Below, one piece after another: positions 1 to 64,000 of a stretch of DNA of 64,000 bases. Under the pieces are notes generated by a model. That model was given only the letters and a program-made list of their open reading frames with translations. It did not search any database and had not been told where the DNA came from. The stretch is taken from NCBI RefSeq assembly GCF_024345415.1, contig NZ_JAGQBB010000005.1, forward strand, positions 62,001 to 126,000, in the 5' to 3' direction. Each line of letters starts with the position of its first letter. Position 1 is the stretch's first letter. The stretch is from Synechococcus sp. Tobar12-5m-g. Lineage in GTDB: Bacteria > Cyanobacteriota > Cyanobacteriia > PCC-6307 > Cyanobiaceae. Both the position numbers and the translations under genes were made by a program.

Positions 1-594
1 CACGCCCCCCTTCACCCCGAGGGTGCGGATGATGTGCAGGATCAGGTCCTTGGCGTAGACACCGCCCTGGAGCTGTCCGTCCACCCAGATCCGCCGCACC
101 TTGAGCTTGTTCATCGAGAGGCTCTGGGAGGCGAGCACGTCGCGCACCTGGCTGGTGCCGATGCCGAAGGCGATCGCGCCGAAGGCCCCATGGGTGGAGG
201 TGTGGGAGTCACCGCAGGCCACGGTCATGCCGGGCTGGGTGAGGCCGAGTTCGGGAGCGATCACATGCACGATGCCCTGGCGGCCGCTGCCGAGGCCGTG
301 CAGGGTGATGCCGTGCTCGGCGCAGTTGCGCTCCAGGCTCTGCAGCATGGCCTCGGCCAGCGAATCGGCGAAGGGCCGGGCCTGGGATGTGGTGGGCACG
401 ATGTGATCCACCGTGGCCACGCTGCGCTCCGGGTGCCGCACGCCGAGGCCCAGGTCGCGCAGGGCAGCGAAGGCCTGGGGGCTGGTCACCTCATGGATCA
501 GATGGAGGCCGATGAACAGCTGGGTGGAGCCGCCGGGCAGATCCGCCACCCGGTGCAGTTCCCACACCTTGTCGTACAGCGTGCCGGCGCTCAC
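1..594 (-). CDS. leuC: 3-isopropylmalate dehydratase large subunit, 5' part only
   Basis: Isomerises 2-isopropylmalate to 3-isopropylmalate in leucine synthesis, as an aconitase-type Fe-S enzyme with LeuD. Only the first 197 residues lie in the window; the gene runs off the left edge, so the cluster cysteines near the C-terminus are not visible. The N-terminus carries family motifs: [23 protein letters not shown] at about residues 27-41, and the substrate loop [14 protein letters not shown]. The start is GTG at 594, preceded by a purine-rich AAGGGGG; no in-frame ATG is available nearby. It reads in the same direction as the genes to its right. Confidence 0.93.
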
Positions 595-619
595 CGTGAC
601 CCCCCTTGATGCAAGCACC

Positions 620-1021
620 CTAAAACCGAGGGGTCACGGGCGTGCACAGCTCAACGAGGACTCCTTCCGGTGTCCGCAGGTAGGAGAGGGACTGCCCCCA
701 GGGCTTGGCCGCAGGAGCGGACAGTTCCGTTGCGCCGTTGCGCAGGGCCCGCCCATGGGCCGCCTCCAGATCGGCGGTGACAAGGGCGATTTCCATGCCG
801 AGCGGCCGCTCCGACTCGTTCGCTCGCACGAATCCGGCAGCACCGAGGTTTGCCTCACCCAGCTGATGGGAAGCGAAGGCCAGGGTTGTTGCCCCGGTCT
901 CGAGTTCGCCGTAGTCGCCGGAGTCATCCAGAAACCGACGCTGGAGGCCAAAGGCCGTTTCGAAGAACGTCACTGCGGCATGGACGGACGGTACGTAGAC
1001 GATGACGTAGCCAAGCTTCAT
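620..1021 (-). CDS. VOC (glyoxalase/bleomycin-resistance fold) family protein
   Basis: A 133-residue single-domain protein. The N-terminal [19 protein letters not shown] and the C-terminal [14 protein letters not shown] are the two halves of a vicinal-oxygen-chelate beta-alpha-beta-beta-beta fold. The glutamate in VLVEL is the usual metal ligand, but the first ligand position near residue 6 is not a histidine, so a glyoxalase I activity cannot be assumed. Its ATG overlaps the cinA stop in an ATGA junction, so it is translationally linked to cinA. The substrate is unknown. Confidence 0.85.
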
Positions 1022-2277
1022 GGGTTCGCCTGCAGTCTGAGTCGCAGCCTATTCAGGGCTTCTCCCACCGTCAGGGTCTGAATCCAGGTGCGCCCCCGCT
1101 GGGCTCCGAAGCGCGCCGCCTCACTGCGGCAGCCGTCGGGTCCTGCCACGGCGATGTGCACCAGCCCCACCGGCTTCTCGGCGCTGCCACCGCCCGGGCC
1201 GGCGATGCCGGTCACGGCGATGGTCCAGGTGCTGCCGGTGGCGGCGCGGGCCCCTTCGGCCATGGCGATCGCCACCGGGTCGCTGACGGCGCCATGGGTC
1301 GCCAGCAGCTCGGCCGGAACACCAAGCAAGCTCTGTTTCATGGCATTGGCATAGGAGATCACGCCGCCGAGGAAGCCATCGGAAGCGCCGGGTACCGCCG
1401 CCAGGGCCCCGCCGAGACCACCGCCCGTGCAGGATTCCGCCACCGCCAGGGTTTCTCCCCGCTGGCGCAGCCGCTCCAGCACCACCGAAGCCAGGCTGTC
1501 GGAATCGGTGCCGAAGCAGAGCGAGCCGGTGCGGGCCCGCAGGTCCGCTTCCACCGGCGCCAGCAGTTGCCGTGCCGCTTCCGACGTGGCAGCGCGGGCG
1601 GTGAGCCGCAGCTTCACTTCTCCGGCACCGGCGTAGGGGGCCACGGTGGGGTTGGCCAGCTCCAGCAGGTCGGCCACCTGCTCGGCCAGGCTCGATTCGC
1701 CGATTCCCCAGAAGCGCAGCAACCGGCTCTCGAACACCGACCCCGCCACACCCTGGTCCCGCAGCCAGGGCACCGCTGTGCCGATCCACATCGCCCGCAG
1801 CTCCGCTGGCACACCAGGGAAGGTGAGCACCGTGAAGCCCGGCCGTGGGCTCCAGATCAGCCCTGGCGCTGTGCCGGTGGGGTTGGGCAGCAGGGCAGCC
1901 CCTTCCGGCAGCAGGGCCTGCTTGCGGTTGCTGGCCGCGATCGGCCGGCCGCGGCCCGCCAGCTTGGCCTGGATGTCGACCCAGACCTCCGGCCGCTCCT
2001 GCAGCGGCGCGCCGAAGGCGGCGGCGAGGGCCTCGGTGGTGAGGTCGTCGGGGGTGGGGCCGAGGCCACCGGTGCAGATCAGCAGGCTGCAGCGCCCGGC
2101 CGCCTCCCGCACCACCTCGATCAGGCGCTCGCGGTTGTCGCCCACCACGGTCTGGCGGTAGTGGGGGATGCCGAGTGCCGCCAGCTCCTCGGCCAGCCAG
2201 CGGGCGTTGCCATTGAGGATGGTGCCGAGCAGCAGCTCGGTGCCGATGCAGAGGATCTCGGCGCTGGCAGCTATCAC
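1018..2277 (-). CDS. cinA: CinA family protein (MoCF-like domain plus NMN amidohydrolase domain)
   Basis: A 419-residue two-domain protein, the usual length for full CinA. Residues 5-170 form the MoCF/COG1058 domain, with [20 protein letters not shown] and [12 protein letters not shown] at about residues 68-78. Residues from about 260 form the CinA C-terminal domain, with [30 protein letters not shown] and [15 protein letters not shown]. Members act in pyridine-nucleotide repair (NMN deamidase or ADP-ribose pyrophosphatase). The GTG start at 2277 overlaps the upstream stop (GTGA). A longer open frame upstream is out-of-frame reading of the transferase gene and was not used. Confidence 0.94.
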
Positions 2278-3434
2278 GGCCTGGGCTGATCGATTGGCGT
2301 CGGGCGGCCGGCTTCCCGGGCCACCCGACACCCTTGCGCTTCCTGGGCCCGCCAGTGGCGGCGCGAACCAGTCAAGGCTCCGATCAGCACCGCCGTGGCC
2401 AGGGCCAACCAGAGAAAGCGCATCTCCACGTTGGCCGCCACCAGGGCCAGGGCCGCCAGCCACTGGGTGAAGGCGTAGATCAGCAGCACGGTGCGGCGAT
2501 GGCTGAAGCCGGCCCGCAGCAACCGGTGGTGCAGGTGACGGCGGTCGGGATAGAAGGGTGAATGGCCCTCGCTCAGCCGGCCCATGATCACCGCCGACAT
2601 GTCGGCCAGGGGCAGCGAGAGGATCAGCACCGGAAACAGCAGGCTCACGGTGGTGAGGCCCTTGGCGGGCCCCACGATGCTGATCGCCGCCAAAGCGAAG
2701 CCGAGGAAGTAGGAGCCGCCATCCCCCATGAAGATGCGGGCGGGGTTGAAGTTGTGGCGCAGAAACCCGAAGCAGGCCCCGGCCAAGGCGGCAGCCAGCA
2801 GCCCCGCTGCGCTCTGCTGCAGGCTGAAGCTCACCGACAGCAGGCCGATCGCGGCGATGCCGCCCACCCCGGCCGCCAGGCCATCGAGGCCGTCGATCCA
2901 GTTGATCGCGTTGGTGATCCCCACCAGCCAAAGCACGGTGGCAACCAGGCTCAGCCCATCGGGCAGGCTGAGAGCGGATACCCCCCCGACAACACCCAGG
3001 CCGAGCGGCAGATCGATCGCTCCGATCCGCACCCCCTGGCTCCACACCGCCATCGCCACGGCCACCTGGCCAGCCAGGCGAGGCAAGGGAGGCAGGGCGA
3101 AGAGGTCGTCGGCCAGACCGATCACGAAGAAGCAGAGCGCGCCGGCCAGGGTGGTCCAGATCAGCTGATCCTTGGCGGGCTCGAGACTGCCGAACCCACC
3201 CAGGGCCCAGGTGATCGCCAGGGCGAGCGAAAATCCCGCCACCATGCCGACACCGCCGAGGCGCACCATCGGCACGGCGTGCTGCTTGCGCGGATCGGGG
3301 CGGTCGATCAGGCCGAAACGCAAACCAAGTCGCCGCACCAGCGGCACGATCAAGGCCGTGAGCAGGGCGGCGATGCCGAACGTGACCACAGCCACCTGGA
3401 GCGGACTGCTGAAAAGGGCGGCCAGGCTGGCCAT
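2274..3434 (-). CDS. MraY/WecA-family undecaprenyl-phosphate sugar-1-phosphate transferase
   Basis: A polytopic membrane enzyme of 386 residues that transfers a sugar-1-phosphate, usually GlcNAc-1-P, to undecaprenyl phosphate and so starts an envelope polysaccharide. Family motifs are in order: the Mg-binding Asp pair at residues 109-110 (GLADD), [15 protein letters not shown] at 175-189, FMGDGGS at 235-241, and the His motif RRHLHHRLL at 298-304. These fit WecA/TagO/RgpG better than MraY because the peptidoglycan-specific features are lacking. It lies directly upstream of cinA with a 4-base overlap. The sugar substrate is inferred only. Confidence 0.9.
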
Positions 3435-3472
3435 GAACGGTCCTGTGGTGGAAGGGAGCCTAGGGACCGAGG

Positions 3473-4762
3473 TCAGGCTGGCTGGGGGACCCGGGACGCT
3501 CCGTACAGCGGAAAGCGGGCGCAGAGCGCCTTGACCCGCTCGCGGCAGCGCAGCTCCACCACCGCATTCTCCGGATCCAGCAGCCGATCGGCGATCACAT
3601 CGGCCACCTCGATGAACGCCTCCCCGTCGAAGCCACGGGTGGTGAGGGCGGCGCTGCCGATGCGCAGTCCGCTGGTCACGAAGGGGGATTCCGGATCGAA
3701 GGGCACCGTGTTCTTGTTGGCGGTGATGTTCACCTCACTCACCAGCAAATCGGCCACTTTGCCGGTCAGGCCCACGGAGCGCAGATCCAGCAGCACGATG
3801 TGGTTGTCGGTGCCGCCGGACACCACCCGGACGCCCCGCTCGATCAGCCGGGCCGCCAGGGCCTGGGCATTCACCACCACCTGGCGGCTGTAGGTGCGGA
3901 AGCCGGGCTGCAGGGCTTCGCCAAAGGCCACCGCCTTGGCCGCCACCACATGCTCCAGGGGCCCACCCTGGCTGCCGGGGAAGACGGCCTTGTCGAACTG
4001 ACGGCCGAAGTCCGCGTTGCCGGTGAGGATCAGGCCGCCGCGGGGCCCCCGCAGGGTTTTGTGGGTGGTGGTGGTGACAACATGGCAGTGGGGGACAGGA
4101 CTGGGATGGACCCCGGCGGCCACCAGGCCGGCGATGTGGGCCATGTCGGCCAGCAGGAAGGCGCCGACCTCATCGGCAATCGCCCGGAAGGCGGCGAAGT
4201 CGATGGTGCGGGGATACGCCGAATAGCCGCAGATGATCAGCTTGGGGCGGTGCTCCAGGGCCAGCTGGCGGATCGCGGCGAAGTCGAGCTGCTCCGTATC
4301 GGGTGATACGCCGTAGTGCACCGCCTTGAACCACTTGCCCGACACATTCACCGGTGAACCGTGGGTGAGGTGACCGCCGTGGGACAGGTCCATGCCCAGG
4401 ATCGTGTCGCCGGGCTCCAGCAGGGCCAGGAACACGGCGAAATTGGCCTGGGCGCCGCTGTGGGGCTGCACGTTGACCCAGGCGGCACCGAACAGCTGGC
4501 GGGCCCGGGCAATGGCCAGCTCCTCGATCGCGTCGACGTGCTCGCAGCCCCCGTAGTAGCGCTTGTGGGGCAGGCCCTCGGCGTACTTGTTGGTGAGCAC
4601 CGAACCCTGGGCCTCCATCACGGCCCGGGAGGTGAAGTTCTCGCTGGCGATCAGCTCAAGGTGGGCCCGTTGGCGGTCGAGCTCCTTGCCGATCAGGGCG
4701 GCAATGGCGGGGTCACCGGCCGCCAGGGTCTGGTTCAGTGCCGCAGCGGGGGAATCCGTCAT
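3473..4762 (-). CDS. glyA: serine hydroxymethyltransferase
   Basis: PLP enzyme interconverting serine plus tetrahydrofolate and glycine plus methylene-THF; also central to photorespiratory and one-carbon flow. The protein has 429 residues from the ATG at 4762. It shows [15 protein letters not shown] near residue 36, the Thr/His stretch [15 protein letters not shown] with Schiff-base Lys235, and [15 protein letters not shown]. The start at 4762 is preferred over the upstream ATG at 4804, whose extra 14 residues are not conserved in the family. Confidence 0.97.
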
Positions 4763-4870
4763 CGTTTCGCACTGGGCCAGGTGTTGAGCAATCGTAAGAA
4801 ACAACTGGCAGGTTCAGACCGCCCCAGCCCCACCAATCCAGCAGCCAGCACCTGATCTTCAGTCCAAGCC

Positions 4871-4894
4871 AAAAAAAACCGCCCCGAAGGACGG
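4871..4894 (-). terminator. intrinsic terminator of tRNA-Arg
   Basis: On the minus strand CCGTCC-TTCG-GGGCGG forms a 6-bp stem (one G-U pair) closed by a stable UUCG tetraloop, followed at once by eight T. It sits just past the 3' end of the tRNA. Confidence 0.8.
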
Positions 4895-4901
4895 TGAACG
4901 A

Positions 4902-4975
4902 CGCGCCTGGAGAGATTCGAACTCCCGACCCTCTGATCCGTAGTCAGATGCTCTAATCCGCTGAGCTACAAGCGC
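4902..4975 (-). tRNA. tRNA-Arg (anticodon ACG)
   Basis: A 74-nt cloverleaf. The acceptor stem GCGCTTG pairs with CAGGCGC (one G-U), the anticodon stem TCTGA/TCAGA closes loop CTACGGA with anticodon ACG, and the T arm GGGAG-TTCGAAT-CTCTC is standard. The discriminator base is G and CCA is not encoded. ACG is normally edited to ICG and reads CGU, CGC and CGA. Confidence 0.96.
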
Positions 4976-5095
4976 CTCAACCAACATTCTCACCGCATGG
5001 GGGGCCCATCCGTCAACTCTCGCCGGCGGATGAGAGCAGCCACAGACCAGGCCGGCGAGAATGGGTGACACCCTCGGGGCCCCACGCTTTTCCCC

Positions 5096-5347
5096 ATGCC
5101 CATCCGCTGGTACGGACCCGCCGACCCCGCCGACCCCACCTACCGGCATTTCGAGCGCGTCGTCAATCTCTGCTTGCACGGCGGGCTGTTCGCGGCCATC
5201 AACAGCGGCCTCTGGTTCGTGCAGGGCCTGCGGCATCCCTGGCACCACCTCCCCTGGCTGACCCTGGGCTGGGGCGCGGGGCTGCTGCTTCACCTGGTCA
5301 TCGTCTGGCGCCTGCGCGAACCCCTAGCCCCCGGTGCGTCATCGTGA
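5096..5347 (+). CDS. 2TM-domain small membrane protein
   Basis: An 83-residue protein whose first 25 residues (MPIRWYGPADPADPTYRHFE) are polar. Two hydrophobic segments follow, at about residues 27-45 and 57-72, separated by the polar WFVQGLRHPWHHLP. This layout matches the short 2TM-domain proteins common in picocyanobacteria. No catalytic motif is visible. Its 3' end overlaps the most upstream start of the next gene, suggesting co-transcription. Confidence 0.7.
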   Translation: MPIRWYGPADPADPTYRHFERVVNLCLHGGLFAAINSGLWFVQGLRHPWHHLPWLTLGWGAGLLLHLVIVWRLREPLAPGASS

Positions 5348-5660
5348 GGATCGGATCGGACCTCGAACGTTGAGCTTGAAGGCGGAGCAACTCAAGGAAC
5401 TGTCCCTGGCCCTGGCTGACCGGCTCTACATCCAGGTGGCGGGCTGGCATCTCTACCTGGGCGATGCAGGCCTGGCCGATCCCCTGGCGATCGAGTGCGC
5501 CGCTCGGCTGGATCAGGGTTCGGGCGTCTGCGCCCGCCAGGCCCTCGAAGCCGTCCAGGTGCCGATCGGCGGGGGAGCCGGCCGACTGCCCCTGGCACGG
5601 CTGATTCCGCCCGGCCAGCTGCGGGATCTCGAAGATGTGCTGGAGCCCTTCTGCGGCTGA
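5334..5660 (+). CDS. DUF3181 family protein
   Basis: About 108 residues; the core LADRLYIQVAGWHLYLGDAGLADPLA is characteristic of the cyanobacterial family DUF3181, whose function is unknown. The ATG at 5334 overlaps the preceding gene by 14 bases. A TTG at 5370 would give a 96-residue protein closer to the usual family N-terminus, and neither start has a strong ribosome site. Soluble, no signal peptide. Confidence 0.72.
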   Translation: MRHREDRIGPRTLSLKAEQLKELSLALADRLYIQVAGWHLYLGDAGLADPLAIECAARLDQGSGVCARQALEAVQVPIGGGAGRLPLARLIPPGQLRDLEDVLEPFCG

Positions 5661-5760
5661 GTGCCCCCCGGAGCGGCGATCGATCCGCCCCACGCGATCG
5701 GCAACAAGCCTGGCGGGAACGCCCATTCCCCCATAGTGTTGCCGCTGCCGCAGGCGCTGG

Positions 5761-6027
5761 ATGCTGGTCATCGAGGTCACCAACGCCCGTGAGGTGGTTC
5801 GCCAGCGCATGGGCCGGCTCGGTGGCCGCCTGATCGGCAAGGTGGTGGACGCCGAAGCCCAGGTGGAGAAGGCCCTGATCCAGGAACTCGAAACCGCCTT
5901 CCGCGAGTTCGGCATCGAGGCCAGGATCTTCTCGGTGGACGGTCCCCAGATGGTTGGCCGCAGCCACCTGGAGATTCCCGTCCAGGTGCGGGAGGAGCGG
6001 CAGGTGCGGCTCAAGACCGACGGCTGA
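5761..6027 (+). CDS. conserved hypothetical protein, 88 residues
   Basis: A small soluble, charged protein beginning MLVIEVTNAREVVRQRMGRL. The regular alternation in the first 50 residues suggests helices, and the C-terminal half has beta character (ARIFSVDG, HLEIPVQVREERQVRLK). No family could be assigned from the sequence. Its 3' end overlaps the convergent murJ gene by 17 bases. Confidence 0.6.
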   Translation: MLVIEVTNAREVVRQRMGRLGGRLIGKVVDAEAQVEKALIQELETAFREFGIEARIFSVDGPQMVGRSHLEIPVQVREERQVRLKTDG

Positions 6028-7624
6028 GGCGCTGAAGCATCTGCTGGCCGATTTCGAGCGCCTCAGGCACCCGGGCCGCTGCGGCCATCAGTCCGTAGAT
6101 CCCAAAGGCCAAGGCAGCACTGAGCACGCACTGCAGAAGCTGGCCGATCAGGCCGGCCGGCCAGCGCACACCATTGGAGAGCAGCCAGGCGGCCACCCCG
6201 GCCCCCGCCGCGGCCAGCAGGAGCATCAGGCTGTCGCGGCCCCATTGGCGCAAGGGCAGCTTGCCGAGGCGGTGCTGGAGGGCCAGCAGCAGCCCCAGGC
6301 AGGTCAGCACGTTCACGGCCACCGTGGCCATTACCAGCCCGGCGGCGCCGAAGTTGAATCCCGGCAGCTGCAGCCCCCAGGGGGTGGGCCCGCCGACGAA
6401 CAACCAGCAAAAGATCACGTTGAAGCCGATCCCGGCCAGTGAGAAACGGAACGGCGTGGTGCCATCGCCAAGGGCATAGAATACGCGCACGATCACGTCG
6501 CGGCCGAGGTAGGCGGGCATGCCCACCCCATAGGCGATCAGCAGGCTTGTCACCAACTGGGCCGCATCCCCGTCGAAGGCCCCCCGCTTGTAGATCAGGG
6601 CCACGATCGGGCCGGCCAACCCCACCATCAGGGCCCCGAGCGGCAACATGCTGGCGTTGGAGAGCATCAACCCCTGGCGGATGCGCCCCACCAGGGCCGG
6701 GCGATCGGCAGGGGCCGTCAGCCGGGCGAACACCGGCAGCATCGGCACCAGCAGCGCGTTCGAGATCAAGCCCAGCGGTGTCTGCACCAGCAGGTTTGCG
6801 TAGCCCAGACCGGCCGCCGCCCCCACCATCCCCGAAGCGAAGAACAGGCTGGTGAACACATTGATCTGCAGCATCCCCGAGGAAAGGGTGGCCGGCCCCA
6901 TCACCTGCAGCACCTCGCGCACGCCAGGGTGCTGCCAGTCCCAGACGAGCTGAAAACGGTGCAGCCCCTCCTTGGCCAGGGCCGGCAACTGGATCAGCCA
7001 CTGCAGCACCGCCCCGAGCGTGGTGGTGCCCGCCAGCACCACGCCGCCGAGCACGGCCGTGGCCGGCAGACTGATCTCCGGGCCCAGCAGCCACCAGAGG
7101 AGGCCGATGCCACCGATCATCGCCACGCTTGAGACGAGCGGGCTCACCGAGGGCAGCCAGAACACGTCAGCGGCGTTGAGGGCTCCGAAGCCCAGACCGA
7201 TCAACCCGGCGAACAGGGCCATCGGCGCCATCCAGCGCAGCTGCAGCACGGCGATCGCATGCCGCTCCCCCTCCAGGCCCGGGCCCACCAGGGTGATCAG
7301 CGGATCGGCGGCCAGCACCAGAAGCACGGTCACGGCGAGCAGGCCCACCCCCACCAGGGTGTTGATCGCCGCCAGCACATGGGCCCCCTCCTGGCGGGGC
7401 CGACGGGCCAGAACGCTCACCATGGCGCTGTGAAACGGACCGTTGATCCCCCCCAGCAGGATCAGCAGGAAGCCGGGCAGCACGTAGGCGTAGTTGTAGG
7501 CGTCGTAGGCGGCCCCCACGCCGAAGGCGGCAGCGATCACAAGCTGGCGCAGCAGGCCGGCCACCTTGCTCAAGGCGGTGGCGAGGGCCACGATCAAGGC
7601 GATGCGCCGCAGGGATTTCGCCAT
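6011..7624 (-). CDS. murJ: lipid II flippase MurJ (MviN)
   Basis: Inner-membrane MOP-superfamily flippase that moves lipid-linked peptidoglycan precursor to the periplasm. The 537-residue protein has about 14 hydrophobic segments and begins RRIALIVALATALSKVAGLLRQLVIAAAFG, with the MurJ-typical SKVAGLLR helix. The conserved DVIVRVFYALGDGTTPFR motif lies in the middle. It is divergent from sfsA. Confidence 0.93.
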   Translation of the reverse strand: MAKSLRRIALIVALATALSKVAGLLRQLVIAAAFGVGAAYDAYNYAYVLPGFLLILLGGINGPFHSAMVSVLARRPRQEGAHVLAAINTLVGVGLLAVTVLLVLAADPLITLVGPGLEGERHAIAVLQLRWMAPMALFAGLIGLGFGALNAADVFWLPSVSPLVSSVAMIGGIGLLWWLLGPEISLPATAVLGGVVLAGTTTLGAVLQWLIQLPALAKEGLHRFQLVWDWQHPGVREVLQVMGPATLSSGMLQINVFTSLFFASGMVGAAAGLGYANLLVQTPLGLISNALLVPMLPVFARLTAPADRPALVGRIRQGLMLSNASMLPLGALMVGLAGPIVALIYKRGAFDGDAAQLVTSLLIAYGVGMPAYLGRDVIVRVFYALGDGTTPFRFSLAGIGFNVIFCWLFVGGPTPWGLQLPGFNFGAAGLVMATVAVNVLTCLGLLLALQHRLGKLPLRQWGRDSLMLLLAAAGAGVAAWLLSNGVRWPAGLIGQLLQCVLSAALAFGIYGLMAAAARVPEALEIGQQMLQRLSRRS

Positions 7625-7700
7625 CCAGTCCGTTCCGAAGCCGGGTCAACGGGGTGATTCTCCCCTTCGGTCCGGCAGGATGGCCGGCCGGCCGAGCTCC

Positions 7701-8465
7701 ATGCCAACCCAGATCCTGACCCTGGAGAACCTGGTCGAGGGGGTGCTGCTCAAGCGCTACAAGCGCTTCCTGGCCGATGTGCAACTCACCGACGGCAGAG
7801 TGGTGACGACCCACTGCCCCAACACCGGCCCGATGACAGGCGTGCTCAGGCCGGGGGGGCTGGTGCGCCTCAGACACGACCCCAGGCCCGAGCGCAAGCT
7901 GGACTGGACCTGGGAGCAGGCGCAGGTGATCGGTGCCGGCGGCCAGCTTGGCTGGGTGGGGGTGAACACGGCATTGCCGAACCGCCTGGTAAGAGCCACG
8001 ATCGAGGCCGGCTGCCTGGAGCCCTGGCTGGGCCCGATCGCCTCGATCCGGGCGGAGGTTCCCTACGGCGCCGGCCGACGCAGCCGCATCGATCTGCTGC
8101 TCACCCCGTCGGCGCACGCCGCCGATCCCCGGCCGATCTACGTGGAGGTGAAGAACACCACCTGGAGCAACGGCGACCTTGCTCTCTTCCCCGACACCGT
8201 CACCGAGCGGGGGCAGAAGCATCTGATCGAACTCGCCGCCCTGCTGCCCGGCAGCCGCGCCGTGCTGTTGCCCTGCCTGAGCCGCTGGGATGTGCGGCGC
8301 TTTGCGCCCGGTGATTCCGCCGATCCCTGCTACGGGCAGCTGTTCCGTGCTGCGGTGGCCCAGGGGGTGGAGGTGCTGCCCTGCCGGTATCGCTTCGAGG
8401 CCACCGCCGTCACCTGGCTGGGGGTGGCTTCCGTGGAGGAGCGGGGCCCCGAGGTCAGGGGATGA
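7701..8465 (+). CDS. sfsA: SfsA family DNA/RNA nuclease-like protein
   Basis: A 254-residue SfsA homologue. Conserved blocks are LVEGVLLKRYKRFLADV, HCPNTGPMTGVL, DLLLTPS, YVEVKNTT (PD-(D/E)XK-like core) and DTVTERGQKHLIEL. SfsA was named for sugar-fermentation stimulation in E. coli; the fold is restriction-endonuclease-like and the true role is unsettled. The ATG at 7701 gives the normal N-terminus; an ATG at 7680 is an alternative. Confidence 0.92.
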   Translation: MPTQILTLENLVEGVLLKRYKRFLADVQLTDGRVVTTHCPNTGPMTGVLRPGGLVRLRHDPRPERKLDWTWEQAQVIGAGGQLGWVGVNTALPNRLVRATIEAGCLEPWLGPIASIRAEVPYGAGRRSRIDLLLTPSAHAADPRPIYVEVKNTTWSNGDLALFPDTVTERGQKHLIELAALLPGSRAVLLPCLSRWDVRRFAPGDSADPCYGQLFRAAVAQGVEVLPCRYRFEATAVTWLGVASVEERGPEVRG

Positions 8466-8485
8466 GCAAGGAATTCAGTGTTTTT

Positions 8486-8499
8486 GTAGCGGTGATTAC
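8486..8499 (+). promoter_or_regulatory. NtcA-binding site upstream of amt
   Basis: A perfect GTA-N8-TAC palindrome (GTA at 8486-8488, TAC at 8497-8499), about 97 bases before the ammonium transporter start. About 22 bases downstream lies only a weak -10-like hexamer (TCACTT at 8521-8526). NtcA is the cyanobacterial nitrogen-limitation activator, and amt genes are known targets. Confidence 0.72.
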
Positions 8500-8595
8500 T
8501 TGGTAAATGCCCGACAACCTTCACTTTGGGCGGCGATGGAACGCTGTCATGCGTCACCAAATGCATGTGTACCGTCCTTTGCCAGTGAAAACCCC

Positions 8596-10056
<1,461 letters not shown>

Positions 10057-10083
10057 TCCAACAGGTTCAATGGTTCACCCCCA

Positions 10084-10111
10084 ACCCACGGCCTCAGCCG
10101 TGGGTTTTTTT
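10084..10111 (+). terminator. intrinsic terminator of amt
   Basis: ACCCACGGC-CTCA-GCCGTGGGT makes a perfect 9-bp stem with a tetraloop followed by a seven-T run, 28 bases after the amt stop. Confidence 0.9.
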
Positions 10112-10163
10112 CGCCAATGGCCCAGCCCCGCCCATAGAGTCGGCGGACCTTGCCGGCGATCCC

Positions 10164-11360
10164 ATGGATACCCGTGCCTTCAAACGCTCGCTGCACCACT
10201 CCGAGCGCTACAACCGCCGCGGTTTCGGCCGGGCCGAGGAGGTGGCCGGCCATCTTGAGCAGGCCTACCAGAGCGAGCTGATCGCCACCATCCGTGAAAA
10301 CGGCGATCTCTTGCGTCACGGGCGCTTGACCGTGCGACTCGCCGAGGCCTTCGGCTTCTGCTGGGGGGTGGAGCGGGCCGTGGCGATGGCCTACGAAACC
10401 CGGCGGCACTACCCCACCGAGCGCCTCTGGATCACCAACGAGATCATTCACAACCCATCGGTGAACGATCACCTCCGCGAGATGAACGTGCGCTTCATCG
10501 CGGTGGAGAACGGCGTGAAGGATTTCTCCGAGGTGGGCCCTGGCGATGTGGTGATCCTGCCGGCCTTCGGTGCCACCGTTCAGGAGATGCAACTCCTCAA
10601 TGAGCGGGGCTGCCACATCGTCGACACCACCTGTCCCTGGGTCTCCAAGGTGTGGAACACGGTGGAGAAGCACAAGAAGCACGCCTTCACTTCGATCATC
10701 CACGGCAAGGTGAAGCACGAGGAAACCCTCGCCACCAGCTCCTTCGCCGGCACCTATCTGGTGGTGCTCGGCCTGGCAGAAGCCCAGATGGTCTGCGATT
10801 ACATCCTCGGCAACGGCGATCGCCAGGCTTTCCAGAAGCATTTCGCCAAGGCCTGTTCGCCCGGCTTCGACCCCGACGTGGACCTGGTCCACGTTGGGGT
10901 GGCCAATCAGACCACCATGCTCAAGAGCGAAACCGAGGAAATCGGCCGGATGTTCGAGCGCGCCATGTTGCAACGCCATGGCCCGGTGGAACTCAACGAG
11001 CACTTCCTGGCCTTCAACACGATCTGCGATGCCACCCAGGAGCGCCAGGACGCCATGTTCTCCCTGGTGGATGAACCGCTCGATCTGATGGTGGTCATCG
11101 GCGGCTACAACTCCTCCAACACCACCCACCTGCAGGAGATCGCGATCAGCCGCGGCATCCGCTCATTCCACATCGATACGCCGGAGCGCATCGGGCCCGG
11201 CAATCGCATCGAGCACATGCCCCTGGGAGGGGATCTCGAAGTGGTGACACCGTTCCTTCCGGCTGGCCCCTTGCGGGTGGGCATCACCTCCGGGGCCTCC
11301 ACCCCCGACCGCGTCGTGGAAGATGTGATTCGCCACCTCATGGACCTCTGCGACAGCTGA
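10164..11360 (+). CDS. ispH: 4-hydroxy-3-methylbut-2-enyl diphosphate reductase
   Basis: Last enzyme of the MEP pathway, a [4Fe-4S] enzyme reducing HMBPP to IPP and DMAPP. At 398 residues it is the long cyanobacterial/plant type. Three cluster cysteines are visible: Cys66 in [12 protein letters not shown], Cys157 in [11 protein letters not shown] and Cys288 in [13 protein letters not shown]. The catalytic loop and the C-terminal [17 protein letters not shown] are intact. Confidence 0.97.
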
Positions 11361-11467
11361 GCGCTGTCACAGCCGCAGCCGACAGGCCTGGGCATCGCGC
11401 CTAGATTGCCAGCCATGCCCACGTTGATCTGAGCTCCCTGTCGGGCAGGGGGGAGAACCTGAGCCTG

Positions 11468-12106
11468 TTGTCACCCACCCAGTCCTGGAACGCTGCTGCC
11501 GCTGTGGCCCCGGCCCCGCTCCGCAACGGGGAAGATCCCCGTGTTCGCCGCTACACCAGCCAGTTCGCCGACCTGATGGAAATGCGGGCGCAGGCCGGTG
11601 TGGTGGCGGATTATCTCGACCACCACGACGGCTGGTTCCGGCGCTGTGCCGCGCCGATGAAGGTGCTGCCGCTGGGTCACAACAGCTATGCCCTCACCCT
11701 GGGGCGATTCGGCAACTTCGGGTTCGAGGTGGAGCCCACGATCGCCCTGGAACTCCTGCCCCAGAGCGAAGGGATCTACCGGATCGGCACGGTTCCCCTG
11801 GCCGAGGACCATGGCTCCCTCCAGCAGGTCTATGACGTCGACTTCAACGCCTCCCTGCGGCTGGACCAGCTCACGGGCGAGCTTGGGCCGGTCACCCAGG
11901 TTCTCTGGGACCTCGACCTGAGTGTGTGGATCAGGCTGCCCGCCTTGATCGGGCTCTTGCCGGAGGGTCTGGTCCAGTCGAGCGGCGATCACCTGCTTCG
12001 TCAGATCGTGCGGCAGGTTTCCCGCAAGCTCACCTGGAAAGTCCAAGAGGATTTCCACGCCACCCACGCTCTTCCCTGCCCCCCGCGCCGTCGGGCGCCG
12101 TTCTGA
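11468..12106 (+). CDS. DUF1997 family protein
   Basis: A 212-residue soluble protein resembling the cyanobacterial/plastid DUF1997 family, with a ligand-binding-like beta-rich core: YLDHHDGWFRRCAAPMKV, LGRFGNFGFEVEPTIALEL and the C-terminal LLRQIVRQVSRKLTWKVQEDFH. The function is unknown. The start is TTG at 11468; no ATG upstream is in frame, and the next ATG (11576) would delete about 36 residues. The N-terminal 30 residues are low complexity. Confidence 0.75.
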   Translation: MSPTQSWNAAAAVAPAPLRNGEDPRVRRYTSQFADLMEMRAQAGVVADYLDHHDGWFRRCAAPMKVLPLGHNSYALTLGRFGNFGFEVEPTIALELLPQSEGIYRIGTVPLAEDHGSLQQVYDVDFNASLRLDQLTGELGPVTQVLWDLDLSVWIRLPALIGLLPEGLVQSSGDHLLRQIVRQVSRKLTWKVQEDFHATHALPCPPRRRAPF

Positions 12107-12151
12107 ACCGGAGCTCTGGACAGCTGCTCCCCGGGCTGGAGCCATCAAGGC

Positions 12152-12610
12152 TCAGCGGTTCGTCCAGATCTTGTTGACGATCTCGATGCCGCTGACGGCC
12201 TGCCAGAGAAACAGGGTCATCACCGTCATGTTCAGACCGACGTGGGCCTTGCGGGCGATCAGGTTGCCCCGCTGCATCAGTGGAGACAGCGAGGCGGCCA
12301 CGGCGATCAGGCACACCATGGTGATGCCGGCCAGCAGGTGGGGGCCTACGAACAGCTTGCCGTTGTTCAGGTAGGTGACGGCCATGCCTCCGAAACTGCC
12401 CAGCACCATGATCGCCAACACCAGGCTGCCGATCACGTAGTGGCGCTGGGCGTACTTGCCCTTGATCAGTTCCTTGCGCTGCTCGGGGTCGGCCGTACGG
12501 GTTTTCTTGGCCTTGATCCCCAGAAACAGGGCGTAGCCGGAGAGAGCCAGCAACGACCACATCAGCAGGGGATGGAGGAAGTTCAGGTTGTAGGCGAGGG
12601 CGTCCGGCAT
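12152..12610 (-). CDS. DUF4079 family four-helix membrane protein
   Basis: 152 residues with four predicted membrane helices. Histidines on the helices (NFLHPLLMW, RHYVIGS, GPHLLAG, RKAHVGLNM) are spaced as in cytochrome-b561-like haem proteins, so haem binding is possible but unproven. The family is typical of cyanobacteria and plant chloroplasts. It lies 55 bases downstream of purH on the same strand and may share its transcript. Confidence 0.78.
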   Translation of the reverse strand: MPDALAYNLNFLHPLLMWSLLALSGYALFLGIKAKKTRTADPEQRKELIKGKYAQRHYVIGSLVLAIMVLGSFGGMAVTYLNNGKLFVGPHLLAGITMVCLIAVAASLSPLMQRGNLIARKAHVGLNMTVMTLFLWQAVSGIEIVNKIWTNR

Positions 12611-12665
12611 CGATCGGGTGGGGCGTTGGCAGCGAAGCTACAACTGGCGGCTGCCGCCCCGCCGT

Positions 12666-14219
12666 TCAGTGAAGAAAATGGCGACGGCCCGTGGTGACCA
12701 TCGCCAGGTCGAGCTGATCACAGGCCGCGATCGAGTCCCCGTCGCGGACACTGCCGCCCGGCTGAATCACCGCGGTGATCCCATGGCTGGCCGCCAGCCG
12801 CACCGTGTCATCGAAGGGGAAGAAGCCATCGCTGGCGAGCACGGCCCCCACCGACCGCTCCCCAGCCGCCTCCAGGGCCAGCCGCGCCGAGCCCACCCGA
12901 TTCATCTGGCCAGCTCCGATCCCAAGACTGACCCCACCGCCGGCCACGACGATCGCATTGGAGCGCACGTGCCGCACCAGGCGCCAGGCGAAACGCAGAT
13001 CCTCAAGTTCCGCATCGCTCGGCCCCCGGCGGCTCACCACCCGCCAGGCCTCCTCGGTGGCGGGCTGGTCGTCGAGGTCCTGCTGCAGCACCCCGCCAAG
13101 CACGCTGCGAACCTGCAGGTGGGAGGCGCGCTCGATCATCGCGGCGGTGAGCTCAAGCACCCGCAGGTTGGTCTTGCTGGCCAGTTGCCCCAAGGCCTCG
13201 GGGCTGTAGGCGGGGGCGACGACGCATTCCAGGAACAGACCGGTGAGCAGGCTGGCGGCCTGGCCATCCACTGGAGCGTTCAGGGCCACGATGCCCCCGA
13301 AGGCCGACACGGGGTCGGCGTCGAGGGCCCGCCCGAGGGCTTCGGCGCTGCTGCCGCCGACCGCCACGCCGCAGGGGTTGGTGTGCTTCACCACAACGGC
13401 GGCAGGCTGGAGCGGGCCAGCGGCGCCCTCGCCGTAGCCGAATTCACGCACGGTGGCCAGGGCGGCCTCCAGGTCCAGCAGGTTGTTGGTGCTGAGCTCC
13501 TTGCCCTGCAGCTTCCTGGCTGCGCCCCAGCCCGCCTGCGGCGCGCTGAACCAGCGGGCGCTCTGGTGGGGGTTCTCGCCGTAGCGCAGGGTTTGCCTGA
13601 GTGGCAACTGCAGATTCAGGGCCTCGTCCGCGCCGTTCAGGCGCTCCTGAAGCCACCGGCTGATGGCGGTGTCGTAGGCGGCGGTGTGGCGGAAGGCCTC
13701 CAGCGCCAGCTGGCGGCGGAAGTCCTGATCCAGCTGGCCTGCCGCCAGGGCCTTGAGATAGCCGCCGTACTGGGCTGGACGGCTGAGCACGGCCACGTCG
13801 GCATGGTTCTTGGCGGCGGCCCGCACCATCGCCGGCCCTCCGATGTCGATGGTTTCAATGGCCTGCTCCCAGCTCACGGCGGGATCGGCCACGGTGGCGC
13901 TGAACGGGTAGAGGTTCACCACCACCAGATCGATCGGTGTGATGGCCTGGGCCTCCAGGTCCGCCTGGTGCGCCGGGTCGTGGCGTTTGGCGAGAATGCC
14001 GCCATGGATCCGGGGGTGCAGCGTCTTCACCCGCCCGCCCAGGATCTCGGCGGATCCGGTGTGCTCGGCCACCCGGGTGACCGGCAGCCCTGCCGCCGCC
14101 AGCACCGTCGCGGTCCCGCCGCTGGAGAGCAGCTGGAAGCCATGGGTGTGATGGAGCGCTTCGGCCAGCGCCACCACCCCCTCCTTATCCGACACACTCA
14201 GGAGCGCCGTGGGTGCCAT
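12666..14219 (-). CDS. purH: bifunctional AICAR transformylase / IMP cyclohydrolase
   Basis: Catalyses the last two steps of IMP synthesis. 517 residues, normal length. The N-terminal IMP cyclohydrolase domain starts TALLSVSDKEGVVALAEAL and shows LLSSGGTA and GGRVKTLHPRIHGGIL. The C-terminal transformylase domain has LRYGENPHQSARWF, KELSTNNLLDLEAAL, VVVKHTNPCGVA with the catalytic Lys-His, and SDGFFPFDDTV. The ATG at 14219 is divergent from the esterase gene, 59 bases away. Confidence 0.97.
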   Translation of the reverse strand: MAPTALLSVSDKEGVVALAEALHHTHGFQLLSSGGTATVLAAAGLPVTRVAEHTGSAEILGGRVKTLHPRIHGGILAKRHDPAHQADLEAQAITPIDLVVVNLYPFSATVADPAVSWEQAIETIDIGGPAMVRAAAKNHADVAVLSRPAQYGGYLKALAAGQLDQDFRRQLALEAFRHTAAYDTAISRWLQERLNGADEALNLQLPLRQTLRYGENPHQSARWFSAPQAGWGAARKLQGKELSTNNLLDLEAALATVREFGYGEGAAGPLQPAAVVVKHTNPCGVAVGGSSAEALGRALDADPVSAFGGIVALNAPVDGQAASLLTGLFLECVVAPAYSPEALGQLASKTNLRVLELTAAMIERASHLQVRSVLGGVLQQDLDDQPATEEAWRVVSRRGPSDAELEDLRFAWRLVRHVRSNAIVVAGGGVSLGIGAGQMNRVGSARLALEAAGERSVGAVLASDGFFPFDDTVRLAASHGITAVIQPGGSVRDGDSIAACDQLDLAMVTTGRRHFLH

Positions 14220-14278
14220 CGCGATCGCAGGACGGGATCGCCACAACCTACCCAGCGAACCCTCGCCTTCCCCCACCC

Positions 14279-14890
14279 ATGACCACAGACGAACTGCGCC
14301 AAGGACCGACTGAAGCGGAGCGCCGTCTGGTGCTCCTGCATGGCTGGGGGGCCGATGCCGATGACCTGCTGGATCTCGGCAAGCAGCTTGCCGGTGCGGA
14401 GATCGAGCTTGTGGCGCTGCGGGCACCTGAGCCCCATCCCCTTGGGGTGGGTCGGCAGTGGTACGACCTGCAGGAGCCTGAATGGCCTGGCCTGCCAAAA
14501 GCCCGGGACGCCCTGCGGCAGAGGTTGCTGGCCCTCAGCGACAGCCTGCCCCTGGAGCGCACGGTGGTGCTGGGATTCTCCCAGGGCGCGGCCATGGCCC
14601 TCGATGTGGCCAGTGGCTTGCCGGTCGCGGGGCTGATCGCCTCCAGTGGCTATCCCCACCCAGGCTGGGCGCCGCAGACCCCACTCAGCCGGGTGCTGCT
14701 GACCCATGGGGAGCAGGACCCGGTGGTGCCTGTGGCGGCCAGTGCCGAGGTGTTGCGTCTCCTGCGGCAGGGGGGAGGCCAGGCGGAGCTGCTGCGGTTT
14801 GCCGGCGGACACACGATCGATCCAACGCTGTTCCCAGCCCTGCGGGACTTCCTGGCGGATCGATGGAAAGATCCCCCCGGCTCGCCTTGA
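14279..14890 (+). CDS. phospholipase/carboxylesterase-type alpha/beta hydrolase
   Basis: 203-residue serine hydrolase of the acyl-protein thioesterase/carboxylesterase type. The catalytic triad can be placed as Ser101 in GFSQGAA, Asp147 in HGEQDPVVP and His178 in AGGHTID. The oxyanion region is LLHGWGAD at residues 19-26. No signal peptide, so probably cytosolic. The natural ester substrate is unknown. Confidence 0.88.
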   Translation: MTTDELRQGPTEAERRLVLLHGWGADADDLLDLGKQLAGAEIELVALRAPEPHPLGVGRQWYDLQEPEWPGLPKARDALRQRLLALSDSLPLERTVVLGFSQGAAMALDVASGLPVAGLIASSGYPHPGWAPQTPLSRVLLTHGEQDPVVPVAASAEVLRLLRQGGGQAELLRFAGGHTIDPTLFPALRDFLADRWKDPPGSP

Positions 14891-14901
14891 ACCGGGGGAT
14901 C
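14870..14901. terminator. possible bidirectional terminator hairpin
   Basis: GATCCCCC(c)GG pairs with CCGGGGGATC across an 11-base loop, spanning the esterase stop codon and lying just past the convergent DUF3155 stop. There is no T run, so it may be an mRNA-end hairpin rather than a full terminator. Confidence 0.4.
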
Positions 14902-14911
14902 CGCTGACGCT

Positions 14912-15283
14912 TCAGACGAAGGCGTACTCGTACTCTTCCATCTCTTCCCAGTCGTCGGAGCCGGTGGACTCAAGACCCGCGAAGAGCGCTTCTTCACCGA
15001 TCTGATCAACGATCAACCGCAAAGAAGGAAAGAGAAAGTGATTCTCCTCGGCATACTGGGCGCTGAACAGACCCTTCTCGCCCCAGAAAAAGCGATCGGT
15101 GGTGTGCTCGTTCCGACGCACATTGAGCAGGGCGGGAGCAAGGAGGCCGCTCTCAGCAATGAACCGACGCGCCGCGGTGACAGGCTTGTGCTCACCAGTC
15201 TCGAGGTTGTGGGTGGGGATGTGGGCGAGCACGCGCTGCCCGGCGAGACGACGGCGGCTGATCCGCTTGCGCTTCTTTGACAT
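14912..15283 (-). CDS. DUF3155 family protein
   Basis: A 123-residue cyanobacterial protein of unknown function. The very basic start (MSKKRKRISRRRLAGQRVL) gives way to an acidic tail (DDWEEMEEYEYAFV), a polarity reminiscent of nucleic-acid-associated proteins. The middle segment holds HIPTHNLETGEHKPVTAARRFI. AGGGAG lies about 7 bases before the ATG at 15283. Expression probably starts about 320 bases upstream, through a structured leader. Confidence 0.82.
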   Translation of the reverse strand: MSKKRKRISRRRLAGQRVLAHIPTHNLETGEHKPVTAARRFIAESGLLAPALLNVRRNEHTTDRFFWGEKGLFSAQYAEENHFLFPSLRLIVDQIGEEALFAGLESTGSDDWEEMEEYEYAFV

Positions 15284-15686
15284 GGAACCACTCCCTGGGG
15301 GAGGCGGAGGAGGATGGGTTGAGGGTGGGACTTGCCGTGGCAAGCCAAGGTGACCGGGCACTCCATGAGGGGGGCCTGGCGACTCCCAAACAACTTTCAG
15401 CCGTAGGCCGGTTTGGCCGGGGGTTCCTTGGGCAAGGACTCCCCGGCCTCCACGGAAACATCGACGCGATGACCTGACGAGCAAGCCACCGAACAGCGGA
15501 GGGACGTGTCTGCCTCTGCTGTAGCCTCCGTTGCAAGGAATGAGCAACCGATGCCGCCGCTGCTTCGCATGGAGATCCGGCTCGCGGATTGCGAAGTATT
15601 GGTCGATACCCAAATCTTAAGGCTTTTCCACCGATTTCCAACATGGGAGCTGAAATTGCTTCCATGGGGGTGAAGGCCAGTCTTTG
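15284..15686 (-). other. 403-base intergenic region: long leader of DUF3155
   Basis: No credible protein is encoded here. The region contains a stable imperfect hairpin at 15415-15448 (outer 8-bp stem GGCCGGGG/CCCCGGCC, inner 4-bp stem CCTT/AAGG, loop GGGC). A promoter-like pair on the minus strand lies at 15614-15641. If the promoter is real, DUF3155 has an untranslated leader of about 320 bases, long enough to act as a regulatory element or be processed into a small RNA. Confidence 0.5.
15614..15641 (-). promoter_or_regulatory. sigma70-type promoter candidate for DUF3155
   Basis: On the minus strand TTGGAA (15641-15636) and TAAGAT (15619-15614) are separated by 16 bases. The -10 matches five of six consensus bases and the -35 four of six. 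It is the best promoter-like pair I found in this gap. Confidence 0.42.
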
Positions 15687-16844
15687 ATGGAGGTCTCGGC
15701 CCGCTTCATGACGCTGCTCGGCCATCAGCTGGCCCAGTTTGCCGACCGTCCCGAGCTCAGCTCCCTGGTGGTCTACCTGGCCCTGCCCCGTGCCGACGGC
15801 AAGCCCGGGCTGATCCCGGTCGGCCAGTGGCCCAGCGAGGTCAGGGCCCTGCCGGCGGTGGCCTTCCCAGCGGTGGAGGAGGATCCCAGCCTGCTGCTGC
15901 CCAGCGCCGAGCGCCGCTGGTTCCCGCTGCGGCGGCATCGGATTCTGCTGGGGGCCCTGCGGGTGGAAACCACCCAGCTGCCCTGGCCGCCATCCCTGAC
16001 CAGCCGCCTCCAGGCGGTGGCGCATTGCCTCACCGAAGCCCTCCTGCTCGACCACGAACAGCAGCGGCTTGAGCGCCGGCTGGAGCTTCAGAGCCAGCAG
16101 TTGCGCCTGCTGGTGCACCAGCTCCGCAACCCCCTGGCCGCCTTGCGCACCTTCGGCCAGCTGCTGAAGCGGCGGCTCGAGGGCGATGCCCCCAACCGCT
16201 CCCTGGTGGAAGGCTTGCTGGCCGAAGAACGGCTGCTCAACCGTTACGTCGATGCCATCGACAGCCTCGATCAACCCCCCAGCCTTGGCCCCGGCGCGGC
16301 GGATCCCAGACCCCTGCTTCTGCCCCCGGCGCTCAGCTCCGGCGAACCGCAGCCCCTCCAGGAACGGTTGGAACCGCTGCTGATGCGGGCCGCGGCCACC
16401 GCTTCCCTCCAGGGTCGTTCCTGGTCGGGGCCCGAGCGGCGGCCCGAGTGGCGCGGCGACAGTGCCGCCGTGGCCGAGATCCTGGCCAATCTGCTCGAGA
16501 ACGCCTTCCGCTACAGCCCCGAAGGCGCCGCCGTGGGGCTGCATTGCCAGCAGGGCGAAGGCGATCCCGAAGGCAATCCAGCCGGTCTGAGCCTCTGCGT
16601 CTGGGATGGCGGTCCTGCGATCGGCGCCGGGGAGCGGCAGGCGATCTTCGAGCGGGGGGTGCGCGGCGAACGGTCCCAGGGCCGCTCGGGCTCGGGCCTG
16701 GGGCTGGCCCTGGCGCGGGAGCTGGCCCGCAACCTCGGCGGTGAGCTGCGCTTGGTCCAGCCGCCCAGCGCCCTCGATCCCAGCCTGCCGCCGGAGGGCA
16801 ACGCGTTCTGCCTGGAGTTGCCCCCAGCCCTCCCCTCAGCCTGA
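15687..16844 (+). CDS. sensor histidine kinase, cytosolic
   Basis: 385 residues with no membrane segment. Residues 1-125 look like a degenerate GAF-type sensor domain. The dimerisation box contains the phospho-acceptor His144 (VHQLRNPLAALRTF). The ATP-binding domain has the N box LLENAFRYSPEG with Asn272, a D-x-G motif (VWDGGPAIG) and the G2 box GSGLGLALARELARNLGG. No response regulator adjoins it, so it is an orphan kinase. Its end overlaps convergent cobS by 9 bases. Confidence 0.9.
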   Translation: MEVSARFMTLLGHQLAQFADRPELSSLVVYLALPRADGKPGLIPVGQWPSEVRALPAVAFPAVEEDPSLLLPSAERRWFPLRRHRILLGALRVETTQLPWPPSLTSRLQAVAHCLTEALLLDHEQQRLERRLELQSQQLRLLVHQLRNPLAALRTFGQLLKRRLEGDAPNRSLVEGLLAEERLLNRYVDAIDSLDQPPSLGPGAADPRPLLLPPALSSGEPQPLQERLEPLLMRAAATASLQGRSWSGPERRPEWRGDSAAVAEILANLLENAFRYSPEGAAVGLHCQQGEGDPEGNPAGLSLCVWDGGPAIGAGERQAIFERGVRGERSQGRSGSGLGLALARELARNLGGELRLVQPPSALDPSLPPEGNAFCLELPPALPSA

Positions 16845-17657
16845 GAGGGCCAGGGCCGTCAGGAGCAGGGCCAGGCTGTCGCTCCACTCGACGCAGGCTC
16901 CGTAGGAATCGCCGCTGTGGCCCCCCAGCCGCCGACCCAGCCAAACGGGCACCAGCAGCGCCGGGAGCAGCCCCAACCACCCCTGCCAGAACCAGCCGGG
17001 CCCCGTCCAGCTGGGCGCTCCCCCCAGCAGGGTCAGCACCCCCAGCAGCAGCAGCGACGGCCGCAGCTCCCTGGCCAGGCCGCACCAATGCTGGCGGTGG
17101 AAGCCCGCGGTGCCGGCTGGGCGCAGATAGGGGAACCAGGCGATGGCCAGCAGCGGGGCGATCCGGCCCCACACCGCCGCCCAGATCAGCGCCAGGGCCA
17201 CCTCCCCGGCTGGGGCAAGCCCCGCCAGGCTGAGCAGGGCAGCGCTCCGCAGCAACAGCAGCACCGCGAAAGCCTGCACACCGCTGGCCCCCACCCTGCT
17301 GTCCCCCATCGCCTCCAGGGACCGCTCACCGGCGGCCAGACCATCGGCGGTGTCCATGACGCCATCGGTGTGCAGGCCGCCGGTCAGGACGAGGTCCAGG
17401 GCCAGCACCAGGGCCACCTGGGCGGCCGGCGCCAGCCAGCTCTCGGTGAGCGCCCAGAGCAGGGCCTGCAGGCCCGCCAGCACCAGGCCGATCCAGGGGG
17501 CGAACCGGGCGATGCGCTCGAAGCGGGGCCGCAGCCGGGGCCAGGCCGGCAGCACGCTGTAGAACACCCAGGCCCCGGCCAGGTCGCGCAACCAGAGGGG
17601 CGCGCCTGCAGGCCTGGGGGACGGGGAACTCACGGGTGGATCGCAACCGGGGGGCAC
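16836..17657 (-). CDS. cobS: adenosylcobinamide-GDP ribazoletransferase (cobalamin synthase)
   Basis: Membrane enzyme joining adenosylcobinamide-GDP and alpha-ribazole in the final stage of (pseudo)cobalamin assembly. 273 residues, mostly hydrophobic helices. The diagnostic [20 protein letters not shown] is present, followed by the [10 protein letters not shown] loop. An ATG at 17657 is used; a GTG about 24 bases further in is an alternative. I saw no cobalamin riboswitch, and tgt starts close by on the other strand. Confidence 0.92.
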
Positions 17658-17692
17658 CCCTTAAGTTCAACCCACCGCCGCCTGGGCCCACC

Positions 17693-18856
17693 ATGGATCC
17701 CCATCAGGGCAGCGGCCGACCCTTGAACCGGACGGATGGATTCCGCTTCGAGCGGACCGCGCACTGCCCGCGAACCCAGGCCCGTTGCGGGCGGTTTCAC
17801 ACCCCCCATGGTGTGATCGAAACGCCCCGCTTCATGCCGGTGGGCACCGCCGCCACGGTGAAGGGGGTGACCACAGCCCAGCTGGCGGCAACCGGCGCCC
17901 AGATGGTGCTGGCCAACACCTACCACCTCCATCTCCAGCCCGGTGAGCTGGTGGTGGCCGAAGCGGGCGGCCTGCATCGCTTCATGGGCTGGGAGGGCCC
18001 CCTGCTCACCGATTCGGGTGGGTTTCAGGTGTTCAGCCTCGGGGCCCTCAACCGGATCGATGACCAGGGCGTGGTGTTTAGCTCCCCCCGGGATGGCGCC
18101 CGGATCACGCTGACGCCGGAACGCTCCATGGAGATTCAGATGGCCCTGGGGGCCGATGTTGTGATGGCCTTCGACCAGTGCCCCCCCTATCCAGCCTCGG
18201 AAGCCGAGGCGGAGCAGGCCAACAGGCGCACCCACGCCTGGCTGGAGCGTTGCATGACCGTGCATGACCGCCCCGATCAGGCGCTGTTCGGCATCGTGCA
18301 GGGGGGCACCCATCCCCACCTGCGGGACCAATCGGCCCGGGCCGTGGCGGCCATGGGCCTGCCGGGCATCGCCATTGGCGGGGTCAGCGTCGGCGAACCG
18401 GTGGAGGAGATGCACCGGATCGTTCGGATGGTGACTCCCCTGCTGCCGGAGGGTGTCCCCCGCTATCTGATGGGGGTCGGCAGCCTGCGGGAAATGGCCA
18501 TCGCCGTGGCCCAGGGGATCGACCTCTTTGATTGCGTCCTGCCGACGCGGCTGGGGCGCCACGGCACCGCCCTGGTGGGGGCGGAGCGCTGGAACCTGCG
18601 CAACGCCCGCTTCCGCCATGACCACACGCCTCTCGATCCGACGTGCCGCTGCCCGGCCTGCGCCCACCACAGCCGCGCCTACCTGCACCACCTGATCCGC
18701 AGCGGGGAAATGTTGGGCCGCACCCTGCTGAGCCTGCACAACCTCACCCATCTGATCCGCTTCACCACGGCCATGGCCACGGCGATCGGCGCTGGTTGTT
18801 TTGCAGAGGATTTCGCTCCCTGGGAGCCCGGCTCCGCGGCAGCACACACGTGGTAG
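17693..18856 (+). CDS. tgt: tRNA-guanine transglycosylase
   Basis: Exchanges guanine-34 for preQ1 in tRNAs with GUN anticodons; pairs functionally with queC at 52.8 kb. 387 residues. Asp107 in [14 protein letters not shown] is the general base, the nucleophile region is [17 protein letters not shown], and zinc ligands lie in [17 protein letters not shown]. The ATG at 17693 gives the family-standard N-terminus (FRFERTA). Confidence 0.97.
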
Positions 18857-18888
18857 CGTCCGAACAAATCTTGTTTTCAGCACCAGGG

Positions 18889-19041
18889 ATGGCTGTTATC
18901 ACCGGGATGCCTCTCCTCACGCTGGCCCAGCTTCCCGAGGCCTACCAGGCGTTCGGTCCCCTGGTCGACATCCTGCCGATCATTCCCCTCTTCTTCCTGT
19001 TGCTGGCCTTCGTCTGGCAGGCCTCGGTGGGTTTTCGCTGA
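18889..19041 (+). CDS. psbK: photosystem II reaction centre protein K precursor
   Basis: A 50-residue low-mass subunit of photosystem II in the thylakoid membrane. The leader ([14 protein letters not shown]) is followed by the mature sequence [20 protein letters not shown] and [10 protein letters not shown], which is diagnostic. CAGGG lies just upstream of the ATG. It is 32 bases after tgt, an arrangement common in picocyanobacteria. The last 62 bases are overlapped antisense by the next gene. Confidence 0.97.
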
Positions 19042-19759
19042 GCACCGCCCAGGCGAAGGCCGGTAGCGCAAGCATCCGTCGCCAGCGGTAGGGCTCCTGG
19101 TAGAGCCGAAACAGCCATTCGATTTGCAGGGCTCCCATCCAGGCGGGGGCTCTCTGTTTGATGCCCGCCCACACGTCGAAGCTGCCGCCCACACCCATCC
19201 ACAGCCCCGGCTGCCCCTGATGCAGCCGCTGAATCCAGCTTTCCTGGCGGGGCACCCCCAGGGCGGCCAGCACCAGATCGGGGTGGGCCGCCAGCAGCTC
19301 CCGCTCCAGGCCGCTCCAGGCCTCGGCGCTCTGGTACCCGTCGATCGCCAACACCAGGTTCAAGCCGGGAAACTCCAGCCGCAGCCGCTGGACCAGGGAA
19401 GCCATCACTTCCGGGCTGGCCCCCACCAGGGCGACGCGCCAGTCGACCTGGGCGGCATGGGCCAGCAGCCGGCGGGCCAGCTCGATACCAGGGCTGCGTC
19501 GCACCCGGTACCCCTGGCGTCGGAGCGCCCAGACCACACCGGCTCCATCGGGAATGACCAGCTCGGCGGCTTCGATCACGGCACCCAGGGCCTGGTCCTC
19601 CCGGGCCGCCATCGTCATCTCAGCGTTTAGGGTGACGATCTGACCCCCACCGCGGGCCTGAAGGGCCACGGCGGCGTCGAACACGTCGGGGAAAACGTTC
19701 ACGGGAACGCCCAGCACCCGGCTTCTCCCCACTGGCGCCTGCACCGATTCCGTCGCCAT
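18980..19759 (-). CDS. WecG/TagA/CpsF family glycosyltransferase
   Basis: 259 residues. Family motifs: [44 protein letters not shown] and [15 protein letters not shown], then [12 protein letters not shown]. The family adds N-acetylmannosamine or a related sugar to a lipid-linked intermediate in the cytoplasm, the step after a WecA/TagO-type enzyme such as the one at 2.3 kb. The C-terminal tail ([18 protein letters not shown]) is read antisense through psbK. Confidence 0.88.
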
Positions 19760-19790
19760 CGCTGCTGAAGACCCTCAGGGCCGCCGGAGA

Positions 19791-22700
19791 ATGGAAGGAG
19801 AGTACCGGCGTGATCTGCGGTGGCGCCATGGCTTGGAGCAGATCAGCGGCAGGATGGCCAACAGTGCTAACGGAACAGAGTTGAACGAAGCTGGCCAAGG
19901 GCTTGACTCCCCAGCGGTCCCGCCGCACAACGCCCCCCGTGCCCTGCCGGAATCCGAGGCCCGGGTCCTGCTCAGCCGGCTCGACGCCCAGATCGAGCGG
20001 GTGGTGCTGGTGCGTCAGCACCCGGTCAGTGGCCTGCTGCCGGCCAGCACCGCCCACACGGTGCACGGCAACTACGGCGATGCATGGGTGCGCGACTGTG
20101 TCTATTCGATCCAGTGCGTCTGGGGGTTGGCCCTGGCCCACCGCCGGCTGGACGGGCCCACCACCAGGGTCTTCGAGCTGGAGCAGCGGGTCATCCAACT
20201 GATGCGCGGCCTGCTGGTCGCGATGATGCGCCAGGCCCCCAAGGTGGAGCGCTTCAAGAACAGCCTCAATCGTCTCGACGCGATCCACGCCAAGTACGAC
20301 ACCTCCCGAGGAGATCCTGTGGTGGCCGACGAGGGCTGGGGTCACCTCCAGCTCGATGCCACCGCGCTCTACCTGCTCCAGCTGGCCCAGCTCACCCGCG
20401 CCGGCCTGGTGGTGGTACATAACCACCATGAGCGGGATTTTGTGCAGAATCTCGTCTACTACGTGGCCCGGGCCTACCGGGTGGCCGATTACGGCATCTG
20501 GGAGCGAGGCGACAAGGGCAACCATGGTGAGCCGGAACGCAACGCCAGCTCGATCGGGCTGGTCAAGGCGGCGCTGGAAGCCCTCGATGGCCTCGATCTC
20601 TACGGCCCCCACGGCGATGGCAGCAGTGGCCTCCATGTCCCCCAGCCGCCCCTGATGAGGCTGGGCCGCGCCCTGCAGGCCCTGCTCCCGCGGGAATCGG
20701 CCAGCAAGGAGGTCGACAGTGCCTGCCTCTCGGTGATCGGCTACCCCGCCTGGGCCGTGGAGGATCCCCAGCTGCTGGAACGCACCCGGAGCAAGATCCG
20801 CCGCGACCTGGGGGGGATCTATGGCTACAAGCGCTTCCGCCGTGATGGCCACCAGACGGTGGTGGAGGACCACCGCCGTCTCCACTACGAGCGGGAGGAA
20901 CTGGCCCAGTTCGAGGCGATCGAGTGCGAATGGCCGCTGTTCTTCGCCTATGAACTGGTGACGGCCTGTTGTGAATTGCGCTGGGAGGAAGCCTGGAGCT
21001 GGCGGCGGCGCCTGACCTCGGTGTGTGTGGAGGTGGACGGAGTCCCGTTGCTGCCGGAGCTCTATCTGGTGCCCTCCGGTTCAATCGAGGCGGAGCGGCG
21101 CCAGCCCGGCAGCCAGGCCCGCCTTGCCAATGCCAACGTCCCCCTGCTCTGGACCCAGAGCCTCACCTGGCTCGGTGATCTGCTGCTCAACGGGCTGATC
21201 CAGCCGGCAGACATCGACCCGTGTGGCCGCCGGGAACCCAGGCCAGCCGGAGCGGAGCGGGTGCTGGTGGCCCTGGCCCCGGCCACTCCAGCGATCGCGG
21301 CGGCCCTGGCGGCGGCGGGGTTGCCCGTGGGCGGCGAGGGAACGGCGGTGCGCCAGGCCAGCTCCCAGAACCTGGCCTGGCGCATGGCCCAGGTGGGTGC
21401 CAACGCGGCGCTCGGGCTGAGCGGCCACCCCCCCGTGCGGATGGAAACGATGGCCACCGCTCGGATCTACCGGGATGGCGACGGACCGATCGCCTTCCTG
21501 CCGGCGGTCCTGGAAGAGGGCACGTTCTACCTGGTTGATGACCCGGAGCAGCTCGCCGACACGGTGCTCGGAGAACTGCGGCTGCTGCAGCGCCACTGGC
21601 GCGGCGACGGCCATCCCCTGCTGGTGATTCCGGTGGCGGCTGGACCCTTCCAGCGTGATCCCGCGGCGGTGATCCGGCTGGGTCTGGCCCTGGCCAGCGG
21701 CGAGCTGGAGGGGGTGCCGGTGCGCCTCGACCGGCTCGATGCCCTCGCCGAGGAGGCCTGCTGGGTGGCGTTGCCCGCCCCGGCCAGCGTCCCAGCCGCA
21801 GAGCCGAACACCACGGGCCCGGTGCTGCTCAGCAGCACCTGCCAGCACCCACTCACGCTTCAGCAAGAGAAGGAGCTCGAAGAGATCCCGATGGCCGACC
21901 TGGCCGAGCGGCTCTGGGGAAGCACCTCCCTCAGCGAGCAGGCCGAGCTCCTCGACCAGTTGGTGCGAAGGCTCGGCCAGAACGCGATCCTGCAGGGCCC
22001 GTCGTGCGGCGGGCCGGTGACGTTGCTGGCCCTGGTGGAGGAGGTCTACCGCCGCAGCCTGGCGGAATCCAACTGGTCGGTGGTGCGGCGTTGCGCCGGC
22101 CTCATGCAGCTGGTTCACCCCCAGCTGGAGGATGCGCTCACCGACCTGCTGGTGCTGCAGAAGCAACTGGTGGTGGGTCGCAACTACACCCGGGATTCCC
22201 TGATCACCCAACCCCAGGGCAGCGGGGCGATCGGCGCCATGATCCAGCGCTTCAGCGGCGAAGACGGCCGTGAGTGGATGGTGCAGCAGGAACTGCTGCT
22301 CGCCCTTGATGGCCTGGCCAGGCAGGAACCCGCTCTGCTCCGAGGCAGCCTCACCCTGCAACTGGGCCAGTTGCTGCTGCTGCTCACCGGCGAACTGGCC
22401 GCCGAACGGGACCTCACCCCCGATGACGCCTTCGAAGCGCTGTGCAGTCTCCCCCCCCACGCGATCCGCCGTCGCCTGCGGGCCGTGCTCGCCGATGTGG
22501 ACCACGCCCGGGAGGCCCTGCGGCGCAAGGAGCAGCTCCACATCAGCGGCCGGGTGCGCTGGGATGTGCCCGCCCCGCTCGAAGACCTGCCGGAGGGGAA
22601 AGTCTGCTGGCTGCAGCACCGCCAGCGGCTTGGGGCGCTGCAGAGGGTTCCCAGGGATTTCTATGCCGGCATCTGGGACCTGCTGCACCACTGCCGCGGC

Positions 22701-23150
22701 CTGGTGATCGGCGACAAGCTGGAACGTCGCAACCGCCTGGAGAGCGCACCGTTGATCTCGGAGAAGACCCCCGGTGAGCGCAATTTCGCCTCCCTGGTCG
22801 ATCACCTGCTCAGCAAGATTGAAGCCTCGGAGTATCGGCAGCTCTGCTCCGAGACCCTGCTCTCGCTGGTGGCGTTCGTGGGCGCCAATCCAGCCGTGCA
22901 GGTCGATGATTACCTGGCCCTCGATGTGGTGATCGGCCACGCCGTGCGGGTGGGCTGGCAGCACAGCCACCCGGACCAGTCAGCCGAGGACTACGCCCTC
23001 CACAAAGCGGAAGCCTGGGATCGCTTCTATCGGGCCTCGCCGGCCAGTTGCCGGCGCTGGCAGATGCTCGCCCTGCGGGACCTCACCGAGAGCGCCGGGG
23101 CAGACCCCGTTCAGATCGGGACGTCGAGCGTCATGCAGAGCGAGGGCTGA
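19791..23150 (+). CDS. large glycoside-hydrolase-15 / phosphorylase-kinase-regulatory-like protein
   Basis: At 1119 residues this is the longest gene in the window. The first 400 residues resemble the (alpha/alpha)6 barrel shared by glucoamylases (GH15) and the alpha/beta subunits of eukaryotic phosphorylase kinase. Visible blocks are GNYGDAWVRDCVYSIQCVWG, WGHLQLDATALYLLQLAQL, ADYGIWERGDKGNHGEPERN and ECEWPLFFAYELV. The remaining 700 residues are alpha-helical and unassigned. No signal peptide, so it is cytosolic. Glucoamylase activity is unproven; a role near glycogen metabolism is an inference. ATG 19854 is an alternative start. Confidence 0.82.
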   Translation: MEGEYRRDLRWRHGLEQISGRMANSANGTELNEAGQGLDSPAVPPHNAPRALPESEARVLLSRLDAQIERVVLVRQHPVSGLLPASTAHTVHGNYGDAWVRDCVYSIQCVWGLALAHRRLDGPTTRVFELEQRVIQLMRGLLVAMMRQAPKVERFKNSLNRLDAIHAKYDTSRGDPVVADEGWGHLQLDATALYLLQLAQLTRAGLVVVHNHHERDFVQNLVYYVARAYRVADYGIWERGDKGNHGEPERNASSIGLVKAALEALDGLDLYGPHGDGSSGLHVPQPPLMRLGRALQALLPRESASKEVDSACLSVIGYPAWAVEDPQLLERTRSKIRRDLGGIYGYKRFRRDGHQTVVEDHRRLHYEREELAQFEAIECEWPLFFAYELVTACCELRWEEAWSWRRRLTSVCVEVDGVPLLPELYLVPSGSIEAERRQPGSQARLANANVPLLWTQSLTWLGDLLLNGLIQPADIDPCGRREPRPAGAERVLVALAPATPAIAAALAAAGLPVGGEGTAVRQASSQNLAWRMAQVGANAALGLSGHPPVRMETMATARIYRDGDGPIAFLPAVLEEGTFYLVDDPEQLADTVLGELRLLQRHWRGDGHPLLVIPVAAGPFQRDPAAVIRLGLALASGELEGVPVRLDRLDALAEEACWVALPAPASVPAAEPNTTGPVLLSSTCQHPLTLQQEKELEEIPMADLAERLWGSTSLSEQAELLDQLVRRLGQNAILQGPSCGGPVTLLALVEEVYRRSLAESNWSVVRRCAGLMQLVHPQLEDALTDLLVLQKQLVVGRNYTRDSLITQPQGSGAIGAMIQRFSGEDGREWMVQQELLLALDGLARQEPALLRGSLTLQLGQLLLLLTGELAAERDLTPDDAFEALCSLPPHAIRRRLRAVLADVDHAREALRRKEQLHISGRVRWDVPAPLEDLPEGKVCWLQHRQRLGALQRVPRDFYAGIWDLLHHCRGLVIGDKLERRNRLESAPLISEKTPGERNFASLVDHLLSKIEASEYRQLCSETLLSLVAFVGANPAVQVDDYLALDVVIGHAVRVGWQHSHPDQSAEDYALHKAEAWDRFYRASPASCRRWQMLALRDLTESAGADPVQIGTSSVMQSEG

Positions 23151-24118
23151 TCCACGGCCTGCTCGATCAGGTTGGCGAGCAACAGCGCCCGGGAAGCCTG
23201 CTGGCCATTCACCGCCGGGATCTCGCAGCCGCGCACGCACTGGAGGAAATGCTCCAGCTCGGCATACAGGGGTTCGATCGAAGTGGTACTCACCTCCTCG
23301 ATGAAGCCGTCGTTGCGGTAGAGAAGCTCGCCCTGATCGGCTGACACCCATTCATGGGCGCGGCGGTGGATGTGGAGGCTGCGGTTGAGAAAATCGGTTT
23401 CGACCAGGCTGTCGCGGCAGTGGGCGCTGAGGCTGCGGATCTTGCGATGGGCCATCTTGCTGGCCGCCAGGCTGGCCACCACGCCATTCTCGAAGCCCAA
23501 CGTGGCGTTCACGTAGTCGATCGGGCCCTCGGCGCTGCGCCCCCCCACCGCCGCCAGCCGCACCACCGGCGCCTGGGCCAGCTCCAGCACCAGGTCGATG
23601 TCGTGGATCATCAGATCCAGCACCACCGAAACATCGTTGGCGCGATCGGCGTGGGGACTGTGACGGCGCGCCTCCAGCACCACCACCTCCTCGTTGGCCA
23701 CCACCTTGAGCAGTTCGCGGAAAGCGGGGTTGAAGCGCTCGATGTGACCCACCTGGAGCTGGCGGCCGGCCGTCTCAGCAGCGTGGATCAGCTCCGAGGC
23801 CTCATGCTGGTTCGCGGCAATCGGCTTTTCGATCAGCACGTGCACCCCGGACCGCAGGCAGGCCATGCCGACGCGGTGGTGCAGCAGGGTCGGCACGGCG
23901 ATGCAGACCGCTTCGACATGGGGCAGCAGGTCCTGGAAGTCGGCGAACCAGCGGCAGCCGAACTGCTCTACCGCCAGTTCGCCGCGGTGGGCATTGAGGT
24001 CGGCGACGCCCACCAGCTCGCCATCGCGCAGAAGGCTGAGGACACGGGCATGGTGCCAACCCATGTTGCCGATGCCGATGACGCCCACCTTGACCGGGGC
24101 GATGGGATCGGTGCTCAT
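23111..24118 (-). CDS. Gfo/Idh/MocA family oxidoreductase
   Basis: 335-residue NAD(P)-dependent dehydrogenase. The Rossmann motif GVIGIGNMGWHHARVLS starts near residue 12, the family lysine motif is LIEKPIA, and the catalytic-region motif is VGHIERFNPAFRELL. This last motif resembles family members acting on UDP-sugars or myo-inositol. The substrate is not determinable. The 3' end overlaps the previous gene by 40 bases. Confidence 0.9.
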   Translation of the reverse strand: MSTDPIAPVKVGVIGIGNMGWHHARVLSLLRDGELVGVADLNAHRGELAVEQFGCRWFADFQDLLPHVEAVCIAVPTLLHHRVGMACLRSGVHVLIEKPIAANQHEASELIHAAETAGRQLQVGHIERFNPAFRELLKVVANEEVVVLEARRHSPHADRANDVSVVLDLMIHDIDLVLELAQAPVVRLAAVGGRSAEGPIDYVNATLGFENGVVASLAASKMAHRKIRSLSAHCRDSLVETDFLNRSLHIHRRAHEWVSADQGELLYRNDGFIEEVSTTSIEPLYAELEHFLQCVRGCEIPAVNGQQASRALLLANLIEQAVDQPSLCMTLDVPI

Positions 24119-24179
24119 CGCCTCACGTGCACACGGGTCAAAGCGAACGTCCTGCCACCGTTGACGCCATTATCAATGA

Positions 24180-25499
24180 TCAACCATTGGGGTCTGGAGT
24201 TGCCTCGTCCGGGGCTCGTCTGGTGATCTGCACCCGCTCGATGCGCGGGCCATCCATGGCGCTGATCACGAACTGATCACCCTTCCAGCGCAGGCTTTCG
24301 CCAGGGGCGGGAATGTGTTGCAACCGTTCGAGCAGAAAGCCGGCCAGGGTGTGGTGACCGTCCGACTCGGGCAACTTCAACCCCAGCTGACGATTCAGAT
24401 CGAAGATTTCCAGATCGCCGGCCACCAGCCAGCTGTCGTCATGGATCTGCTGAACGTCGGCCTGCCCCGATAGCGGGGTGTCCTCGTCCCCGACGATCTC
24501 GCTGGTAAGGTCGGCCACGGTGACGAGACCCTCGGTGCCGCCGTGTTCATCAACCACCACAAGCAGGGGCTGGCCGCTGCGGATCAGCGGCAGCAGCTCG
24601 GCCAGGGAGGCCGTTTCCTGCACGATGGGCACCGAAGAGATGAAGGGAGCAAGTGGGGTGTCGCCCTGGAGCTGGCCCCTGGCGATCGGTTCGGCCAGCC
24701 GGCGCAGGTCGAGTACGCCCCGGACATCGTCGAGCGACTGCCCGATCACCGGGAAGCGGGCGTGGTTGGTGGCATGAACCACCTCCATCATCTCGGCGAA
24801 GCAGACATCCAGCGGCAGGGTCACCATGCCGGAGCGGGGCACCATCACCTCCCGCACCGGGGTGTCCCGCAGGGAGAACACACCTTCGAGGATGTTGCGC
24901 TCGTCGGGCAGCAGGCCGGTCACGCTGTTGGACTCGATCAGGGTTTCCAGCTCACCGGCCGAGAGGGCGGGCACCAGGGCATCCCAGTTGCGCGGCAGGC
25001 CGAGCAGCCGCAGCAGGCCATCGGCCAGGCGCTCGAGCACGGAGAGCAGCGGCGAGAGGGTGCGATTCACCGACTCCAGCAAGGGCGCCAGCCGCAGGGC
25101 CGAAACTTCCGGGTGATGCATCACCCAGGCCTTGGGCAGCAGGCCGCCGAGCAGGGTGGCCAGGCTGACCAGAACCAGAAACACCAGCACGTCGATCCAG
25201 GGCCGGCTGGTCTGGGGGTCCAGCCGGACGGCGAGCCCACGGCCGGCCCAGCCCAGGGCCACCAGGGCCAGGGCCGCCCCCAGCTGGGTGGAGAGCAGGG
25301 AGCGGCGCAGCCGCCCCTGCAGCCGCTCCACCGAGCGGGCGCCGGGATGGCCATCGGCCGCCAGGACCTGCACCCGACTCGGGCGCAGCCGGATCAGGGC
25401 GAACTCCCCGGCGGCGAAGAAGGCCAGCAGGGCGAGCAGGGCGGCCAGCAGGGCGAGCAGGCGCACGGAGAGCAGGGGCGTCAGGGAAGGGGCGCTCAC
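24180..25499 (-). CDS. CNNM/CorC (hemolysin C-like) membrane protein
   Basis: 439 residues: an N-terminal DUF21 domain with three to four hydrophobic segments, two CBS domains (REVMVPRSGMVTLPLD and FISSVPIVQETASLAELLPL, then VVDEHGGTEGLVTVADLTSEI) and a C-terminal CorC_HlyC domain (SWLVAGDLEIFDLNRQLG). Family members export Mg/Co ions. The start is GTG, whose bases overlap the glmS stop as GTGA, so translation is coupled. Confidence 0.92.
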   Translation of the reverse strand: MSAPSLTPLLSVRLLALLAALLALLAFFAAGEFALIRLRPSRVQVLAADGHPGARSVERLQGRLRRSLLSTQLGAALALVALGWAGRGLAVRLDPQTSRPWIDVLVFLVLVSLATLLGGLLPKAWVMHHPEVSALRLAPLLESVNRTLSPLLSVLERLADGLLRLLGLPRNWDALVPALSAGELETLIESNSVTGLLPDERNILEGVFSLRDTPVREVMVPRSGMVTLPLDVCFAEMMEVVHATNHARFPVIGQSLDDVRGVLDLRRLAEPIARGQLQGDTPLAPFISSVPIVQETASLAELLPLIRSGQPLLVVVDEHGGTEGLVTVADLTSEIVGDEDTPLSGQADVQQIHDDSWLVAGDLEIFDLNRQLGLKLPESDGHHTLAGFLLERLQHIPAPGESLRWKGDQFVISAMDGPRIERVQITRRAPDEATPDPNG

Positions 25500-27418
25500 T
25501 CCACGGTGACGCTCTTGGCCAGGTTGCGGGGCTGATCCACATCGAGGCCGCGGTGGGCAGCGATGTGGTAGCTGAGCAACTGCATCGGGATCACGGTCAG
25601 CAGGGGCGAGAGCAGCTCTTCCACCGCCGGGACCGGCAGCAACACATCGAAGAGGGCAGTGTCGGGGCCTTCCGGAGCCACGCCGATCAGCTGGGCATCG
25701 CGGGCCTTGGCCTCCTGGGCGTTGGAGAGCACCTTGTCGAACACCACACCGGGCATGGCGATGGAGACCACCGGCACTCTGGCGTCCAGCAGGGCGATCG
25801 GTCCGTGTTTCATCTCACCGGCGGGGTAGCCCTCGGCATGGATGTAGCTGATCTCCTTCAGCTTGAGGGCACCCTCCAGGGCAATGGGGTAGTTGATGCC
25901 GCGCCCCAGAAAAATCACATCCTGGGTATCGGCGAACAGATGGGCCAGGTCGGCGCACCGGCGATCGTGGTCCTCCACCAGCTCCTTGAGCTGGGCAGGC
26001 AGGGCCCGCAGGCCCCGCACCAGCGCCTGGAGCTGGGAGGGGCTGCGGCTGGAGCGGCGTTCGGCGAAGGCCAGGGCCAGGCCATAGAAGGCGAGCAGTT
26101 GCCCCAGGAAGGTTTTGGTGGCCGCCACCCCCACCTCGATGCCGGTGCCGATGTCGAGGATGTGGGGCACCAGCCGGCCCAGGGAGCTTTCGGGGCGGTT
26201 GGTGATGCCCAGCAGCCTGGCTGCAAAGGCGGGATCGGCGATCAGGCCGCGGCGCTCCTCCTCCATCAGCACAGCGGCGAGGGTGTCGGCCGTTTCCCCC
26301 GACTGGGTCACCCCGATCGTGAGGGTGTGGGGCGCCAGGGGCGGCGGTGCGTAACGAAATTCGCTGGCATAGAAAACGCGGGTGGGGATTCCAGCCAGCT
26401 GCTCGAGCAGATGGGCACCGACCAGGGAGGCATGCCGGCTGGTGCCGCAGGCCAGGATCTGAATCCGCTCCACCCCCTCGAACACCTTGTCCGGCAGGGG
26501 CATGGCCACCAGGGAGGGCGAGCCGGGCGCCCGGCTCGGCTCCGGCAGATGACGGGCCACCCAGAGCGCGGCCGTTTCGGGCTGCTCATGGATCTCCTTG
26601 TGCATGAAGTGGCGGAAGCTGCGCTTGTCCGCCACGTGCTCGGTGCCGGTGAGCAGGCTGGGGGTGCGCTGCACCCGCTCCCCCTTCTCGTCGTAGAGCT
26701 CGATGCCCAAGGGGGTGAGCAGGGCCACCTCCCCATCCTCCATCGGCAGAATCGTGCGGGTGAAGCCCGCCAGGGCCGGCGTGTCGCTGGCGCAGAGGAA
26801 CTCCCCCTCGCCAAGCCCGATCAGCAGCGGCGCCTGACGCCGCGCCACCACCAGGGCGCCGGGCGTTTCGCCCCAGACGACGGCCAGGGCATAGGCGCCG
26901 TGCAGCTCAGGCAACACCAGCTGGACGGCTTCGAGCAACAGGCTCCCGCTGGCGACCCTGCCACGGGCGCGCAGCTGGCCGAGGTGCTGGCTGATCAGAT
27001 GGGGAATGACTTCCGTGTCGGTGTCGGAGTGGAAGACGACGCCGGTGGCTTGAAGTTGCTCGCGCAACTGGCGATGATTTTCGATGATGCCGTTCTGGAC
27101 CACCGCCAGTTGGCCGCTGCCATCGAGGTGGGGGTGGGCGTTGCGCTCCTCGGGCTTGCCGTGGGTGGCCCAACGGGTGTGGCCGATGCCGCAGTGGCCC
27201 GCCGCCGAACACTGCTCATAGCGGTGTTGAAGGTTGACCAGCTTGCCCTCGGCCCGCAGGCAGGTGAGATGGCCAGCCGGGCTGCCGGGTTGGGAGGGAG
27301 TGACTTCCACCGTGGCCAGTCCGGCGGAATCGTAACCCCGGTACTCCAGCTGGCGCAGGCCTTCAAGCAGCAGCGGAGCTGCCTCCCTGGAGCCGATCAC
27401 CGCAACGATGCCACACAT
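25496..27418 (-). CDS. glmS: glutamine-fructose-6-phosphate aminotransferase (isomerising)
   Basis: Makes glucosamine-6-phosphate for peptidoglycan and lipopolysaccharide. 640 residues. The N-terminal glutaminase has nucleophile Cys2 (MCGIVAVIGSR), then YRGYDSAGLAT and HTRWATHGKPEERNAHPH. Two SIS isomerase domains follow (ILACGTSRHASLVGA, GVTQSGETADTL, ATKTFLGQLL), and the gene ends with the conserved PRNLAKSVTVE. No glmS ribozyme is recognisable in the 75 bases before the start. Confidence 0.97.
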   Translation of the reverse strand: MCGIVAVIGSREAAPLLLEGLRQLEYRGYDSAGLATVEVTPSQPGSPAGHLTCLRAEGKLVNLQHRYEQCSAAGHCGIGHTRWATHGKPEERNAHPHLDGSGQLAVVQNGIIENHRQLREQLQATGVVFHSDTDTEVIPHLISQHLGQLRARGRVASGSLLLEAVQLVLPELHGAYALAVVWGETPGALVVARRQAPLLIGLGEGEFLCASDTPALAGFTRTILPMEDGEVALLTPLGIELYDEKGERVQRTPSLLTGTEHVADKRSFRHFMHKEIHEQPETAALWVARHLPEPSRAPGSPSLVAMPLPDKVFEGVERIQILACGTSRHASLVGAHLLEQLAGIPTRVFYASEFRYAPPPLAPHTLTIGVTQSGETADTLAAVLMEEERRGLIADPAFAARLLGITNRPESSLGRLVPHILDIGTGIEVGVAATKTFLGQLLAFYGLALAFAERRSSRSPSQLQALVRGLRALPAQLKELVEDHDRRCADLAHLFADTQDVIFLGRGINYPIALEGALKLKEISYIHAEGYPAGEMKHGPIALLDARVPVVSIAMPGVVFDKVLSNAQEAKARDAQLIGVAPEGPDTALFDVLLPVPAVEELLSPLLTVIPMQLLSYHIAAHRGLDVDQPRNLAKSVTVE

Positions 27419-27493
27419 GGCCGATGGGCCGGATTAGGGCTGTTTCTAAAGGATCATCCCGAAGCCTGGCCATCGGCCTGCATCGGGACAGAG

Positions 27494-27519
27494 AAAAAAA
27501 CCCGGCCAAAGGCCGGGTT
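27494..27519 (-). terminator. intrinsic terminator of psaC
   Basis: Minus strand AACCCGGCC-TTT-GGCCGGGTT is a perfect 9-bp stem followed by a T-rich run, about 38 bases past the psaC stop and before the glmS start. Confidence 0.9.
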
Positions 27520-27556
27520 GCAGGATCGATCGGCTGGACCGTCGGGTGAGTGAACC

Positions 27557-27889
<333 letters not shown>

Positions 27890-27951
27890 TCATCAACGGT
27901 CCAGGGGCCGAGCGGGGCGACCCGTAGGATGCGGCCTCCCACACATCGGTC

Positions 27952-28194
27952 ATGTCCCAGGAAGCGATCTTCGAGAAAGTGCGCTCGATCGTTGCCGAGC
28001 AACTCAGCGTCGATGCTGCTGAGGTGAAGCCCGAATCCAACTTCCAGAACGATCTGGGCGCCGACTCCCTTGACACCGTGGAGCTGGTGATGGCCCTGGA
28101 AGAAGCCTTCGACATCGAGATTCCCGACGAGTCCGCCGAAGGCATCACCACCGTCGGGGATGCCGTCACCTACATCCAGGACAAGCAGGCCTGA
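27952..28194 (+). CDS. acpP: acyl carrier protein
   Basis: 80 residues, acidic. Carries the 4'-phosphopantetheine on the serine of [16 protein letters not shown] and holds growing acyl chains in fatty acid synthesis. A TAGGAT hexamer at 27925-27930 is a plausible -10 box about 22 bases before the start. It is followed 8 bases later by fabF, forming an acpP-fabF operon. Confidence 0.98.
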
Positions 28195-28202
28195 GGTTGT
28201 TG

Positions 28203-29450
28203 ATGGTGGAGGGTCTCCGCCGCGTCGTGGTCACGGGCCTGGGCGCGGTCACGCCGATCGGCAACAGCGTGTCCCAGTACTGGGACGGATTGCGCACCGG
28301 TCGCAACGGGGTGGCAGCGATCACCTTGTTTGATGCGTCCCGCCATCCCTGCCGGTTTGCGGCGGAGGTCAAGGATTTCGATCCCAGCGGCAGCATCGAG
28401 CGCAAGGAAGCGAAGCGCTGGGATCGCTTCTGCCAGTTCGCCGTCGTGGCGGCGAAGGAGGCCGTGGCCCAGTCCGGGCTTGCGATCCAGGCCGGCCGCC
28501 CGGAGCGGGTCGGGGTGTCGATCGGCTCCGGGGTGGGCGGTCTGCTGATGATGGAAACCCAGGCCCATGTGCTTGCCGATCGGGGACCGGATCGGGTCAG
28601 CCCGTTCTGCGTGCCGATGATGATTCCCAACATGGCCGCCGGGCTCACCGCCATCGCCCTGGGCGCCAAGGGGCCCAGCACTTCGGCCTCCACCGCCTGC
28701 GCGGCCGGCTCCAATGCGATCGGCGATGCCTACCGCCTGATCCAGCTCGGCCTGGCCGACGCCATGGTGTGCGGCGGAGCCGAGTCGGCCATCACACCGC
28801 TGGGGGTGGCGGGCTTCGCCAGCGCCAAGGCGCTCTCCTTCCGCAACGACGATCCCGCCACGGCCAGCCGGCCGTTCGATCGGGAGCGCAATGGCTTCGT
28901 GATCGGCGAGGGCGCCGGCATGGTGGTGCTCGAAAGCCTCGACCACGCCCGGGCCCGGGGGGCTGAGATCCTCGCTGAGGTGGTGGGCTACGGCATGTCC
29001 TGTGACGCCTACCACTACACGTTGCCGTCCCCTGGCGGGGTGGGGGCGGCCGAGGCCATGCGGCTGGCCCTGGCCGACGGCCGGCTCACTCCCGACGATG
29101 TGGACTACGTCAACGCCCATGGGACCAGCACCCAGGCCAACGACAGCAACGAAACCGCCGCGATCAAGGCGGCCCTGGGATCCCGGGCCCTGGCCATCCC
29201 GGTGAGCTCCACCAAATCGATGACGGGTCATCTGCTGGGCGGCAGCGGCGGCATCGAGGCGGTGGCGGCCGTAATGGCGATCGGCCACAACCTGGTGCCC
29301 CCTACGATCAATTTCCACAATCCGGATCCGGCCTGTGATCTGGATGTCGTGCCAAACCAGGCGCGGGAACAGACACTGGACGTCGTGCTCTCGAACTCCT
29401 TCGGGTTTGGCGGTCACAATGTTTGCCTTGCCTTCCGCCGGATGAGCTGA
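28203..29450 (+). CDS. fabF: beta-ketoacyl-ACP synthase II
   Basis: Condensing enzyme of fatty acid elongation, 415 residues. The catalytic triad is complete: Cys in STACAAGSNAIGDA, His in NAHGTSTQANDSNE and His in KSMTGHLLGGSGG. The C-terminus SNSFGFGGHNVCLAFRR is standard. Two TTG codons precede the ATG at 28203, which gives the normal start of VEGLRRVVVTG. Confidence 0.97.
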   Translation: MVEGLRRVVVTGLGAVTPIGNSVSQYWDGLRTGRNGVAAITLFDASRHPCRFAAEVKDFDPSGSIERKEAKRWDRFCQFAVVAAKEAVAQSGLAIQAGRPERVGVSIGSGVGGLLMMETQAHVLADRGPDRVSPFCVPMMIPNMAAGLTAIALGAKGPSTSASTACAAGSNAIGDAYRLIQLGLADAMVCGGAESAITPLGVAGFASAKALSFRNDDPATASRPFDRERNGFVIGEGAGMVVLESLDHARARGAEILAEVVGYGMSCDAYHYTLPSPGGVGAAEAMRLALADGRLTPDDVDYVNAHGTSTQANDSNETAAIKAALGSRALAIPVSSTKSMTGHLLGGSGGIEAVAAVMAIGHNLVPPTINFHNPDPACDLDVVPNQAREQTLDVVLSNSFGFGGHNVCLAFRRMS

Positions 29451-29504
29451 ACGTCCGTTCCGCTCCCCCAGAGGAAACCCTCACCACCCCACTTCTCTTC
29501 CGCC

Positions 29505-31517
<2,013 letters not shown>

Positions 31518-31520
31518 GGC

Positions 31521-31535
31521 TCGGTGCGACACCGA
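31521..31535 (+). terminator. weak terminator-like hairpin after tkt
   Basis: TCGGTG-CGA-CACCGA is a perfect 6-bp stem followed by CTCTTTC, 4 bases past the tkt stop. The stem is short and the T run is poor. Confidence 0.4.
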
Positions 31536-31618
31536 CTCTTTCACCAGGAACAGACACACCGATCCTTTCCTGCTGGGCGTCCGGAAGCCTGGTCCAGGTG
31601 TTTCCATTGGGGGCCTTG

Positions 31619-32734
31619 ATGCCGCACAACCGAAACGCCAACCCAGAACGGCTGTCGATCGTCCTCCCGACCTACAACGAGAGGGAGAACATCGTCAGGA
31701 TTGTGGAGGACCTCCTCCCACTCCAGCAGCACTTTGTTCTCGAGATCCTATTCGTCGACGATGATTCGGCCGATGGAACAGCTGATCTGATCAAGGAACT
31801 GGCGCACCGGCAAGCAGCGGTGCGCCTGATCCGCAGGGTGGGACGGGCAGGCCTGGCCAGTGCCATCAAGGAAGGGATTCTCGATGCCACCGGCGATGTG
31901 GTCGTGGTGATGGACTGCGATGGCCAGCATGAACCGGCGGCGGTTGAAGCCGCTGTCAGGGCTCTTGTCGAATCCGGCGACGATCTGGTGGTGGGCAGTC
32001 GCTTTCACGCCGATGCCGCCATCCATGGGCTGAGCCCGATGCGCACCCGTAACTCCAACTGGGCGAACACGATCGCCCGCTTCAGCTTGCCCGGCTATCG
32101 GCGACTCACTGATTTCATGAGCGGCTTCTTCGCCCTCAGACCGGAGCCAACCTTGCCGTTCGTGCGGCGGGTGGACGTGAACGGGTTCAAGTTTCTCTAT
32201 GAGCTGCTCTCGATTAGCCAAGGGCGGTTGCAGGTCAGCGAGATTCCGCTGTGCTTCAAGGCCCGCATCGCCGGTTCTTCAAAGCTGGACCTGGCCATCG
32301 TCTGGGATCTGGGGGTCTCGATGCTGCACACGCTGCTGCTGCGATCGATCCCTCGCCGTGCGATCAGTTTCGCTCTGGTGGGCTTCAGTGGGGTGGCGGT
32401 CCAGTTGCTCGTGGTTCAGTTCCTGATGGCAGGACTGCAATTTCCGTTTGAGCAGGCTCTGCCCATGGCGGTGGTGGCTGCAGCCACGTCGAACTATCTG
32501 ATCAACAACGCTCTAACGTTCCGTTTCCAGCGACAGCAGGGACTGGCCCTGCTGCAGGGTTTGCTGAAGTTCCTGCTGGTTGCCTCCTTGCCGGTGCTGG
32601 CCAACGTGGGCGTGGCCTCCTCCTTCTACAGCCTCGTGTCCCGAAACACGTTCTGGGCCCAGCTGGCAGGCATTCTGGTGGTGTTCGTCTGGAACTACGC
32701 CGCCTCATCCCGATTTGTTTGGAACACGCCCTGA
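31619..32734 (+). CDS. GtrB-GtrA fusion: polyprenyl-phosphate glycosyltransferase with flippase domain
   Basis: 371 residues. Residues 12-235 are a GT2/DPM1-type domain: VLPTYNERENI, the metal-binding VDDDSADGT and VVVMDCDGQHEP (Asp99, Asp101), and FMSGFFALRP. It would load a sugar, probably glucose, onto undecaprenyl phosphate. Residues 248-370 are a four-helix GtrA domain (ISFALVGFSGVAVQLLVVQF, NYLINNALTFRF, FVWNYAASSRFVW), thought to flip the lipid-sugar. ATG 31619 gives a normal GT2 N-terminus. Its end overlaps the convergent GtrII-like gene by 30 bases; together they could modify surface polysaccharide. Confidence 0.88.
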   Translation: MPHNRNANPERLSIVLPTYNERENIVRIVEDLLPLQQHFVLEILFVDDDSADGTADLIKELAHRQAAVRLIRRVGRAGLASAIKEGILDATGDVVVVMDCDGQHEPAAVEAAVRALVESGDDLVVGSRFHADAAIHGLSPMRTRNSNWANTIARFSLPGYRRLTDFMSGFFALRPEPTLPFVRRVDVNGFKFLYELLSISQGRLQVSEIPLCFKARIAGSSKLDLAIVWDLGVSMLHTLLLRSIPRRAISFALVGFSGVAVQLLVVQFLMAGLQFPFEQALPMAVVAAATSNYLINNALTFRFQRQQGLALLQGLLKFLLVASLPVLANVGVASSFYSLVSRNTFWAQLAGILVVFVWNYAASSRFVWNTP

Positions 32735-34324
32735 GCGGGGTTCCTTCACCGCTCTTCGGTCTTCGGTTGACCAGGTCACCGGCACATCCGGCCCGTAGCT
32801 CTGCAGAGTGACAATCACGGTCTTCCCGTCGAGAAAAACCGAGCCTGCCGAAGGCCAGGGCTTGACATTCTTTGAGACCGCTCGAAGGACGGCGCTCTTC
32901 CGTTCTTCAGTGGTGGGTTGCCGGAACTGCTCGTTGCCCAAGAAAAAATTCAGGATCTCGGTCTGGCGAAAGAGGGCGAAAGCCTCTTTGTTCATTCTAG
33001 GGGCGTCTGTTGTGGGTGGCCAGCGCACAAAGTCCGCAAATTGAAAGGGTGGGTAGCGTCCGATGACCACAAGAGCTGTCCGGTCTTTCGTCGGCAAGCC
33101 CAGTAAGGGCTCAACCCTAACCAGGATCCGATTGATCATGTTGAGTTCATAGGTAGTCTTGAGTTGGGCGGCATTGGAGGCCTGGGTGCCGAAGACCAGG
33201 AAGAACCAAAGCAGCAACCAGGCCAACGGCAGAGCTGCCCAGCGAAGCGCTTGTGGCTGCAGTGCAAGCCCCAGAAGGAAAAAGAGCGCGTAACCGTAGG
33301 CAGCGTAGAACCTGCCTGCATCAGAGGGAGTTAAACTGTTGACGATATTGGAACCATTCACCGCCACCGGAACCAAAAGAACCGCGGCGAAAAGGGCTAA
33401 ATGAGCAGATTGATCCCTGCCCGACCTGGCCAGCAGAGCGATCAAACCCAGGGCAACAAGAATCAGGGGAATCAGGCCGAGCACTCCTCCCTTGGGGACA
33501 CCGCCCACACCGGAGGCTAGATAGTCAAAGAATTTTGAGTAAGATACACTTATTTGTCCAATCGCCTCACCCATGCCGTTGACATGGGTACTTTGCGCGA
33601 TCGGATCTGTGACCACGACCTTCGAGACTAGCCAGAACAGCACAGCCGACAGCAGTAAGGGAGCCGGGGTGAGTAGAACCTCACGCCGGACCGCATGAAC
33701 CTTTAACATGAGGGCCAGATTAAATAGCGTGAAGACACTGACCAAAGCAATCTTCGGAGCATAGGTTGATAAGGCCAAAAAGTAGAAGGTGGAGGTGCCC
33801 AGAATTCGCGTTGAGTCATGCCTGCTGCGCACCCACACCAGCGAGCCCAGAATCACAAACGTATCGCCAATCACGAAGGAAATGTGGTCAGCGGCAAACG
33901 AGTAATAGTCAAGAAAAGCGGGATAAAGGCATATAATTCCAGCCAGCAGGAAGACATATGACTTGCCCTGCAGCCCCACCAACCTGGCAAAAAGAATGCC
34001 ATTCAATGCCTGAAGCATCGCCGCACCGATCATCTGCACGGACTGGACTCCGCTGCCGCCCTGAGCCAGGATGATCAGATCGGCCAGCCATCGGCCTTCA
34101 CTTGATGTCTTGAAGGTTGGATACTCTCCATAGAGCATGGTATTGGGAAAGGTATGGTCCGTGAACGTCATCGCTGTGAAGAAGTAGCTGTAGGCCACGA
34201 ACTGCAGCAGAAGCAGCGCTATGAAGACGAGGCGATAGCGATCGGCCCCTGCGATGAGGCTCTGAAGCAAGGTCCCCACAGTTGTTTTGGTATCGAAAAG
34301 TCTTGTCGTCCATGTCCTCTTCAT
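32705..34324 (-). CDS. GtrII-type glucosyltransferase-like membrane protein
   Basis: 539 residues with roughly ten hydrophobic segments and a soluble C-terminal 130-residue tail. The first loop (FTDHTFPNTMLYGEYPTFKT then SEGRWLADLIIL) and FAADHISFVIGDTFVILG fit GtrII-type transferases, which add the glucose from undecaprenyl-phosphate-glucose to O-antigen on the outer face. ATG 34324 is chosen because GGAG sits 7 bases upstream; ATG 34330 and 34390 are in frame. The gene is visibly richer in A+T than its neighbours (one line, 33541-33600, has 29 G+C of 60), suggesting acquisition. Confidence 0.72.
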   Translation of the reverse strand: MKRTWTTRLFDTKTTVGTLLQSLIAGADRYRLVFIALLLLQFVAYSYFFTAMTFTDHTFPNTMLYGEYPTFKTSSEGRWLADLIILAQGGSGVQSVQMIGAAMLQALNGILFARLVGLQGKSYVFLLAGIICLYPAFLDYYSFAADHISFVIGDTFVILGSLVWVRSRHDSTRILGTSTFYFLALSTYAPKIALVSVFTLFNLALMLKVHAVRREVLLTPAPLLLSAVLFWLVSKVVVTDPIAQSTHVNGMGEAIGQISVSYSKFFDYLASGVGGVPKGGVLGLIPLILVALGLIALLARSGRDQSAHLALFAAVLLVPVAVNGSNIVNSLTPSDAGRFYAAYGYALFFLLGLALQPQALRWAALPLAWLLLWFFLVFGTQASNAAQLKTTYELNMINRILVRVEPLLGLPTKDRTALVVIGRYPPFQFADFVRWPPTTDAPRMNKEAFALFRQTEILNFFLGNEQFRQPTTEERKSAVLRAVSKNVKPWPSAGSVFLDGKTVIVTLQSYGPDVPVTWSTEDRRAVKEPRSGRVPNKSG

Positions 34325-34522
34325 CACCATGCTCCACCACGCGACGCGGTTCGATTGTCCTTGTGGCCTTCCCGGTGTTGCCAATGGCAACCGAAGCTGT
34401 TCACAATTAGGTGTAATGGGGCTCCGGATGACGGCAGTAAACTCAGGGTTGCTTCAAAGTGCGTCACAGGCGCTCTGGCCTGAGCTGCCTGCATCGGGTT
34501 TGGTCGGTGGAATCGCCCCCTT
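34325..34522. other. gap between the GtrII gene and IS debris
   Basis: No gene seen. A CAGGGTTGCTTCAAA-type sequence near 34446 could be the left terminal repeat of the ISAs1-type fragment that starts at 34523, but no matching right end is visible. Confidence 0.3.
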
Positions 34523-34689
34523 GTGCCAGAAGCCACCACTGCTGCAACCGATCTTGATCTGATCAGCTTCCTGCAGGCAATCCCGGACTCACGCATGCGG
34601 CGCGGGATCCGCATTCCTGCCTGGTACCTATTGCTGGTAGCGGTGCTGGGAATCCTGAGCGGCAGCAAGAGCTTGCGGGATCTTGAGCG
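34523..34689 (+). pseudogene. ISAs1-family transposase, N-terminal fragment
   Basis: About 56 residues resemble the start of ISAs1-type transposases (DDE_Tnp_1-associated domain): LISFLQAIPDSRMRRGIRIP, YLLLVAVLGILSGSKSLRDLERY. The homology stops abruptly at 34690, where a 24-base hairpin repeat begins and the IS5-type remnant follows on the opposite strand. The catalytic DDE domain is missing from the window. Confidence 0.7.
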
Positions 34690-34713
34690 CTACTCCTGCG
34701 GAGAAGGCTGCGC
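34690..34713 (-). repeat. 24-base hairpin repeat, copy A (IS junction)
   Basis: Minus strand core CTTCTCC-GCA-GGAGTAG with flanking GCGCAGC. CTCC/GGAG forms a 4-bp stem with a GNA triloop. It lies exactly at the junction between the truncated ISAs1-type and IS5-type sequences, and its TAG ends the IS5 reading frame. It differs from copy B at two of 24 positions. Confidence 0.85.
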
Positions 34714-35063
34714 CAAGAGGATGTTGCTCAGGCGGATCAGGTTGTAGGCGATCACGTGCAGGCCAAACACGGCGCTGACGTTGTCCCGGCCCCGCAGCTT
34801 GAACTGGCGCAGGCCGCCGAATGCCTTGATCCAGCCAAAGATTTTTTCGATGCCCCGGCGGGCATTGATCGATTTGGCGTAGCCCTCATGCCGGGCGGTG
34901 CGGCCATCAATGGCTGAGCCACCGCTGCGGGCCGTGTTCAGGGCCACGTCGGGCGTGACACCGATCCGCCGCATCTCAGCGACAAATCCTTTGGTGTCGT
35001 CGTTCTTGTCTGCGCCGACGGTCTTCTGGTGGGCACCGGCGAGGTGAGGTCTGCTGCCATCTC

Positions 35064-35087
35064 CTACTCCTGCGGAGAAGACTGCGT
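35064..35087 (-). repeat. 24-base hairpin repeat, copy B
   Basis: Removing exactly these 24 bases restores the expected transposase reading GAT GCC ACC AAG | GAG ATG GCA (DATK-EMA). The repeat adds the codons ACG CAG TCT TCT CCG CAG GAG TAG, so it keeps frame but brings a stop. Confidence 0.88.
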
Positions 35088-35227
35088 CTTGGTGGCATCC
35101 CGCTCACCGGTGCCCGTGGCCTGTGTGACGCGGCAATCGACGATCAGGTCATGACGGTTGTCCATCAGCACATGTCCCCGGTAGCTCCGCTGCGCTGGAT
35201 GGGCATTGGATTTGCGGGCCAGCAAGG

Positions 35228-35251
35228 CCACTCCTTCGGAGAAGACTGCGT
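35228..35251 (-). repeat. 24-base hairpin repeat, copy C
   Basis: Differs from copy B at two positions: loop GAA instead of GCA, and TGG instead of TAG at the end. The stem CTCC/GGAG is unchanged. Removing 24 bases restores a TDP-V-ALLARK reading that fits this transposase family, whereas the present frame has eight extra residues. Confidence 0.85.
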
Positions 35252-35556
35252 CAACAGGATCCGTGCTGGAGTGGTGGGTCTCATTGCTGAGCTTGATGCC
35301 GCGAAAGTCGCCCTTGGCCCGCTTCTTTCCCTCTCTGGGTGCACCGAATCCTTCGCCAGGACCTGTGGGCGGAGGCGGAGGATCCTCCTGGCCATCGATC
35401 CGCTTCAAGGAGGCGTGTGACGCCCAGACCTGAAGCACAACGTGCCGTCCACGGAAAAGTGGTCGTCACTGAGCAGCGGTTTGACCTCCGGAGCTCCCTT
35501 CAGCTTCTCCTGGAACAGCCCTATGACGTCGTCAGTGAGGAGCCGATCACGGTTCT

Positions 35557-35592
35557 AGTGGCTCCGCCACGCTCGGCCTGCGGCCTCGGTAA
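35557..35592. repeat. 36-base double-hairpin insert in the IS5 transposase
   Basis: Plus strand AGTGGC-TCC-GCCAC, then CTCGGCC-TGC-GGCC and CTCGGTAA. Two triloop hairpins lie in tandem (GTGGC/GCCAC and GGCC/GGCC). Deleting these 36 bases joins GGTTCT to TTGTGAA and restores the expected HPTTFTKNRDRL reading on the minus strand. It keeps frame but introduces a TAG. It is unrelated in sequence to the 24-base repeat. Confidence 0.8.
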
Positions 35593-35870
35593 TTGTGAAT
35601 GTGGTCGGATGCCAGATCGGATTGTCGGGGCTCAAGCCCACGAACCAGCGGAACAGCAGGTTGTAGTGGAGCTGCTCCAGCAGCAGCTGCTCTGGTGGAA
35701 CCGATGGTCGTCCTTCTGAGGCGTACAGCCTGCAGAAGGTGGGATGGAGCCGATCGAGAGCCTGATCCGCCAACTTGCGAATCCGCCTGAGCGGATGACT
35801 GGTCGGGATCCGCTCCTCGATCGAGACGTTAGGAGAGCAAGAAGCCGCTGTGCTCCTGTTGGCCTCGCAT

Positions 35871-36044
35871 CAACGAATGGGGCTGTTGATCCATTCACGC
35901 AGAGATTGCAGGGTTTTTCAGCAAACTCTTAATGGCGCATAAAGCAGCATCAAATACTACTGAGCACTCCTGGCTGGGGCCCGCCCAGCGGCATCGCTGC
36001 CCATCCTGGGGCCAACATGCCCAGGCCCCAGGAAACGCGCCGCG
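35871..36044. other. gap right of the IS5 remnant
   Basis: No gene seen. The first 60 bases probably contain the IS right end (AGGGTTTTTCAGCAAACTCTT at about 35909-35931); beyond it lies unassigned sequence leading to the transporter gene. Confidence 0.4.
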
Positions 36045-37433
36045 ATGGCCGAGTCGATCGATCTACTGGCGCTGCCGGCGGGCCTGCGGCGGCGAACACT
36101 GCTTGCCTACGGGATCGGCGACGCCGGCACCGGCATGGCTGCGGCGCTGATCGGCTTCTACCTGTTCGTGTTTTACACCCAGATCGCCGGCCTGCCCCCC
36201 TGGCTGGCTGGCCTGGTGCTGATGGTCGGCCGGGCCTGGGATGCGGTGAGCGACCAGCTGCTGGGCTGGCTGAGCGATCGGACCCGCAGCCGCCTGGGGC
36301 CACGGCTTCCCTGGATGATCGGCAGTGCGTTGCCGCTCGGGGTGAGCATGGCGCTGATGTGGTGGTTCCCGCCGGGGAGCGGCGAACTGCTGCGCTTTGG
36401 CTGGTTCGTGCTGATCTCGGTGGTGTTCATGGCCGCCTATACTGGCGTGAACCTGCCCTACTGCGCCCTCGCCACCGAGCTCACCGAAGACACCCAGCTG
36501 CGCACAAGCCTCAACGCGGCCCGCTTCACCGGCTCGATCCTCAGCAGCCTGGTGGGCCTGCTGCTCGGGGCCCTGCTGGTCGGCCATGGTGCCCCCGGGT
36601 TCCTTTGGATGGGGGTGGCCGGCGGCGCGGTGGCGATCGTGGGCACCCTGCTGTGCTGCTGGGGGCTGGCGCCGGCCGCCCGGGTGAGTCGCCGGCCATC
36701 GGGGCTGCCCGAGCCGATCACCGCCCAGCTGCGCCGGATTCGCCGCAATGGCCGTTTTCTGCGGGTGGTGGGCTTGTATCTGCTCCTGTGGGGTGCCCTG
36801 CAGCTGATGCAGCCGGTGTCGCTGCTCTACCTCTCCGAGGTGATGCACGTGCCGATGGACTGGAGCACCTGGATGCTGATCCCCTTCCAGCTCAGCGCCA
36901 TGGCTGGCCTGCAGCTCTGGAGCCGGCTGGCGGCCCGCCGTGGCCGCTTGTGTGCCCTGCTCTGGGGCGGCGGCCTCTGGATCGCCATGGGCGTGCTGGC
37001 CATGGGGCTCGTTCCCCTCGATGCGGCTCTGGCGCCGTTGGCCAGCCTCGCCAACGGCTTCAAGTTCACGCTGCTGATGCTGGTGGTGCTGCTGATGGGC
37101 CTGGGGGCCGCCACCGCCTATCTGCTGCCCTGGTCGCTGCTGCCGGATGCGATCGATGCCGATCCCGAGCGCCCCGCCGGCCTGTTCACCGCCTGGATGG
37201 TACTGACCCAGAAGCTGGGCAGTGCCGTCTCGGTGTTCCTGCTTGGCAGCCTGCTCAGTTGGAGTGGCTTTGTGGCGGGCCGAACCCTGGAGCAACCCCA
37301 GCTGGCGCTGGTGATGATCCGGCTCAGCATCGGCCTGATCCCGGCGGCCCTGGTGCTGCTCGGCCTGCTGGTGATGCGGGGCTGGACGCCGCGGCCAGCC
37401 CTTCCAGGGTTCGCTCCAGGCCCTCGAGAATGA
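36045..37433 (+). CDS. MFS transporter of the GPH (MelB-type) sugar-cation symporter family
   Basis: 462 residues, about 12 membrane helices. The N-terminal LAYGIGDAGTGMAAALIGFY and the loop DRTRSRLGPRLPWM (GPH pattern G-R-R/K-P) are typical of glycoside-pentoside-hexuronide:cation symporters, as is TGVNLPYCALATELTED. Later blocks include DAIDADPERPAGLFTAW. The substrate is unknown. ATG 36045 overlaps no gene; the 3' end overlaps the convergent tetR by 110 bases, with the last 20 residues (proline/arginine rich) outside the helices. Confidence 0.87.
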   Translation: MAESIDLLALPAGLRRRTLLAYGIGDAGTGMAAALIGFYLFVFYTQIAGLPPWLAGLVLMVGRAWDAVSDQLLGWLSDRTRSRLGPRLPWMIGSALPLGVSMALMWWFPPGSGELLRFGWFVLISVVFMAAYTGVNLPYCALATELTEDTQLRTSLNAARFTGSILSSLVGLLLGALLVGHGAPGFLWMGVAGGAVAIVGTLLCCWGLAPAARVSRRPSGLPEPITAQLRRIRRNGRFLRVVGLYLLLWGALQLMQPVSLLYLSEVMHVPMDWSTWMLIPFQLSAMAGLQLWSRLAARRGRLCALLWGGGLWIAMGVLAMGLVPLDAALAPLASLANGFKFTLLMLVVLLMGLGAATAYLLPWSLLPDAIDADPERPAGLFTAWMVLTQKLGSAVSVFLLGSLLSWSGFVAGRTLEQPQLALVMIRLSIGLIPAALVLLGLLVMRGWTPRPALPGFAPGPRE

Positions 37434-38076
37434 TCTCGAACCCAAAGCCGAAGGCATGGAGCCCGTCGTAGCGGCGCTCCATCACCTCGTGGGTGAGCCC
37501 GTTCAGGTGGGGGTAACGATCGGCGGGAAGCTCGGGCAGGTAGGCGGCCGCCATCTGGGCATACTCCTGCGCCTCGATCGGGAAGTTCAACTCCTGCAGG
37601 GTGAACCCGTAGATGTGGCTGTCGATGGCGTTCCAGGCGTGGTCGGCCAGCTCCAGGGTGAACCCCGCCGCCACCAGGCAGCCGAGGGTGGCCTCCACGT
37701 AGCGGAGCATGGCCGGCCCCGTGTTCAGCCGCGAGAGGATGGCCATCGCGGCCCAGGGATGGCGCCCCAGGGCCCGGTGGGCGGAGGTCGCCCGCTCCCG
37801 CAGCGCCGCTTTCCAGTCGCCACCGATCGCCGGTAGGGCGATCTCGCCGACCACGACCTCGACGAGGCCGTCAATGATGGCTTCGCGGTTGGCCACATGG
37901 TTGTAGAGCGACATGGCCTTGACGCCCAGCGCTTCGGCCAGCTTCCGCATCGTGAGCCCCCCGAGTCCCCCCTGGTCGGCGATCTCCAGGGCTGCCGCCA
38001 GCACCCGCTCCCGGCTGAGGGGCAGCCGGGCGATCCTCCCCGGACGGCTCGGCTCCGCCAGGTTCTCCGCCTTCAA
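37324..38076 (-). CDS. TetR/AcrR family transcriptional regulator
   Basis: About 250 residues from the TTG at 38076. The N-terminal helix-turn-helix is GLGGLTMRKLAEALGVKAMSLYNHVANRE, and the C-terminal half resembles the TetR_C ligand domain (LNFPIEAQEYAQMAAAYLPE, RYDGLHAFGFGFEIILEGL). An ATG at 38169 is in frame but lies beyond the palindromic operator and inside the neighbouring gene, so the TTG is preferred. It is divergent from the oxidoreductase gene and probably represses both. The alanine/proline-rich tail runs antisense into the MFS gene. Confidence 0.83.
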   Translation of the reverse strand: MKAENLAEPSRPGRIARLPLSRERVLAAALEIADQGGLGGLTMRKLAEALGVKAMSLYNHVANREAIIDGLVEVVVGEIALPAIGGDWKAALRERATSAHRALGRHPWAAMAILSRLNTGPAMLRYVEATLGCLVAAGFTLELADHAWNAIDSHIYGFTLQELNFPIEAQEYAQMAAAYLPELPADRYPHLNGLTHEVMERRYDGLHAFGFGFEIILEGLERTLEGLAAASSPASPAGRAAPGPPGSGRC

Positions 38077-38101
38077 GCCCAGTCCGCCCGAATGGGTCGA
38101 G

Positions 38102-38133
38102 CTTACGCTGTATGCTTTACTTACGGCGTAAGT
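38102..38133. promoter_or_regulatory. TetR-type operator
   Basis: ACTTAC-GGC-GTAAGT (38119-38133) is a perfect inverted repeat, and a further half site CTTACGC lies at 38102-38108. It sits between the divergent tetR and oxidoreductase starts, where an autoregulating TetR repressor normally binds. Confidence 0.72.
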
Positions 38134-38145
38134 CCGGAATCGACG

Positions 38146-39243
38146 ATGACGGATCAGGGCATGTGGCAAGCGCCAGCAACAAGCAACTGCCAGGCCACCG
38201 ACCCAGACCCTTCCGCCCCCACCATGCGGGCGATCACCCAGGAGATCTACGGCTCATCGGAGGTGCTCTCGATTCAGACCGTTCCGTTGCCCACGATCGG
38301 TGAGCAGGAGCTGCTGATCCGGGTGCGCTCCACCTCCGTCCATGCCGGTGACTGGCATCTGATGCGCGGCAAACCCTTCCTAATAATTCGCCTGATCTAC
38401 GGGGGCCTGCGCAAACCGAAGATCAGGACGCTCGGCTGTGATGTCGCCGGAACCGTGGAGGTCGTCGGCAAGGGGGTCAGCCGGTTCCAGGTGGGCGATG
38501 CGGTGTTCGGTGATCTTTCGGTGTGCGGCTTTGGCGCCTTCGCTGAGTACGCCCGTGCCACCGAAGCAGCCCTGGTCGCCAAGCCCGACGCGATTTCCTT
38601 TGAGGCCGCCGGCACCGTTGCCTGCTCAGGATTGGCCGCCCTGCAGGGCCTGCGCGATCTGGGCCAGCTGCAGGCGGGGCAGAAGGTGTTGATCCACGGG
38701 GCTGCTGGCGGGGTGGGCTCCTTCGCCATGCAGATCGCCAAGGCCTTCGGAGCCGAGGTGACCGGCGCCTGCAGCGCCCACAAGATGGCCATGGTGCGCT
38801 CCATCGGCGCCGACCACGTGATCGACTCGGCCGAGGTGGATTTCACCGCAGGCGTCCCCCGCTATGACCTCATCCTGGACAACGCGGCCTATCGCCCCCT
38901 CGCGGACCTCCTGCCGGCGTTGGCGCCCAAGGGCACCTACGTGCTGGTCGGCGGCTCCATGGCCCGGTTCTTCCAGGTGATGCTCTGGCAGGGGCCCTGG
39001 ATCTCCCGCACCAGCGGTCGCAAGGTGCGGGTTCTGGCCTCGAATCCCAATCCGGCCGATCTGCAGACCCTGGCTGATCTGCTCGTTGCCGGCAAGATCG
39101 TGCCGTTCATCGATCGCCGCTGCCCTCTTGAGGATGTTCCGGAGGCGATGGCGGCGCTTGAGCAGCGGCAGGTTCGGGGGAAGGTGGCCATCGCTGTTGG
39201 TCCTGGCGAGCTTCATAGCGCTCCACCGCGCCCTCGACGTTGA
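38146..39243 (+). CDS. NAD(P)-dependent alcohol dehydrogenase / quinone-oxidoreductase-like MDR protein
   Basis: 365 residues. Zinc-free medium-chain reductase: SVHAGDWHLMRGKPF, GCDVAGTVEVVGKGVSRFQVGD, the catalytic-region AAGTVACSGLAALQGL and the nucleotide-binding VLIHGAAGGVGSFAMQIAK. No Cys/His zinc set is present. ATG 38146 has GGAA 6 bases upstream; ATG 38224 would remove a non-conserved 26-residue extension. Regulation by the divergent TetR is very likely; the substrate is unknown. The end overlaps sulP by 137 bases. Confidence 0.88.
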   Translation: MTDQGMWQAPATSNCQATDPDPSAPTMRAITQEIYGSSEVLSIQTVPLPTIGEQELLIRVRSTSVHAGDWHLMRGKPFLIIRLIYGGLRKPKIRTLGCDVAGTVEVVGKGVSRFQVGDAVFGDLSVCGFGAFAEYARATEAALVAKPDAISFEAAGTVACSGLAALQGLRDLGQLQAGQKVLIHGAAGGVGSFAMQIAKAFGAEVTGACSAHKMAMVRSIGADHVIDSAEVDFTAGVPRYDLILDNAAYRPLADLLPALAPKGTYVLVGGSMARFFQVMLWQGPWISRTSGRKVRVLASNPNPADLQTLADLLVAGKIVPFIDRRCPLEDVPEAMAALEQRQVRGKVAIAVGPGELHSAPPRPRR

Positions 39244-40876
39244 AGAACAGGCGTTCGGTCCCGAGGGCCGAACCCAGCTCGGAGTGGCGCACCACCCGCA
39301 GACAGCCCGGGTTGAGCCCAGTCAGCCAGAGGCTGACGCCCAGGTCCCGCTGCTTGCGCTCCGCCTCGGTGAGCAGCCTGAGGGCCGAGTATTCGATGTC
39401 GATCACGGCACTGCAATCGATCACCACCACCCTGGGTTCGGCCCGCTCGATCAGCGCCTCCATCTGGCCCCAAACCGCCTGGGCATTGGCGAAGAACAGC
39501 CGGCCCTCGGCCCGCAACAGCAGCAGGCCCGGCCAGGTCTGATCATCGGGATGGGCCGGGTGGTGGCCCAACCGGGGTCGGAACACATCCGTGCCCCGCT
39601 TGCGGGCCAGCACATACACCCGGGGGTTCATTTCCTGCTGCGCCAGCGCCAGCAGGGACACCACCACCGCCACCAGGATTCCCCGCAGGGTTCCGAGCAG
39701 CACCACGCCAGCGAAGGCGATCAGGGCCCAGTGGAACTCGGTGACCCGCACCCGGCGGATCGCCAGGAAATCGGCGGGGGCGATCAGCTCAGCCGAATAG
39801 ACCACCACCACGGCGCCCAGGGCGGCCAGGGGCAGCCGGGCGATCAACGGGGCCAGCAGCAAGAGGGTTCCCATCGCCGCTGCCGCCGTGACCAGCTCGG
39901 CCAGCTGGCTGCGGGCGCCCGCCTGGCGGTTGACGGCGGTCTGGGTGGTGCCGCCGCCAGCGGCCATCCCCCCCAGCAGCGCCCCGCCGATGTTGGCGAG
40001 GCCAAGGGCGAACAGTTCCCTGTTGGGCTGGGGCTGGGGTTCCTTGCGGCCCGCGAAGGCGCGGCCGGCGGCAATGCTTTCGATGAAGCTCATCAAGGCG
40101 ATGCCGGCCGCCGCCGGCCACATCTGCCCCACCAGAGCCAGTTGCGGCAGGGTGAAGGGGGGCAGGCCCTCGGGTACGGGGCCCACGGTGTCCACCCCCA
40201 ACCGCTCCAGGCCGAACAGGGCCGAGACCCCGATCGCCAGGGCGATCGCCACCAGGGGAGCGGGCAGATCCGGCGCCACGCGCGGCAAGCCGATCAGCAG
40301 CCCGATCAGCAGAAGGGCCAGGGCGAGCGTGGGCAGCGAGGTCCGCGGCAGCTGGCCTAGCACCGAGGCGACGTCGCGAAAGAAGTCGGCCTTGTCGATG
40401 GGAACGCCCAGCAGCTTCGGCAGCTGGTCCACCACGATCACCAGGCCGATTCCCGACTTGAAGCCCACCAGGACGGACTCGGAGATGAAATCGGCGACAA
40501 AACCAAGCCGCAGCAGCGCTGCCAGCAAGAGCATGGCGCCCACCAGGAGAGCAAGGGTGGCACTGGCCACCAGCAGCTCCCCCGGCGCGGCCTCCGGCGT
40601 CACCCGGTTCAATTCAGCCCCGACCAGGATGGCGAGGGTGGTGGTGGTGCTGACACTCAGGGGCCTCGACGACCCCAGCAGGGCGTACACCACCATTGGC
40701 ACCAGGGCCGTGTACAGGCCCACTTCCACCGGCAGACCGGCCACGGTGGCGTAGGCCATCGCCTTCGGCAGCACCACCGCCGCGGTCGTGAGCCCGGCCA
40801 CCAGATCGACCCGCCACCAGGATGGCCGGTAGCACAGGATCCAATGGTCCCGGGGCAGGAGTGCCAGCCCTGTCAT
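39107..40876 (-). CDS. SulP family inorganic anion transporter with STAS domain
   Basis: 589 residues. About 11 membrane helices, with family blocks TTAAVVLPKAMAYATVAGLP, GLYTALVPMVVYALLGSSRP, SFIESIAAGRAFAGRK and GGGTTQTAVNRQAGA. The C-terminal STAS domain holds VVVIDCSAVIDIEYSALRLL. Sulfate and bicarbonate (BicA) are both possible substrates in cyanobacteria and cannot be told apart here. The last 35 residues (SPEPAAAQAPPSPPEHPQE) are low complexity and read antisense through the oxidoreductase. The ATG overlaps the ureD stop (ATGA). Confidence 0.88.
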   Translation of the reverse strand: MTGLALLPRDHWILCYRPSWWRVDLVAGLTTAAVVLPKAMAYATVAGLPVEVGLYTALVPMVVYALLGSSRPLSVSTTTTLAILVGAELNRVTPEAAPGELLVASATLALLVGAMLLLAALLRLGFVADFISESVLVGFKSGIGLVIVVDQLPKLLGVPIDKADFFRDVASVLGQLPRTSLPTLALALLLIGLLIGLPRVAPDLPAPLVAIALAIGVSALFGLERLGVDTVGPVPEGLPPFTLPQLALVGQMWPAAAGIALMSFIESIAAGRAFAGRKEPQPQPNRELFALGLANIGGALLGGMAAGGGTTQTAVNRQAGARSQLAELVTAAAAMGTLLLLAPLIARLPLAALGAVVVVYSAELIAPADFLAIRRVRVTEFHWALIAFAGVVLLGTLRGILVAVVVSLLALAQQEMNPRVYVLARKRGTDVFRPRLGHHPAHPDDQTWPGLLLLRAEGRLFFANAQAVWGQMEALIERAEPRVVVIDCSAVIDIEYSALRLLTEAERKQRDLGVSLWLTGLNPGCLRVVRHSELGSALGTERLFFNVEGAVERYEARQDQQRWPPSPEPAAAQAPPSPPEHPQEGSGDR

Positions 40877-41823
40877 CCGCTCAGGCTTGCATGGTCAGGG
40901 GTCAGGGGGCCGGAGAGATCGAGCAGCGGCGACTCCTGGAACGGCCACACCCGGGGAAGCTCCGGCGGGGCCAGGCCGCCTTCCGCCCGGATCCGGACCC
41001 AGATCCGCGTGAACCAGAAGCGGGCCGCCTGGCTGGAGGGGCCCCGGTAGCGGGCCACCAGCCCCTGATCGAGGCGGCCGCAGGCCATCTCGCCGGGGAG
41101 GCCGGCGCGATCGGCGCGGCAGTGCTCCAGCAGTTCGTCGGCGAATGGCCGAGGGGCGGCCCACACCAGGCTGCCGAACACCGGCAAGCCTGCGAGGCCA
41201 TGGCCGCCCTCCAGGCTCTCGCCGCCGAGCTCGAGCCGATCCGCCACAGCCCAGCGTCCCTCGCGGCGAATTTCCAGCAGGGAGCGCCAGCGGCCAGAGC
41301 CCAGCTGTTCGCCGTCGGCGCTGCGGCCCAGCCGCACCACCTCGGCCCCCAGCCAGCTGGCCCCCGCAGCCAGCTCCACGCGGCAAGCCTGCTCAAAGAG
41401 GCCACCGGCAAACACCACCAGCTCCTGGGGAAGCCACTCCAGATCCGCCCCTTCCGCTAGGCGGAAGCCCAGATCCTGACGGGCCCAGCGGCCCTGGGGA
41501 GCCAGGCGGGAGCGGCCGATCGAGCCGTAGATCTTCTGGGCCGCGACGCTGGTGACCAGGGCTCGGCTGCCGGCGGCGAGTTCGGCCTGGATGGCGAGTT
41601 CATCCCCCCCCACCAGACCGCCGGCCGTGTGCAGCAACGGCAGTTCACAGCGGCCTTCAGCCCGGGCGAAGGCCTTCTGGATCTTGAGCGGCGCGGTGGC
41701 GCCCCCCTGATGGGTGGTGGGACCGCTCGGGCCATCGCCCCGGCTGAAGCGCAGCTGGGCGCTGCCCCGCCAGCTGGCCAGGTCACTGGCGCGGACGGGC
41801 GGAAGTGGGGGGGGGAGGGTCAT
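40873..41823 (-). CDS. ureD: urease accessory protein UreD
   Basis: Chaperone for urease nickel-site assembly with UreF and UreG; 316 residues. Motifs: QKAFARAEGRCELPLLHTAGGLVGGDELAI, VTSVAAQKIYGS, LEWLPQELVVFAGGLFEQ and LLEIRREGRWAVADRLELGG. ATG 41823 is used; an in-frame ATG at 41865 adds 14 unconserved residues. It is divergent from ureE. No urease structural gene follows it; sulP does. Confidence 0.93.
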   Translation of the reverse strand: MTLPPPLPPVRASDLASWRGSAQLRFSRGDGPSGPTTHQGGATAPLKIQKAFARAEGRCELPLLHTAGGLVGGDELAIQAELAAGSRALVTSVAAQKIYGSIGRSRLAPQGRWARQDLGFRLAEGADLEWLPQELVVFAGGLFEQACRVELAAGASWLGAEVVRLGRSADGEQLGSGRWRSLLEIRREGRWAVADRLELGGESLEGGHGLAGLPVFGSLVWAAPRPFADELLEHCRADRAGLPGEMACGRLDQGLVARYRGPSSQAARFWFTRIWVRIRAEGGLAPPELPRVWPFQESPLLDLSGPLTPDHASLSG

Positions 41824-41858
41824 CCGGCTGATCGTCGAGGCTGGCTGAGCCCGTTCCC

Positions 41859-41872
41859 GTAGCAACCGCCAC
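41859..41872 (-). promoter_or_regulatory. possible NtcA-like site before ureD
   Basis: Minus strand GTG (41872-41870), eight bases, TAC (41861-41859). It resembles the urtA site in form, but no TAN3T -10 box is clear and the implied transcription start would be almost at the ureD ATG. Confidence 0.3.
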
Positions 41873-41913
41873 CCTTGGCGCCCAGGGCCCTAGCGAAGGT
41901 GTCAGCCTCATCC

Positions 41914-42417
41914 ATGCTTCGTTTCCTTGCCATTGATCCGCGCGTGAGCGAGCAACCAGGCCCTCCGATCGTGCTGGAGCATCGTCTTGGCCAGCTTCCC
42001 CCAGGCGCCTCGGCGTTGATGCTTCCGCTGGGCGCCGACCAGCGCACCAGCCTGCGCGGCCATCGACGCAGCGCCTGCGGCTGCGACCTGCTGCTGCAGC
42101 TGCCCCGCGGCGCCGCCCTGGAGCCCGGTGAGGCCCTGGCGGACGCCTTGAATCGGGCCTTGGTGGTGGTGGTGGCGGCGGCCGAACCCCTGCTGCTGGT
42201 GCGCAGCCCCGACCCCCTGGCCCTGCTGCAGGCCGCTTATCACCTCGGCAATCGCCACGTGGCGATGGAACTGCGGCCCGACCAACTGCGAATCCTGCAG
42301 GACCCCGTTCTGGACACGCTGCTGCGCCAGCGGGGCCTGAGCGTGGAGCCGATCACCGCTCCCTTCCTTCCGGAGGCTGGGGCCTATACCGGCAGTGGCC
42401 ATCACCATGGCCACTGA
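41914..42417 (+). CDS. ureE: urease accessory protein UreE
   Basis: 167-residue nickel-donating metallochaperone. The C-terminus is histidine-rich (GSGHHHGH) and the metal-site core is present: YHLGNRHVAMEL, then ILQDPVLDTLLRQRGLSVEPI. ATG 41914 gives the normal N-terminus; a longer frame upstream adds unconserved residues. It begins the ureE-F-G operon, with ureF starting 2 bases after its stop. Confidence 0.95.
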   Translation: MLRFLAIDPRVSEQPGPPIVLEHRLGQLPPGASALMLPLGADQRTSLRGHRRSACGCDLLLQLPRGAALEPGEALADALNRALVVVVAAAEPLLLVRSPDPLALLQAAYHLGNRHVAMELRPDQLRILQDPVLDTLLRQRGLSVEPITAPFLPEAGAYTGSGHHHGH

Positions 42418-42419
42418 CC

Positions 42420-43139
42420 GTGGCATCTGAAACCCGCCTCCATCTGCTTCAACTGGTCAGCCCCGCCCTGCCGGTGGGGGCCTTCAGCTATTCGGAGGGG
42501 CTGGAAGTGCTGGTGCAGGACGGACAGCTGGCCGGCCCGGACGCGTTGCGGGCCTGGCTGGAAGCGGAGCTGGCGCGGGGGGCGATCACGATCGAGGCGG
42601 CAAGCCTGAACCCGCTCCAGGCCGCCCTGGGGCGCTGGCGCGATGCCGTGGCGCAGGGCGATCCGGCGGCGGCGGCCTGCTCCGAGGCCGTCCTCATCGA
42701 TCTCGACGGCTGGCTGCTGGCCCTGCGCGAGGCACCGGAGCTGCGGGCCCAGCAGCGCCAGATGGGCCGTTCGCTGCTGCAACTTCTGGCCGAACTGGGC
42801 TGGCCCCTGCCGGGTAGCGACGAAGCTGTGCCGATCAGCCGCCTGGGCTGGCCGGCCGCCTGGGCCTGGGCCGGTCTCTGCCTGGAGATCGGACTGCAGG
42901 AACTGGTGGAGGCCTACCTCTACGGCTGGGTGGCTAACCAGGTGAGCGCGGCGGTGCGGCTGATTCCCCTGGGACCCACCCAGGGGCAACGGCTCCAACT
43001 CGGGCTGGCGACGCTCCTGGCCAGGCGGGCCAGCGAGCTGGTGGACGCCGATCCACACCAGCTCTGGAGCGGTGGCGTGGGGGCGGGCCTGGCCCAGCTT
43101 CGCCACGCCGAGCTCTATTCGCGCCTGTTCCGCAGCTAG
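42420..43139 (+). CDS. ureF: urease accessory protein UreF
   Basis: 239-residue all-helical urease activation factor. Family blocks LLQLVSPALPVGAFSYSEGLE at residues 8-28, LLALREAPELRAQQRQMGRS, GLCLEIGLQELVEAYLYGWV and AVRLIPLGPTQGQ are intact. Start codon is GTG at 42420. Confidence 0.95.
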   Translation: MASETRLHLLQLVSPALPVGAFSYSEGLEVLVQDGQLAGPDALRAWLEAELARGAITIEAASLNPLQAALGRWRDAVAQGDPAAAACSEAVLIDLDGWLLALREAPELRAQQRQMGRSLLQLLAELGWPLPGSDEAVPISRLGWPAAWAWAGLCLEIGLQELVEAYLYGWVANQVSAAVRLIPLGPTQGQRLQLGLATLLARRASELVDADPHQLWSGGVGAGLAQLRHAELYSRLFRS

Positions 43140-43193
43140 GACCACACCACTGCAGCGATCGGCCCTTTAGAACGCCGTCAACCTGGCGGGAGC

Positions 43194-43841
43194 ATGGGCA
43201 TGAGCAAGTTGCGGCTGGGCGTGGCCGGCCCGGTGGGTTCCGGCAAAACGGCCCTGGTGGAGGTGCTCTGCCGGCGGTTGCGCCATCGCCTGGAGCTGGC
43301 GGTGGTCACCAACGACATCTACACCCAGGAAGACGCCCAGTTCCTCACCCGTGCCGGCGCCTTAGAACCGGAGCGGATCCGAGGGGTGGAAACGGGCGGC
43401 TGCCCCCACACCGCCATCCGCGAAGACTGCTCGATCAACCGGGCGGCCGTGGAGGAGCTGGAGCAGCGCTTTCCCAACCTCGATCTGGTGATGGTGGAGA
43501 GCGGCGGCGACAACCTGGCCGCCAGCTTCAGCCCCGAGCTGGTGGATCTCTGCATCTACGTGATCGACGTGGCCGCCGGCGACAAGATCCCCCGCAAGGG
43601 CGGGCCGGGCATCACCCGCTCCGACCTGCTGGTGATCAACAAGATCGACCTGGCTCCGATGGTGGGCGCGAGCCTGGAGGTGATGGAGCACGACACCGTA
43701 CGGATGCGGGGCGGCAGGCCCTGGTGCTTCACGAACCTGCGCAGCGGTGAAGGGGTGGATCGGGTGGAGAGCTTCGTCTGGCAGCAGTTACCTGATTCTG
43801 TCCGCTCCAGGGGAGAAGCCCGGCCAGAACCCTGCCGTTGA
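43194..43841 (+). CDS. ureG: urease accessory GTPase UreG
   Basis: 215-residue GTPase powering nickel insertion. P-loop GPVGSGKT at residues 12-19, the nickel-binding CPH motif in [34 protein letters not shown] and NKIDLAP. The last about 12 residues ([11 protein letters not shown]) extend beyond the usual end. An ATG at 43200 is an alternative start. The urt genes follow after 140 bases. Confidence 0.96.
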
Positions 43842-43891
43842 TGGCTCCCCCGCCCAAAACGGAGGACCGATTGCCAGCAGTTCCGCAAACT

Positions 43892-43934
43892 GTGCCAGTT
43901 GCTACAAGGTGTTCATGGCCACCGTCGATACGGT
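43892..43934 (+). promoter_or_regulatory. NtcA-activated promoter of the urt operon
   Basis: GTG-N8-TAC (GTG 43892-43894, TAC 43903-43905) is one base from the GTA-N8-TAC consensus. It is followed 23 bases later by a TACGGT hexamer (43929-43934) that fits the TAN3T -10 box, the geometry of class II NtcA-activated promoters. The urtA start follows about 47 bases on, and urea transporter genes are established NtcA targets. Confidence 0.7.
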
Positions 43935-43981
43935 CCGCCCTAACCGCCGTTGAGCGGATCACTCTTCAGGAGAACGACCAG

Positions 43982-45319
43982 ATGAAGCCAAACTCGATGC
44001 AGCTGACCCGCCTGCGCCAGGCCTCACTGCAAAAGGTTTCTTTGCGGGTGCTGGGCGGCAGCCTGGCTTTGGCCACCGGCCTCACCCTGGCCTCCTGCGG
44101 TGGCGGCGAAAAGACCGCCACCGGCGGCGATGGCGGCAGCTTCGACGGCGACGTGAAGGTGGGCATCCTGCATTCCCGCTCCGGCACCATGGCCATCTCC
44201 GAGAACACGGTGGCCGAAGCCGAGCTGATGGCGATCGAGGAGATCAACGCCGCCGGTGGCGTGAAGGTGGACGGCAAGAAGCTGAAGATCGTGCCGATCG
44301 AGGAAGACGGGGCCTCCGACTGGCCCACATTCGCCGAGAAGGCCAAGAAATTGATTGATCAGGACAAAGTGGACGTCGTGTTCGGCGGCTGGACCTCCGC
44401 CAGCCGCAAGGCGATGCTTCCGGTGTTCGAGGCCAAGGATCACTTCCTCTTCTACCCGATTCAGTATGAAGGCCAGGAGTGCTCCAAGAACATCTTCTAC
44501 AGCGGTGCCACCCCCAACCAGCAGGCTGAACCGGCCGTGTCGTGGCTGCTGAAGAACAAGGGCAAGGACTTCTTCCTGGTGGGCTCCGACTACGTGTATC
44601 CGCGCACGGCGAACACGATCATGAAGGAGCAGCTCAAGGCCGAGGGCGGCAAGCTGGTGGGTGAAGACTATCTCCCTCTCGGCAACACCGAGGTCGCTCC
44701 AATCATCGCCAAGATCAAGCAGGCCCTGCCGAAGGGTGGCGTGATCGTGAACACCCTGAACGGCGACAGCAATGTGGCCTTCTTCAAACAGATGAAGGCC
44801 GCCGGCATCACCCCCGCCAATGGCTACGCCATCATGAGCTTCTCGATCGCCGAGGAGGAAGTGGCCGCGATCGGCCCTGAGTATCTCGAGGGCACCTATG
44901 CCGCCTGGAACTTCTTCCAGAGCCTCGACACCCCGGCTTCCAAGAAGTTCACCGCCGACTTCAAGGCCAAGTACGGCGACAAGCGGGTGACCAACGACCC
45001 GGCTGAATCCGCCTACAACATGGTTTATCTCTGGGCCAAGGGTGCCGAGAAGGCCAACAGCGTTGACAACAAAAAGGTGCGGGAAGCCTTGATCGGCGTG
45101 AAGTTCGACGCTCCTCAAGGGCCGATCGAAGTGCAGCCCAACCACCACACCACGGAACTGGTGATGATCGGTGAGGTGCAAAAAGACGGCATGTTCAAGA
45201 TCATCGAGAACCAGGGCATCGTCAAACCCCTGGCCTGGAACCAGTTCGTGCCCGAAACCAAGGGCTACACCTGCGATTGGACCCAGAAGCGTCCCGACGC
45301 CGGCAAGTTCAAGATGTGA
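43982..45319 (+). CDS. urtA: urea ABC transporter substrate-binding protein UrtA
   Basis: 445-residue periplasmic lipoprotein that binds urea for UrtBCDE. The signal sequence ends in a lipobox TLASCGGG with Cys39 as the lipidated residue. The mature part is a type I periplasmic-binding fold: VKVGILHSRSGTMAISENTV, FGGWTSASRKAMLPVFEA, FYSGATPNQQAEPAVSWLL and LVGSDYVYPRTANTIMKE. An AGGAGA ribosome site precedes ATG 43982 by about 9 bases. Confidence 0.97.
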   Translation: MKPNSMQLTRLRQASLQKVSLRVLGGSLALATGLTLASCGGGEKTATGGDGGSFDGDVKVGILHSRSGTMAISENTVAEAELMAIEEINAAGGVKVDGKKLKIVPIEEDGASDWPTFAEKAKKLIDQDKVDVVFGGWTSASRKAMLPVFEAKDHFLFYPIQYEGQECSKNIFYSGATPNQQAEPAVSWLLKNKGKDFFLVGSDYVYPRTANTIMKEQLKAEGGKLVGEDYLPLGNTEVAPIIAKIKQALPKGGVIVNTLNGDSNVAFFKQMKAAGITPANGYAIMSFSIAEEEVAAIGPEYLEGTYAAWNFFQSLDTPASKKFTADFKAKYGDKRVTNDPAESAYNMVYLWAKGAEKANSVDNKKVREALIGVKFDAPQGPIEVQPNHHTTELVMIGEVQKDGMFKIIENQGIVKPLAWNQFVPETKGYTCDWTQKRPDAGKFKM

Positions 45320-45345
45320 TCGGAGCAGGGCCCTGATCGTTCGGG

Positions 45346-45378
45346 AAGGTGGCCACCCTTTCGGTGGTGGGCACCTTT
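45346..45378 (+). terminator. attenuator hairpin between urtA and urtB
   Basis: AAGGTGGCCACC and GGTGGTGGGCACCTT can fold into an imperfect stem-loop (outer 6 bp AAGGTG/CACCTT, inner CCACC/GGTGG) followed by TTTTCC, in the 153-base urtA-urtB gap. Partial termination here would let the binding protein be made in excess over the permease subunits, as is common for ABC importers. Confidence 0.55.
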
Positions 45379-45472
45379 TCCAGCCTTGCCGCGCTCTGAT
45401 TTCAGGCGCGGCTTCCTTTTCATTCAGCTTTCTTCAGCCCGTTTCCCCCTAGCCCGTCCCCGACGGGACGCC

Positions 45473-46630
45473 ATGGATCTTCTCTACGAAACACTCTTCA
45501 ACGGCCTGGCGATCGGCTCGGTCCTCGTGCTCGCCGCCCTGGGCCTTGCGGTGGTGTTTGGCCTGATGGGCGTGATCAACATGGCCCATGGCGAGTTGAT
45601 GATGCTGGGGGCCTACACCACCTATGTGGTGCAGAACCTGTTCAAGGAGGGGCCGCTCGAAGCCCTCTTTCCGATCTACATCCTGGTGGCGATCCCCCTG
45701 GCTTTCCTGGTCAGCGGACTGGCTGGTCTGCTGCTGGAGAAAACCGTGATTCGCCGCCTCTATGGCCGGCCACTCGAAACCCTGCTCGCCACCTGGGGGG
45801 TCAGCCTGATCCTTCAGCAATTCGTACGCTCGGTGTCGAGCGCCTTCATGGTTGGCCTGTTGCTGGCGGTGGCCCTCGGCGTTCTGTTTCCTTTGTTCAG
45901 CCCGAAGGGCCTCTGGCAGCAGCGCTGGACCCCGATCCTCGGGGTGATGAGCTGGCTGGTGGCCGGCCTGATCGGGGTGGCCACAGCTTCCGCCCTCGGC
46001 GCCAACCGTGCCCTTGATCAACCCTGGTTCAGTGCCCGCAACCTCGAGGTGAGTGCCCCCGGCTGGTTGCGCGGCGCCATTGACTTCGGCGGGGTGACGA
46101 TGCCGACAGCCCGGCTTTTCATCATTGCCCTCAGCCTGCTGGCCCTGCTGGCGGTCAACTGGTTTCTGCAGAAGAGCGTCTGGGGCATCCGCATCCGCGC
46201 CGTTACCCAGAACCGGCCAATGAGCGATTGCCTCGGCATTCCCACCCAGACCGTGGATGCCCTCACCTTCCTGGTGGGCTCCGGCCTCGCCGGGGTGGCC
46301 GGGGTGGCCGTGACCCTGCTGGGGTCGGTCGGGCCGAACCTGGGTGGCAATTACATCGTGGATTGCTTCATGGTGGTGGTGCTCGGCGGGGTCGGCAAGC
46401 TGCTCGGCACCGTGGTCGCCGCCCTCAGCATCGGCGTGCTGAGCTACGTGATCGGCTCCGGTTCCCTGCTGCTGGTCTGGCCGGGGATGCCGGCGGGGAT
46501 GAATGAGCTGATCACCTTCTTCGCCACCACCTCGATGGCCAAGGTGCTGGTGTTCATCCTGATCGTGGTGTTCCTGCAATTCAAGCCCGCCGGTCTGTTC
46601 CCTCCCAAGGGACGCCTGGTGGAGGCCTGA
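45473..46630 (+). CDS. urtB: urea ABC transporter permease UrtB
   Basis: 385-residue membrane permease of the branched-chain amino acid/urea class. Motifs VFGLMGVINMAHGELMMLGAY, ATWGVSLILQQFVR, RAVTQNRPMSDCLGIPT (the cytoplasmic EAA-like loop) and LGGVGKLLGTVVAA fit UrtB. ATG 45473 is 153 bases after urtA. Confidence 0.96.
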   Translation: MDLLYETLFNGLAIGSVLVLAALGLAVVFGLMGVINMAHGELMMLGAYTTYVVQNLFKEGPLEALFPIYILVAIPLAFLVSGLAGLLLEKTVIRRLYGRPLETLLATWGVSLILQQFVRSVSSAFMVGLLLAVALGVLFPLFSPKGLWQQRWTPILGVMSWLVAGLIGVATASALGANRALDQPWFSARNLEVSAPGWLRGAIDFGGVTMPTARLFIIALSLLALLAVNWFLQKSVWGIRIRAVTQNRPMSDCLGIPTQTVDALTFLVGSGLAGVAGVAVTLLGSVGPNLGGNYIVDCFMVVVLGGVGKLLGTVVAALSIGVLSYVIGSGSLLLVWPGMPAGMNELITFFATTSMAKVLVFILIVVFLQFKPAGLFPPKGRLVEA

Positions 46631-46633
46631 TTC

Positions 46634-47767
46634 ATGACCGCTTCCTCCCCATCGCCGCTTCGCCGCTGGTTGCCCTGGGTGCTGATCGTGGCCGCCGGCC
46701 TGATCCTGCCGATCGTGCTTCCACCCTTCCGCCTCAACCTGCTGGGACGGTTCCTTTCCCTGGGCATCGTGGCCCTGGGCATCGATCTGATCTGGGGGTT
46801 CACCGGCATGCTGAGCCTCGGCCAGGGGATCTTCTTCGCCCTGGGCGGCTACGCGATCGGCATGTTTCTGAGCCTCGACAACCTCGAGCCAGGCAAACTG
46901 CCGGAATTCTTCGATCTCTATGGCGTCAAGGAGTTGCCCGGCTTCTGGCAACCGTTCGCCTCGCCGCTGTTCACCTTTTTCGCGATCTGGGTGATTCCTG
47001 CCGTGGTGGCTGGGTTGCTGGGCTTTCTGGTGTTCCGCAACCGGATCAAGGGGGTCTATTTCTCGATCCTCACCCAGGCGGCGCTGCTGGTGTTCTTCAA
47101 TTTCTTCAACGGCCAGCAGAAGTTGATCAATGGCACCAACGGCCTAAAGACCGACACCGCGCGGATTTTCGGTGAACTGGTGGGCTCCGATCTCATGCAG
47201 CGCTATCTGTTCGTCATCACTGTGGTTCTGACCGTTGGAGCCTGGTTACTCTGCCGCTGGCTCACCACCGGCCGTTTCGGCGATGCCCTGATCGCCATCC
47301 GCGACGACGAACCAAGGATGCGGTTCACCGGTTACAACCCCACCACCTACAAAACCCTGGTTTTTGCAGTGGCCGGCGGCCTGGCCGGGGTCAGTGGCGC
47401 CCTCTACACCGTTCAATCCGGCATCATCTCTCCCCAGTTCATGGCGGTGCCCTTTTCAATCGAGATGGTGATCTGGGTGGCCGTCGGAGGCCGGGGCACC
47501 CTGATCGGGGCGGTGCTCGGGGCGGTGGTGATCAACTACGCCAAGAGCCTGGTCAGCGAGCAACTGCCGGAAACCTGGCTGTTCATTCAGGGGGGCTTGT
47601 TCCTTCTTGTGGTCACGGCCCTGCCCGATGGCCTGGTGGGCTGGTGGAGGCTGGGCGGCCCGGCCAAGCTGCAGGCGATGGTGGGTTGGCCGCCCCGCAC
47701 GGCCACCTATCCCTCCCTCGACCTCGATCCAGCCCTGCGCTCCGAACAGGGCGAGGGGAAACCATGA
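46634..47767 (+). CDS. urtC: urea ABC transporter permease UrtC
   Basis: 377 residues, second permease. Characteristic LIWGFTGMLSLGQGIFFALGGYAIGM, FFNFFNGQQKLINGTNGL, IRDDEPRMRFTGYNP and WVAVGGRGTLIGAVLGA. It starts 3 bases after urtB, and its stop overlaps the urtD start (ATGA). Confidence 0.96.
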   Translation: MTASSPSPLRRWLPWVLIVAAGLILPIVLPPFRLNLLGRFLSLGIVALGIDLIWGFTGMLSLGQGIFFALGGYAIGMFLSLDNLEPGKLPEFFDLYGVKELPGFWQPFASPLFTFFAIWVIPAVVAGLLGFLVFRNRIKGVYFSILTQAALLVFFNFFNGQQKLINGTNGLKTDTARIFGELVGSDLMQRYLFVITVVLTVGAWLLCRWLTTGRFGDALIAIRDDEPRMRFTGYNPTTYKTLVFAVAGGLAGVSGALYTVQSGIISPQFMAVPFSIEMVIWVAVGGRGTLIGAVLGAVVINYAKSLVSEQLPETWLFIQGGLFLLVVTALPDGLVGWWRLGGPAKLQAMVGWPPRTATYPSLDLDPALRSEQGEGKP

Positions 47768-48561
47768 GCAGCCGATCCGCCCCCAGTGCTGACCAACCCC
47801 TGCTGGAGCTCCGTTCGGTGAGCGTCAGCTTCGATGGCTTCTGGGCCCTCAACGACCTTAATCTGGTCCTGGCCCCTGGCGAATTGCGGGCGGTGATCGG
47901 TCCGAATGGCGCAGGAAAAACCACCTTCCTCGATGTGATCACCGGCAAGGTGAAACCCACCAAAGGGGATGTGATGTTTCGCGGCCGATCGCTGGTGGGT
48001 ACCGCCGAGCACCGGATCGCCCGGCTGGGGATCGGCCGCAAATTCCAGACCCCGCGGGTGTATCAGAACCTCACCCCCCGCCGCAACCTGGAGTTGGCGG
48101 TGAGTGGCAATCCCTCCCCCTTCCATCTCCTGTTCGGAGGGCTGGAGTCCCCAGCCCGCGAGCGGGTTCAGCACTTGCTCGGGGTGGTGGGTCTGGAGCC
48201 CTTTTCCAACCAGCCAGCCGGCGGCCTGTCCCACGGCCAGAAGCAATGGCTGGAGATCGCCATGCTGGTGGCCCAGGATCCCGATCTGCTACTGGTGGAC
48301 GAGCCGGTGGCCGGCCTCACCGATGAGGAAACCGGCCGCACGGCAGATCTGCTCAAACAACTCTCCGGCGATCACACCGTGCTGGTGATCGAGCACGACA
48401 TGGATTTCATCCGCCAACTTGATTCCCAGGTCACGGTGTTGCACGAGGGCCACGTGCTCTGCGAGGGGCCGATGGATGAGGTGCAGAGCGATCCGCGGGT
48501 GATCGAGGTGTATCTCGGCGTTGAAACCGACGATCTCGACAGCGTGGAGAACATCGCATGA
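47764..48561 (+). CDS. urtD: urea ABC transporter ATP-binding protein UrtD
   Basis: 265 residues. Walker A GPNGAGKT at residues 46-53, Q-loop region RKFQTPRVYQNLT, signature LSHGQKQWLEIAM (an LSHGQ variant usual for UrtD), Walker B LLLVDEPVAGL and the switch His in VIEHDMDF. Overlaps urtC and urtE by 4 bases at each end. Confidence 0.96.
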   Translation: MSSRSAPSADQPLLELRSVSVSFDGFWALNDLNLVLAPGELRAVIGPNGAGKTTFLDVITGKVKPTKGDVMFRGRSLVGTAEHRIARLGIGRKFQTPRVYQNLTPRRNLELAVSGNPSPFHLLFGGLESPARERVQHLLGVVGLEPFSNQPAGGLSHGQKQWLEIAMLVAQDPDLLLVDEPVAGLTDEETGRTADLLKQLSGDHTVLVIEHDMDFIRQLDSQVTVLHEGHVLCEGPMDEVQSDPRVIEVYLGVETDDLDSVENIA

Positions 48562-49316
48562 CGACCACGACCGCGCCCATTTCCCCGCCACGCACCAGCA
48601 GTGACGCCGGCAATCAGCTGACCCTGCGGGGCCTCAATGTTTTCTACGGCGAAAGCCACATCCTTCGCGATGTGGACCTGAGCGTGAAGCCCGCCCAGAT
48701 GGTCTGCCTGATCGGCCTCAACGGCGTGGGCAAAACCACCATGCTCAAAACGGTGATCGGTCTGCTGCGCCAGCGCAGTGGCTCCGTGCAGATCGGCGAG
48801 CGGGACCTCTCCTCCCTGCCGCCCCACCAACGGGCCCGGGCCGGCATCGGCTACGTGCCCCAGGGCCGCGAGATCATCCCCCAGCTCACGGTGCGCGAGA
48901 ACTTGCTGCTGGGTCTGGAGGCCCTGCCGGGGGGGCTCACCCGCAACCGCCACATCGATCCCGTGGTGTTCGAGCTCTTCCCGGTGCTGGAGAAGTTTCT
49001 GGCCCGCCGCGGCGGCGACCTCAGCGGTGGCCAGCAGCAGCAACTGGCGATCGCCCGGGCGCTGCTGGGCAAACCGAAGGTGCTGCTGCTCGATGAACCC
49101 ACCGAGGGGATCCAGCCATCGGTGGTGCTCGACATCGAGCGCGCCGTCAAACGGATCATCGCCACCACCGGCATCAGCGTGCTGCTGGTGGAGCACCACC
49201 TCCACTTCGTGCGCCAGTCCGACTGGTACTACGCCATGCAGAAAGGGGGGATCGTGGCCAGCGGCCCCACCAAGGATCTGAGCAAGGACATGATTCACCG
49301 GTTCCTGAGCGTCTGA
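48558..49316 (+). CDS. urtE: urea ABC transporter ATP-binding protein UrtE
   Basis: 252 residues. Walker A GLNGVGKT, signature LSGGQQQQLAIARAL, Walker B VLLLDEPTEGIQP and the switch His in LLVEHHLHF. It completes the urtABCDE set. A 20-residue non-conserved N-terminal tail precedes the ABC core. Confidence 0.96.
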   Translation: MTTTTAPISPPRTSSDAGNQLTLRGLNVFYGESHILRDVDLSVKPAQMVCLIGLNGVGKTTMLKTVIGLLRQRSGSVQIGERDLSSLPPHQRARAGIGYVPQGREIIPQLTVRENLLLGLEALPGGLTRNRHIDPVVFELFPVLEKFLARRGGDLSGGQQQQLAIARALLGKPKVLLLDEPTEGIQPSVVLDIERAVKRIIATTGISVLLVEHHLHFVRQSDWYYAMQKGGIVASGPTKDLSKDMIHRFLSV

Positions 49317-49328
49317 GCGTCTGCCGCG

Positions 49329-50642
49329 ATGGGCTGGCTCCTGCTTCTCAGCCTGCTGCTGATCGCCCCCTTGCTGGGCCTGATCTCCCAGCCCTACCAG
49401 TGGCTCTCGGAGCTTGGCTTCCGGCTGCAGGCGCTCTGGCCCCTCGGCAGCGGCGAGCCCCTGCGGCCCCTGCTGCCGCTCGCGCCGCTGCTGGGCACCT
49501 GGGTGCTGGTGGGGCTGGCAAGCGGCCCGCTGCGGCAGGGGGTGGGCGGCGGGGTCACCCCCGTGCTGGCCCTCCAGGAGGCCCCCACGGACGAGGCCGC
49601 CGCCACCGGGCTGGCCCGGCTCAGCCTCAGAACCCAGATGATCCGCCTTCCCCTGCTGGCGCTCACCCATCTGGCCGGACTGACGGTGGGGATCGAATCC
49701 CCATCGGCGGCCCTGGGCGCCAGCCTGGTGCTGGCGGCCCGCCAAAAGCTCCTGCCCCTGCAGGCCCTGCCCGCTCCCCTGCTGGCGGCGGCGGGAGGCG
49801 GGGCCGGGCTGGGGGTGGCGTTCCAGTCGGCCCTGCTGGGGGTGGCCTATGCCGTGGAGGAGCTCAGTGGCCGCCTCTCGTTTCCCCTGGTGAGCAGCTG
49901 CCTGATTCTCGGGAGTGTGGGAACCCTCTTCGCCTCGGGCCTCGGCGCCCCGGCGATGGATCTGCTGCCGATTCGAGCGGGCGTTCCGCCAGGGGCGCTC
50001 TGGCCGGGCCTCACCGCGCTGTGCCTGGTCGGCGGCCTGCTGGGGGGCCTGTTCGTGCGGCTGCTCGCCTGGGCATCCATAAAGGTGGGGCAAGGGCTGC
50101 AACGGCGGCGCCTGCCGGTGGCCCTGGGCTTGGGTCTGGCGATCACCGCCCTGGCGGTGGTGAGCGGCGGCTGGAGCCTCAACGACGGCCAGCTGCTGAT
50201 GGTGCACCAGGTGCAGGGCAGCGACGCCCCGGTGCCGCTCTGGGTGCTGCTGCCGAGGGGCCTGGCGGCCCTGCTCAGCCTCAGCATGGGGGCCCCCGGC
50301 GGCCTCATCCACGACACGATGTCGTTGGGGGCCCTGCTGGCCTCTCCTTGGTTGGAAGAGCTGGGCGGCGTGGAGCGTTCGACCCTGGTGCTGGGCGGCG
50401 CGGTGGCGCTGTTCAGCGGTGCCTGCCGCACGCCGTTGTTCTGCAGCCTGTTCGTGGTGCGAATCAGCGGCGATGCCAGCCTGCTGCCGGTGCTGCTGCT
50501 GGTGGCGGCCGTCGCGGCCGTGATCGGCAGCTGGCTGGCGCCGGCCACCTGGAACGAGGTGCAGCTCAGCCGTTTTCTTGCAGTGAACGCCAGAACCGCA
50601 GAGGATCGCTCCCCAGCGGCAGGTTCCGTCCCCCCAGGCTGA
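49329..50642 (+). CDS. ClC-type voltage-gated chloride channel/transporter-like protein
   Basis: 437 residues, about 11 hydrophobic segments. ClC-like blocks: GVGGGVTPVLALQEAP, THLAGLTVGIESPSAALGASLVLA (the GxExP selectivity region), AGGGAGLGVAFQSALLGVAYAVEEL and MGAPGGLIHDTMSLGALL. It starts 12 bases after urtE and is likely co-transcribed, possibly for charge balance during urea/ammonium uptake (inference). The 3' end overlaps the convergent aminotransferase gene by 77 bases. Confidence 0.87.
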   Translation: MGWLLLLSLLLIAPLLGLISQPYQWLSELGFRLQALWPLGSGEPLRPLLPLAPLLGTWVLVGLASGPLRQGVGGGVTPVLALQEAPTDEAAATGLARLSLRTQMIRLPLLALTHLAGLTVGIESPSAALGASLVLAARQKLLPLQALPAPLLAAAGGGAGLGVAFQSALLGVAYAVEELSGRLSFPLVSSCLILGSVGTLFASGLGAPAMDLLPIRAGVPPGALWPGLTALCLVGGLLGGLFVRLLAWASIKVGQGLQRRRLPVALGLGLAITALAVVSGGWSLNDGQLLMVHQVQGSDAPVPLWVLLPRGLAALLSLSMGAPGGLIHDTMSLGALLASPWLEELGGVERSTLVLGGAVALFSGACRTPLFCSLFVVRISGDASLLPVLLLVAAVAAVIGSWLAPATWNEVQLSRFLAVNARTAEDRSPAAGSVPPG

Positions 50643-51423
50643 CGACCGGCCGGCAGCCCAGGCTGTTGACCAGCTTGGCGGCGCCGAGATCGCCTGGCTC
50701 AAGGGCCGCTTCCTCGGCCAGGCCGAGTTCCAGGGCCCGGCCGCGCATCACCCCCGGCAGGCAGCCGCTGGCCAACGGCGGCGTCAGCCAGGTTCCAGCC
50801 CGCTGCACCAGCAGGTTGGCGCTGGTGCCGCAGCAGAGACCACCGGCGGTGCTGAGCAGCAGGGCATCGTCGGCGCCGGCGGCGCGGGCCTCCCGGCGCG
50901 CCTGCACCATGGGTCCGTAGGCGAAGGTCTTGCAGCGGCTCAGCAGGCTGGCGGCATTGCGCCGTTCACTGGCGCTCACGATCAGGCGCACCGGCTCGAA
51001 GCAGGGCACAGCGGCGCTGAGCTGGAGCCAGAACCGGGGTCGAAGGGGGGGGGCATCCGGTCCGGGCAGATCGAGGCCGCGGCCACCGCCAAAGCCCCGG
51101 CTCCAGTTGAGTCGCAGGGCGCCGGTGGTGATGGCGCTGCGCCGCACCGCTTCAGCAAGCAAGGGCTCCAGCCTGGCCCGATCGGGCGGCGGCTCCATGC
51201 CCAGCAGCGCCGCGCTGGCGCGCCAGCGGTCCAGATGCTCCCTGAGCAGCCGCGGCTGGCCCCCTTCCACCAGCACCGTTTCGAACAGGCCATCGGCGAG
51301 CAGCAGGCCCCGATCGGCCAGGGGAAGGCCCAGATCCGCCGGTGAACCCCACTGCCCCGGGCCTTCAGCCCCGCTGTTGGCGTCTGGAGCGGCAGGGCCG
51401 GCGATCCAGGCGATCGCGTTCAT
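50566..51423 (-). CDS. class IV aminotransferase-fold protein, probable aminodeoxychorismate lyase
   Basis: 285 residues of the PLP fold-type IV family: ADRGLLLADGLFETVLVEGG, ALRLNWSRGFGGGRG, TFAYGPMVQARREARAAGADDALLL (PLP-Lys region) and GCLPGVMRGRALELG. Its ATG overlaps the stop of the neighbouring pabB-like gene, so a role as 4-amino-4-deoxychorismate lyase (pabC) in folate synthesis is the likeliest reading. Confidence 0.82.
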   Translation of the reverse strand: MNAIAWIAGPAAPDANSGAEGPGQWGSPADLGLPLADRGLLLADGLFETVLVEGGQPRLLREHLDRWRASAALLGMEPPPDRARLEPLLAEAVRRSAITTGALRLNWSRGFGGGRGLDLPGPDAPPLRPRFWLQLSAAVPCFEPVRLIVSASERRNAASLLSRCKTFAYGPMVQARREARAAGADDALLLSTAGGLCCGTSANLLVQRAGTWLTPPLASGCLPGVMRGRALELGLAEEAALEPGDLGAAKLVNSLGCRPVVSLGGRNLPLGSDPLRFWRSLQENG

Positions 51424-52730
51424 GCCAGGGCCTCCAACAGGGGCTGGAGCTTCCAGCCCAGCTCCTCGGCCTCACCGGCCGGATCCGAGTCGGCGACGAT
51501 GCCGCAGCCGGCATGGGCCCGCAACCGCCGGCCCTGCAGCATCACGCTGCGGATCAGCAGGTTGCTGTCGAAGCTGTCATCGGCCCCAAAGCGAAACAGG
51601 GAGCCGCAGTAGGGCCCGCGCGCGAGGGGTTCCAGTTCGCCCAGGCGCTGGCAGGCCCGGATCTTGGGGGCGCCGCTGATCGAGCCGCCCGGCCAGCAGG
51701 CCCGCAGCAGTTCCACCACGGTGCGGTCGGCGCGCAGCTGGCCCTCAACCACGGAGGTGAGGTGGTGCACCTGCCGGTAGCTCTCCAGCCCCACCAGCTG
51801 GGGCACCTGGATGGAGCCCGGCACGCAGACCCGGCCCAGGTCGTTGCGGAGCAGGTCCACGATCATCACGTTCTCGGCCCGGTCCTTGGGGCTGGTGATC
51901 AGGGCAGCGGCGGCGGCGGCATCGGCCTCAGGATCGCCGTGGCGGGGGCGGGTGCCCTTGATCGGCCTGGTTTCGATGCGGCCATCCGGACTCACCCTCA
52001 GGAAGCGCTCCGGCGAGGCGCAAAGCACAGCGGCGTCACCGGCCACCACCAGGCCGCCGAAGGGGGCGGGGCAGTGCAGGCGCAGGCGTTGGTAGAGCGC
52101 CAGGGGATCGGGCGGCTCCGGCAGCAGCACCTCGCAGCAGGCGGTGAGGTTGGCCTGGAACAGGTCGCCGGCGGCGATGCGCTCCAGCAGCTGCTCCACC
52201 TGGGCGGCGAAGGTGGCGCCGCTGGTGTGCCAGTGCCAAAGGGCTGGATCGATCGGCTGACCCGGCGGTTCGGGGGGAGCCTGCTGGGGGCTCAAGTCCG
52301 CCACCAGATCGGCCCAGGCGCTGAGCCGGGCGGGGTCGTCGCCACCCAGCCAGAGGCGGCGATAGGTCAGATCGAAGCGCAGCAGCGGGTCGTAGCGGGC
52401 AGCCCAGAGGGTGGGCAGTTCAGGGTGATGCCAGCGGCCTCCGGGCTCAACCCAGGCGCCTGCTTCATAGGCCAGCCAACCGAGCCAGGCCCCGCCACGG
52501 CGCTGCAGATCATCGAGGGCCAGAAAGGGATCGCGGGCGCCAGGGCTGCCCGGTAGGCCCCGACAGACCACCACCTCGCGGGGATCGGCGCCCAGGAAGG
52601 CGGTGGCACCGAGTGGGCTGCCATCGCCGTCGAGCCAGGCGAGGCCATTGGTCCCGAAGTGTGCAGTCAGGGCCTTGGCGACGGTCCAGGGCTCCCGCCA
52701 GGGCAGTTCTCGGCTCTGAACGGCGGCCAT
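51420..52730 (-). CDS. pabB: aminodeoxychorismate synthase component I-like protein
   Basis: 436 residues, chorismate-binding enzyme of the anthranilate/ADC synthase family. Conserved: AAGDLFQANLTACCE, SPERFLRV, TRPIKGTRPRHGDPEAD, DRAENVMIVDLLRNDLGRVC and GGSISGAPKIRACQRL. The first 90 residues are less conserved. No glutaminase subunit is adjacent. It shares a 4-base overlap with the downstream pabC-like gene, supporting folate rather than tryptophan synthesis. Confidence 0.87.
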   Translation of the reverse strand: MAAVQSRELPWREPWTVAKALTAHFGTNGLAWLDGDGSPLGATAFLGADPREVVVCRGLPGSPGARDPFLALDDLQRRGGAWLGWLAYEAGAWVEPGGRWHHPELPTLWAARYDPLLRFDLTYRRLWLGGDDPARLSAWADLVADLSPQQAPPEPPGQPIDPALWHWHTSGATFAAQVEQLLERIAAGDLFQANLTACCEVLLPEPPDPLALYQRLRLHCPAPFGGLVVAGDAAVLCASPERFLRVSPDGRIETRPIKGTRPRHGDPEADAAAAAALITSPKDRAENVMIVDLLRNDLGRVCVPGSIQVPQLVGLESYRQVHHLTSVVEGQLRADRTVVELLRACWPGGSISGAPKIRACQRLGELEPLARGPYCGSLFRFGADDSFDSNLLIRSVMLQGRRLRAHAGCGIVADSDPAGEAEELGWKLQPLLEALA

Positions 52731-52813
52731 GCCCTGCTTCCGATGCTGTTGGCAGGGCTGGTTCTAACCGCTTCAGCCGCAGGCGCGAAGCGGGAGAAGC
52801 AAAAGAGGCAAGG

Positions 52814-53554
52814 TCACCTGTTTGGCCCCATCATTTGGCCCCAGGGGCTGACCAGATCGATACGGCCGGCCTCCTTCAGTGCCGCGTCGCGGATGCGGCA
52901 GCTGTCGCAGCGGCCGCAGGGCTGCTCGCCGCCGGCGTAGCAGCTCCAGGTGGCGCCGATCGGCACCCCCAGCCACAGCGCTTCCTGCACGATTCGGGTT
53001 TTGCTCCACTCCACCAGCGGGGCCCAGAGCTTGGCACCATGGCCCTCGCGGCCGCTTTTGCTGGCCAGATCAGCCAGCTGCTGATAGGCGGCGAGGTAAT
53101 CAGGGCGGCAGTCGGGGTAGCCGGAGTAGTCGACGGCGTTCACCCCCAGCACCAGCCGCTCGGCGCCGCGGGCTTCGGCCAGGCTCAGGCCCAGGGCGAT
53201 GAAAACGGTGTTGCGGCCCGGCACATAGGTGGAGGGGATCAACCCCTCCACCACGCCGGAGACGGGCACGCTTTGGGCCGCATCGGTGAGCGAGGAGCCT
53301 CCCCAGGCCGCCAGGTTCACCCCGATCGTGTGGTGCTCCGCCAGGCCCAGGGCCGCGGCCACGGTGGCGGCGGCCTCCAGCTCCCGGCGGTGCCTCTGGC
53401 CGTAGTCGAACGACAGCCCGATCACCCGGTGGCCCGCCTCGATCGCCAGGGCGGCGGCGGTGGCTGAATCCAGGCCGCCGGAGAGAAGGGCGATGGCGGT
53501 GGGTTGGGAGGCTTCGGTCAACGGTGGGCGGTGCGAAGCAGGACCTGGATCCAT
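52814..53554 (-). CDS. queC: 7-cyano-7-deazaguanine synthase
   Basis: 246-residue ATP-dependent enzyme making preQ0 from CDG for queuosine. The PP-loop [47 protein letters not shown] and the zinc knuckle [16 protein letters not shown] are all present. ATG 53554 is divergent from ecotin by 48 bases. Confidence 0.96.
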
Positions 53555-53602
53555 TCTGTTCCCCGCCGGGGCATGATTCCAGCCGTCTTTGTGGAGTGGT
53601 CG

Positions 53603-54109
53603 ATGGCCTGGCGTTGGCTGCTGGTGGCAGGTTGGCTCGGAGCGGCACCCGCCGCCGGGGCGATTCCCCGGCTCGATCTCAAGCCCTATCCGCAGCCAAC
53701 GGCCGGCGAGCAGCGCTGGGTGATTCAGCTCCCCGGCGTTCTGCCGCCATCGGTGGATCCCACCCTTTCCCGAAATCCCGGCGATTGGCGGGTGGAGCTG
53801 ACCGTGGGCAAGGAGGTCAAGGTCGACTGCAACCTCCATCGCTTCGGCGGCCGGCTCCAGAGCGAGCCCGCCAAGGGGTGGGGGTACACAGTGTTTCGCC
53901 TGGTGGATCCCGGGCCGATGGTTTCCACCCTCATGGCCTGCCCGCCGGGCGAACCGCTGGGCAGCCGCTTCGTTCAGGTCGGCGGCGAGCCCTTCCTGCT
54001 GCCCTACAACGCCAGCCTGCCGTTGGTGGTGTACACCCCGAAGGGTTTTGAGCTGCGCTGGCGACTGTGGAAGGCGGAAAGCGGCCAACGAGCCGCTGAG
54101 CGCCGCTGA
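53603..54109 (+). CDS. eco: ecotin-type serine protease inhibitor
   Basis: 168 residues with a signal peptide ([20 protein letters not shown]) and then the ecotin fold: [50 protein letters not shown] and LMACPPG, ending [19 protein letters not shown]. The disulfide partners are Cys in VDCN and MACP. The reactive loop reads STLMAC where E. coli ecotin has STMMAC, so P1 is probably Leu. GGAG lies 7 bases before ATG 53603; ATG 53573 is an alternative. It would block trypsin/chymotrypsin/elastase-type proteases in the periplasm. Confidence 0.88.
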
Positions 54110-54148
54110 GGGCCGGGATGCCGGCCCCCGCGACCAATCAGCGGCGGC

Positions 54149-56242
54149 TCACTCCCGCGGAGCACTGGGCGGGGCAGGCGGAGCGGCGGGAGCGGCTGGC
54201 ACCGGTGGCGCTGGCGGCACAGGGACCTGGGGCTGCTCCTCCCGCGGGGCAGGCGAAGCGGCGGGAGGGGGCGTTTGCGGTTCGGCCGTGGCTCCCGGTG
54301 CCACCTCCACCGGCGCGCCCGCCGGGTCCGGCGGCGGCGCATCCGCCCGCAGCGACAGCGTGATCATCGCGGGTGCTACCCCATCGTTGCTGACCAGGAG
54401 TTGCACCTGGGAACCCTCCAGCTTGCCGAGGGTCACCACCCGCAACGGACCTTTCGACTCCAGCAGGGCACCGCTGGAGTCGTAGACGCTCATCTGCATC
54501 AGCGGCGAGCCGTTCACCCCCAGGGCCAGCCGATAGCCGGGCGGCACGCGGATCGGGAAGAGGCGGGCTCCGCCGGCCTCGATCTGGGCCGAAACCACCC
54601 GCGCCACCCCTGGCGCCGCCTCGATCGATTCGATCCGCAGGTTCTGCAGGCTCTGCTGGGCGGCGGCATACCAGAGCTGCCGCAGGGGCTCGGGGGGGAT
54701 GTCCTGGCCGGAGCGGCCCGGCAGCAGGGCCTGGGCGTTGCCCGACACCAGCTGACGCAGCACGGCCGGACTCAGGCCCTGGGCCGCCAGGCGACGCTGC
54801 TGGGCCTCCCAGTCGGCCGCAGTGAAATCACCGAGCCTGCTGCGCAACGCCAGCGGCAGGGCCTCCACCCGCGCCAGCCATTCCTCGGCCAGCTCGTTCC
54901 ACACCTTGCGGAAGGGGGCATCCTCGAGCGAGTCGCCCGGCAGGCGCCCGCCCCGCTCGGGATACTGGGCGAGCAGGCTGGCATCCACAAGCTTCAGGAA
55001 CCAGCCCCGGTTCACCTGCAGGGCCCTGAGGCGATTGAGGAGCTGTTGCCGTTGGTCCACCTCCGCCGGTGGAAGGCTGGCGGGGAGCTGCAGCGATGCT
55101 TCCGTCGGCGAGGACGCCGGGGCCTTGCTGCGGCCCAGCAACCACCAGCCCAGGCTGATCCCCACCACGGCGGAGAGCACTAGAGCCACCACCAGCGGCC
55201 AGAGGCGCCCCTCCACGGCTTCCTCCTTGTCCTGCTGGCGGGTTCGCGGCGGCAGCCGGGGGGGCTGGGGCGGTGGGGGAGCCTGCGGGTCAGGCTCCAG
55301 CCGGGGCAACTCCAATGGCTGGGGCTGGGGTGCCTGTGGCGAGGATGCCTGGGCGGGCAGTGTTGGCGGGTCGGGAGGCGAAGGCTCCAGCGCCGTGGGA
55401 ACCAGCACCACCGTGCGGTCGGCGCGGGGCACCGGTCCGGTGCTCTCCGGCATCGGAAGCTGCTGGAAGGCTTCAAGGGCCTGGCTCGCCGACGCGAACC
55501 TGCGGCTGGGATCGGCGCTGATCAGCCGTTCGAGTGCGGCTTTCAACGGAGGGTCGAGGGCCAGCCCCGCCGGCCACCGCCAGGCCAGGCTGCCCGGATC
55601 CAGCAGCTGGGCGGGCTCCTCGCCGCTGAGCATCACCAGCGCCACCACCCCCAGGCTGTAGAGATCCATCCAGGGCTGGGCGGTTTCGCCGCGAGCCAGC
55701 TCCGGTGGGGCATAACCGGGGGTGCCGCCGGCTGCGGCACTGGACTGGGCGCGGGTCAGGCCGAAATCCAGCAGCACCGGCAGGCCGTCCCGGTCGCGGC
55801 GCAGCAGGTTGGCGGGGCTGAGATCGCCATGCACCAACTCCTGGCCGTGCAGCACCGCCAGGGCTGGCAGCAGCTGGCGCAGCAACAGCAGCACCTCGCC
55901 AGCACCAAACACCAGTTGGCGTTCCCGGCGGGCCTCGATCAGGTCCTGGAAGCTGCGGCCCCCCTGCCACTCCCGCACCAGCCAGAGATCGCCGCCGCGG
56001 CTGATCACCTCGCCGAAGCGGGGCAGCTGGGGATGCAACACCCCCTGCAGCCGGCTCCAGAGCGCCTGCAGGCCTGGTTGGTCCTGGTCCTGCCCCAGCT
56101 GCCGCAACACCATCGGCGCCTCGGCGGCCAGCTGGTCGCTGGCCCGCCAGAGGGTGCCCTGGCTCCCCTGGCCCAGCTCCACCTCAAGGCGATAGCGATC
56201 AGCGATCACCACCCCGGGTGCCGCGGCAAGAAGGCTGTCCAT
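54149..56242 (-). CDS. membrane-anchored serine/threonine kinase-like protein
   Basis: 697 residues. Residues 14-265 are a protein-kinase fold: glycine loop GQGSQGTLWRASD, HGDLSPANLL (Asp140, Asn145) and DFG at 159-161. A proline-rich linker of about 80 residues precedes one membrane helix at 347-369 (LWPLVVALVLSAVVGISLGWW), then about 270 residues outside and a Pro/Ala-rich tail. The usual VAIK lysine appears as Arg47 (VLRQL) and HRD as HGD, so activity is uncertain. Its ATG overlaps the cysK stop by one base (TGATG). Confidence 0.85.
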   Translation of the reverse strand: MDSLLAAAPGVVIADRYRLEVELGQGSQGTLWRASDQLAAEAPMVLRQLGQDQDQPGLQALWSRLQGVLHPQLPRFGEVISRGGDLWLVREWQGGRSFQDLIEARRERQLVFGAGEVLLLLRQLLPALAVLHGQELVHGDLSPANLLRRDRDGLPVLLDFGLTRAQSSAAAGGTPGYAPPELARGETAQPWMDLYSLGVVALVMLSGEEPAQLLDPGSLAWRWPAGLALDPPLKAALERLISADPSRRFASASQALEAFQQLPMPESTGPVPRADRTVVLVPTALEPSPPDPPTLPAQASSPQAPQPQPLELPRLEPDPQAPPPPQPPRLPPRTRQQDKEEAVEGRLWPLVVALVLSAVVGISLGWWLLGRSKAPASSPTEASLQLPASLPPAEVDQRQQLLNRLRALQVNRGWFLKLVDASLLAQYPERGGRLPGDSLEDAPFRKVWNELAEEWLARVEALPLALRSRLGDFTAADWEAQQRRLAAQGLSPAVLRQLVSGNAQALLPGRSGQDIPPEPLRQLWYAAAQQSLQNLRIESIEAAPGVARVVSAQIEAGGARLFPIRVPPGYRLALGVNGSPLMQMSVYDSSGALLESKGPLRVVTLGKLEGSQVQLLVSNDGVAPAMITLSLRADAPPPDPAGAPVEVAPGATAEPQTPPPAASPAPREEQPQVPVPPAPPVPAAPAAPPAPPSAPRE

Positions 56243-57261
56243 CAGGCTCCGCGGCGTGGCTGCGCCAACCCCTTGGCGGCCAGCCACTCGGCGTCGTAGA
56301 GGCGGGAGCGATAGCGGTCGCCGCTGTCGCAGAGCACCGTCACGATCGTCTTCCCCGGCCCGAGCCGCCGGGCCGTTTCCACCGCCGCCGCCACGTTGAT
56401 CCCCACCGAACCGCCCAGGAAAAGGCCCTCCTGCCAGAGCAGGTCGTAGATCGTGTCGAGGGCGCTCTGGTCGTCGATCCGAACGGCGTCGTCGATTGGG
56501 GCCCCCTCCAGGTTGGCGGTGACCCGGCTGTTGCCGATCCCCTCGGTGATAGAGCTGCCCTCCGCCTCCAGGCAGCCGGTGGTGGCCCAGCGGTGGAGGG
56601 CGCTGCCGTGGGGATCGGCGAGCACGCAGCGCACCGCCGGGCTGCGTTCCTTGAGATACATCGCCACACCGGCATAGGTGCCGCCGGTGCCCGTGGCCGA
56701 CACCCAGGCGTCCACCCGTCCGCCGCTCTGGGCCCAGATCTCCGGGCCGGTGGTGGCGTAGTGGGCGCGGCGGTTGGCCAGGTTGTCGAACTGGTTGGCC
56801 CAGACGGCACCGGGCGTTTCGGCGGCGAGGCGGCCGGAGAGCTTTACGTAGTTGTTCGGATCCCGGTAGGGCACCGCCGGCACCGTGCGCACATCGGCCC
56901 CGAGGCTTCGCAGCAGGGCGATCTTCTCGGCCGACTGGGTGTCGGGGATGACGATCAGGCTGCGGTAGCCGCGGGCATTGCAGAGGTGGGTGAGGCCGAT
57001 GCCGGTGTTGCCGGCGGTTCCCTCCACCACGGTGCCGCCTGGCTGCAGCAGGCCATCGGCCTCCGCCTCCTGCAGGATCCCCAGGGCGGCCCGATCCTTG
57101 ACCGACCCGCCGGGATTCATGAATTCGGCCTTGCCGAGAATCTCGCAGCCGGTGAGCTCGCTGAGCCGCTGCAACCGAATCAACGGCGTGTTGCCCACGG
57201 CCCCCACAAAGCCTTGGCAAATCGTGCCCTGGCAGAGCACTGCTGGCTGGCTGCTGCCCAT
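56242..57261 (-). CDS. cysK: cysteine synthase A / O-acetylserine sulfhydrylase
   Basis: 339-residue PLP enzyme. The PLP lysine is Lys55 in MNPGGSVKDRAALGI; GTAGNTGIGLTHL binds the cofactor phosphate and GTGGTYAGV completes the site. It is closest to CysK-type members. ATG 57261 is the family-standard start. It is divergent from egtB, 101 bases away, and may supply cysteine as the sulfur donor for ergothioneine (inference). It is linked to the kinase-like gene downstream by a 1-base stop/start overlap. Confidence 0.92.
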   Translation of the reverse strand: MGSSQPAVLCQGTICQGFVGAVGNTPLIRLQRLSELTGCEILGKAEFMNPGGSVKDRAALGILQEAEADGLLQPGGTVVEGTAGNTGIGLTHLCNARGYRSLIVIPDTQSAEKIALLRSLGADVRTVPAVPYRDPNNYVKLSGRLAAETPGAVWANQFDNLANRRAHYATTGPEIWAQSGGRVDAWVSATGTGGTYAGVAMYLKERSPAVRCVLADPHGSALHRWATTGCLEAEGSSITEGIGNSRVTANLEGAPIDDAVRIDDQSALDTIYDLLWQEGLFLGGSVGINVAAAVETARRLGPGKTIVTVLCDSGDRYRSRLYDAEWLAAKGLAQPRRGA

Positions 57262-57361
57262 CTCGCCGGCCCTGTAACAAGTGAACGGACTGCGGGTGAT
57301 CGTAGGGGCGACGGGACAACCGGCCAGGGCCCCTACGATCGGGGGCAGCGAACGTCTGGCC

Positions 57362-58600
57362 ATGGCCGCCTCCGCCCCGACCGCGGACCTGCTCCTACGG
57401 CTAGCAACCACTCGCCGGCGCAGCGAAGCGCTGGTGGCCGGGCTGGAGCCCGAAGACCTTGGCCTGCAGGGCATGGCCGATGCAAGCCCGCCGAAATGGC
57501 ACCTCGGCCACACCAGCTGGTTCTTTGAAACCTTTCTGCTGGTCCCCCACCTGAGCGGCTATGCCCCGGCCGACAGTCGCTGGGGCTACCTGTTCAATTC
57601 CTATTACGACGCGATCGGCGCCCGCCATCCCCGCCCGGAGCGGGGCCTGCTCAGCCGCCCCACGATCGGCGAAGTGATGGCCTGGCGCCACCGGGTCGAT
57701 GGGGGCCTCGAGGCCCTGCTGGAGCAGCTGGCCCGGTGCACGGAGGCCGAGTCGGCCCCCGTGCTGGCGCTGCTGGAACTGGGTCTGCAGCATGAACAGC
57801 AGCACCAGGAGCTGCTGCTGATGGACCTGCTCGACGGGTTCAGCCGCAATCCGCTCGAGCCGATCGCCTTCCCTGGGGCCGAGGGCCCCGAAGACTCCTA
57901 CCGCCGCAGCCGGGTCGCCGGCTCCCTTCAGTGGGTCGGCGGCCCGGATGGCCTGGTGGAGATCGGCCATGCCGCCGGCGGCTTCCACTTCGACAACGAG
58001 GCCCCCCGCCACCGCGTCTGGCTGGAGCCCTACGCCATCGCCAACAGGCTGGTGCGCAACGAAGAGTACGCCGCCTTCATCGCCGACGGCGGCTACCGCC
58101 GGCCCGAACTGTGGCTGAGCGAAGGCTGGGAGGCGGTCGAGCGGTACCACTGGCAGGCCCCCCGCTACTGGCGAGGCAGCGGCCCGGCTTCCGCCTGGGA
58201 GTGGGAGTTCAGCCTGGCCGGCCGCTGGCCCCTGCACCCGGAGGCTCCGGTGCGGCACCTCAGCTGGTTCGAAGCCGACGCCTATGCCCGCTGGGCCGGC
58301 GCCCGCCTGCCGGGCGAGGCTGAATGGGAGGCGGCGAGCCAGCAGGGAGCCGCGATTGAGCAGGTGGGCGGAGTTCTGTGGCAGTGGACCGGCAGCCCCT
58401 ACCGCCCCTACCCGGGTTTCGTGCCCGTCGCCGGCGCCGTGGGGGAATACAACGGCAAGTTCATGAGTTCGCAGATGGTTCTGCGGGGCAGCAGTTTTCT
58501 CACCCCGGCAGGCCACGGGCGTCCCACCTACCGGAATTTCTTCGCGCCAGCCAGCCGCTGGATGGCGGCCGGCCTGCGGCTGGCCAGAGACGTCGCATGA
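57362..58600 (+). CDS. egtB: ergothioneine biosynthesis protein EgtB (hercynine oxygenase)
   Basis: 412-residue non-haem iron enzyme joining hercynine with cysteine or gamma-glutamylcysteine and forming a sulfoxide. N-terminal DinB-like domain: KWHLGHTSWFFETFL (His47, His50) and the iron motif HEQQHQE (His144, His148). C-terminal formylglycine-generating-enzyme-like domain: RNEEYAAFIADGGY, WFEADAYARWAGARLPGEAEWE and GEYNGKFMSSQMVLRGSS. Whether it takes cysteine directly cannot be read from the sequence. Confidence 0.93.
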   Translation: MAASAPTADLLLRLATTRRRSEALVAGLEPEDLGLQGMADASPPKWHLGHTSWFFETFLLVPHLSGYAPADSRWGYLFNSYYDAIGARHPRPERGLLSRPTIGEVMAWRHRVDGGLEALLEQLARCTEAESAPVLALLELGLQHEQQHQELLLMDLLDGFSRNPLEPIAFPGAEGPEDSYRRSRVAGSLQWVGGPDGLVEIGHAAGGFHFDNEAPRHRVWLEPYAIANRLVRNEEYAAFIADGGYRRPELWLSEGWEAVERYHWQAPRYWRGSGPASAWEWEFSLAGRWPLHPEAPVRHLSWFEADAYARWAGARLPGEAEWEAASQQGAAIEQVGGVLWQWTGSPYRPYPGFVPVAGAVGEYNGKFMSSQMVLRGSSFLTPAGHGRPTYRNFFAPASRWMAAGLRLARDVA

Positions 58601-59574
58601 GCACCCGATTTCTGGAACGGCGGGCCACCCTGGTCGATCTCCACCCTGTAGCGGCCGACATGCAGCGCCTGGTGGTGGAAGGCCTCAGCCGCGTCCCGAA
58701 ACAACTGCCCGCCTGGTTCCTCTACGACGCTGAGGGCTCCAGGTTGTTCGAGGCGATCTGCCGGCAGCCCGAGTACCGCCTCACCGCCATCGAAACAGCT
58801 CTGCTGCGGCAGGAGGCGGCCGCGATCGCGGCGGCGATGGGCCCCGGCGTACCGATCGAGTTCGGGGCCGGCAGCGCCCGCAAGGTGTCCCCCCTGCTCG
58901 AAGCCCTGGCCCCGCCCGCCTACGTGGCGCTCGACATCAGCGCCAGCCATCTGGCCGAGGCCTGCGAGGCCCTCCAGAGCCGCCATCCGGCCCTGGGCGT
59001 GCTGGGCATCTGCTGCGACTACAGCCAGCTGCAGACCCTGCCAGCCCATCCCCTCCTGGAAGGCCAACGGCGGCTCGGTTTCTATCCCGGCAGCTCCCTG
59101 GGCAACTTCGATCCCCCCCAGGCCCGGGCGCTGCTGAGCCAGTTCGCCCGCCTGCTGGCCCCCAACGGCTGCCTGCTGATCGGCATCGATCAACCGCGAC
59201 AGGTGGCCAGCCTGGAGGCCGCCTACAACGACCGGGCCGGCTTCTCCGCCGCCTTTGCCTCCAATCTGCTGGTGCGGCTCAACCGCGACCTCAACGGCAG
59301 CTTCGATCCCGGCGCCTTCAGCTACCGGGCCCGCTGGCAGGAGCCCCAGGGCCGCATCGAGATGGCCCTGGTCAGCCAGGGGCGGCAACGGGTGGCGGTG
59401 GCAGGGCAAGACTGGAGCTTCGCTGCCGGCGAAGCCTTGATCACCGAATACAGCTACAAGTACGCCCCGGAGGCCTTCACCACCCTGGCGGCCGAGGCGG
59501 GCTGGCGGGCCGTGGGGCGCTGGAGCGACCCCGACGCCCACTTCAGCCTCCATCTCCTGGAGCCCCGGCCATGA
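58597..59574 (+). CDS. egtD: L-histidine N-alpha-methyltransferase EgtD
   Basis: 325-residue SAM-dependent enzyme making hercynine from histidine. Blocks: LPAWFLYDAEGSRLFEAICRQP, YRLTAIET, IEFGAGSARKVSPLLEAL (SAM site), GFYPGSSLGNFDP and NGSFDPGAFSYRARW. The ATG overlaps the egtB stop (ATGA), so the two are translationally coupled and form the core ergothioneine pathway. Confidence 0.94.
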   Translation: MSTRFLERRATLVDLHPVAADMQRLVVEGLSRVPKQLPAWFLYDAEGSRLFEAICRQPEYRLTAIETALLRQEAAAIAAAMGPGVPIEFGAGSARKVSPLLEALAPPAYVALDISASHLAEACEALQSRHPALGVLGICCDYSQLQTLPAHPLLEGQRRLGFYPGSSLGNFDPPQARALLSQFARLLAPNGCLLIGIDQPRQVASLEAAYNDRAGFSAAFASNLLVRLNRDLNGSFDPGAFSYRARWQEPQGRIEMALVSQGRQRVAVAGQDWSFAAGEALITEYSYKYAPEAFTTLAAEAGWRAVGRWSDPDAHFSLHLLEPRP

Positions 59575-59795
59575 GCAGGGACGACCAACGGCGGGCGGTG
59601 CGCGAGCTGCGCGAAACCCTGATCAGCCAGCTTGAAGCGCTCTACCGACAGGCCTTCGACAGCATCGGCAGCCAGGATCTGGGGGAGGGGGCGATCGCCC
59701 GGCTCACCCAGCTGCTGCTCCGCTCCCGCGAAGCTGCGATCACCCCCTTGGAGGAGGAGATCGAAGCCCCCCTGATCACCCGGGCGCCGGAATGA
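59571..59795 (+). CDS. small hercynine-cluster protein, 74 residues
   Basis: A helical, charged 74-residue protein (MSRDDQRRAVRELRETLISQ, then LGEGAIARLTQLLLRSREAA) overlapping the egtD stop by 4 bases. I believe this matches a small family found beside egtB/egtD in picocyanobacteria and named hercynine metabolism small protein by automated annotation. No catalytic motif is visible. The coupling to egtD suggests a role in, or regulation of, ergothioneine formation. Confidence 0.65.
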   Translation: MSRDDQRRAVRELRETLISQLEALYRQAFDSIGSQDLGEGAIARLTQLLLRSREAAITPLEEEIEAPLITRAPE

Positions 59796-59805
59796 GCAGG
59801 TCCCG

Positions 59806-60303
59806 ATGAGTGGCAGTTGGTTTGAGCAACTTGAGGCCCAGCTGGATCGCCAGCTGGAGGCCTTCCTGAACAGCCATCCCGATCAGCAGCATCTGCTCGA
59901 TGCCGACGAGCGCCAGGAGCGGCAGCGGCGATTGGGTCGGCAGCGGTTGGAGATTCGGGCGCAGGCGGATGCCAGCCGCCAGTCCCTTTTGGAGCTGGCG
60001 GCGGAGATCACCCAGTGGCAGCAGCGGGTGGGGCGGGCACGGGCCGCCGGGGCCGAGGCCCTGGCCGACCAGGCCGCGACCCACCTGCGCCAGCTGATGG
60101 GACTGGGCCGTGACCGCTGGCAGGCCCTGCATGAACTGGGCATCTCCCTGGGGCAGGTGGAAGCCGAACTGGCCCAGCTGCAGGAGCCGCCCCGGCCTGC
60201 TCCAACCCCGGAAGGCCCCGATCTGGAGCAGGCCTGGGCCAACTTCGAGAAACAGCAGGACCTGGAGGAGCTTCGGCGCAGCCGCGGCCCCCGGCAGCCC
60301 TGA
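59806..60303 (+). CDS. coiled-coil-rich hercynine-cluster protein, 165 residues
   Basis: Almost entirely helical and Gln/Arg/Glu-rich, with heptad-like repeats (FEQLEAQLDRQLEAFLNSHP, ERQRRLGRQRLEIRAQADAS, QVEAELAQLQEPP). It begins 10 bases after the small protein, on the same strand as egtB-egtD. I believe it is the larger of two conserved accessory proteins of this cluster. Its function is unknown. Confidence 0.6.
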   Translation: MSGSWFEQLEAQLDRQLEAFLNSHPDQQHLLDADERQERQRRLGRQRLEIRAQADASRQSLLELAAEITQWQQRVGRARAAGAEALADQAATHLRQLMGLGRDRWQALHELGISLGQVEAELAQLQEPPRPAPTPEGPDLEQAWANFEKQQDLEELRRSRGPRQP

Positions 60304-60316
60304 ACGCTGCTGATCC

Positions 60317-61114
60317 ATGAGCTTCCTGCTCTCCAAGCTGCTGCCGTTGCTGCTCTATCCCCTTGGGCTGAGCCTGGTGCTGCTGCTCACGGCCCAGCTC
60401 GGGCGGGGCCGGCGCTGGTCTGGCTGGGTTGCCGGGGTTGGCGTGGCCCTGCTCTGGATCAGCTCCATGCCCCTCACGGCGCGTCAGCTGGTCTGGGGGT
60501 TGGAGGAGCGCAGCGCGGCGCTCACCCCGGCGCTGGTGCCCCGCGCCGATGCCATCATCGTGCTGGGCGGCGGACTCCAGGCCCCCTTACCGCCGCGCAG
60601 GGCCGTGGAAGTGAGCGAGGCCGGCGACCGGCTGCTCACCGGGGTGCGGCTGATGCGGGCGCAGCGGGCCCCACTGCTGCTGGTCAGCGGCGGCAGGGTG
60701 ACCTTCCGCAACGACGACCCGGCGCCGCCGGAGGCCTTGGCGGCCCGCAGCCTGGCCATCGAGCTCGGCGTTGCCGCCGATCGGATCCTGATGAGCGACC
60801 AGGCCCGAACCACCGCCGAGGAAGCCGAGGCGATCAATCGGCTGGCGCGGCAGCGGGGTTGGCGTTCCGTGATTCTGGTCTCCAGCGCAATCCACATGCC
60901 CCGCGCCCTGGCCACCTTCCAGCGCCGCACGGCCCTCAAGGTGATCCCGGTCGCCTGCGACTATCTCCTGCCCGCTCGCAACCAGCTGGGCGGTTCAACA
61001 CCGGGCTCCGTGCTGGGTTCTCTGCTCCCCGATGCAGGCTCCCTGCAGGTGAGCACCGTGGTGATCAAGGAGCACCTCGGCCTGCTGGCCTACCGGCTGA
61101 AGGGCTGGAGCTGA
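60317..61114 (+). CDS. YdcF/DUF218 family protein
   Basis: 265 residues. Two N-terminal membrane helices (residues 5-25 and 35-55), then a DUF218 domain with ADAIIVLGGGLQAPLPPRRA, ERILMSDQARTTAEEAEAI-like signature (DRILMSDQARTTAEEAEAI) and VSSAIHMPRALATFQRR. Family members are membrane-anchored with a Rossmann-like fold and act around cell-envelope or vancomycin-sensitivity functions (SanA/ElyC-like). It starts 13 bases after the previous gene. Confidence 0.85.
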   Translation: MSFLLSKLLPLLLYPLGLSLVLLLTAQLGRGRRWSGWVAGVGVALLWISSMPLTARQLVWGLEERSAALTPALVPRADAIIVLGGGLQAPLPPRRAVEVSEAGDRLLTGVRLMRAQRAPLLLVSGGRVTFRNDDPAPPEALAARSLAIELGVAADRILMSDQARTTAEEAEAINRLARQRGWRSVILVSSAIHMPRALATFQRRTALKVIPVACDYLLPARNQLGGSTPGSVLGSLLPDAGSLQVSTVVIKEHLGLLAYRLKGWS

Positions 61115-61175
61115 ACCAGGCAGATTTCGTTCGCAGACTTTGCCCTTCGCACGGTTTCGGGCTGGGAATGGTGCC

Positions 61176-61439
61176 TTACTTCTTCGGCAGGGGTGGCACC
61201 AGGCTGACCCCTTCCGGCGGAGGTGTGGGGTCGGGGTCTGCGATCAGCATGTGCTGAAGAACGATCTCGGGGCGCTCGCTGTCACGCCAGCGGATCCGGT
61301 AGGCGGGCATCTTGGTGCCGCGGCTGGTGGTCTGCTCGACCGGCTCCATCACCCAACCCCGGCGGGATCGGCCCTGGGGATTGCGCTTCACCACCGCATC
61401 CGCGTGCTTGAAGCGGAATCCGACGCGCTCACCACTCAT
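61176..61439 (-). CDS. hypothetical protein, 87 residues
   Basis: Basic first half (GFRFKHADAVVKRNPQGRSR, RGWVMEPVEQ) and a short beta-rich middle (PAYRIRWRDSERPEIVL) ending in a Pro-rich tail. The layout suggests a small SH3-like barrel. ATG 61439 is used. No family assigned. It lies downstream of the convergent YdcF gene and 29 bases before the lysS end. Confidence 0.55.
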   Translation of the reverse strand: MSGERVGFRFKHADAVVKRNPQGRSRRGWVMEPVEQTTSRGTKMPAYRIRWRDSERPEIVLQHMLIADPDPTPPPEGVSLVPPLPKK

Positions 61440-61468
61440 GGGCTGAGGATTGTGCCAACGTCAGTCAA

Positions 61469-63007
61469 TTATCCACTGCGGCCGTCACCGGCTCCCGGAG
61501 GGCCTGCTTCGGGGCGCAGCAGCGGGAAGGCGATCACATCACGGATGCTGGCGCTGTCGGTGAGCAGCATGGCGAGCCGATCGATGCCGATGCCCAGGCC
61601 GCCGGTGGGGGGCATGCCCACCTCGAGGGCCTGAAGGAAGTCCTCGTCCACCCCCTGGGCCTCGAGATCGCCGGCCTGGCGGCGGGCCTGCTGGGCTTCG
61701 AGCCGCTTTCTCTGATCGACCGGGTCGATCAGCTCGCTGAAGGCGTTCGCCGTTTCCCGTCCCACGATGAACAACTCGAAGCGCTCCACCAGCCCCGGCT
61801 TGCTGCGGTGCGCCCGGGCCAGCGGCGAGATCTCCACCGGGTAATCGAGAACGAAGGTGGGCTGGATCAGGCTCGCTTCCACCCGCTGCTCGAAGGCCTC
61901 ATTCAGCAACCGACCGACACTGTCGGCGGCATCGGGCACCTCCAGGCCTGCGGCCGCCATCGCCGCCGCCGCCTGGTCACGCCACTCGAAGGCGTTGAAG
62001 TCGAGGCCAGTGGCCAGCTCCACCAGCTCATGCATGGTGGCCCGCCGCCAGGGGGGCGTCAGGTCGATGGCGGTGCCCTGATACGTGAGCATGGTGGTGC
62101 CGCACACCTGCTCGGTGACCGCAGCGATCATCTGCTCGGTGAGCGCCATCATGTCGGTGTAATCGGCGTAGGCCTGGTACACCTCCACCGAGGTGAACTC
62201 GGGGTTGTGGCGGGTGCTGATGCCCTCGTTGCGAAAGATCCGGCCCAGTTCATAGACCCGCTCGAAGCCCCCCACCACCAGCCGCTTGAGGTGCAGCTCG
62301 GTGGCGATGCGCAGGAACAGGGGCAGGTCGAGGGCGTTGTGGTGGGTGCTGAAGGGGCGGGCATCGGCACCGCCCGCCTCCACATTCAGCACGGGCGTTT
62401 CGATTTCCAGGAACTGGCGATCATCAAGCCAGCGACGGATGCCGCTCACCAGCCGGGCGCGCCGACGGAAGGTGTCGCGGGTCTGGGGCGACACGATCAG
62501 ATCGAGGTGCCGTTGCCGGTAGCGCTTCTCCACATCGGCAAGGCCATGCCACTTGTCGGGCAGGGGCTGCAGCGCCTTGCAGAGCATCTCCCAGCCCGTC
62601 ACCTTCACCGACAGCTCGCCCCGGTCGGTGCGGCGCAGGCTGCCGTTCACCCCGATCAGATCGCCCGCATCCACCAGGGTGGTGAGCTGGGCGAAGGCCT
62701 CGGGCTGATCGGGCAGGGCGGCGGCCAGGGTGGCCTTTTCGATGAACAGCTGGATCGGACCGCTCTCATCCACCAGGGTGAAGAAGGCGAGCTTGCCCAT
62801 CACCCGCCGGGTCATCACCCGGCCGGCCACGGCCACGGTCAGATCGCGCTCCTGGCCCTTGCCGAGGTCGGCGTGAGCGTGCTGAAGCTCGGCGGTGCGG
62901 TGCGAAGGATCGAAGCGCAGGCCATAGGGACCCTGACCGAGGGCCGCCAAGGCCTGGCCCTTCTCCAGGCGAGCCTGCTCCAGACGGTTGTGGCGCGGCT
63001 CAAGCAA
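61469..63007 (-). CDS. lysS: lysyl-tRNA synthetase, class II
   Basis: 512 residues. N-terminal OB fold ([21 protein letters not shown]), then motif 1-2-3 class II core: [42 protein letters not shown] and [20 protein letters not shown]. The start is a TTG at 63007 giving [19 protein letters not shown]; no better start is in frame. It lies 48 bases downstream of rpaB. Confidence 0.95.
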
Positions 63008-63055
63008 GGGTGGAAAGACTCGGTTTCAGCGCCCCATCCTGCAGGACTGGTCAGC

Positions 63056-63862
63056 TCAGAGGGCTGCGGAGGCGGCCACTTCGCTCATCCGCTGGGAGGA
63101 GTAGCCGGTGCCGCGCACGGTGAGGATCAGTTCGGGGTTGCGGGGATCCGGCTCGAGCTTGCCCCGCAACCGCGCCACGTAAACATCGACAACCCGGAGG
63201 TCGGCGGCCCGGCGGGGCGGATAGCCCCAGAGTTGCTCAAGGATCTCGGCGCGGGGCACCACCCGCCCAGGCTCCCGGAACAGCAACTCCAGGAGGCTGA
63301 ATTCGGTGTAGGTGAGGCTGATCCGGTCCCCAGCCCTGGTCACCTGGCGGCGGTTGGTGTCAACCATCAGGTCGCCGACCCGCAGGATGCCCTGGCCGGC
63401 CGGCACATCCCGGGGCTCGAGCGTGGCCGAACCCCGGCCTACCCGGCGCAGGATGGTGGAGATCCGCGCTTCGAGCTCCTTGGGGCTGAAGGGTTTGGGC
63501 AGGTAGTCGTCGGCGCCGAGATCAAGGCCGGACACCCGCTCAGTGATCGCATCGAGGGCCGAGAGAAAAATGATCGGCACGCAGGATTCGGCCCGCAGGC
63601 GCCTGCAGACCGCGAAACCATCGAGCTTCGGCAGCATCACATCGAGCACGACCAGATCCGGCTGCTCCTCGTGGAAGATCGTCAGGGCCTGCTCGCCATC
63701 CTCGGCGCAGATCACCCGATAGCCGGCCAGCTCCAGGCGCATCTGCAGCACCCGTCGCACCGTGGCTTCGTCATCGACGACAAGCACCGTGGCCAGGGCG
63801 TGGGGCACGACCGCTTGGGAAGCATCACCCTGACTGTGCCGGGGCAGCTCTTCCAAGGACAT
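63056..63862 (-). CDS. rpaB: response regulator RpaB (OmpR family)
   Basis: 268 residues. Receiver domain with phosphorylated Asp74 (VVLDVMLPKLDG), conserved Lys123 in LPKPFSPKELEARI, and a winged-helix C-terminal domain (LTYTEFSLLELLFREPGRVVPRAEILEQLWGYPP, RVVDVYVARLRGKLEPDP). It is RpaB (ycf27), a high-light regulator that binds HLR1 sites. No HLR1 repeat is evident in its own short upstream region. Confidence 0.93.
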   Translation of the reverse strand: MSLEELPRHSQGDASQAVVPHALATVLVVDDEATVRRVLQMRLELAGYRVICAEDGEQALTIFHEEQPDLVVLDVMLPKLDGFAVCRRLRAESCVPIIFLSALDAITERVSGLDLGADDYLPKPFSPKELEARISTILRRVGRGSATLEPRDVPAGQGILRVGDLMVDTNRRQVTRAGDRISLTYTEFSLLELLFREPGRVVPRAEILEQLWGYPPRRAADLRVVDVYVARLRGKLEPDPRNPELILTVRGTGYSSQRMSEVAASAAL

Positions 63863-63943
63863 GGCGCGCAGGACCCTAAGAAATGAAACCCTACAGCTCA
63901 GGGCCCAGGCCCCGAGAGCACAGGGCCCCGCCCAGAGCCAGGC

Positions 63944-64000
63944 TCAGGGCCAACGGGCCGCCGCGTAGCGGTTCCACTCCAGCTCGGCGGCGGCGAGGGC
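63944..64000 (-). CDS. 3' end of an unidentified gene (partial)
   Basis: A minus-strand open frame enters from the right edge, reading ALAAAELEWNRYAAARWP and ending at a TGA (63946-63944). Same direction as rpaB and 81 bases upstream of it. The product cannot be named from 18 residues. Confidence 0.45.
   Translation of the reverse strand, partial: ALAAAELEWNRYAAARWP

Follow-up and report, generated by a model that had tools for sequence, protein, structure and literature searches.

The window, the whole stretch of 64,000 nucleotides from Synechococcus sp. Tobar12-5m-g analysed here, carries a pair of converging genes, both of which are found where an earlier sequence-only reading had placed them: a forward-strand open reading frame (ORF) encoding a 371-residue fusion of a GT2 glycosyltransferase with a GtrA/DPMS membrane domain, and a reverse-strand ORF encoding a 539-residue membrane protein related to GtrII (Table 1). 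The fusion gene follows genes that, from their protein sequences, we take to be acpP, fabF and tktA, and the far side of the 539-residue ORF is bordered by transposase fragments, the first of which is presumably of the ISAs1 type. The 539-residue ORF has a GC content of 0.545 and a third-position GC content (GC3) of 0.64, the lowest among the 47 ORFs of the window (median 0.83), which agrees with its earlier description as AT-richer than its surroundings; the fusion gene is also slightly AT-rich (GC3 0.77). The 30-base overlap between the two ORFs is present as first described, but its treatment as a meaningful feature did not hold up. Homologues of the 539-residue protein stop about five residues past a common TW, the window protein has roughly 20 further residues that do not align and are encoded within the 3′ end of the fusion gene, and a functional role for the overlap is rejected, as it is an unconserved C-terminal run-on.

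Table 1. Features of the gene pair and its flanks in the window, and the unfused gene set on another contig (C46, locus L154) of the same genome
Feature	Position	Strand	Evidence or remark
tktA, conserved to the left of the fusion in the window's clade	29505..31517	+	
GT2-GtrA fusion, 371 aa, DPMS-type polyprenyl-phosphate sugar synthase (predicted) with GtrA/DPMS membrane domain	31619..32734	+	PF00535, PF04138, PDB 5mlz; ATG at 31619, stop ending at 32734
Metal/donor motif D99-C-D101-G-Q103-H104 of the fusion	31913..31930	+	Corresponds to DADLQH in the PfDPMS alignment
GtrA/DPMS membrane domain of the fusion, residues 251-368	32369..32722	+	PF04138 GtrA_DPMS_TM, 70.7 bits, E 1.5e-19
Convergent 30-base overlap between the ORFs, where the C-terminus of the 539-aa ORF runs on	32705..32734	.	
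GtrII-like, putative GT-C-type membrane transferase, 539 aa	32705..34324	-	PF14264, phrog_4829, hhalign, predicted fold; ATG at 34324, stop ending at 32705
GRWLAD, residues 77-82 of the 539-aa protein	34079..34096	-	Matches GRPLAD of other GtrII
TDHTFP, residues 55-60 of the 539-aa protein	34145..34162	-	Position of IDD in other GtrII
Transposase N-terminal fragment, presumably ISAs1-type	34496..34693	+	PF13808, 27.5 bits, E 3.4e-6, under the cut-off of 32.3
DDE transposase fragment	34690..34974	-	PF13751, 31.5 bits, over the cut-off of 25.1
C46 GtrII	L154:7682-9172	+	PF14264, 49.3 bits
C46 GtrA	L154:9112-9564	-	
C46 GT2	L154:9561-10532	-	

The 371-residue protein carries PF00535 (residues 13-150, E 7.2e-30) and, further along the same chain, PF04138, and its first description as a GtrB-GtrA type fusion is correct at the level of domains. 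Residues 11-370 align over nearly the full length of the dolichyl-phosphate mannose synthase of Pyrococcus furiosus (PfDPMS; PDB 5mlz, E 7.5e-43), so that the GT2-GtrA fusion as such is already a known layout; the match of the Synechocystis GtrB (5ekp) reaches only E 8e-7, and the GT2 matches in NCBIfam are all sub-threshold. All eleven PfDPMS donor and acceptor residues that were checked (D89, D91, Q93, H94, R117, R131, S135, G158, F177, R202 and K208, with roles as given in PMC5526996) are kept in the fusion and identical in 80/80 fusion proteins, as are the D, D, G, Q and H of the metal/donor motif. According to the same source, PfDPMS combines DADLQH with Gly158, whereas the glucose-specific GtrB has DADLQD and a putative catalytic Asp157. 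The window fusion has DCDGQH and Gly169, corresponding to the QH motif and the glycine of PfDPMS, and the GtrB glucose-synthase signature (the DADLQD motif and D157) is absent from it. These DPMS-type residues make mannose a likelier sugar than glucose, and the glucosylation originally proposed for the locus is not supported. The fusion thus shares with PfDPMS both the one-chain arrangement and the donor/acceptor residues (PMC5526996), and differs in being bacterial, in presumably using undecaprenyl phosphate as carrier and in having a sugar specificity that is only predicted. The Synechocystis GtrB (sll0501) is likewise a cyanobacterial polyprenyl-phosphate GT2 but has a QD motif together with D157, and two transmembrane (TM) helices (PMC4728340).

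The 539-residue protein scores 32.4 bits against PF14264 (GtrII) in a whole-genome profile search with a cut-off of 30; the default hmmscan, with its filters, gives no Pfam match for it. The same stretch, residues 34-409, is covered by its only PHROG match, phrog_4829 'GtrC-like O-antigen conversion translocase' (E 8.8e-8). Within a family alignment of the window protein and six homologues, from which the frame-shifted L044 was excluded, hmmscan finds PF14264 in six of the seven members, that is in all six unbroken GTDB homologues (best 6.3e-14), and hhalign aligns this family with 15 other GtrII proteins, all cyanobacterial and selected from a larger set of GtrII loci, over 457 columns with a probability of 99.5 and E 3.7e-23. 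Confidence in the AlphaFold2 model is low (mean pLDDT 55.9, pTM 0.55), and a plain Foldseek search with it gives no match at E <= 1e-3, the best being PglB at 4.8e-3. In the VIA structural comparison the top 36 rows are nevertheless all GT-C enzymes (Z 9.2-14.9), including Pmt4, OST, PglB, AglB, Emb, DPY19, AftA/B/D, ALG3/9/12, ArnT and PimE, and unrelated rows start at Z 6.0. NCBIfam yields a single chance match and the PDB sequence search weak, chance-level matches only. PF14264 has itself been placed near GT-C families (PMC7801869). The profile score, the hhalign result and the GT-C-like predicted fold bear out the first identification of the protein as a GtrII relative; we take it as a divergent relative and probable GT-C transferase rather than a canonical GtrII, because the IDD signature is absent. 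It shares with the GtrII family homology along most of its length, the GR.LAD stretch and the predicted GT-C fold, and differs in that its subfamily, which comprises eight loci including the window in cyanobacteria, Rhodobacterales and Phycisphaerales, has T[DN]HTFP where GtrII has IDD. Literature searches for GtrII in cyanobacteria listed no paper on the subject.

The two genes differ sharply in distribution. The fusion is found in 159 of 300 genomes of the family (E <= 1e-30) and the 539-residue protein in three, and a profile of the 539-residue family finds one genome among 386 across the phylum. Relatives among GTDB contigs amount to seven loci, five in cyanobacterial metagenome-assembled genomes, one in Rhodobacterales (39%) and one in Phycisphaerales (35%), with L002 and L003, which appear to be the same contigs as L040 and L038, counted once. 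In a tree of 81 rows the window fusion lies within an 11-row clade whose members are all tktA-linked (support 100/86), and the fusion keeps its acpP-fabF-tktA position in this clade. Being widespread and tktA-linked, the fusion is, as judged from distribution and gene order, an old, resident and vertically inherited donor gene, and the rare GtrII-like gene is by the same measure a recent arrival added beside it; the lowest GC3 of the window is in line with the latter reading.

On balance we lean towards regarding the locus as a two-protein form of a three-component extracytoplasmic glycosylation pathway, in which a new acceptor transferase has joined a donor enzyme that was already resident. 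At the cytoplasmic face, the GT2 half of this fusion would transfer a sugar from its nucleotide-activated form to undecaprenyl phosphate, mannose being likelier than glucose, and the GtrA half would hold the lipid-linked sugar and perhaps help to flip it. On the periplasmic side the GtrII-like GT-C protein would take over the sugar and attach it to a glycan of the surface or envelope. The older part would be the donor gene, usually found in relatives beside ArnT/PMT-type GT-C genes, and the GtrII-like gene would have arrived in the variable stretch right after it. The gtrA/gtrB/gtr(type) systems of Shigella and Salmonella (PMC3259042, PMC11127046) likewise consist of an Und-P-sugar synthase, a GtrA protein and a GT-C transferase, with a variable transferase and a constant donor part. 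They differ from the window in that donor and GtrA are here fused and the genes converge instead of standing separately in a co-directional operon, in the DPMS-type donor residues and the transferase lacking IDD, and in that no phage link was found. Apart from the altered signature and the pairing, the parts are of known kinds and a module of a known general kind is plausible.

A serious though less probable explanation is that the two genes are neighbours by chance, the fusion serving PMT/ArnT-type transferases elsewhere, the GtrII-like protein being fed by another enzyme such as the GT2/GtrA of contig C46, and no module existing. One observation against it comes from a Rhodobacterales locus, L042, where a fusion (40% identity; 6755-7942) and a homologue of the 539-residue protein (7935-9479) lie in tandem on the same strand with an 8-base overlap. 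Adjacency thus occurs in two of eight loci (window and L042), for which one of seven is the fair count because the window pair itself drew attention, and the chance of at least one such neighbour in eight loci is about 0.006, assuming two neighbour places among 2800 genes. At the five other cyanobacterial homologue loci the fusion does not adjoin, the L041 contig having almost no downstream flank, and in G162 and G279, the other two family genomes with the 539-residue gene, the fusion lies on a different contig. Co-inheritance of the pair, on which the original proposal of a joint unit depended, therefore mostly fails among relatives and survives in the L042 tandem.

The genome of the window bears on both readings. 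Contig C46 carries a second, unfused set (L154:7682-10532) in which a GtrII gene faces GtrA and GT2 genes with a 61-base overlap; it resembles the window pair in this convergent arrangement and differs in its separate GT2 and GtrA and its GT2 motif DDDLQN, and BLAST finds no significant match between the C46 GtrII and the 539-residue protein. This parallel speaks against chance, but at least one other GT2/GtrA set in the genome could supply the transferase, and the product of the fusion could be used at five PMT_2-type places in the same genome. It also counts against a module that convergent genes are not co-transcribed. More widely, the fusion is present in 23 of the 26 family genomes with any PF14264 match and in 136 of the 274 without (p 1.2e-4, uncorrected for phylogeny). 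GtrA is absent from the stretch compared in 16 of 18 further GtrII loci from the family (L156-L173), some contigs being short, which indicates that a GtrII gene needs no adjacent donor set; the remaining two are L171, with a complete co-directional GtrII-GT2-GtrA row (6181-9352) that argues against chance, and L173, with GtrA about 2 kb from GtrII. For the GtrA profile used here, input row L181 was in the wrong frame or contained stops and L185 was empty, and the control GtrA proteins (L154, L155, L052 and L045) were all found. A GtrA domain occurs somewhere in four of the five genomes holding further homologues of the 539-residue protein. The L042 tandem, the C46 set and the habitual adjacency of the fusion to GT-C-type genes described below lend moderate support to the pairing of the fusion and the GtrII-like gene. 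In the Phycisphaerales genome with a 539-residue homologue, a GtrA domain is fused to a long multi-TM part (L179:1113-3071) that looks ArnT/PMT-like by eye, Pfam confirming GtrA only.

The place behind the fusion was surveyed in 79 loci, a non-random sample of the 159 in which the first 20 are mostly the most similar and the rest were mainly chosen for genus spread; L115, a misplaced stretch lacking the fusion, was left out of the original 80, and the genes in these stretches are script-picked ORFs rather than annotation. The order fabF-tktA then fusion, as in the window, occurs in 13 loci, with one additional gene between in L110. Seven of these have thiC 1.6-9.4 kb past the fusion; it was not found within 9.9 kb in L048 and 8.0 kb in L110, and the remaining four contigs end within about 2.1 kb of the fusion. 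The stretch between fusion and thiC varies among the tktA-linked loci: it holds a solute-binding protein (by Pfam in L045, by likeness in L046), CorA/SulP-like genes recognised by eye (L050 and L051), an additional GT2, alone or with GtrA (L049, L052 and L054), a PMT_2 transferase (L111) or an unannotated 8-TM protein of low GC3 (L048). The last was considered as a GtrII and rejected (hhalign probability 0.1, no Pfam match). The thiC gene of the window genome is on a different contig, C46, and the place behind the fusion has thus been rearranged. An ArnT/PMT_2/DUF2079-type gene, an assignment confirmed by Pfam on chosen examples, stands within 400 bases of the fusion in 53 of the 79 loci, all of them among the 66 that lack the tktA linkage. 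Many low-GC family loci (L089, L104 and others) have membrane transferase-like genes on both sides of the fusion, PMT-like upstream and PMT_2 downstream, in many cases with DUF2079 further on.

A bolder extension of the two-protein reading, which we offer tentatively and think unlikely as a whole, is that the stretch behind the fusion acts as a plug-in slot, in which a constant donor is combined with exchangeable acceptor transferases (ArnT/PMT types, PMT_2, extra GT2/GtrA and here a GtrII relative), and that the GtrII subfamily works by a T[DN]H site instead of IDD, perhaps with polyprenyl-phosphate mannose. Provided that the pairing is real, members of this cyanobacterial family would change their envelope by placing acceptor transferases next to a constant fused donor, and the locus would give simple genetic access to surface variation and to interactions with phages and grazers.

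The earlier proposal of an acquired O-antigen glucosylation cassette, in which both genes arrived together and add glucose to lipopolysaccharide, is very improbable. Its domain make-up does resemble gtrA/gtrB/gtr(type), and the AT-rich gene and IS remnants favour acquisition; the part of the proposal that stands is the recent arrival of the GtrII-like gene by the IS remnants. Joint acquisition is for the most part contradicted by the counts of 159/300 against 3/300 and by the tktA-linked clade, which mark the fusion as resident, and the fusion residues are of the DPMS rather than the GtrB type. Phage derivation likewise found no backing, as the collections of viral contigs, phages and plasmids contain no relative of the 539-residue protein.

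The altered signature introduces some doubt about the enzyme itself. The IDD criterion is drawn from the first periplasmic loop of the 15 other cyanobacterial GtrII proteins and is not a curated rule; the first Asp is present in 15/15 of them and the second in at least 90%. MAFFT and hhalign alike align these two columns to D56 and H57 of the 539-residue protein, and all seven aligned subfamily members have T[DN]H in place of IDD, with D at the first position in four, N in three and H at the second in every member. Because of this alteration, transferase activity of the GtrII-like protein is not certain. That the protein is catalytically altered or inactive, and may bind or handle a lipid-sugar in the membrane rather than transfer it, is suggested by these substitutions, on which both alignment methods agree, but is highly doubtful, since the His and the GR.LAD stretch are kept in members from cyanobacteria, Rhodobacterales and Phycisphaerales alike, a sign that function is retained, and conserved acidic residues are reported as non-critical in GtrIV (PMC3259042). 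The loop provides a natural test of the residues needed by GtrII-type GT-C enzymes.

Some smaller observations concern the flanks. A 78-base match of window 34444-34521 to locus L047 was rejected as ancestral flank and is more likely an IS end, because the L047 contig stops 25 bases further on. When window 29000-32734 is compared with L055 and with L045-L054, tktA and fabF are most similar to those of the same-genus L055 (92/89%), but the fusion is nearer to that of another genus (85 vs 78%), and these differing closest relatives make it possible that a recombination break separates tktA from the fusion. A 23-base palindromic repeat (core CTCCTGCGGAG) is present in three copies inside the IS remnant (window 34690-35250) and elsewhere in the genome at only two places, both on contig C30, and is possibly a small element that is mobile or serves recombination.

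Follow-up and report, generated by a model that had tools for sequence, protein, structure and literature searches.

A complete urease gene set in two pieces in Synechococcus sp. Tobar12-5m-g, with a probable relocation and partial replacement of ureABC

Results

The urease genes of Synechococcus sp. Tobar12-5m-g (genome G000, a draft in 47 contigs) are a complete set in two pieces, and enzyme activity is predicted from their sequence. We propose as the likely explanation that the structural genes ureABC were relocated by a chromosomal rearrangement and partly swapped for a foreign allele, while their helper genes are native. The window, i.e., the whole stretch of 64 kb that was analyzed (C43:62001-126000), contains the full accessory set, with ureD recognized by Pfam, ureE and ureG by NCBIfam and ureF by position and homology, whereas an NCBIfam search gave no match for ureF (Table 1). 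As the initial annotation had stated, there is no urease structural gene in the window. The single ureC match of the whole genome (C43:4337-6052) and the single match to ureAB DNA (C43:3600-4330) both lie outside it, on the same contig. They belong to an intact ureABC at C43:3690-6055 on the + strand, which is opposite to that of ureD and lies approximately 97 kb away on its left side. All three genes are full length and their products exceed the NCBIfam cut-offs (gamma subunit 162 bits, cut-off 123; beta 161, cut-off 129; alpha, TIGR01792, 963, cut-off 680). This whole-genome search rules out that urease is absent, and it bears out the earlier suggestion that ureABC had moved elsewhere. Since the enzyme is present, the accessory and urea uptake genes are not the pointless remnants they had been suspected to be.

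Table 1. Features of the window between tkt and urtA (window positions).
Feature	Position	Strand	Basis
tkt (transketolase), edge of the block now abutting the ureD side	29505..31517	+	open frame and synteny
glycosyltransferase-like gene adjoining tkt	31598..32734	+	also tkt-adjacent in G001
breakpoint interval, tkt-glycosyltransferase block left, MFS-to-ureD block right	32735..36044	.	synteny with relatives
degraded insertion sequence at the junction	34660..35960	-	translated fragments
MFS_2 transporter; counterpart in same-genus relatives faces ureA	36045..37433	+	domain search and gene order of relatives
TetR-family regulator	37327..38169	-	PF02909, PF00440
zinc-dehydrogenase/quinone-reductase-like gene	37897..39243	+	open frame; G001 homologue beside ureD
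sulP, SulP/STAS anion transporter (predicted)	39107..40876	-	PF00916 and STAS
ureD, urease accessory gene	40873..41823	-	PF01774 UreD, 2.9e-52
ureE	41914..42417	+	NCBIfam match
ureF	42420..43139	+	position and homology among relatives
ureG	43194..43841	+	TIGR00101, 328 bits
urtA, urea ABC transporter binding protein	43838..45319	+	TIGR03407, 564 bits (cut-off 493)

Around ureD, the open frames of the window confirm the reported overlap of four bases with sulP (40873-40876). The ureD frame itself reaches 41865 (40873-41865, - strand), with an inner ATG at 41823. Both domains required of the SulP family, Sulfate_transp and STAS, are found in the sulP product, which scores 367 bits against TIGR00815, 13 below the NCBIfam cut-off of 380; by its domains it is predicted to be a SulP-type anion transporter with an only putative substrate. 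The quinone-reductase-like gene probably has its real start downstream of the TetR gene, and homologues of this regulator are present in G001, G141 and G169. On the other side, ureEFG and then urtA are divergent from ureD, as in the picocyanobacterial ureDABC layout; the TIGR03407 match of urtA begins at residue 106 of the open frame. The element at 34660..35960 presumably encoded a transposase, judging from its translated fragments.

Gene order in the same genus provides the reference. In G001, G002 and G003, ureC is encoded on the strand of ureD at a distance of 4.8, 15.5 and 3.3 kb, respectively, and the interval holds an MFS transporter, usually joined by a TetR regulator and a quinone-reductase-like gene. 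Because all three relatives keep ureABC on the strand of ureD, 3-15 kb beyond it, the split is, on gene order, derived in this genome, and the scattering of its urease genes is recent. The same observation runs counter to an order in which ureABC always lies away from a ureD-sulP pair, and it agrees with the earlier view that the region is rearranged. Two further proposals of the initial annotation do not hold. SulP had been thought to take the place of ureABC; sulP adjoins ureD in G000 and G002 only, and G002 has nevertheless kept ureABC on the strand of ureD, 15 kb away. The region beyond ureD had alternatively been thought replaced together with an island rich in insertion sequences, yet the stretch of sulP, quinone-reductase-like gene, TetR and MFS genes is inherited and the break lies approximately 3 kb past sulP.

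At least part of ureABC is a foreign allele. Over ureA, ureB and no less than the first half of ureC, the sequence is 94-95% identical to that of G008, a member of another genus. For ureAB DNA, the identity is 94.6% to G008 versus 77-80% to the same-genus genomes G001-G003, and among 400 genomes G008 is the closest (94%) and the only close one, the next reaching 84%. The ureAB tree joins G000 with G008 (100/97) and a single clade for the genus is rejected (p-AU 3e-66), as it is for the 5' part of ureC (p-AU 0.0098); for the 3' half of ureC, grouping with G002 is not rejected (p-AU 0.198). In the control trees the four genus members stay together for ureD (98/97) and for the gene after ureC (92/95), and both genes look native to the genus. 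The ureAB tree is thus in conflict with those of its flanking genes: ureAB and the 5' part of ureC, if not more of it, represent an allele foreign to the genus. The foreign stretch probably begins approximately 70 bp before ureA and ends somewhere in ureC or just after it. Immediately past ureC come native neighbors, ordered as in G002. The initial annotation had not foreseen a foreign allele in part of ureABC.

These data bear on two other explanations. It is unlikely that the native ureABC disappeared and that a foreign copy, together with its flank, was inserted at an unrelated site: the foreign ureAB would fit, as would the NACHT-like gene in a stretch upstream that looks foreign, but the native neighbors right after ureC point to an allele that came in at the native ureABC locus. 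A defense label for the genes left of ureA is unsupported, as PADLOC gave one weak match of 14.8 bits. Quite unlikely, too, is a move of the native ureABC by inversion alone, with rate variation accounting for its odd sequence. The native order downstream of ureC and the compatibility of 3' ureC with a G002 grouping agree with such a move, whereas the closeness of ureAB to another genus and the rejected genus clade contradict it, and the short end branches of the ureAB tree (G000 0.047, G008 0.012) argue against a rate effect.

Relocation together with an allele swap is also consistent with the breakpoints. C43:3690-35399 aligns in reverse to G001 1366640-1319614, and C43:98045 onward aligns in the same direction to G001 from 1367551 onward, which places the break between both genomes exactly between ureA and the MFS gene. 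On the window side it falls between the MFS start (36045) and the glycosyltransferase end (32734), at the degraded insertion sequence; on the ureA side it falls within approximately 65 bp upstream of ureA. The genes tkt and thiC lie within 1.5 kb of each other in 6 of the 24 genomes searched and on different contigs in G000. There, thiC is located on contig C46 and points to a contig end 5.9 kb away, which corresponds to the start of a transposase-like sequence. The link of tkt and thiC is thus also broken, the outcome expected from an inversion. G002 lacks this link as well, and the tkt-thiC break may therefore be an older or repeated event. The reciprocal junction, from the thiC side to the ureA side, coincides with contig ends, which leaves the inversion unclosed; inverted copies of the insertion sequence at both breaks were not found in this assembly, which has one full copy and contig ends at the reciprocal break. 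Furthermore, the A/B junction at C43:35.4 kb is common to G002 and missing from the other 22 loci, according to which several rearrangements have occurred; a simple inversion alone does not yield the whole order from G001 to G000. We infer an inversion as opposed to another type of rearrangement.

An erroneous assembly, in which the tkt block was joined to the ureD block via the insertion sequence, would be conceivable for a draft with such an element at the junction, but is improbable. The junction element is degraded and the only full-length copy in the genome, with three partial relatives (84-92% identical over 121-325 bases), C43 contains no N, and the ureA-side break lies elsewhere, with foreign upstream DNA that is independent of the junction element.

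A wider comparison covered those 131 of the 147 ureD-bearing genomes in which ureC lies on the same contig as ureD (in 11 of the remaining 16 the two genes are on different contigs; five have no ureC entry, with fragments or weaker matches only in G108, G125 and G148 and none listed for G159 and G198). Opposite strands and a distance of more than 17 kb are found in G000 alone. It is hardly credible that ureABC is ordinarily apart from ureD in the group and that nothing was rearranged. A gap of more than 1.3 kb does separate ureD from ureC in 25 of the 131 genomes, among them G000, and urease genes are often scattered in cyanobacteria (PMC6737895), but the distance is within 1 kb in 105 of the 131 and the strand is the same in all but G000, which refutes this for both genus and family.

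Upstream of ureA, 39 of 59 genomes carry a conserved promoter-like element, compared to 3 of 1180 shuffled sequences and 2 of 1080 stretches from elsewhere; these serve as controls, since the score derives from the same sequences as the consensus and is biased to them. The element combines a -10-like hexamer with a palindrome, GGTTC-N5-GAACC, centered approximately 42 nt before the inferred start; transcription would be expected to begin approximately 7 nt past the conserved box TGN-NANNNT. This conserved element suggests that ureABC probably carries its own promoter. The NtcA site GTAN8TAC is absent from the 700 bp upstream of ureA in G000-G003. Palindromes that match 9 or more of the 10 arm letters give no sign of a regulon (18 sites in 560 kb of G001 versus 17, 12 and 23 in shuffles), and neither at ureD/ureE nor at ureG-urtA was a site this strong seen. 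The ureD/ureA junction is filled or split in 23 of the 39 genomes with the element and in 3 of the 20 without, in a sample that took nearly all filled cases and only some contiguous ones and in which genera differ; this association is no proof. When filled, the junction carries cargo that varies by genus. Its status as a special insertion hotspot is weakened by the control interval ureD-ureG, which exceeds 1.7 kb in 29 of 128 genomes (median 1.3 kb; ureD and ureG on one contig, judged by eye).

Discussion

In the scenario we propose, a rearrangement of the chromosome would have taken ureABC away from ureD. Its simplest form is an inversion, of which one break would lie immediately before ureA while the second would separate tkt from thiC. 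The MFS gene would thereby have come to adjoin the tkt block via the now degraded insertion sequence, whereas sulP and the native ureD on one side and ureEFG and urt on the other would have kept their place. Homologous recombination, in that event or a separate one, would have replaced ureAB, no less than the 5' half of ureC and approximately 70 bp upstream by an allele from another lineage. The separation would have cut no operon, because ureABC presumably has its own promoter and an oppositely transcribed gene already lay between ureD and ureA in the genus. UreD, UreE, UreF and UreG would serve UreABC in trans, as they do in those cyanobacteria whose urease genes are scattered.

More tentatively, ureABC of freshwater Cyanobiaceae could be a self-contained, portable transcription unit, with GGTTC-N5-GAACC as putative activator site and an extended -10 at a fixed 31-base register. 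Independence from ureD would then permit swaps between genera and repeated filling or breaking of the ureD/ureA junction, and hence partly separate histories of accessory and structural genes; the protein binding the palindrome would be a novel urease regulator.

The scattering of urease genes itself is already known, and the present case is mostly an ordinary yet instructive rearrangement. A genome that seems to keep the urease helpers without the enzyme does have it, a caution that a single window is no safe basis for declaring a pathway broken. The genome offers a recent, dated case of urease genes scattering, combined with an intergenus swap of subunits while the helpers stayed native. In addition, the conserved element before ureA provides a testable reason for the tolerance of the junction to breaks and a lead to a regulator through which an abundant freshwater group would control its use of urea.

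Xenologous gene replacement places a foreign allele at the native locus by homologous recombination. The ureABC locus resembles this in having a foreign allele at the native locus with a native flank on one side, whereas its other flank is foreign and rearranged too. The putative ureA promoter is similar to NtcA-activated promoters, in which GTAN8TAC is centered approximately 41.5 nt upstream of the start (PMC3898017), in the position of its palindrome and its -10-like hexamer, but its palindrome is a different one. Among picocyanobacteria, PMC6737895 describes a divergent cluster urtEDCBA-ureGFE/ureDABC for Prochlorococcus MED4 and MIT9313 and Synechococcus WH8102. In G000, ureD is likewise divergent from ureEFG, followed by urt on the same strand, yet ureABC is located 97 kb away on the other strand instead of behind ureD. 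The same paper describes entirely dispersed urease genes in Synechocystis PCC 6803 and, in Nostoc PCC 7120, ureDAB followed by an unknown gene and then ureC, with ureEFG at a separate site (PMC6737895). With these genomes G000 shares a complete set in several places whose products would act in trans; there the scattering is old, whereas the split in G000 is recent and accompanied by a swapped ureAB allele.

Location and Order of the Urease Genes

In the draft genome of Synechococcus sp. Tobar12-5m-g (G000; 2.95 Mb, 47 contigs), ureD and ureC are separated by 96.8 kb. As the initial annotation stated, the minus-strand genes ureD and sulP overlap by four bases and no urease structural gene lies within the 64-kb window (C43:62001-126000); ureE, ureF, ureG and urtA follow in that order on the plus strand beyond ureD. 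The genome-wide search it proposed returned a single ureC, together with ureA and ureB, outside the window on the same contig (C43). All three subunits pass the NCBIfam cut-offs, and the predicted urease is very likely complete.

Urease genes and neighboring features in G000 (L002 is the ureA region)
Feature	Location	Strand	Remark
ureA	C43:3690-3992	+	directly before ureB/ureC
ureB	C43:3999-4316	+	between ureA and ureC
ureC	C43:4337-6052	+	from whole-genome search
Region with GGTTC-N5-GAACC and extended -10-like block	L002:3620-3689		upstream of ureA; putative regulatory site
tkt (transketolase)	window 29505-31517	+	
Degraded IS	window 34660-35960		left of MFS gene; one full copy in genome, three partial relatives
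MFS gene (MFS_2 transporter)	window 36045-37433	+	
sulP	window 39107-40876	-	
ureD	window 40873-41865 (open frame)	-	inner ATG at 41823

A search of 201 family genomes found ureD in 147, of which 131 have ureD and ureC assignable to a single contig. Their distance is below 1 kb in 105 genomes, 1.15 kb in one and larger in 25 including G000, which alone carries the two genes on opposite strands; the second-largest gap is 16 kb. Comparison of the order downstream of ureD, likewise suggested initially, shows ureC on the ureD strand in all three same-genus relatives, at 4.8 kb (G001), 15.5 kb (G002) and 3.3 kb (G003). Each of them has the MFS gene between ureD and ureA. The gap of G001 also holds TetR and quinone-reductase-like genes, which seem to have been lost from G003, and that of G002 contains an extra 10 kb between MFS and ureA with relA/spoT-like and CLC-like genes (L041:10897-16277). 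Since sulP adjoins ureD in G002 too, this neighborhood is common to G000 and G002; other genomes with a close homologue have sulP elsewhere.

Further arrangements occur in the family. Gap cargo between ureD and ureA differs by genus, as listed for loci L091, L093, L096 and L097: cyclase and cyclic-nucleotide MscS channel; efflux genes; Coq4-TauE-LemA-DUF2207-beta-lactamase-like; TPR-CHAT. In G035 an open frame separates ureA from ureB (L095:3868-5361), the subunits being together in all other loci read.

Breakpoint and Rearrangement

The segment C43:3690-35399 is collinear with G001 from 1366640 down to 1319614, and C43:98045 onward with G001 from 1367551 upward, placing the break between ureA and the MFS gene. 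Similarity upstream of ureA ends after ~63 bp against G001 and ~35 bp against G002 and G003; upstream of MFS it extends ~9 bp only. The initial interpretation is partly supported: ureABC moved, one of the two alternatives offered there, yet sulP did not replace it, and the break lies at the IS beyond MFS.

Left of MFS follow the degraded IS, an open frame, a glycosyltransferase-like gene and tkt. The large open frame (window 32705-34390), situated at the breakpoint, has a poor codon fit (score 14) and no Pfam family. The IS holds three copies of CTCCT[G/T]CGGAGAAG[G/A]CTGCG (window 34693-34712, 35067-35086 and 35231-35250; 0.02 expected by chance), which may represent a small dispersed repeat that contributed to disrupting the IS. 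Directly left of ureA lies a NACHT-like gene (L002:1159-3411; 25 bits, just below the Pfam cut-off) with no PADLOC match.

Genes tkt and thiC lie at most 1.5 kb apart in 6 of 24 genomes searched and are close together in G001. The thiC gene of G000, by contrast, lies on contig C46 and points toward a contig end 5.9 kb away that reads like a transposase start. With tkt-thiC and ureA-MFS both separated, two old links are broken, and a single new one is visible, between the tkt block and MFS. If an inversion between the two breaks were the cause, the thiC and ureA sides should also have become joined, a predicted junction that falls at contig ends in the assembly. Against this tidy picture, G002 likewise lacks tkt next to thiC, and it shares the junction at C43:35.4 kb (2 of 24 loci, G000 included); the region was therefore rearranged more than once.

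Origin of the Structural Genes

The ureAB DNA of G000 is 94.6% identical to that of G008, a genome of another genus, versus 80.3% for G003, 79.0% for G001 and 77.2% for G002; over the first part of ureC the values are 95.2% for G008 and 87-88% for genus relatives. In sliding windows, the latter remain at 77-82% up to the ureC start and become closest only past ~C43:6200. Of the 400 family genomes, none but G008 comes close in ureAB (94%; next best 84%). The ureAB tree (41 sequences) makes G000 and G008 sisters (100/97), and the four genus members as one clade are rejected (p-AU 3e-66), as they are for the 5' half of ureC (p-AU 0.0098). For the 3' half, the genus clade is rejected only marginally (p-AU 0.045) and a grouping of G000 with G002 is not rejected (p-AU 0.198). 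The ureD tree unites the genus (98/97) and pairs G000 with G002 (100/98); in the tree of the gene following ureC, G000 likewise falls with G002 inside the genus (92/95). The simplest reading is that ureABC and a short upstream region came from a donor related to both G000 and G008.

In G008, ureD is on a different contig from ureC. About 700 bp before its intact ureA lies a 73% identical remnant of the ureA 5' end and upstream region (L186:1345-1490), perhaps left over from an earlier native copy.

A Conserved Element before ureA

Directly before ureA we found a conserved block pair, GGTTC-N5-GAACC followed by CTGCCAGAGTG, in a fixed register of 31 bases start to start. An alignment of 38 genomes from 11 genera shows GTT...AAC and TGN-NANNNT to be (near-)invariant, with variable letters in between, and the second block matches an extended -10 element. 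Scored at a threshold of at least 15 of 21, the element is present in 39 of 59 genomes, versus 3 of 1180 dinucleotide shuffles and 2 of 1080 other stretches. It occurs where ureD touches ureA and also where ureD is apart, and in G000 it moved along with ureA. On this reading the centre of the palindrome would fall ~42 nt before the inferred start, at the position typical of a class II activator. It would share this position with NtcA sites, but by sequence it is not one of them (GTAN8TAC; PMC3898017). No second target of the palindrome was found in 560 kb of G001.

Discussion

The split of the urease genes may do no harm: an opposite-strand MFS gene already stood between ureD and ureA in the genus, so the break had no ureD-ureA operon to cut.

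Scattering of urease genes is frequent among cyanobacteria and complete in Synechocystis PCC 6803 (PMC6737895). The order expected by the initial annotation, with ureABC after ureD, is the right default, since the same source describes two opposite clusters, urtEDCBA-ureGFE and ureDABC, for Prochlorococcus MED4 and MIT9313 as well as for Synechococcus WH8102. In G051, another family genome, ureD, ureA and ureB are together and ureC lies well inside another contig (L103, L104), resembling the arrangement reported for Nostoc PCC 7120. G000 departed from the default order recently and in a way already known; less usual are the pairing of the split with an exchange of structural genes between genera and the conserved element upstream of ureA.
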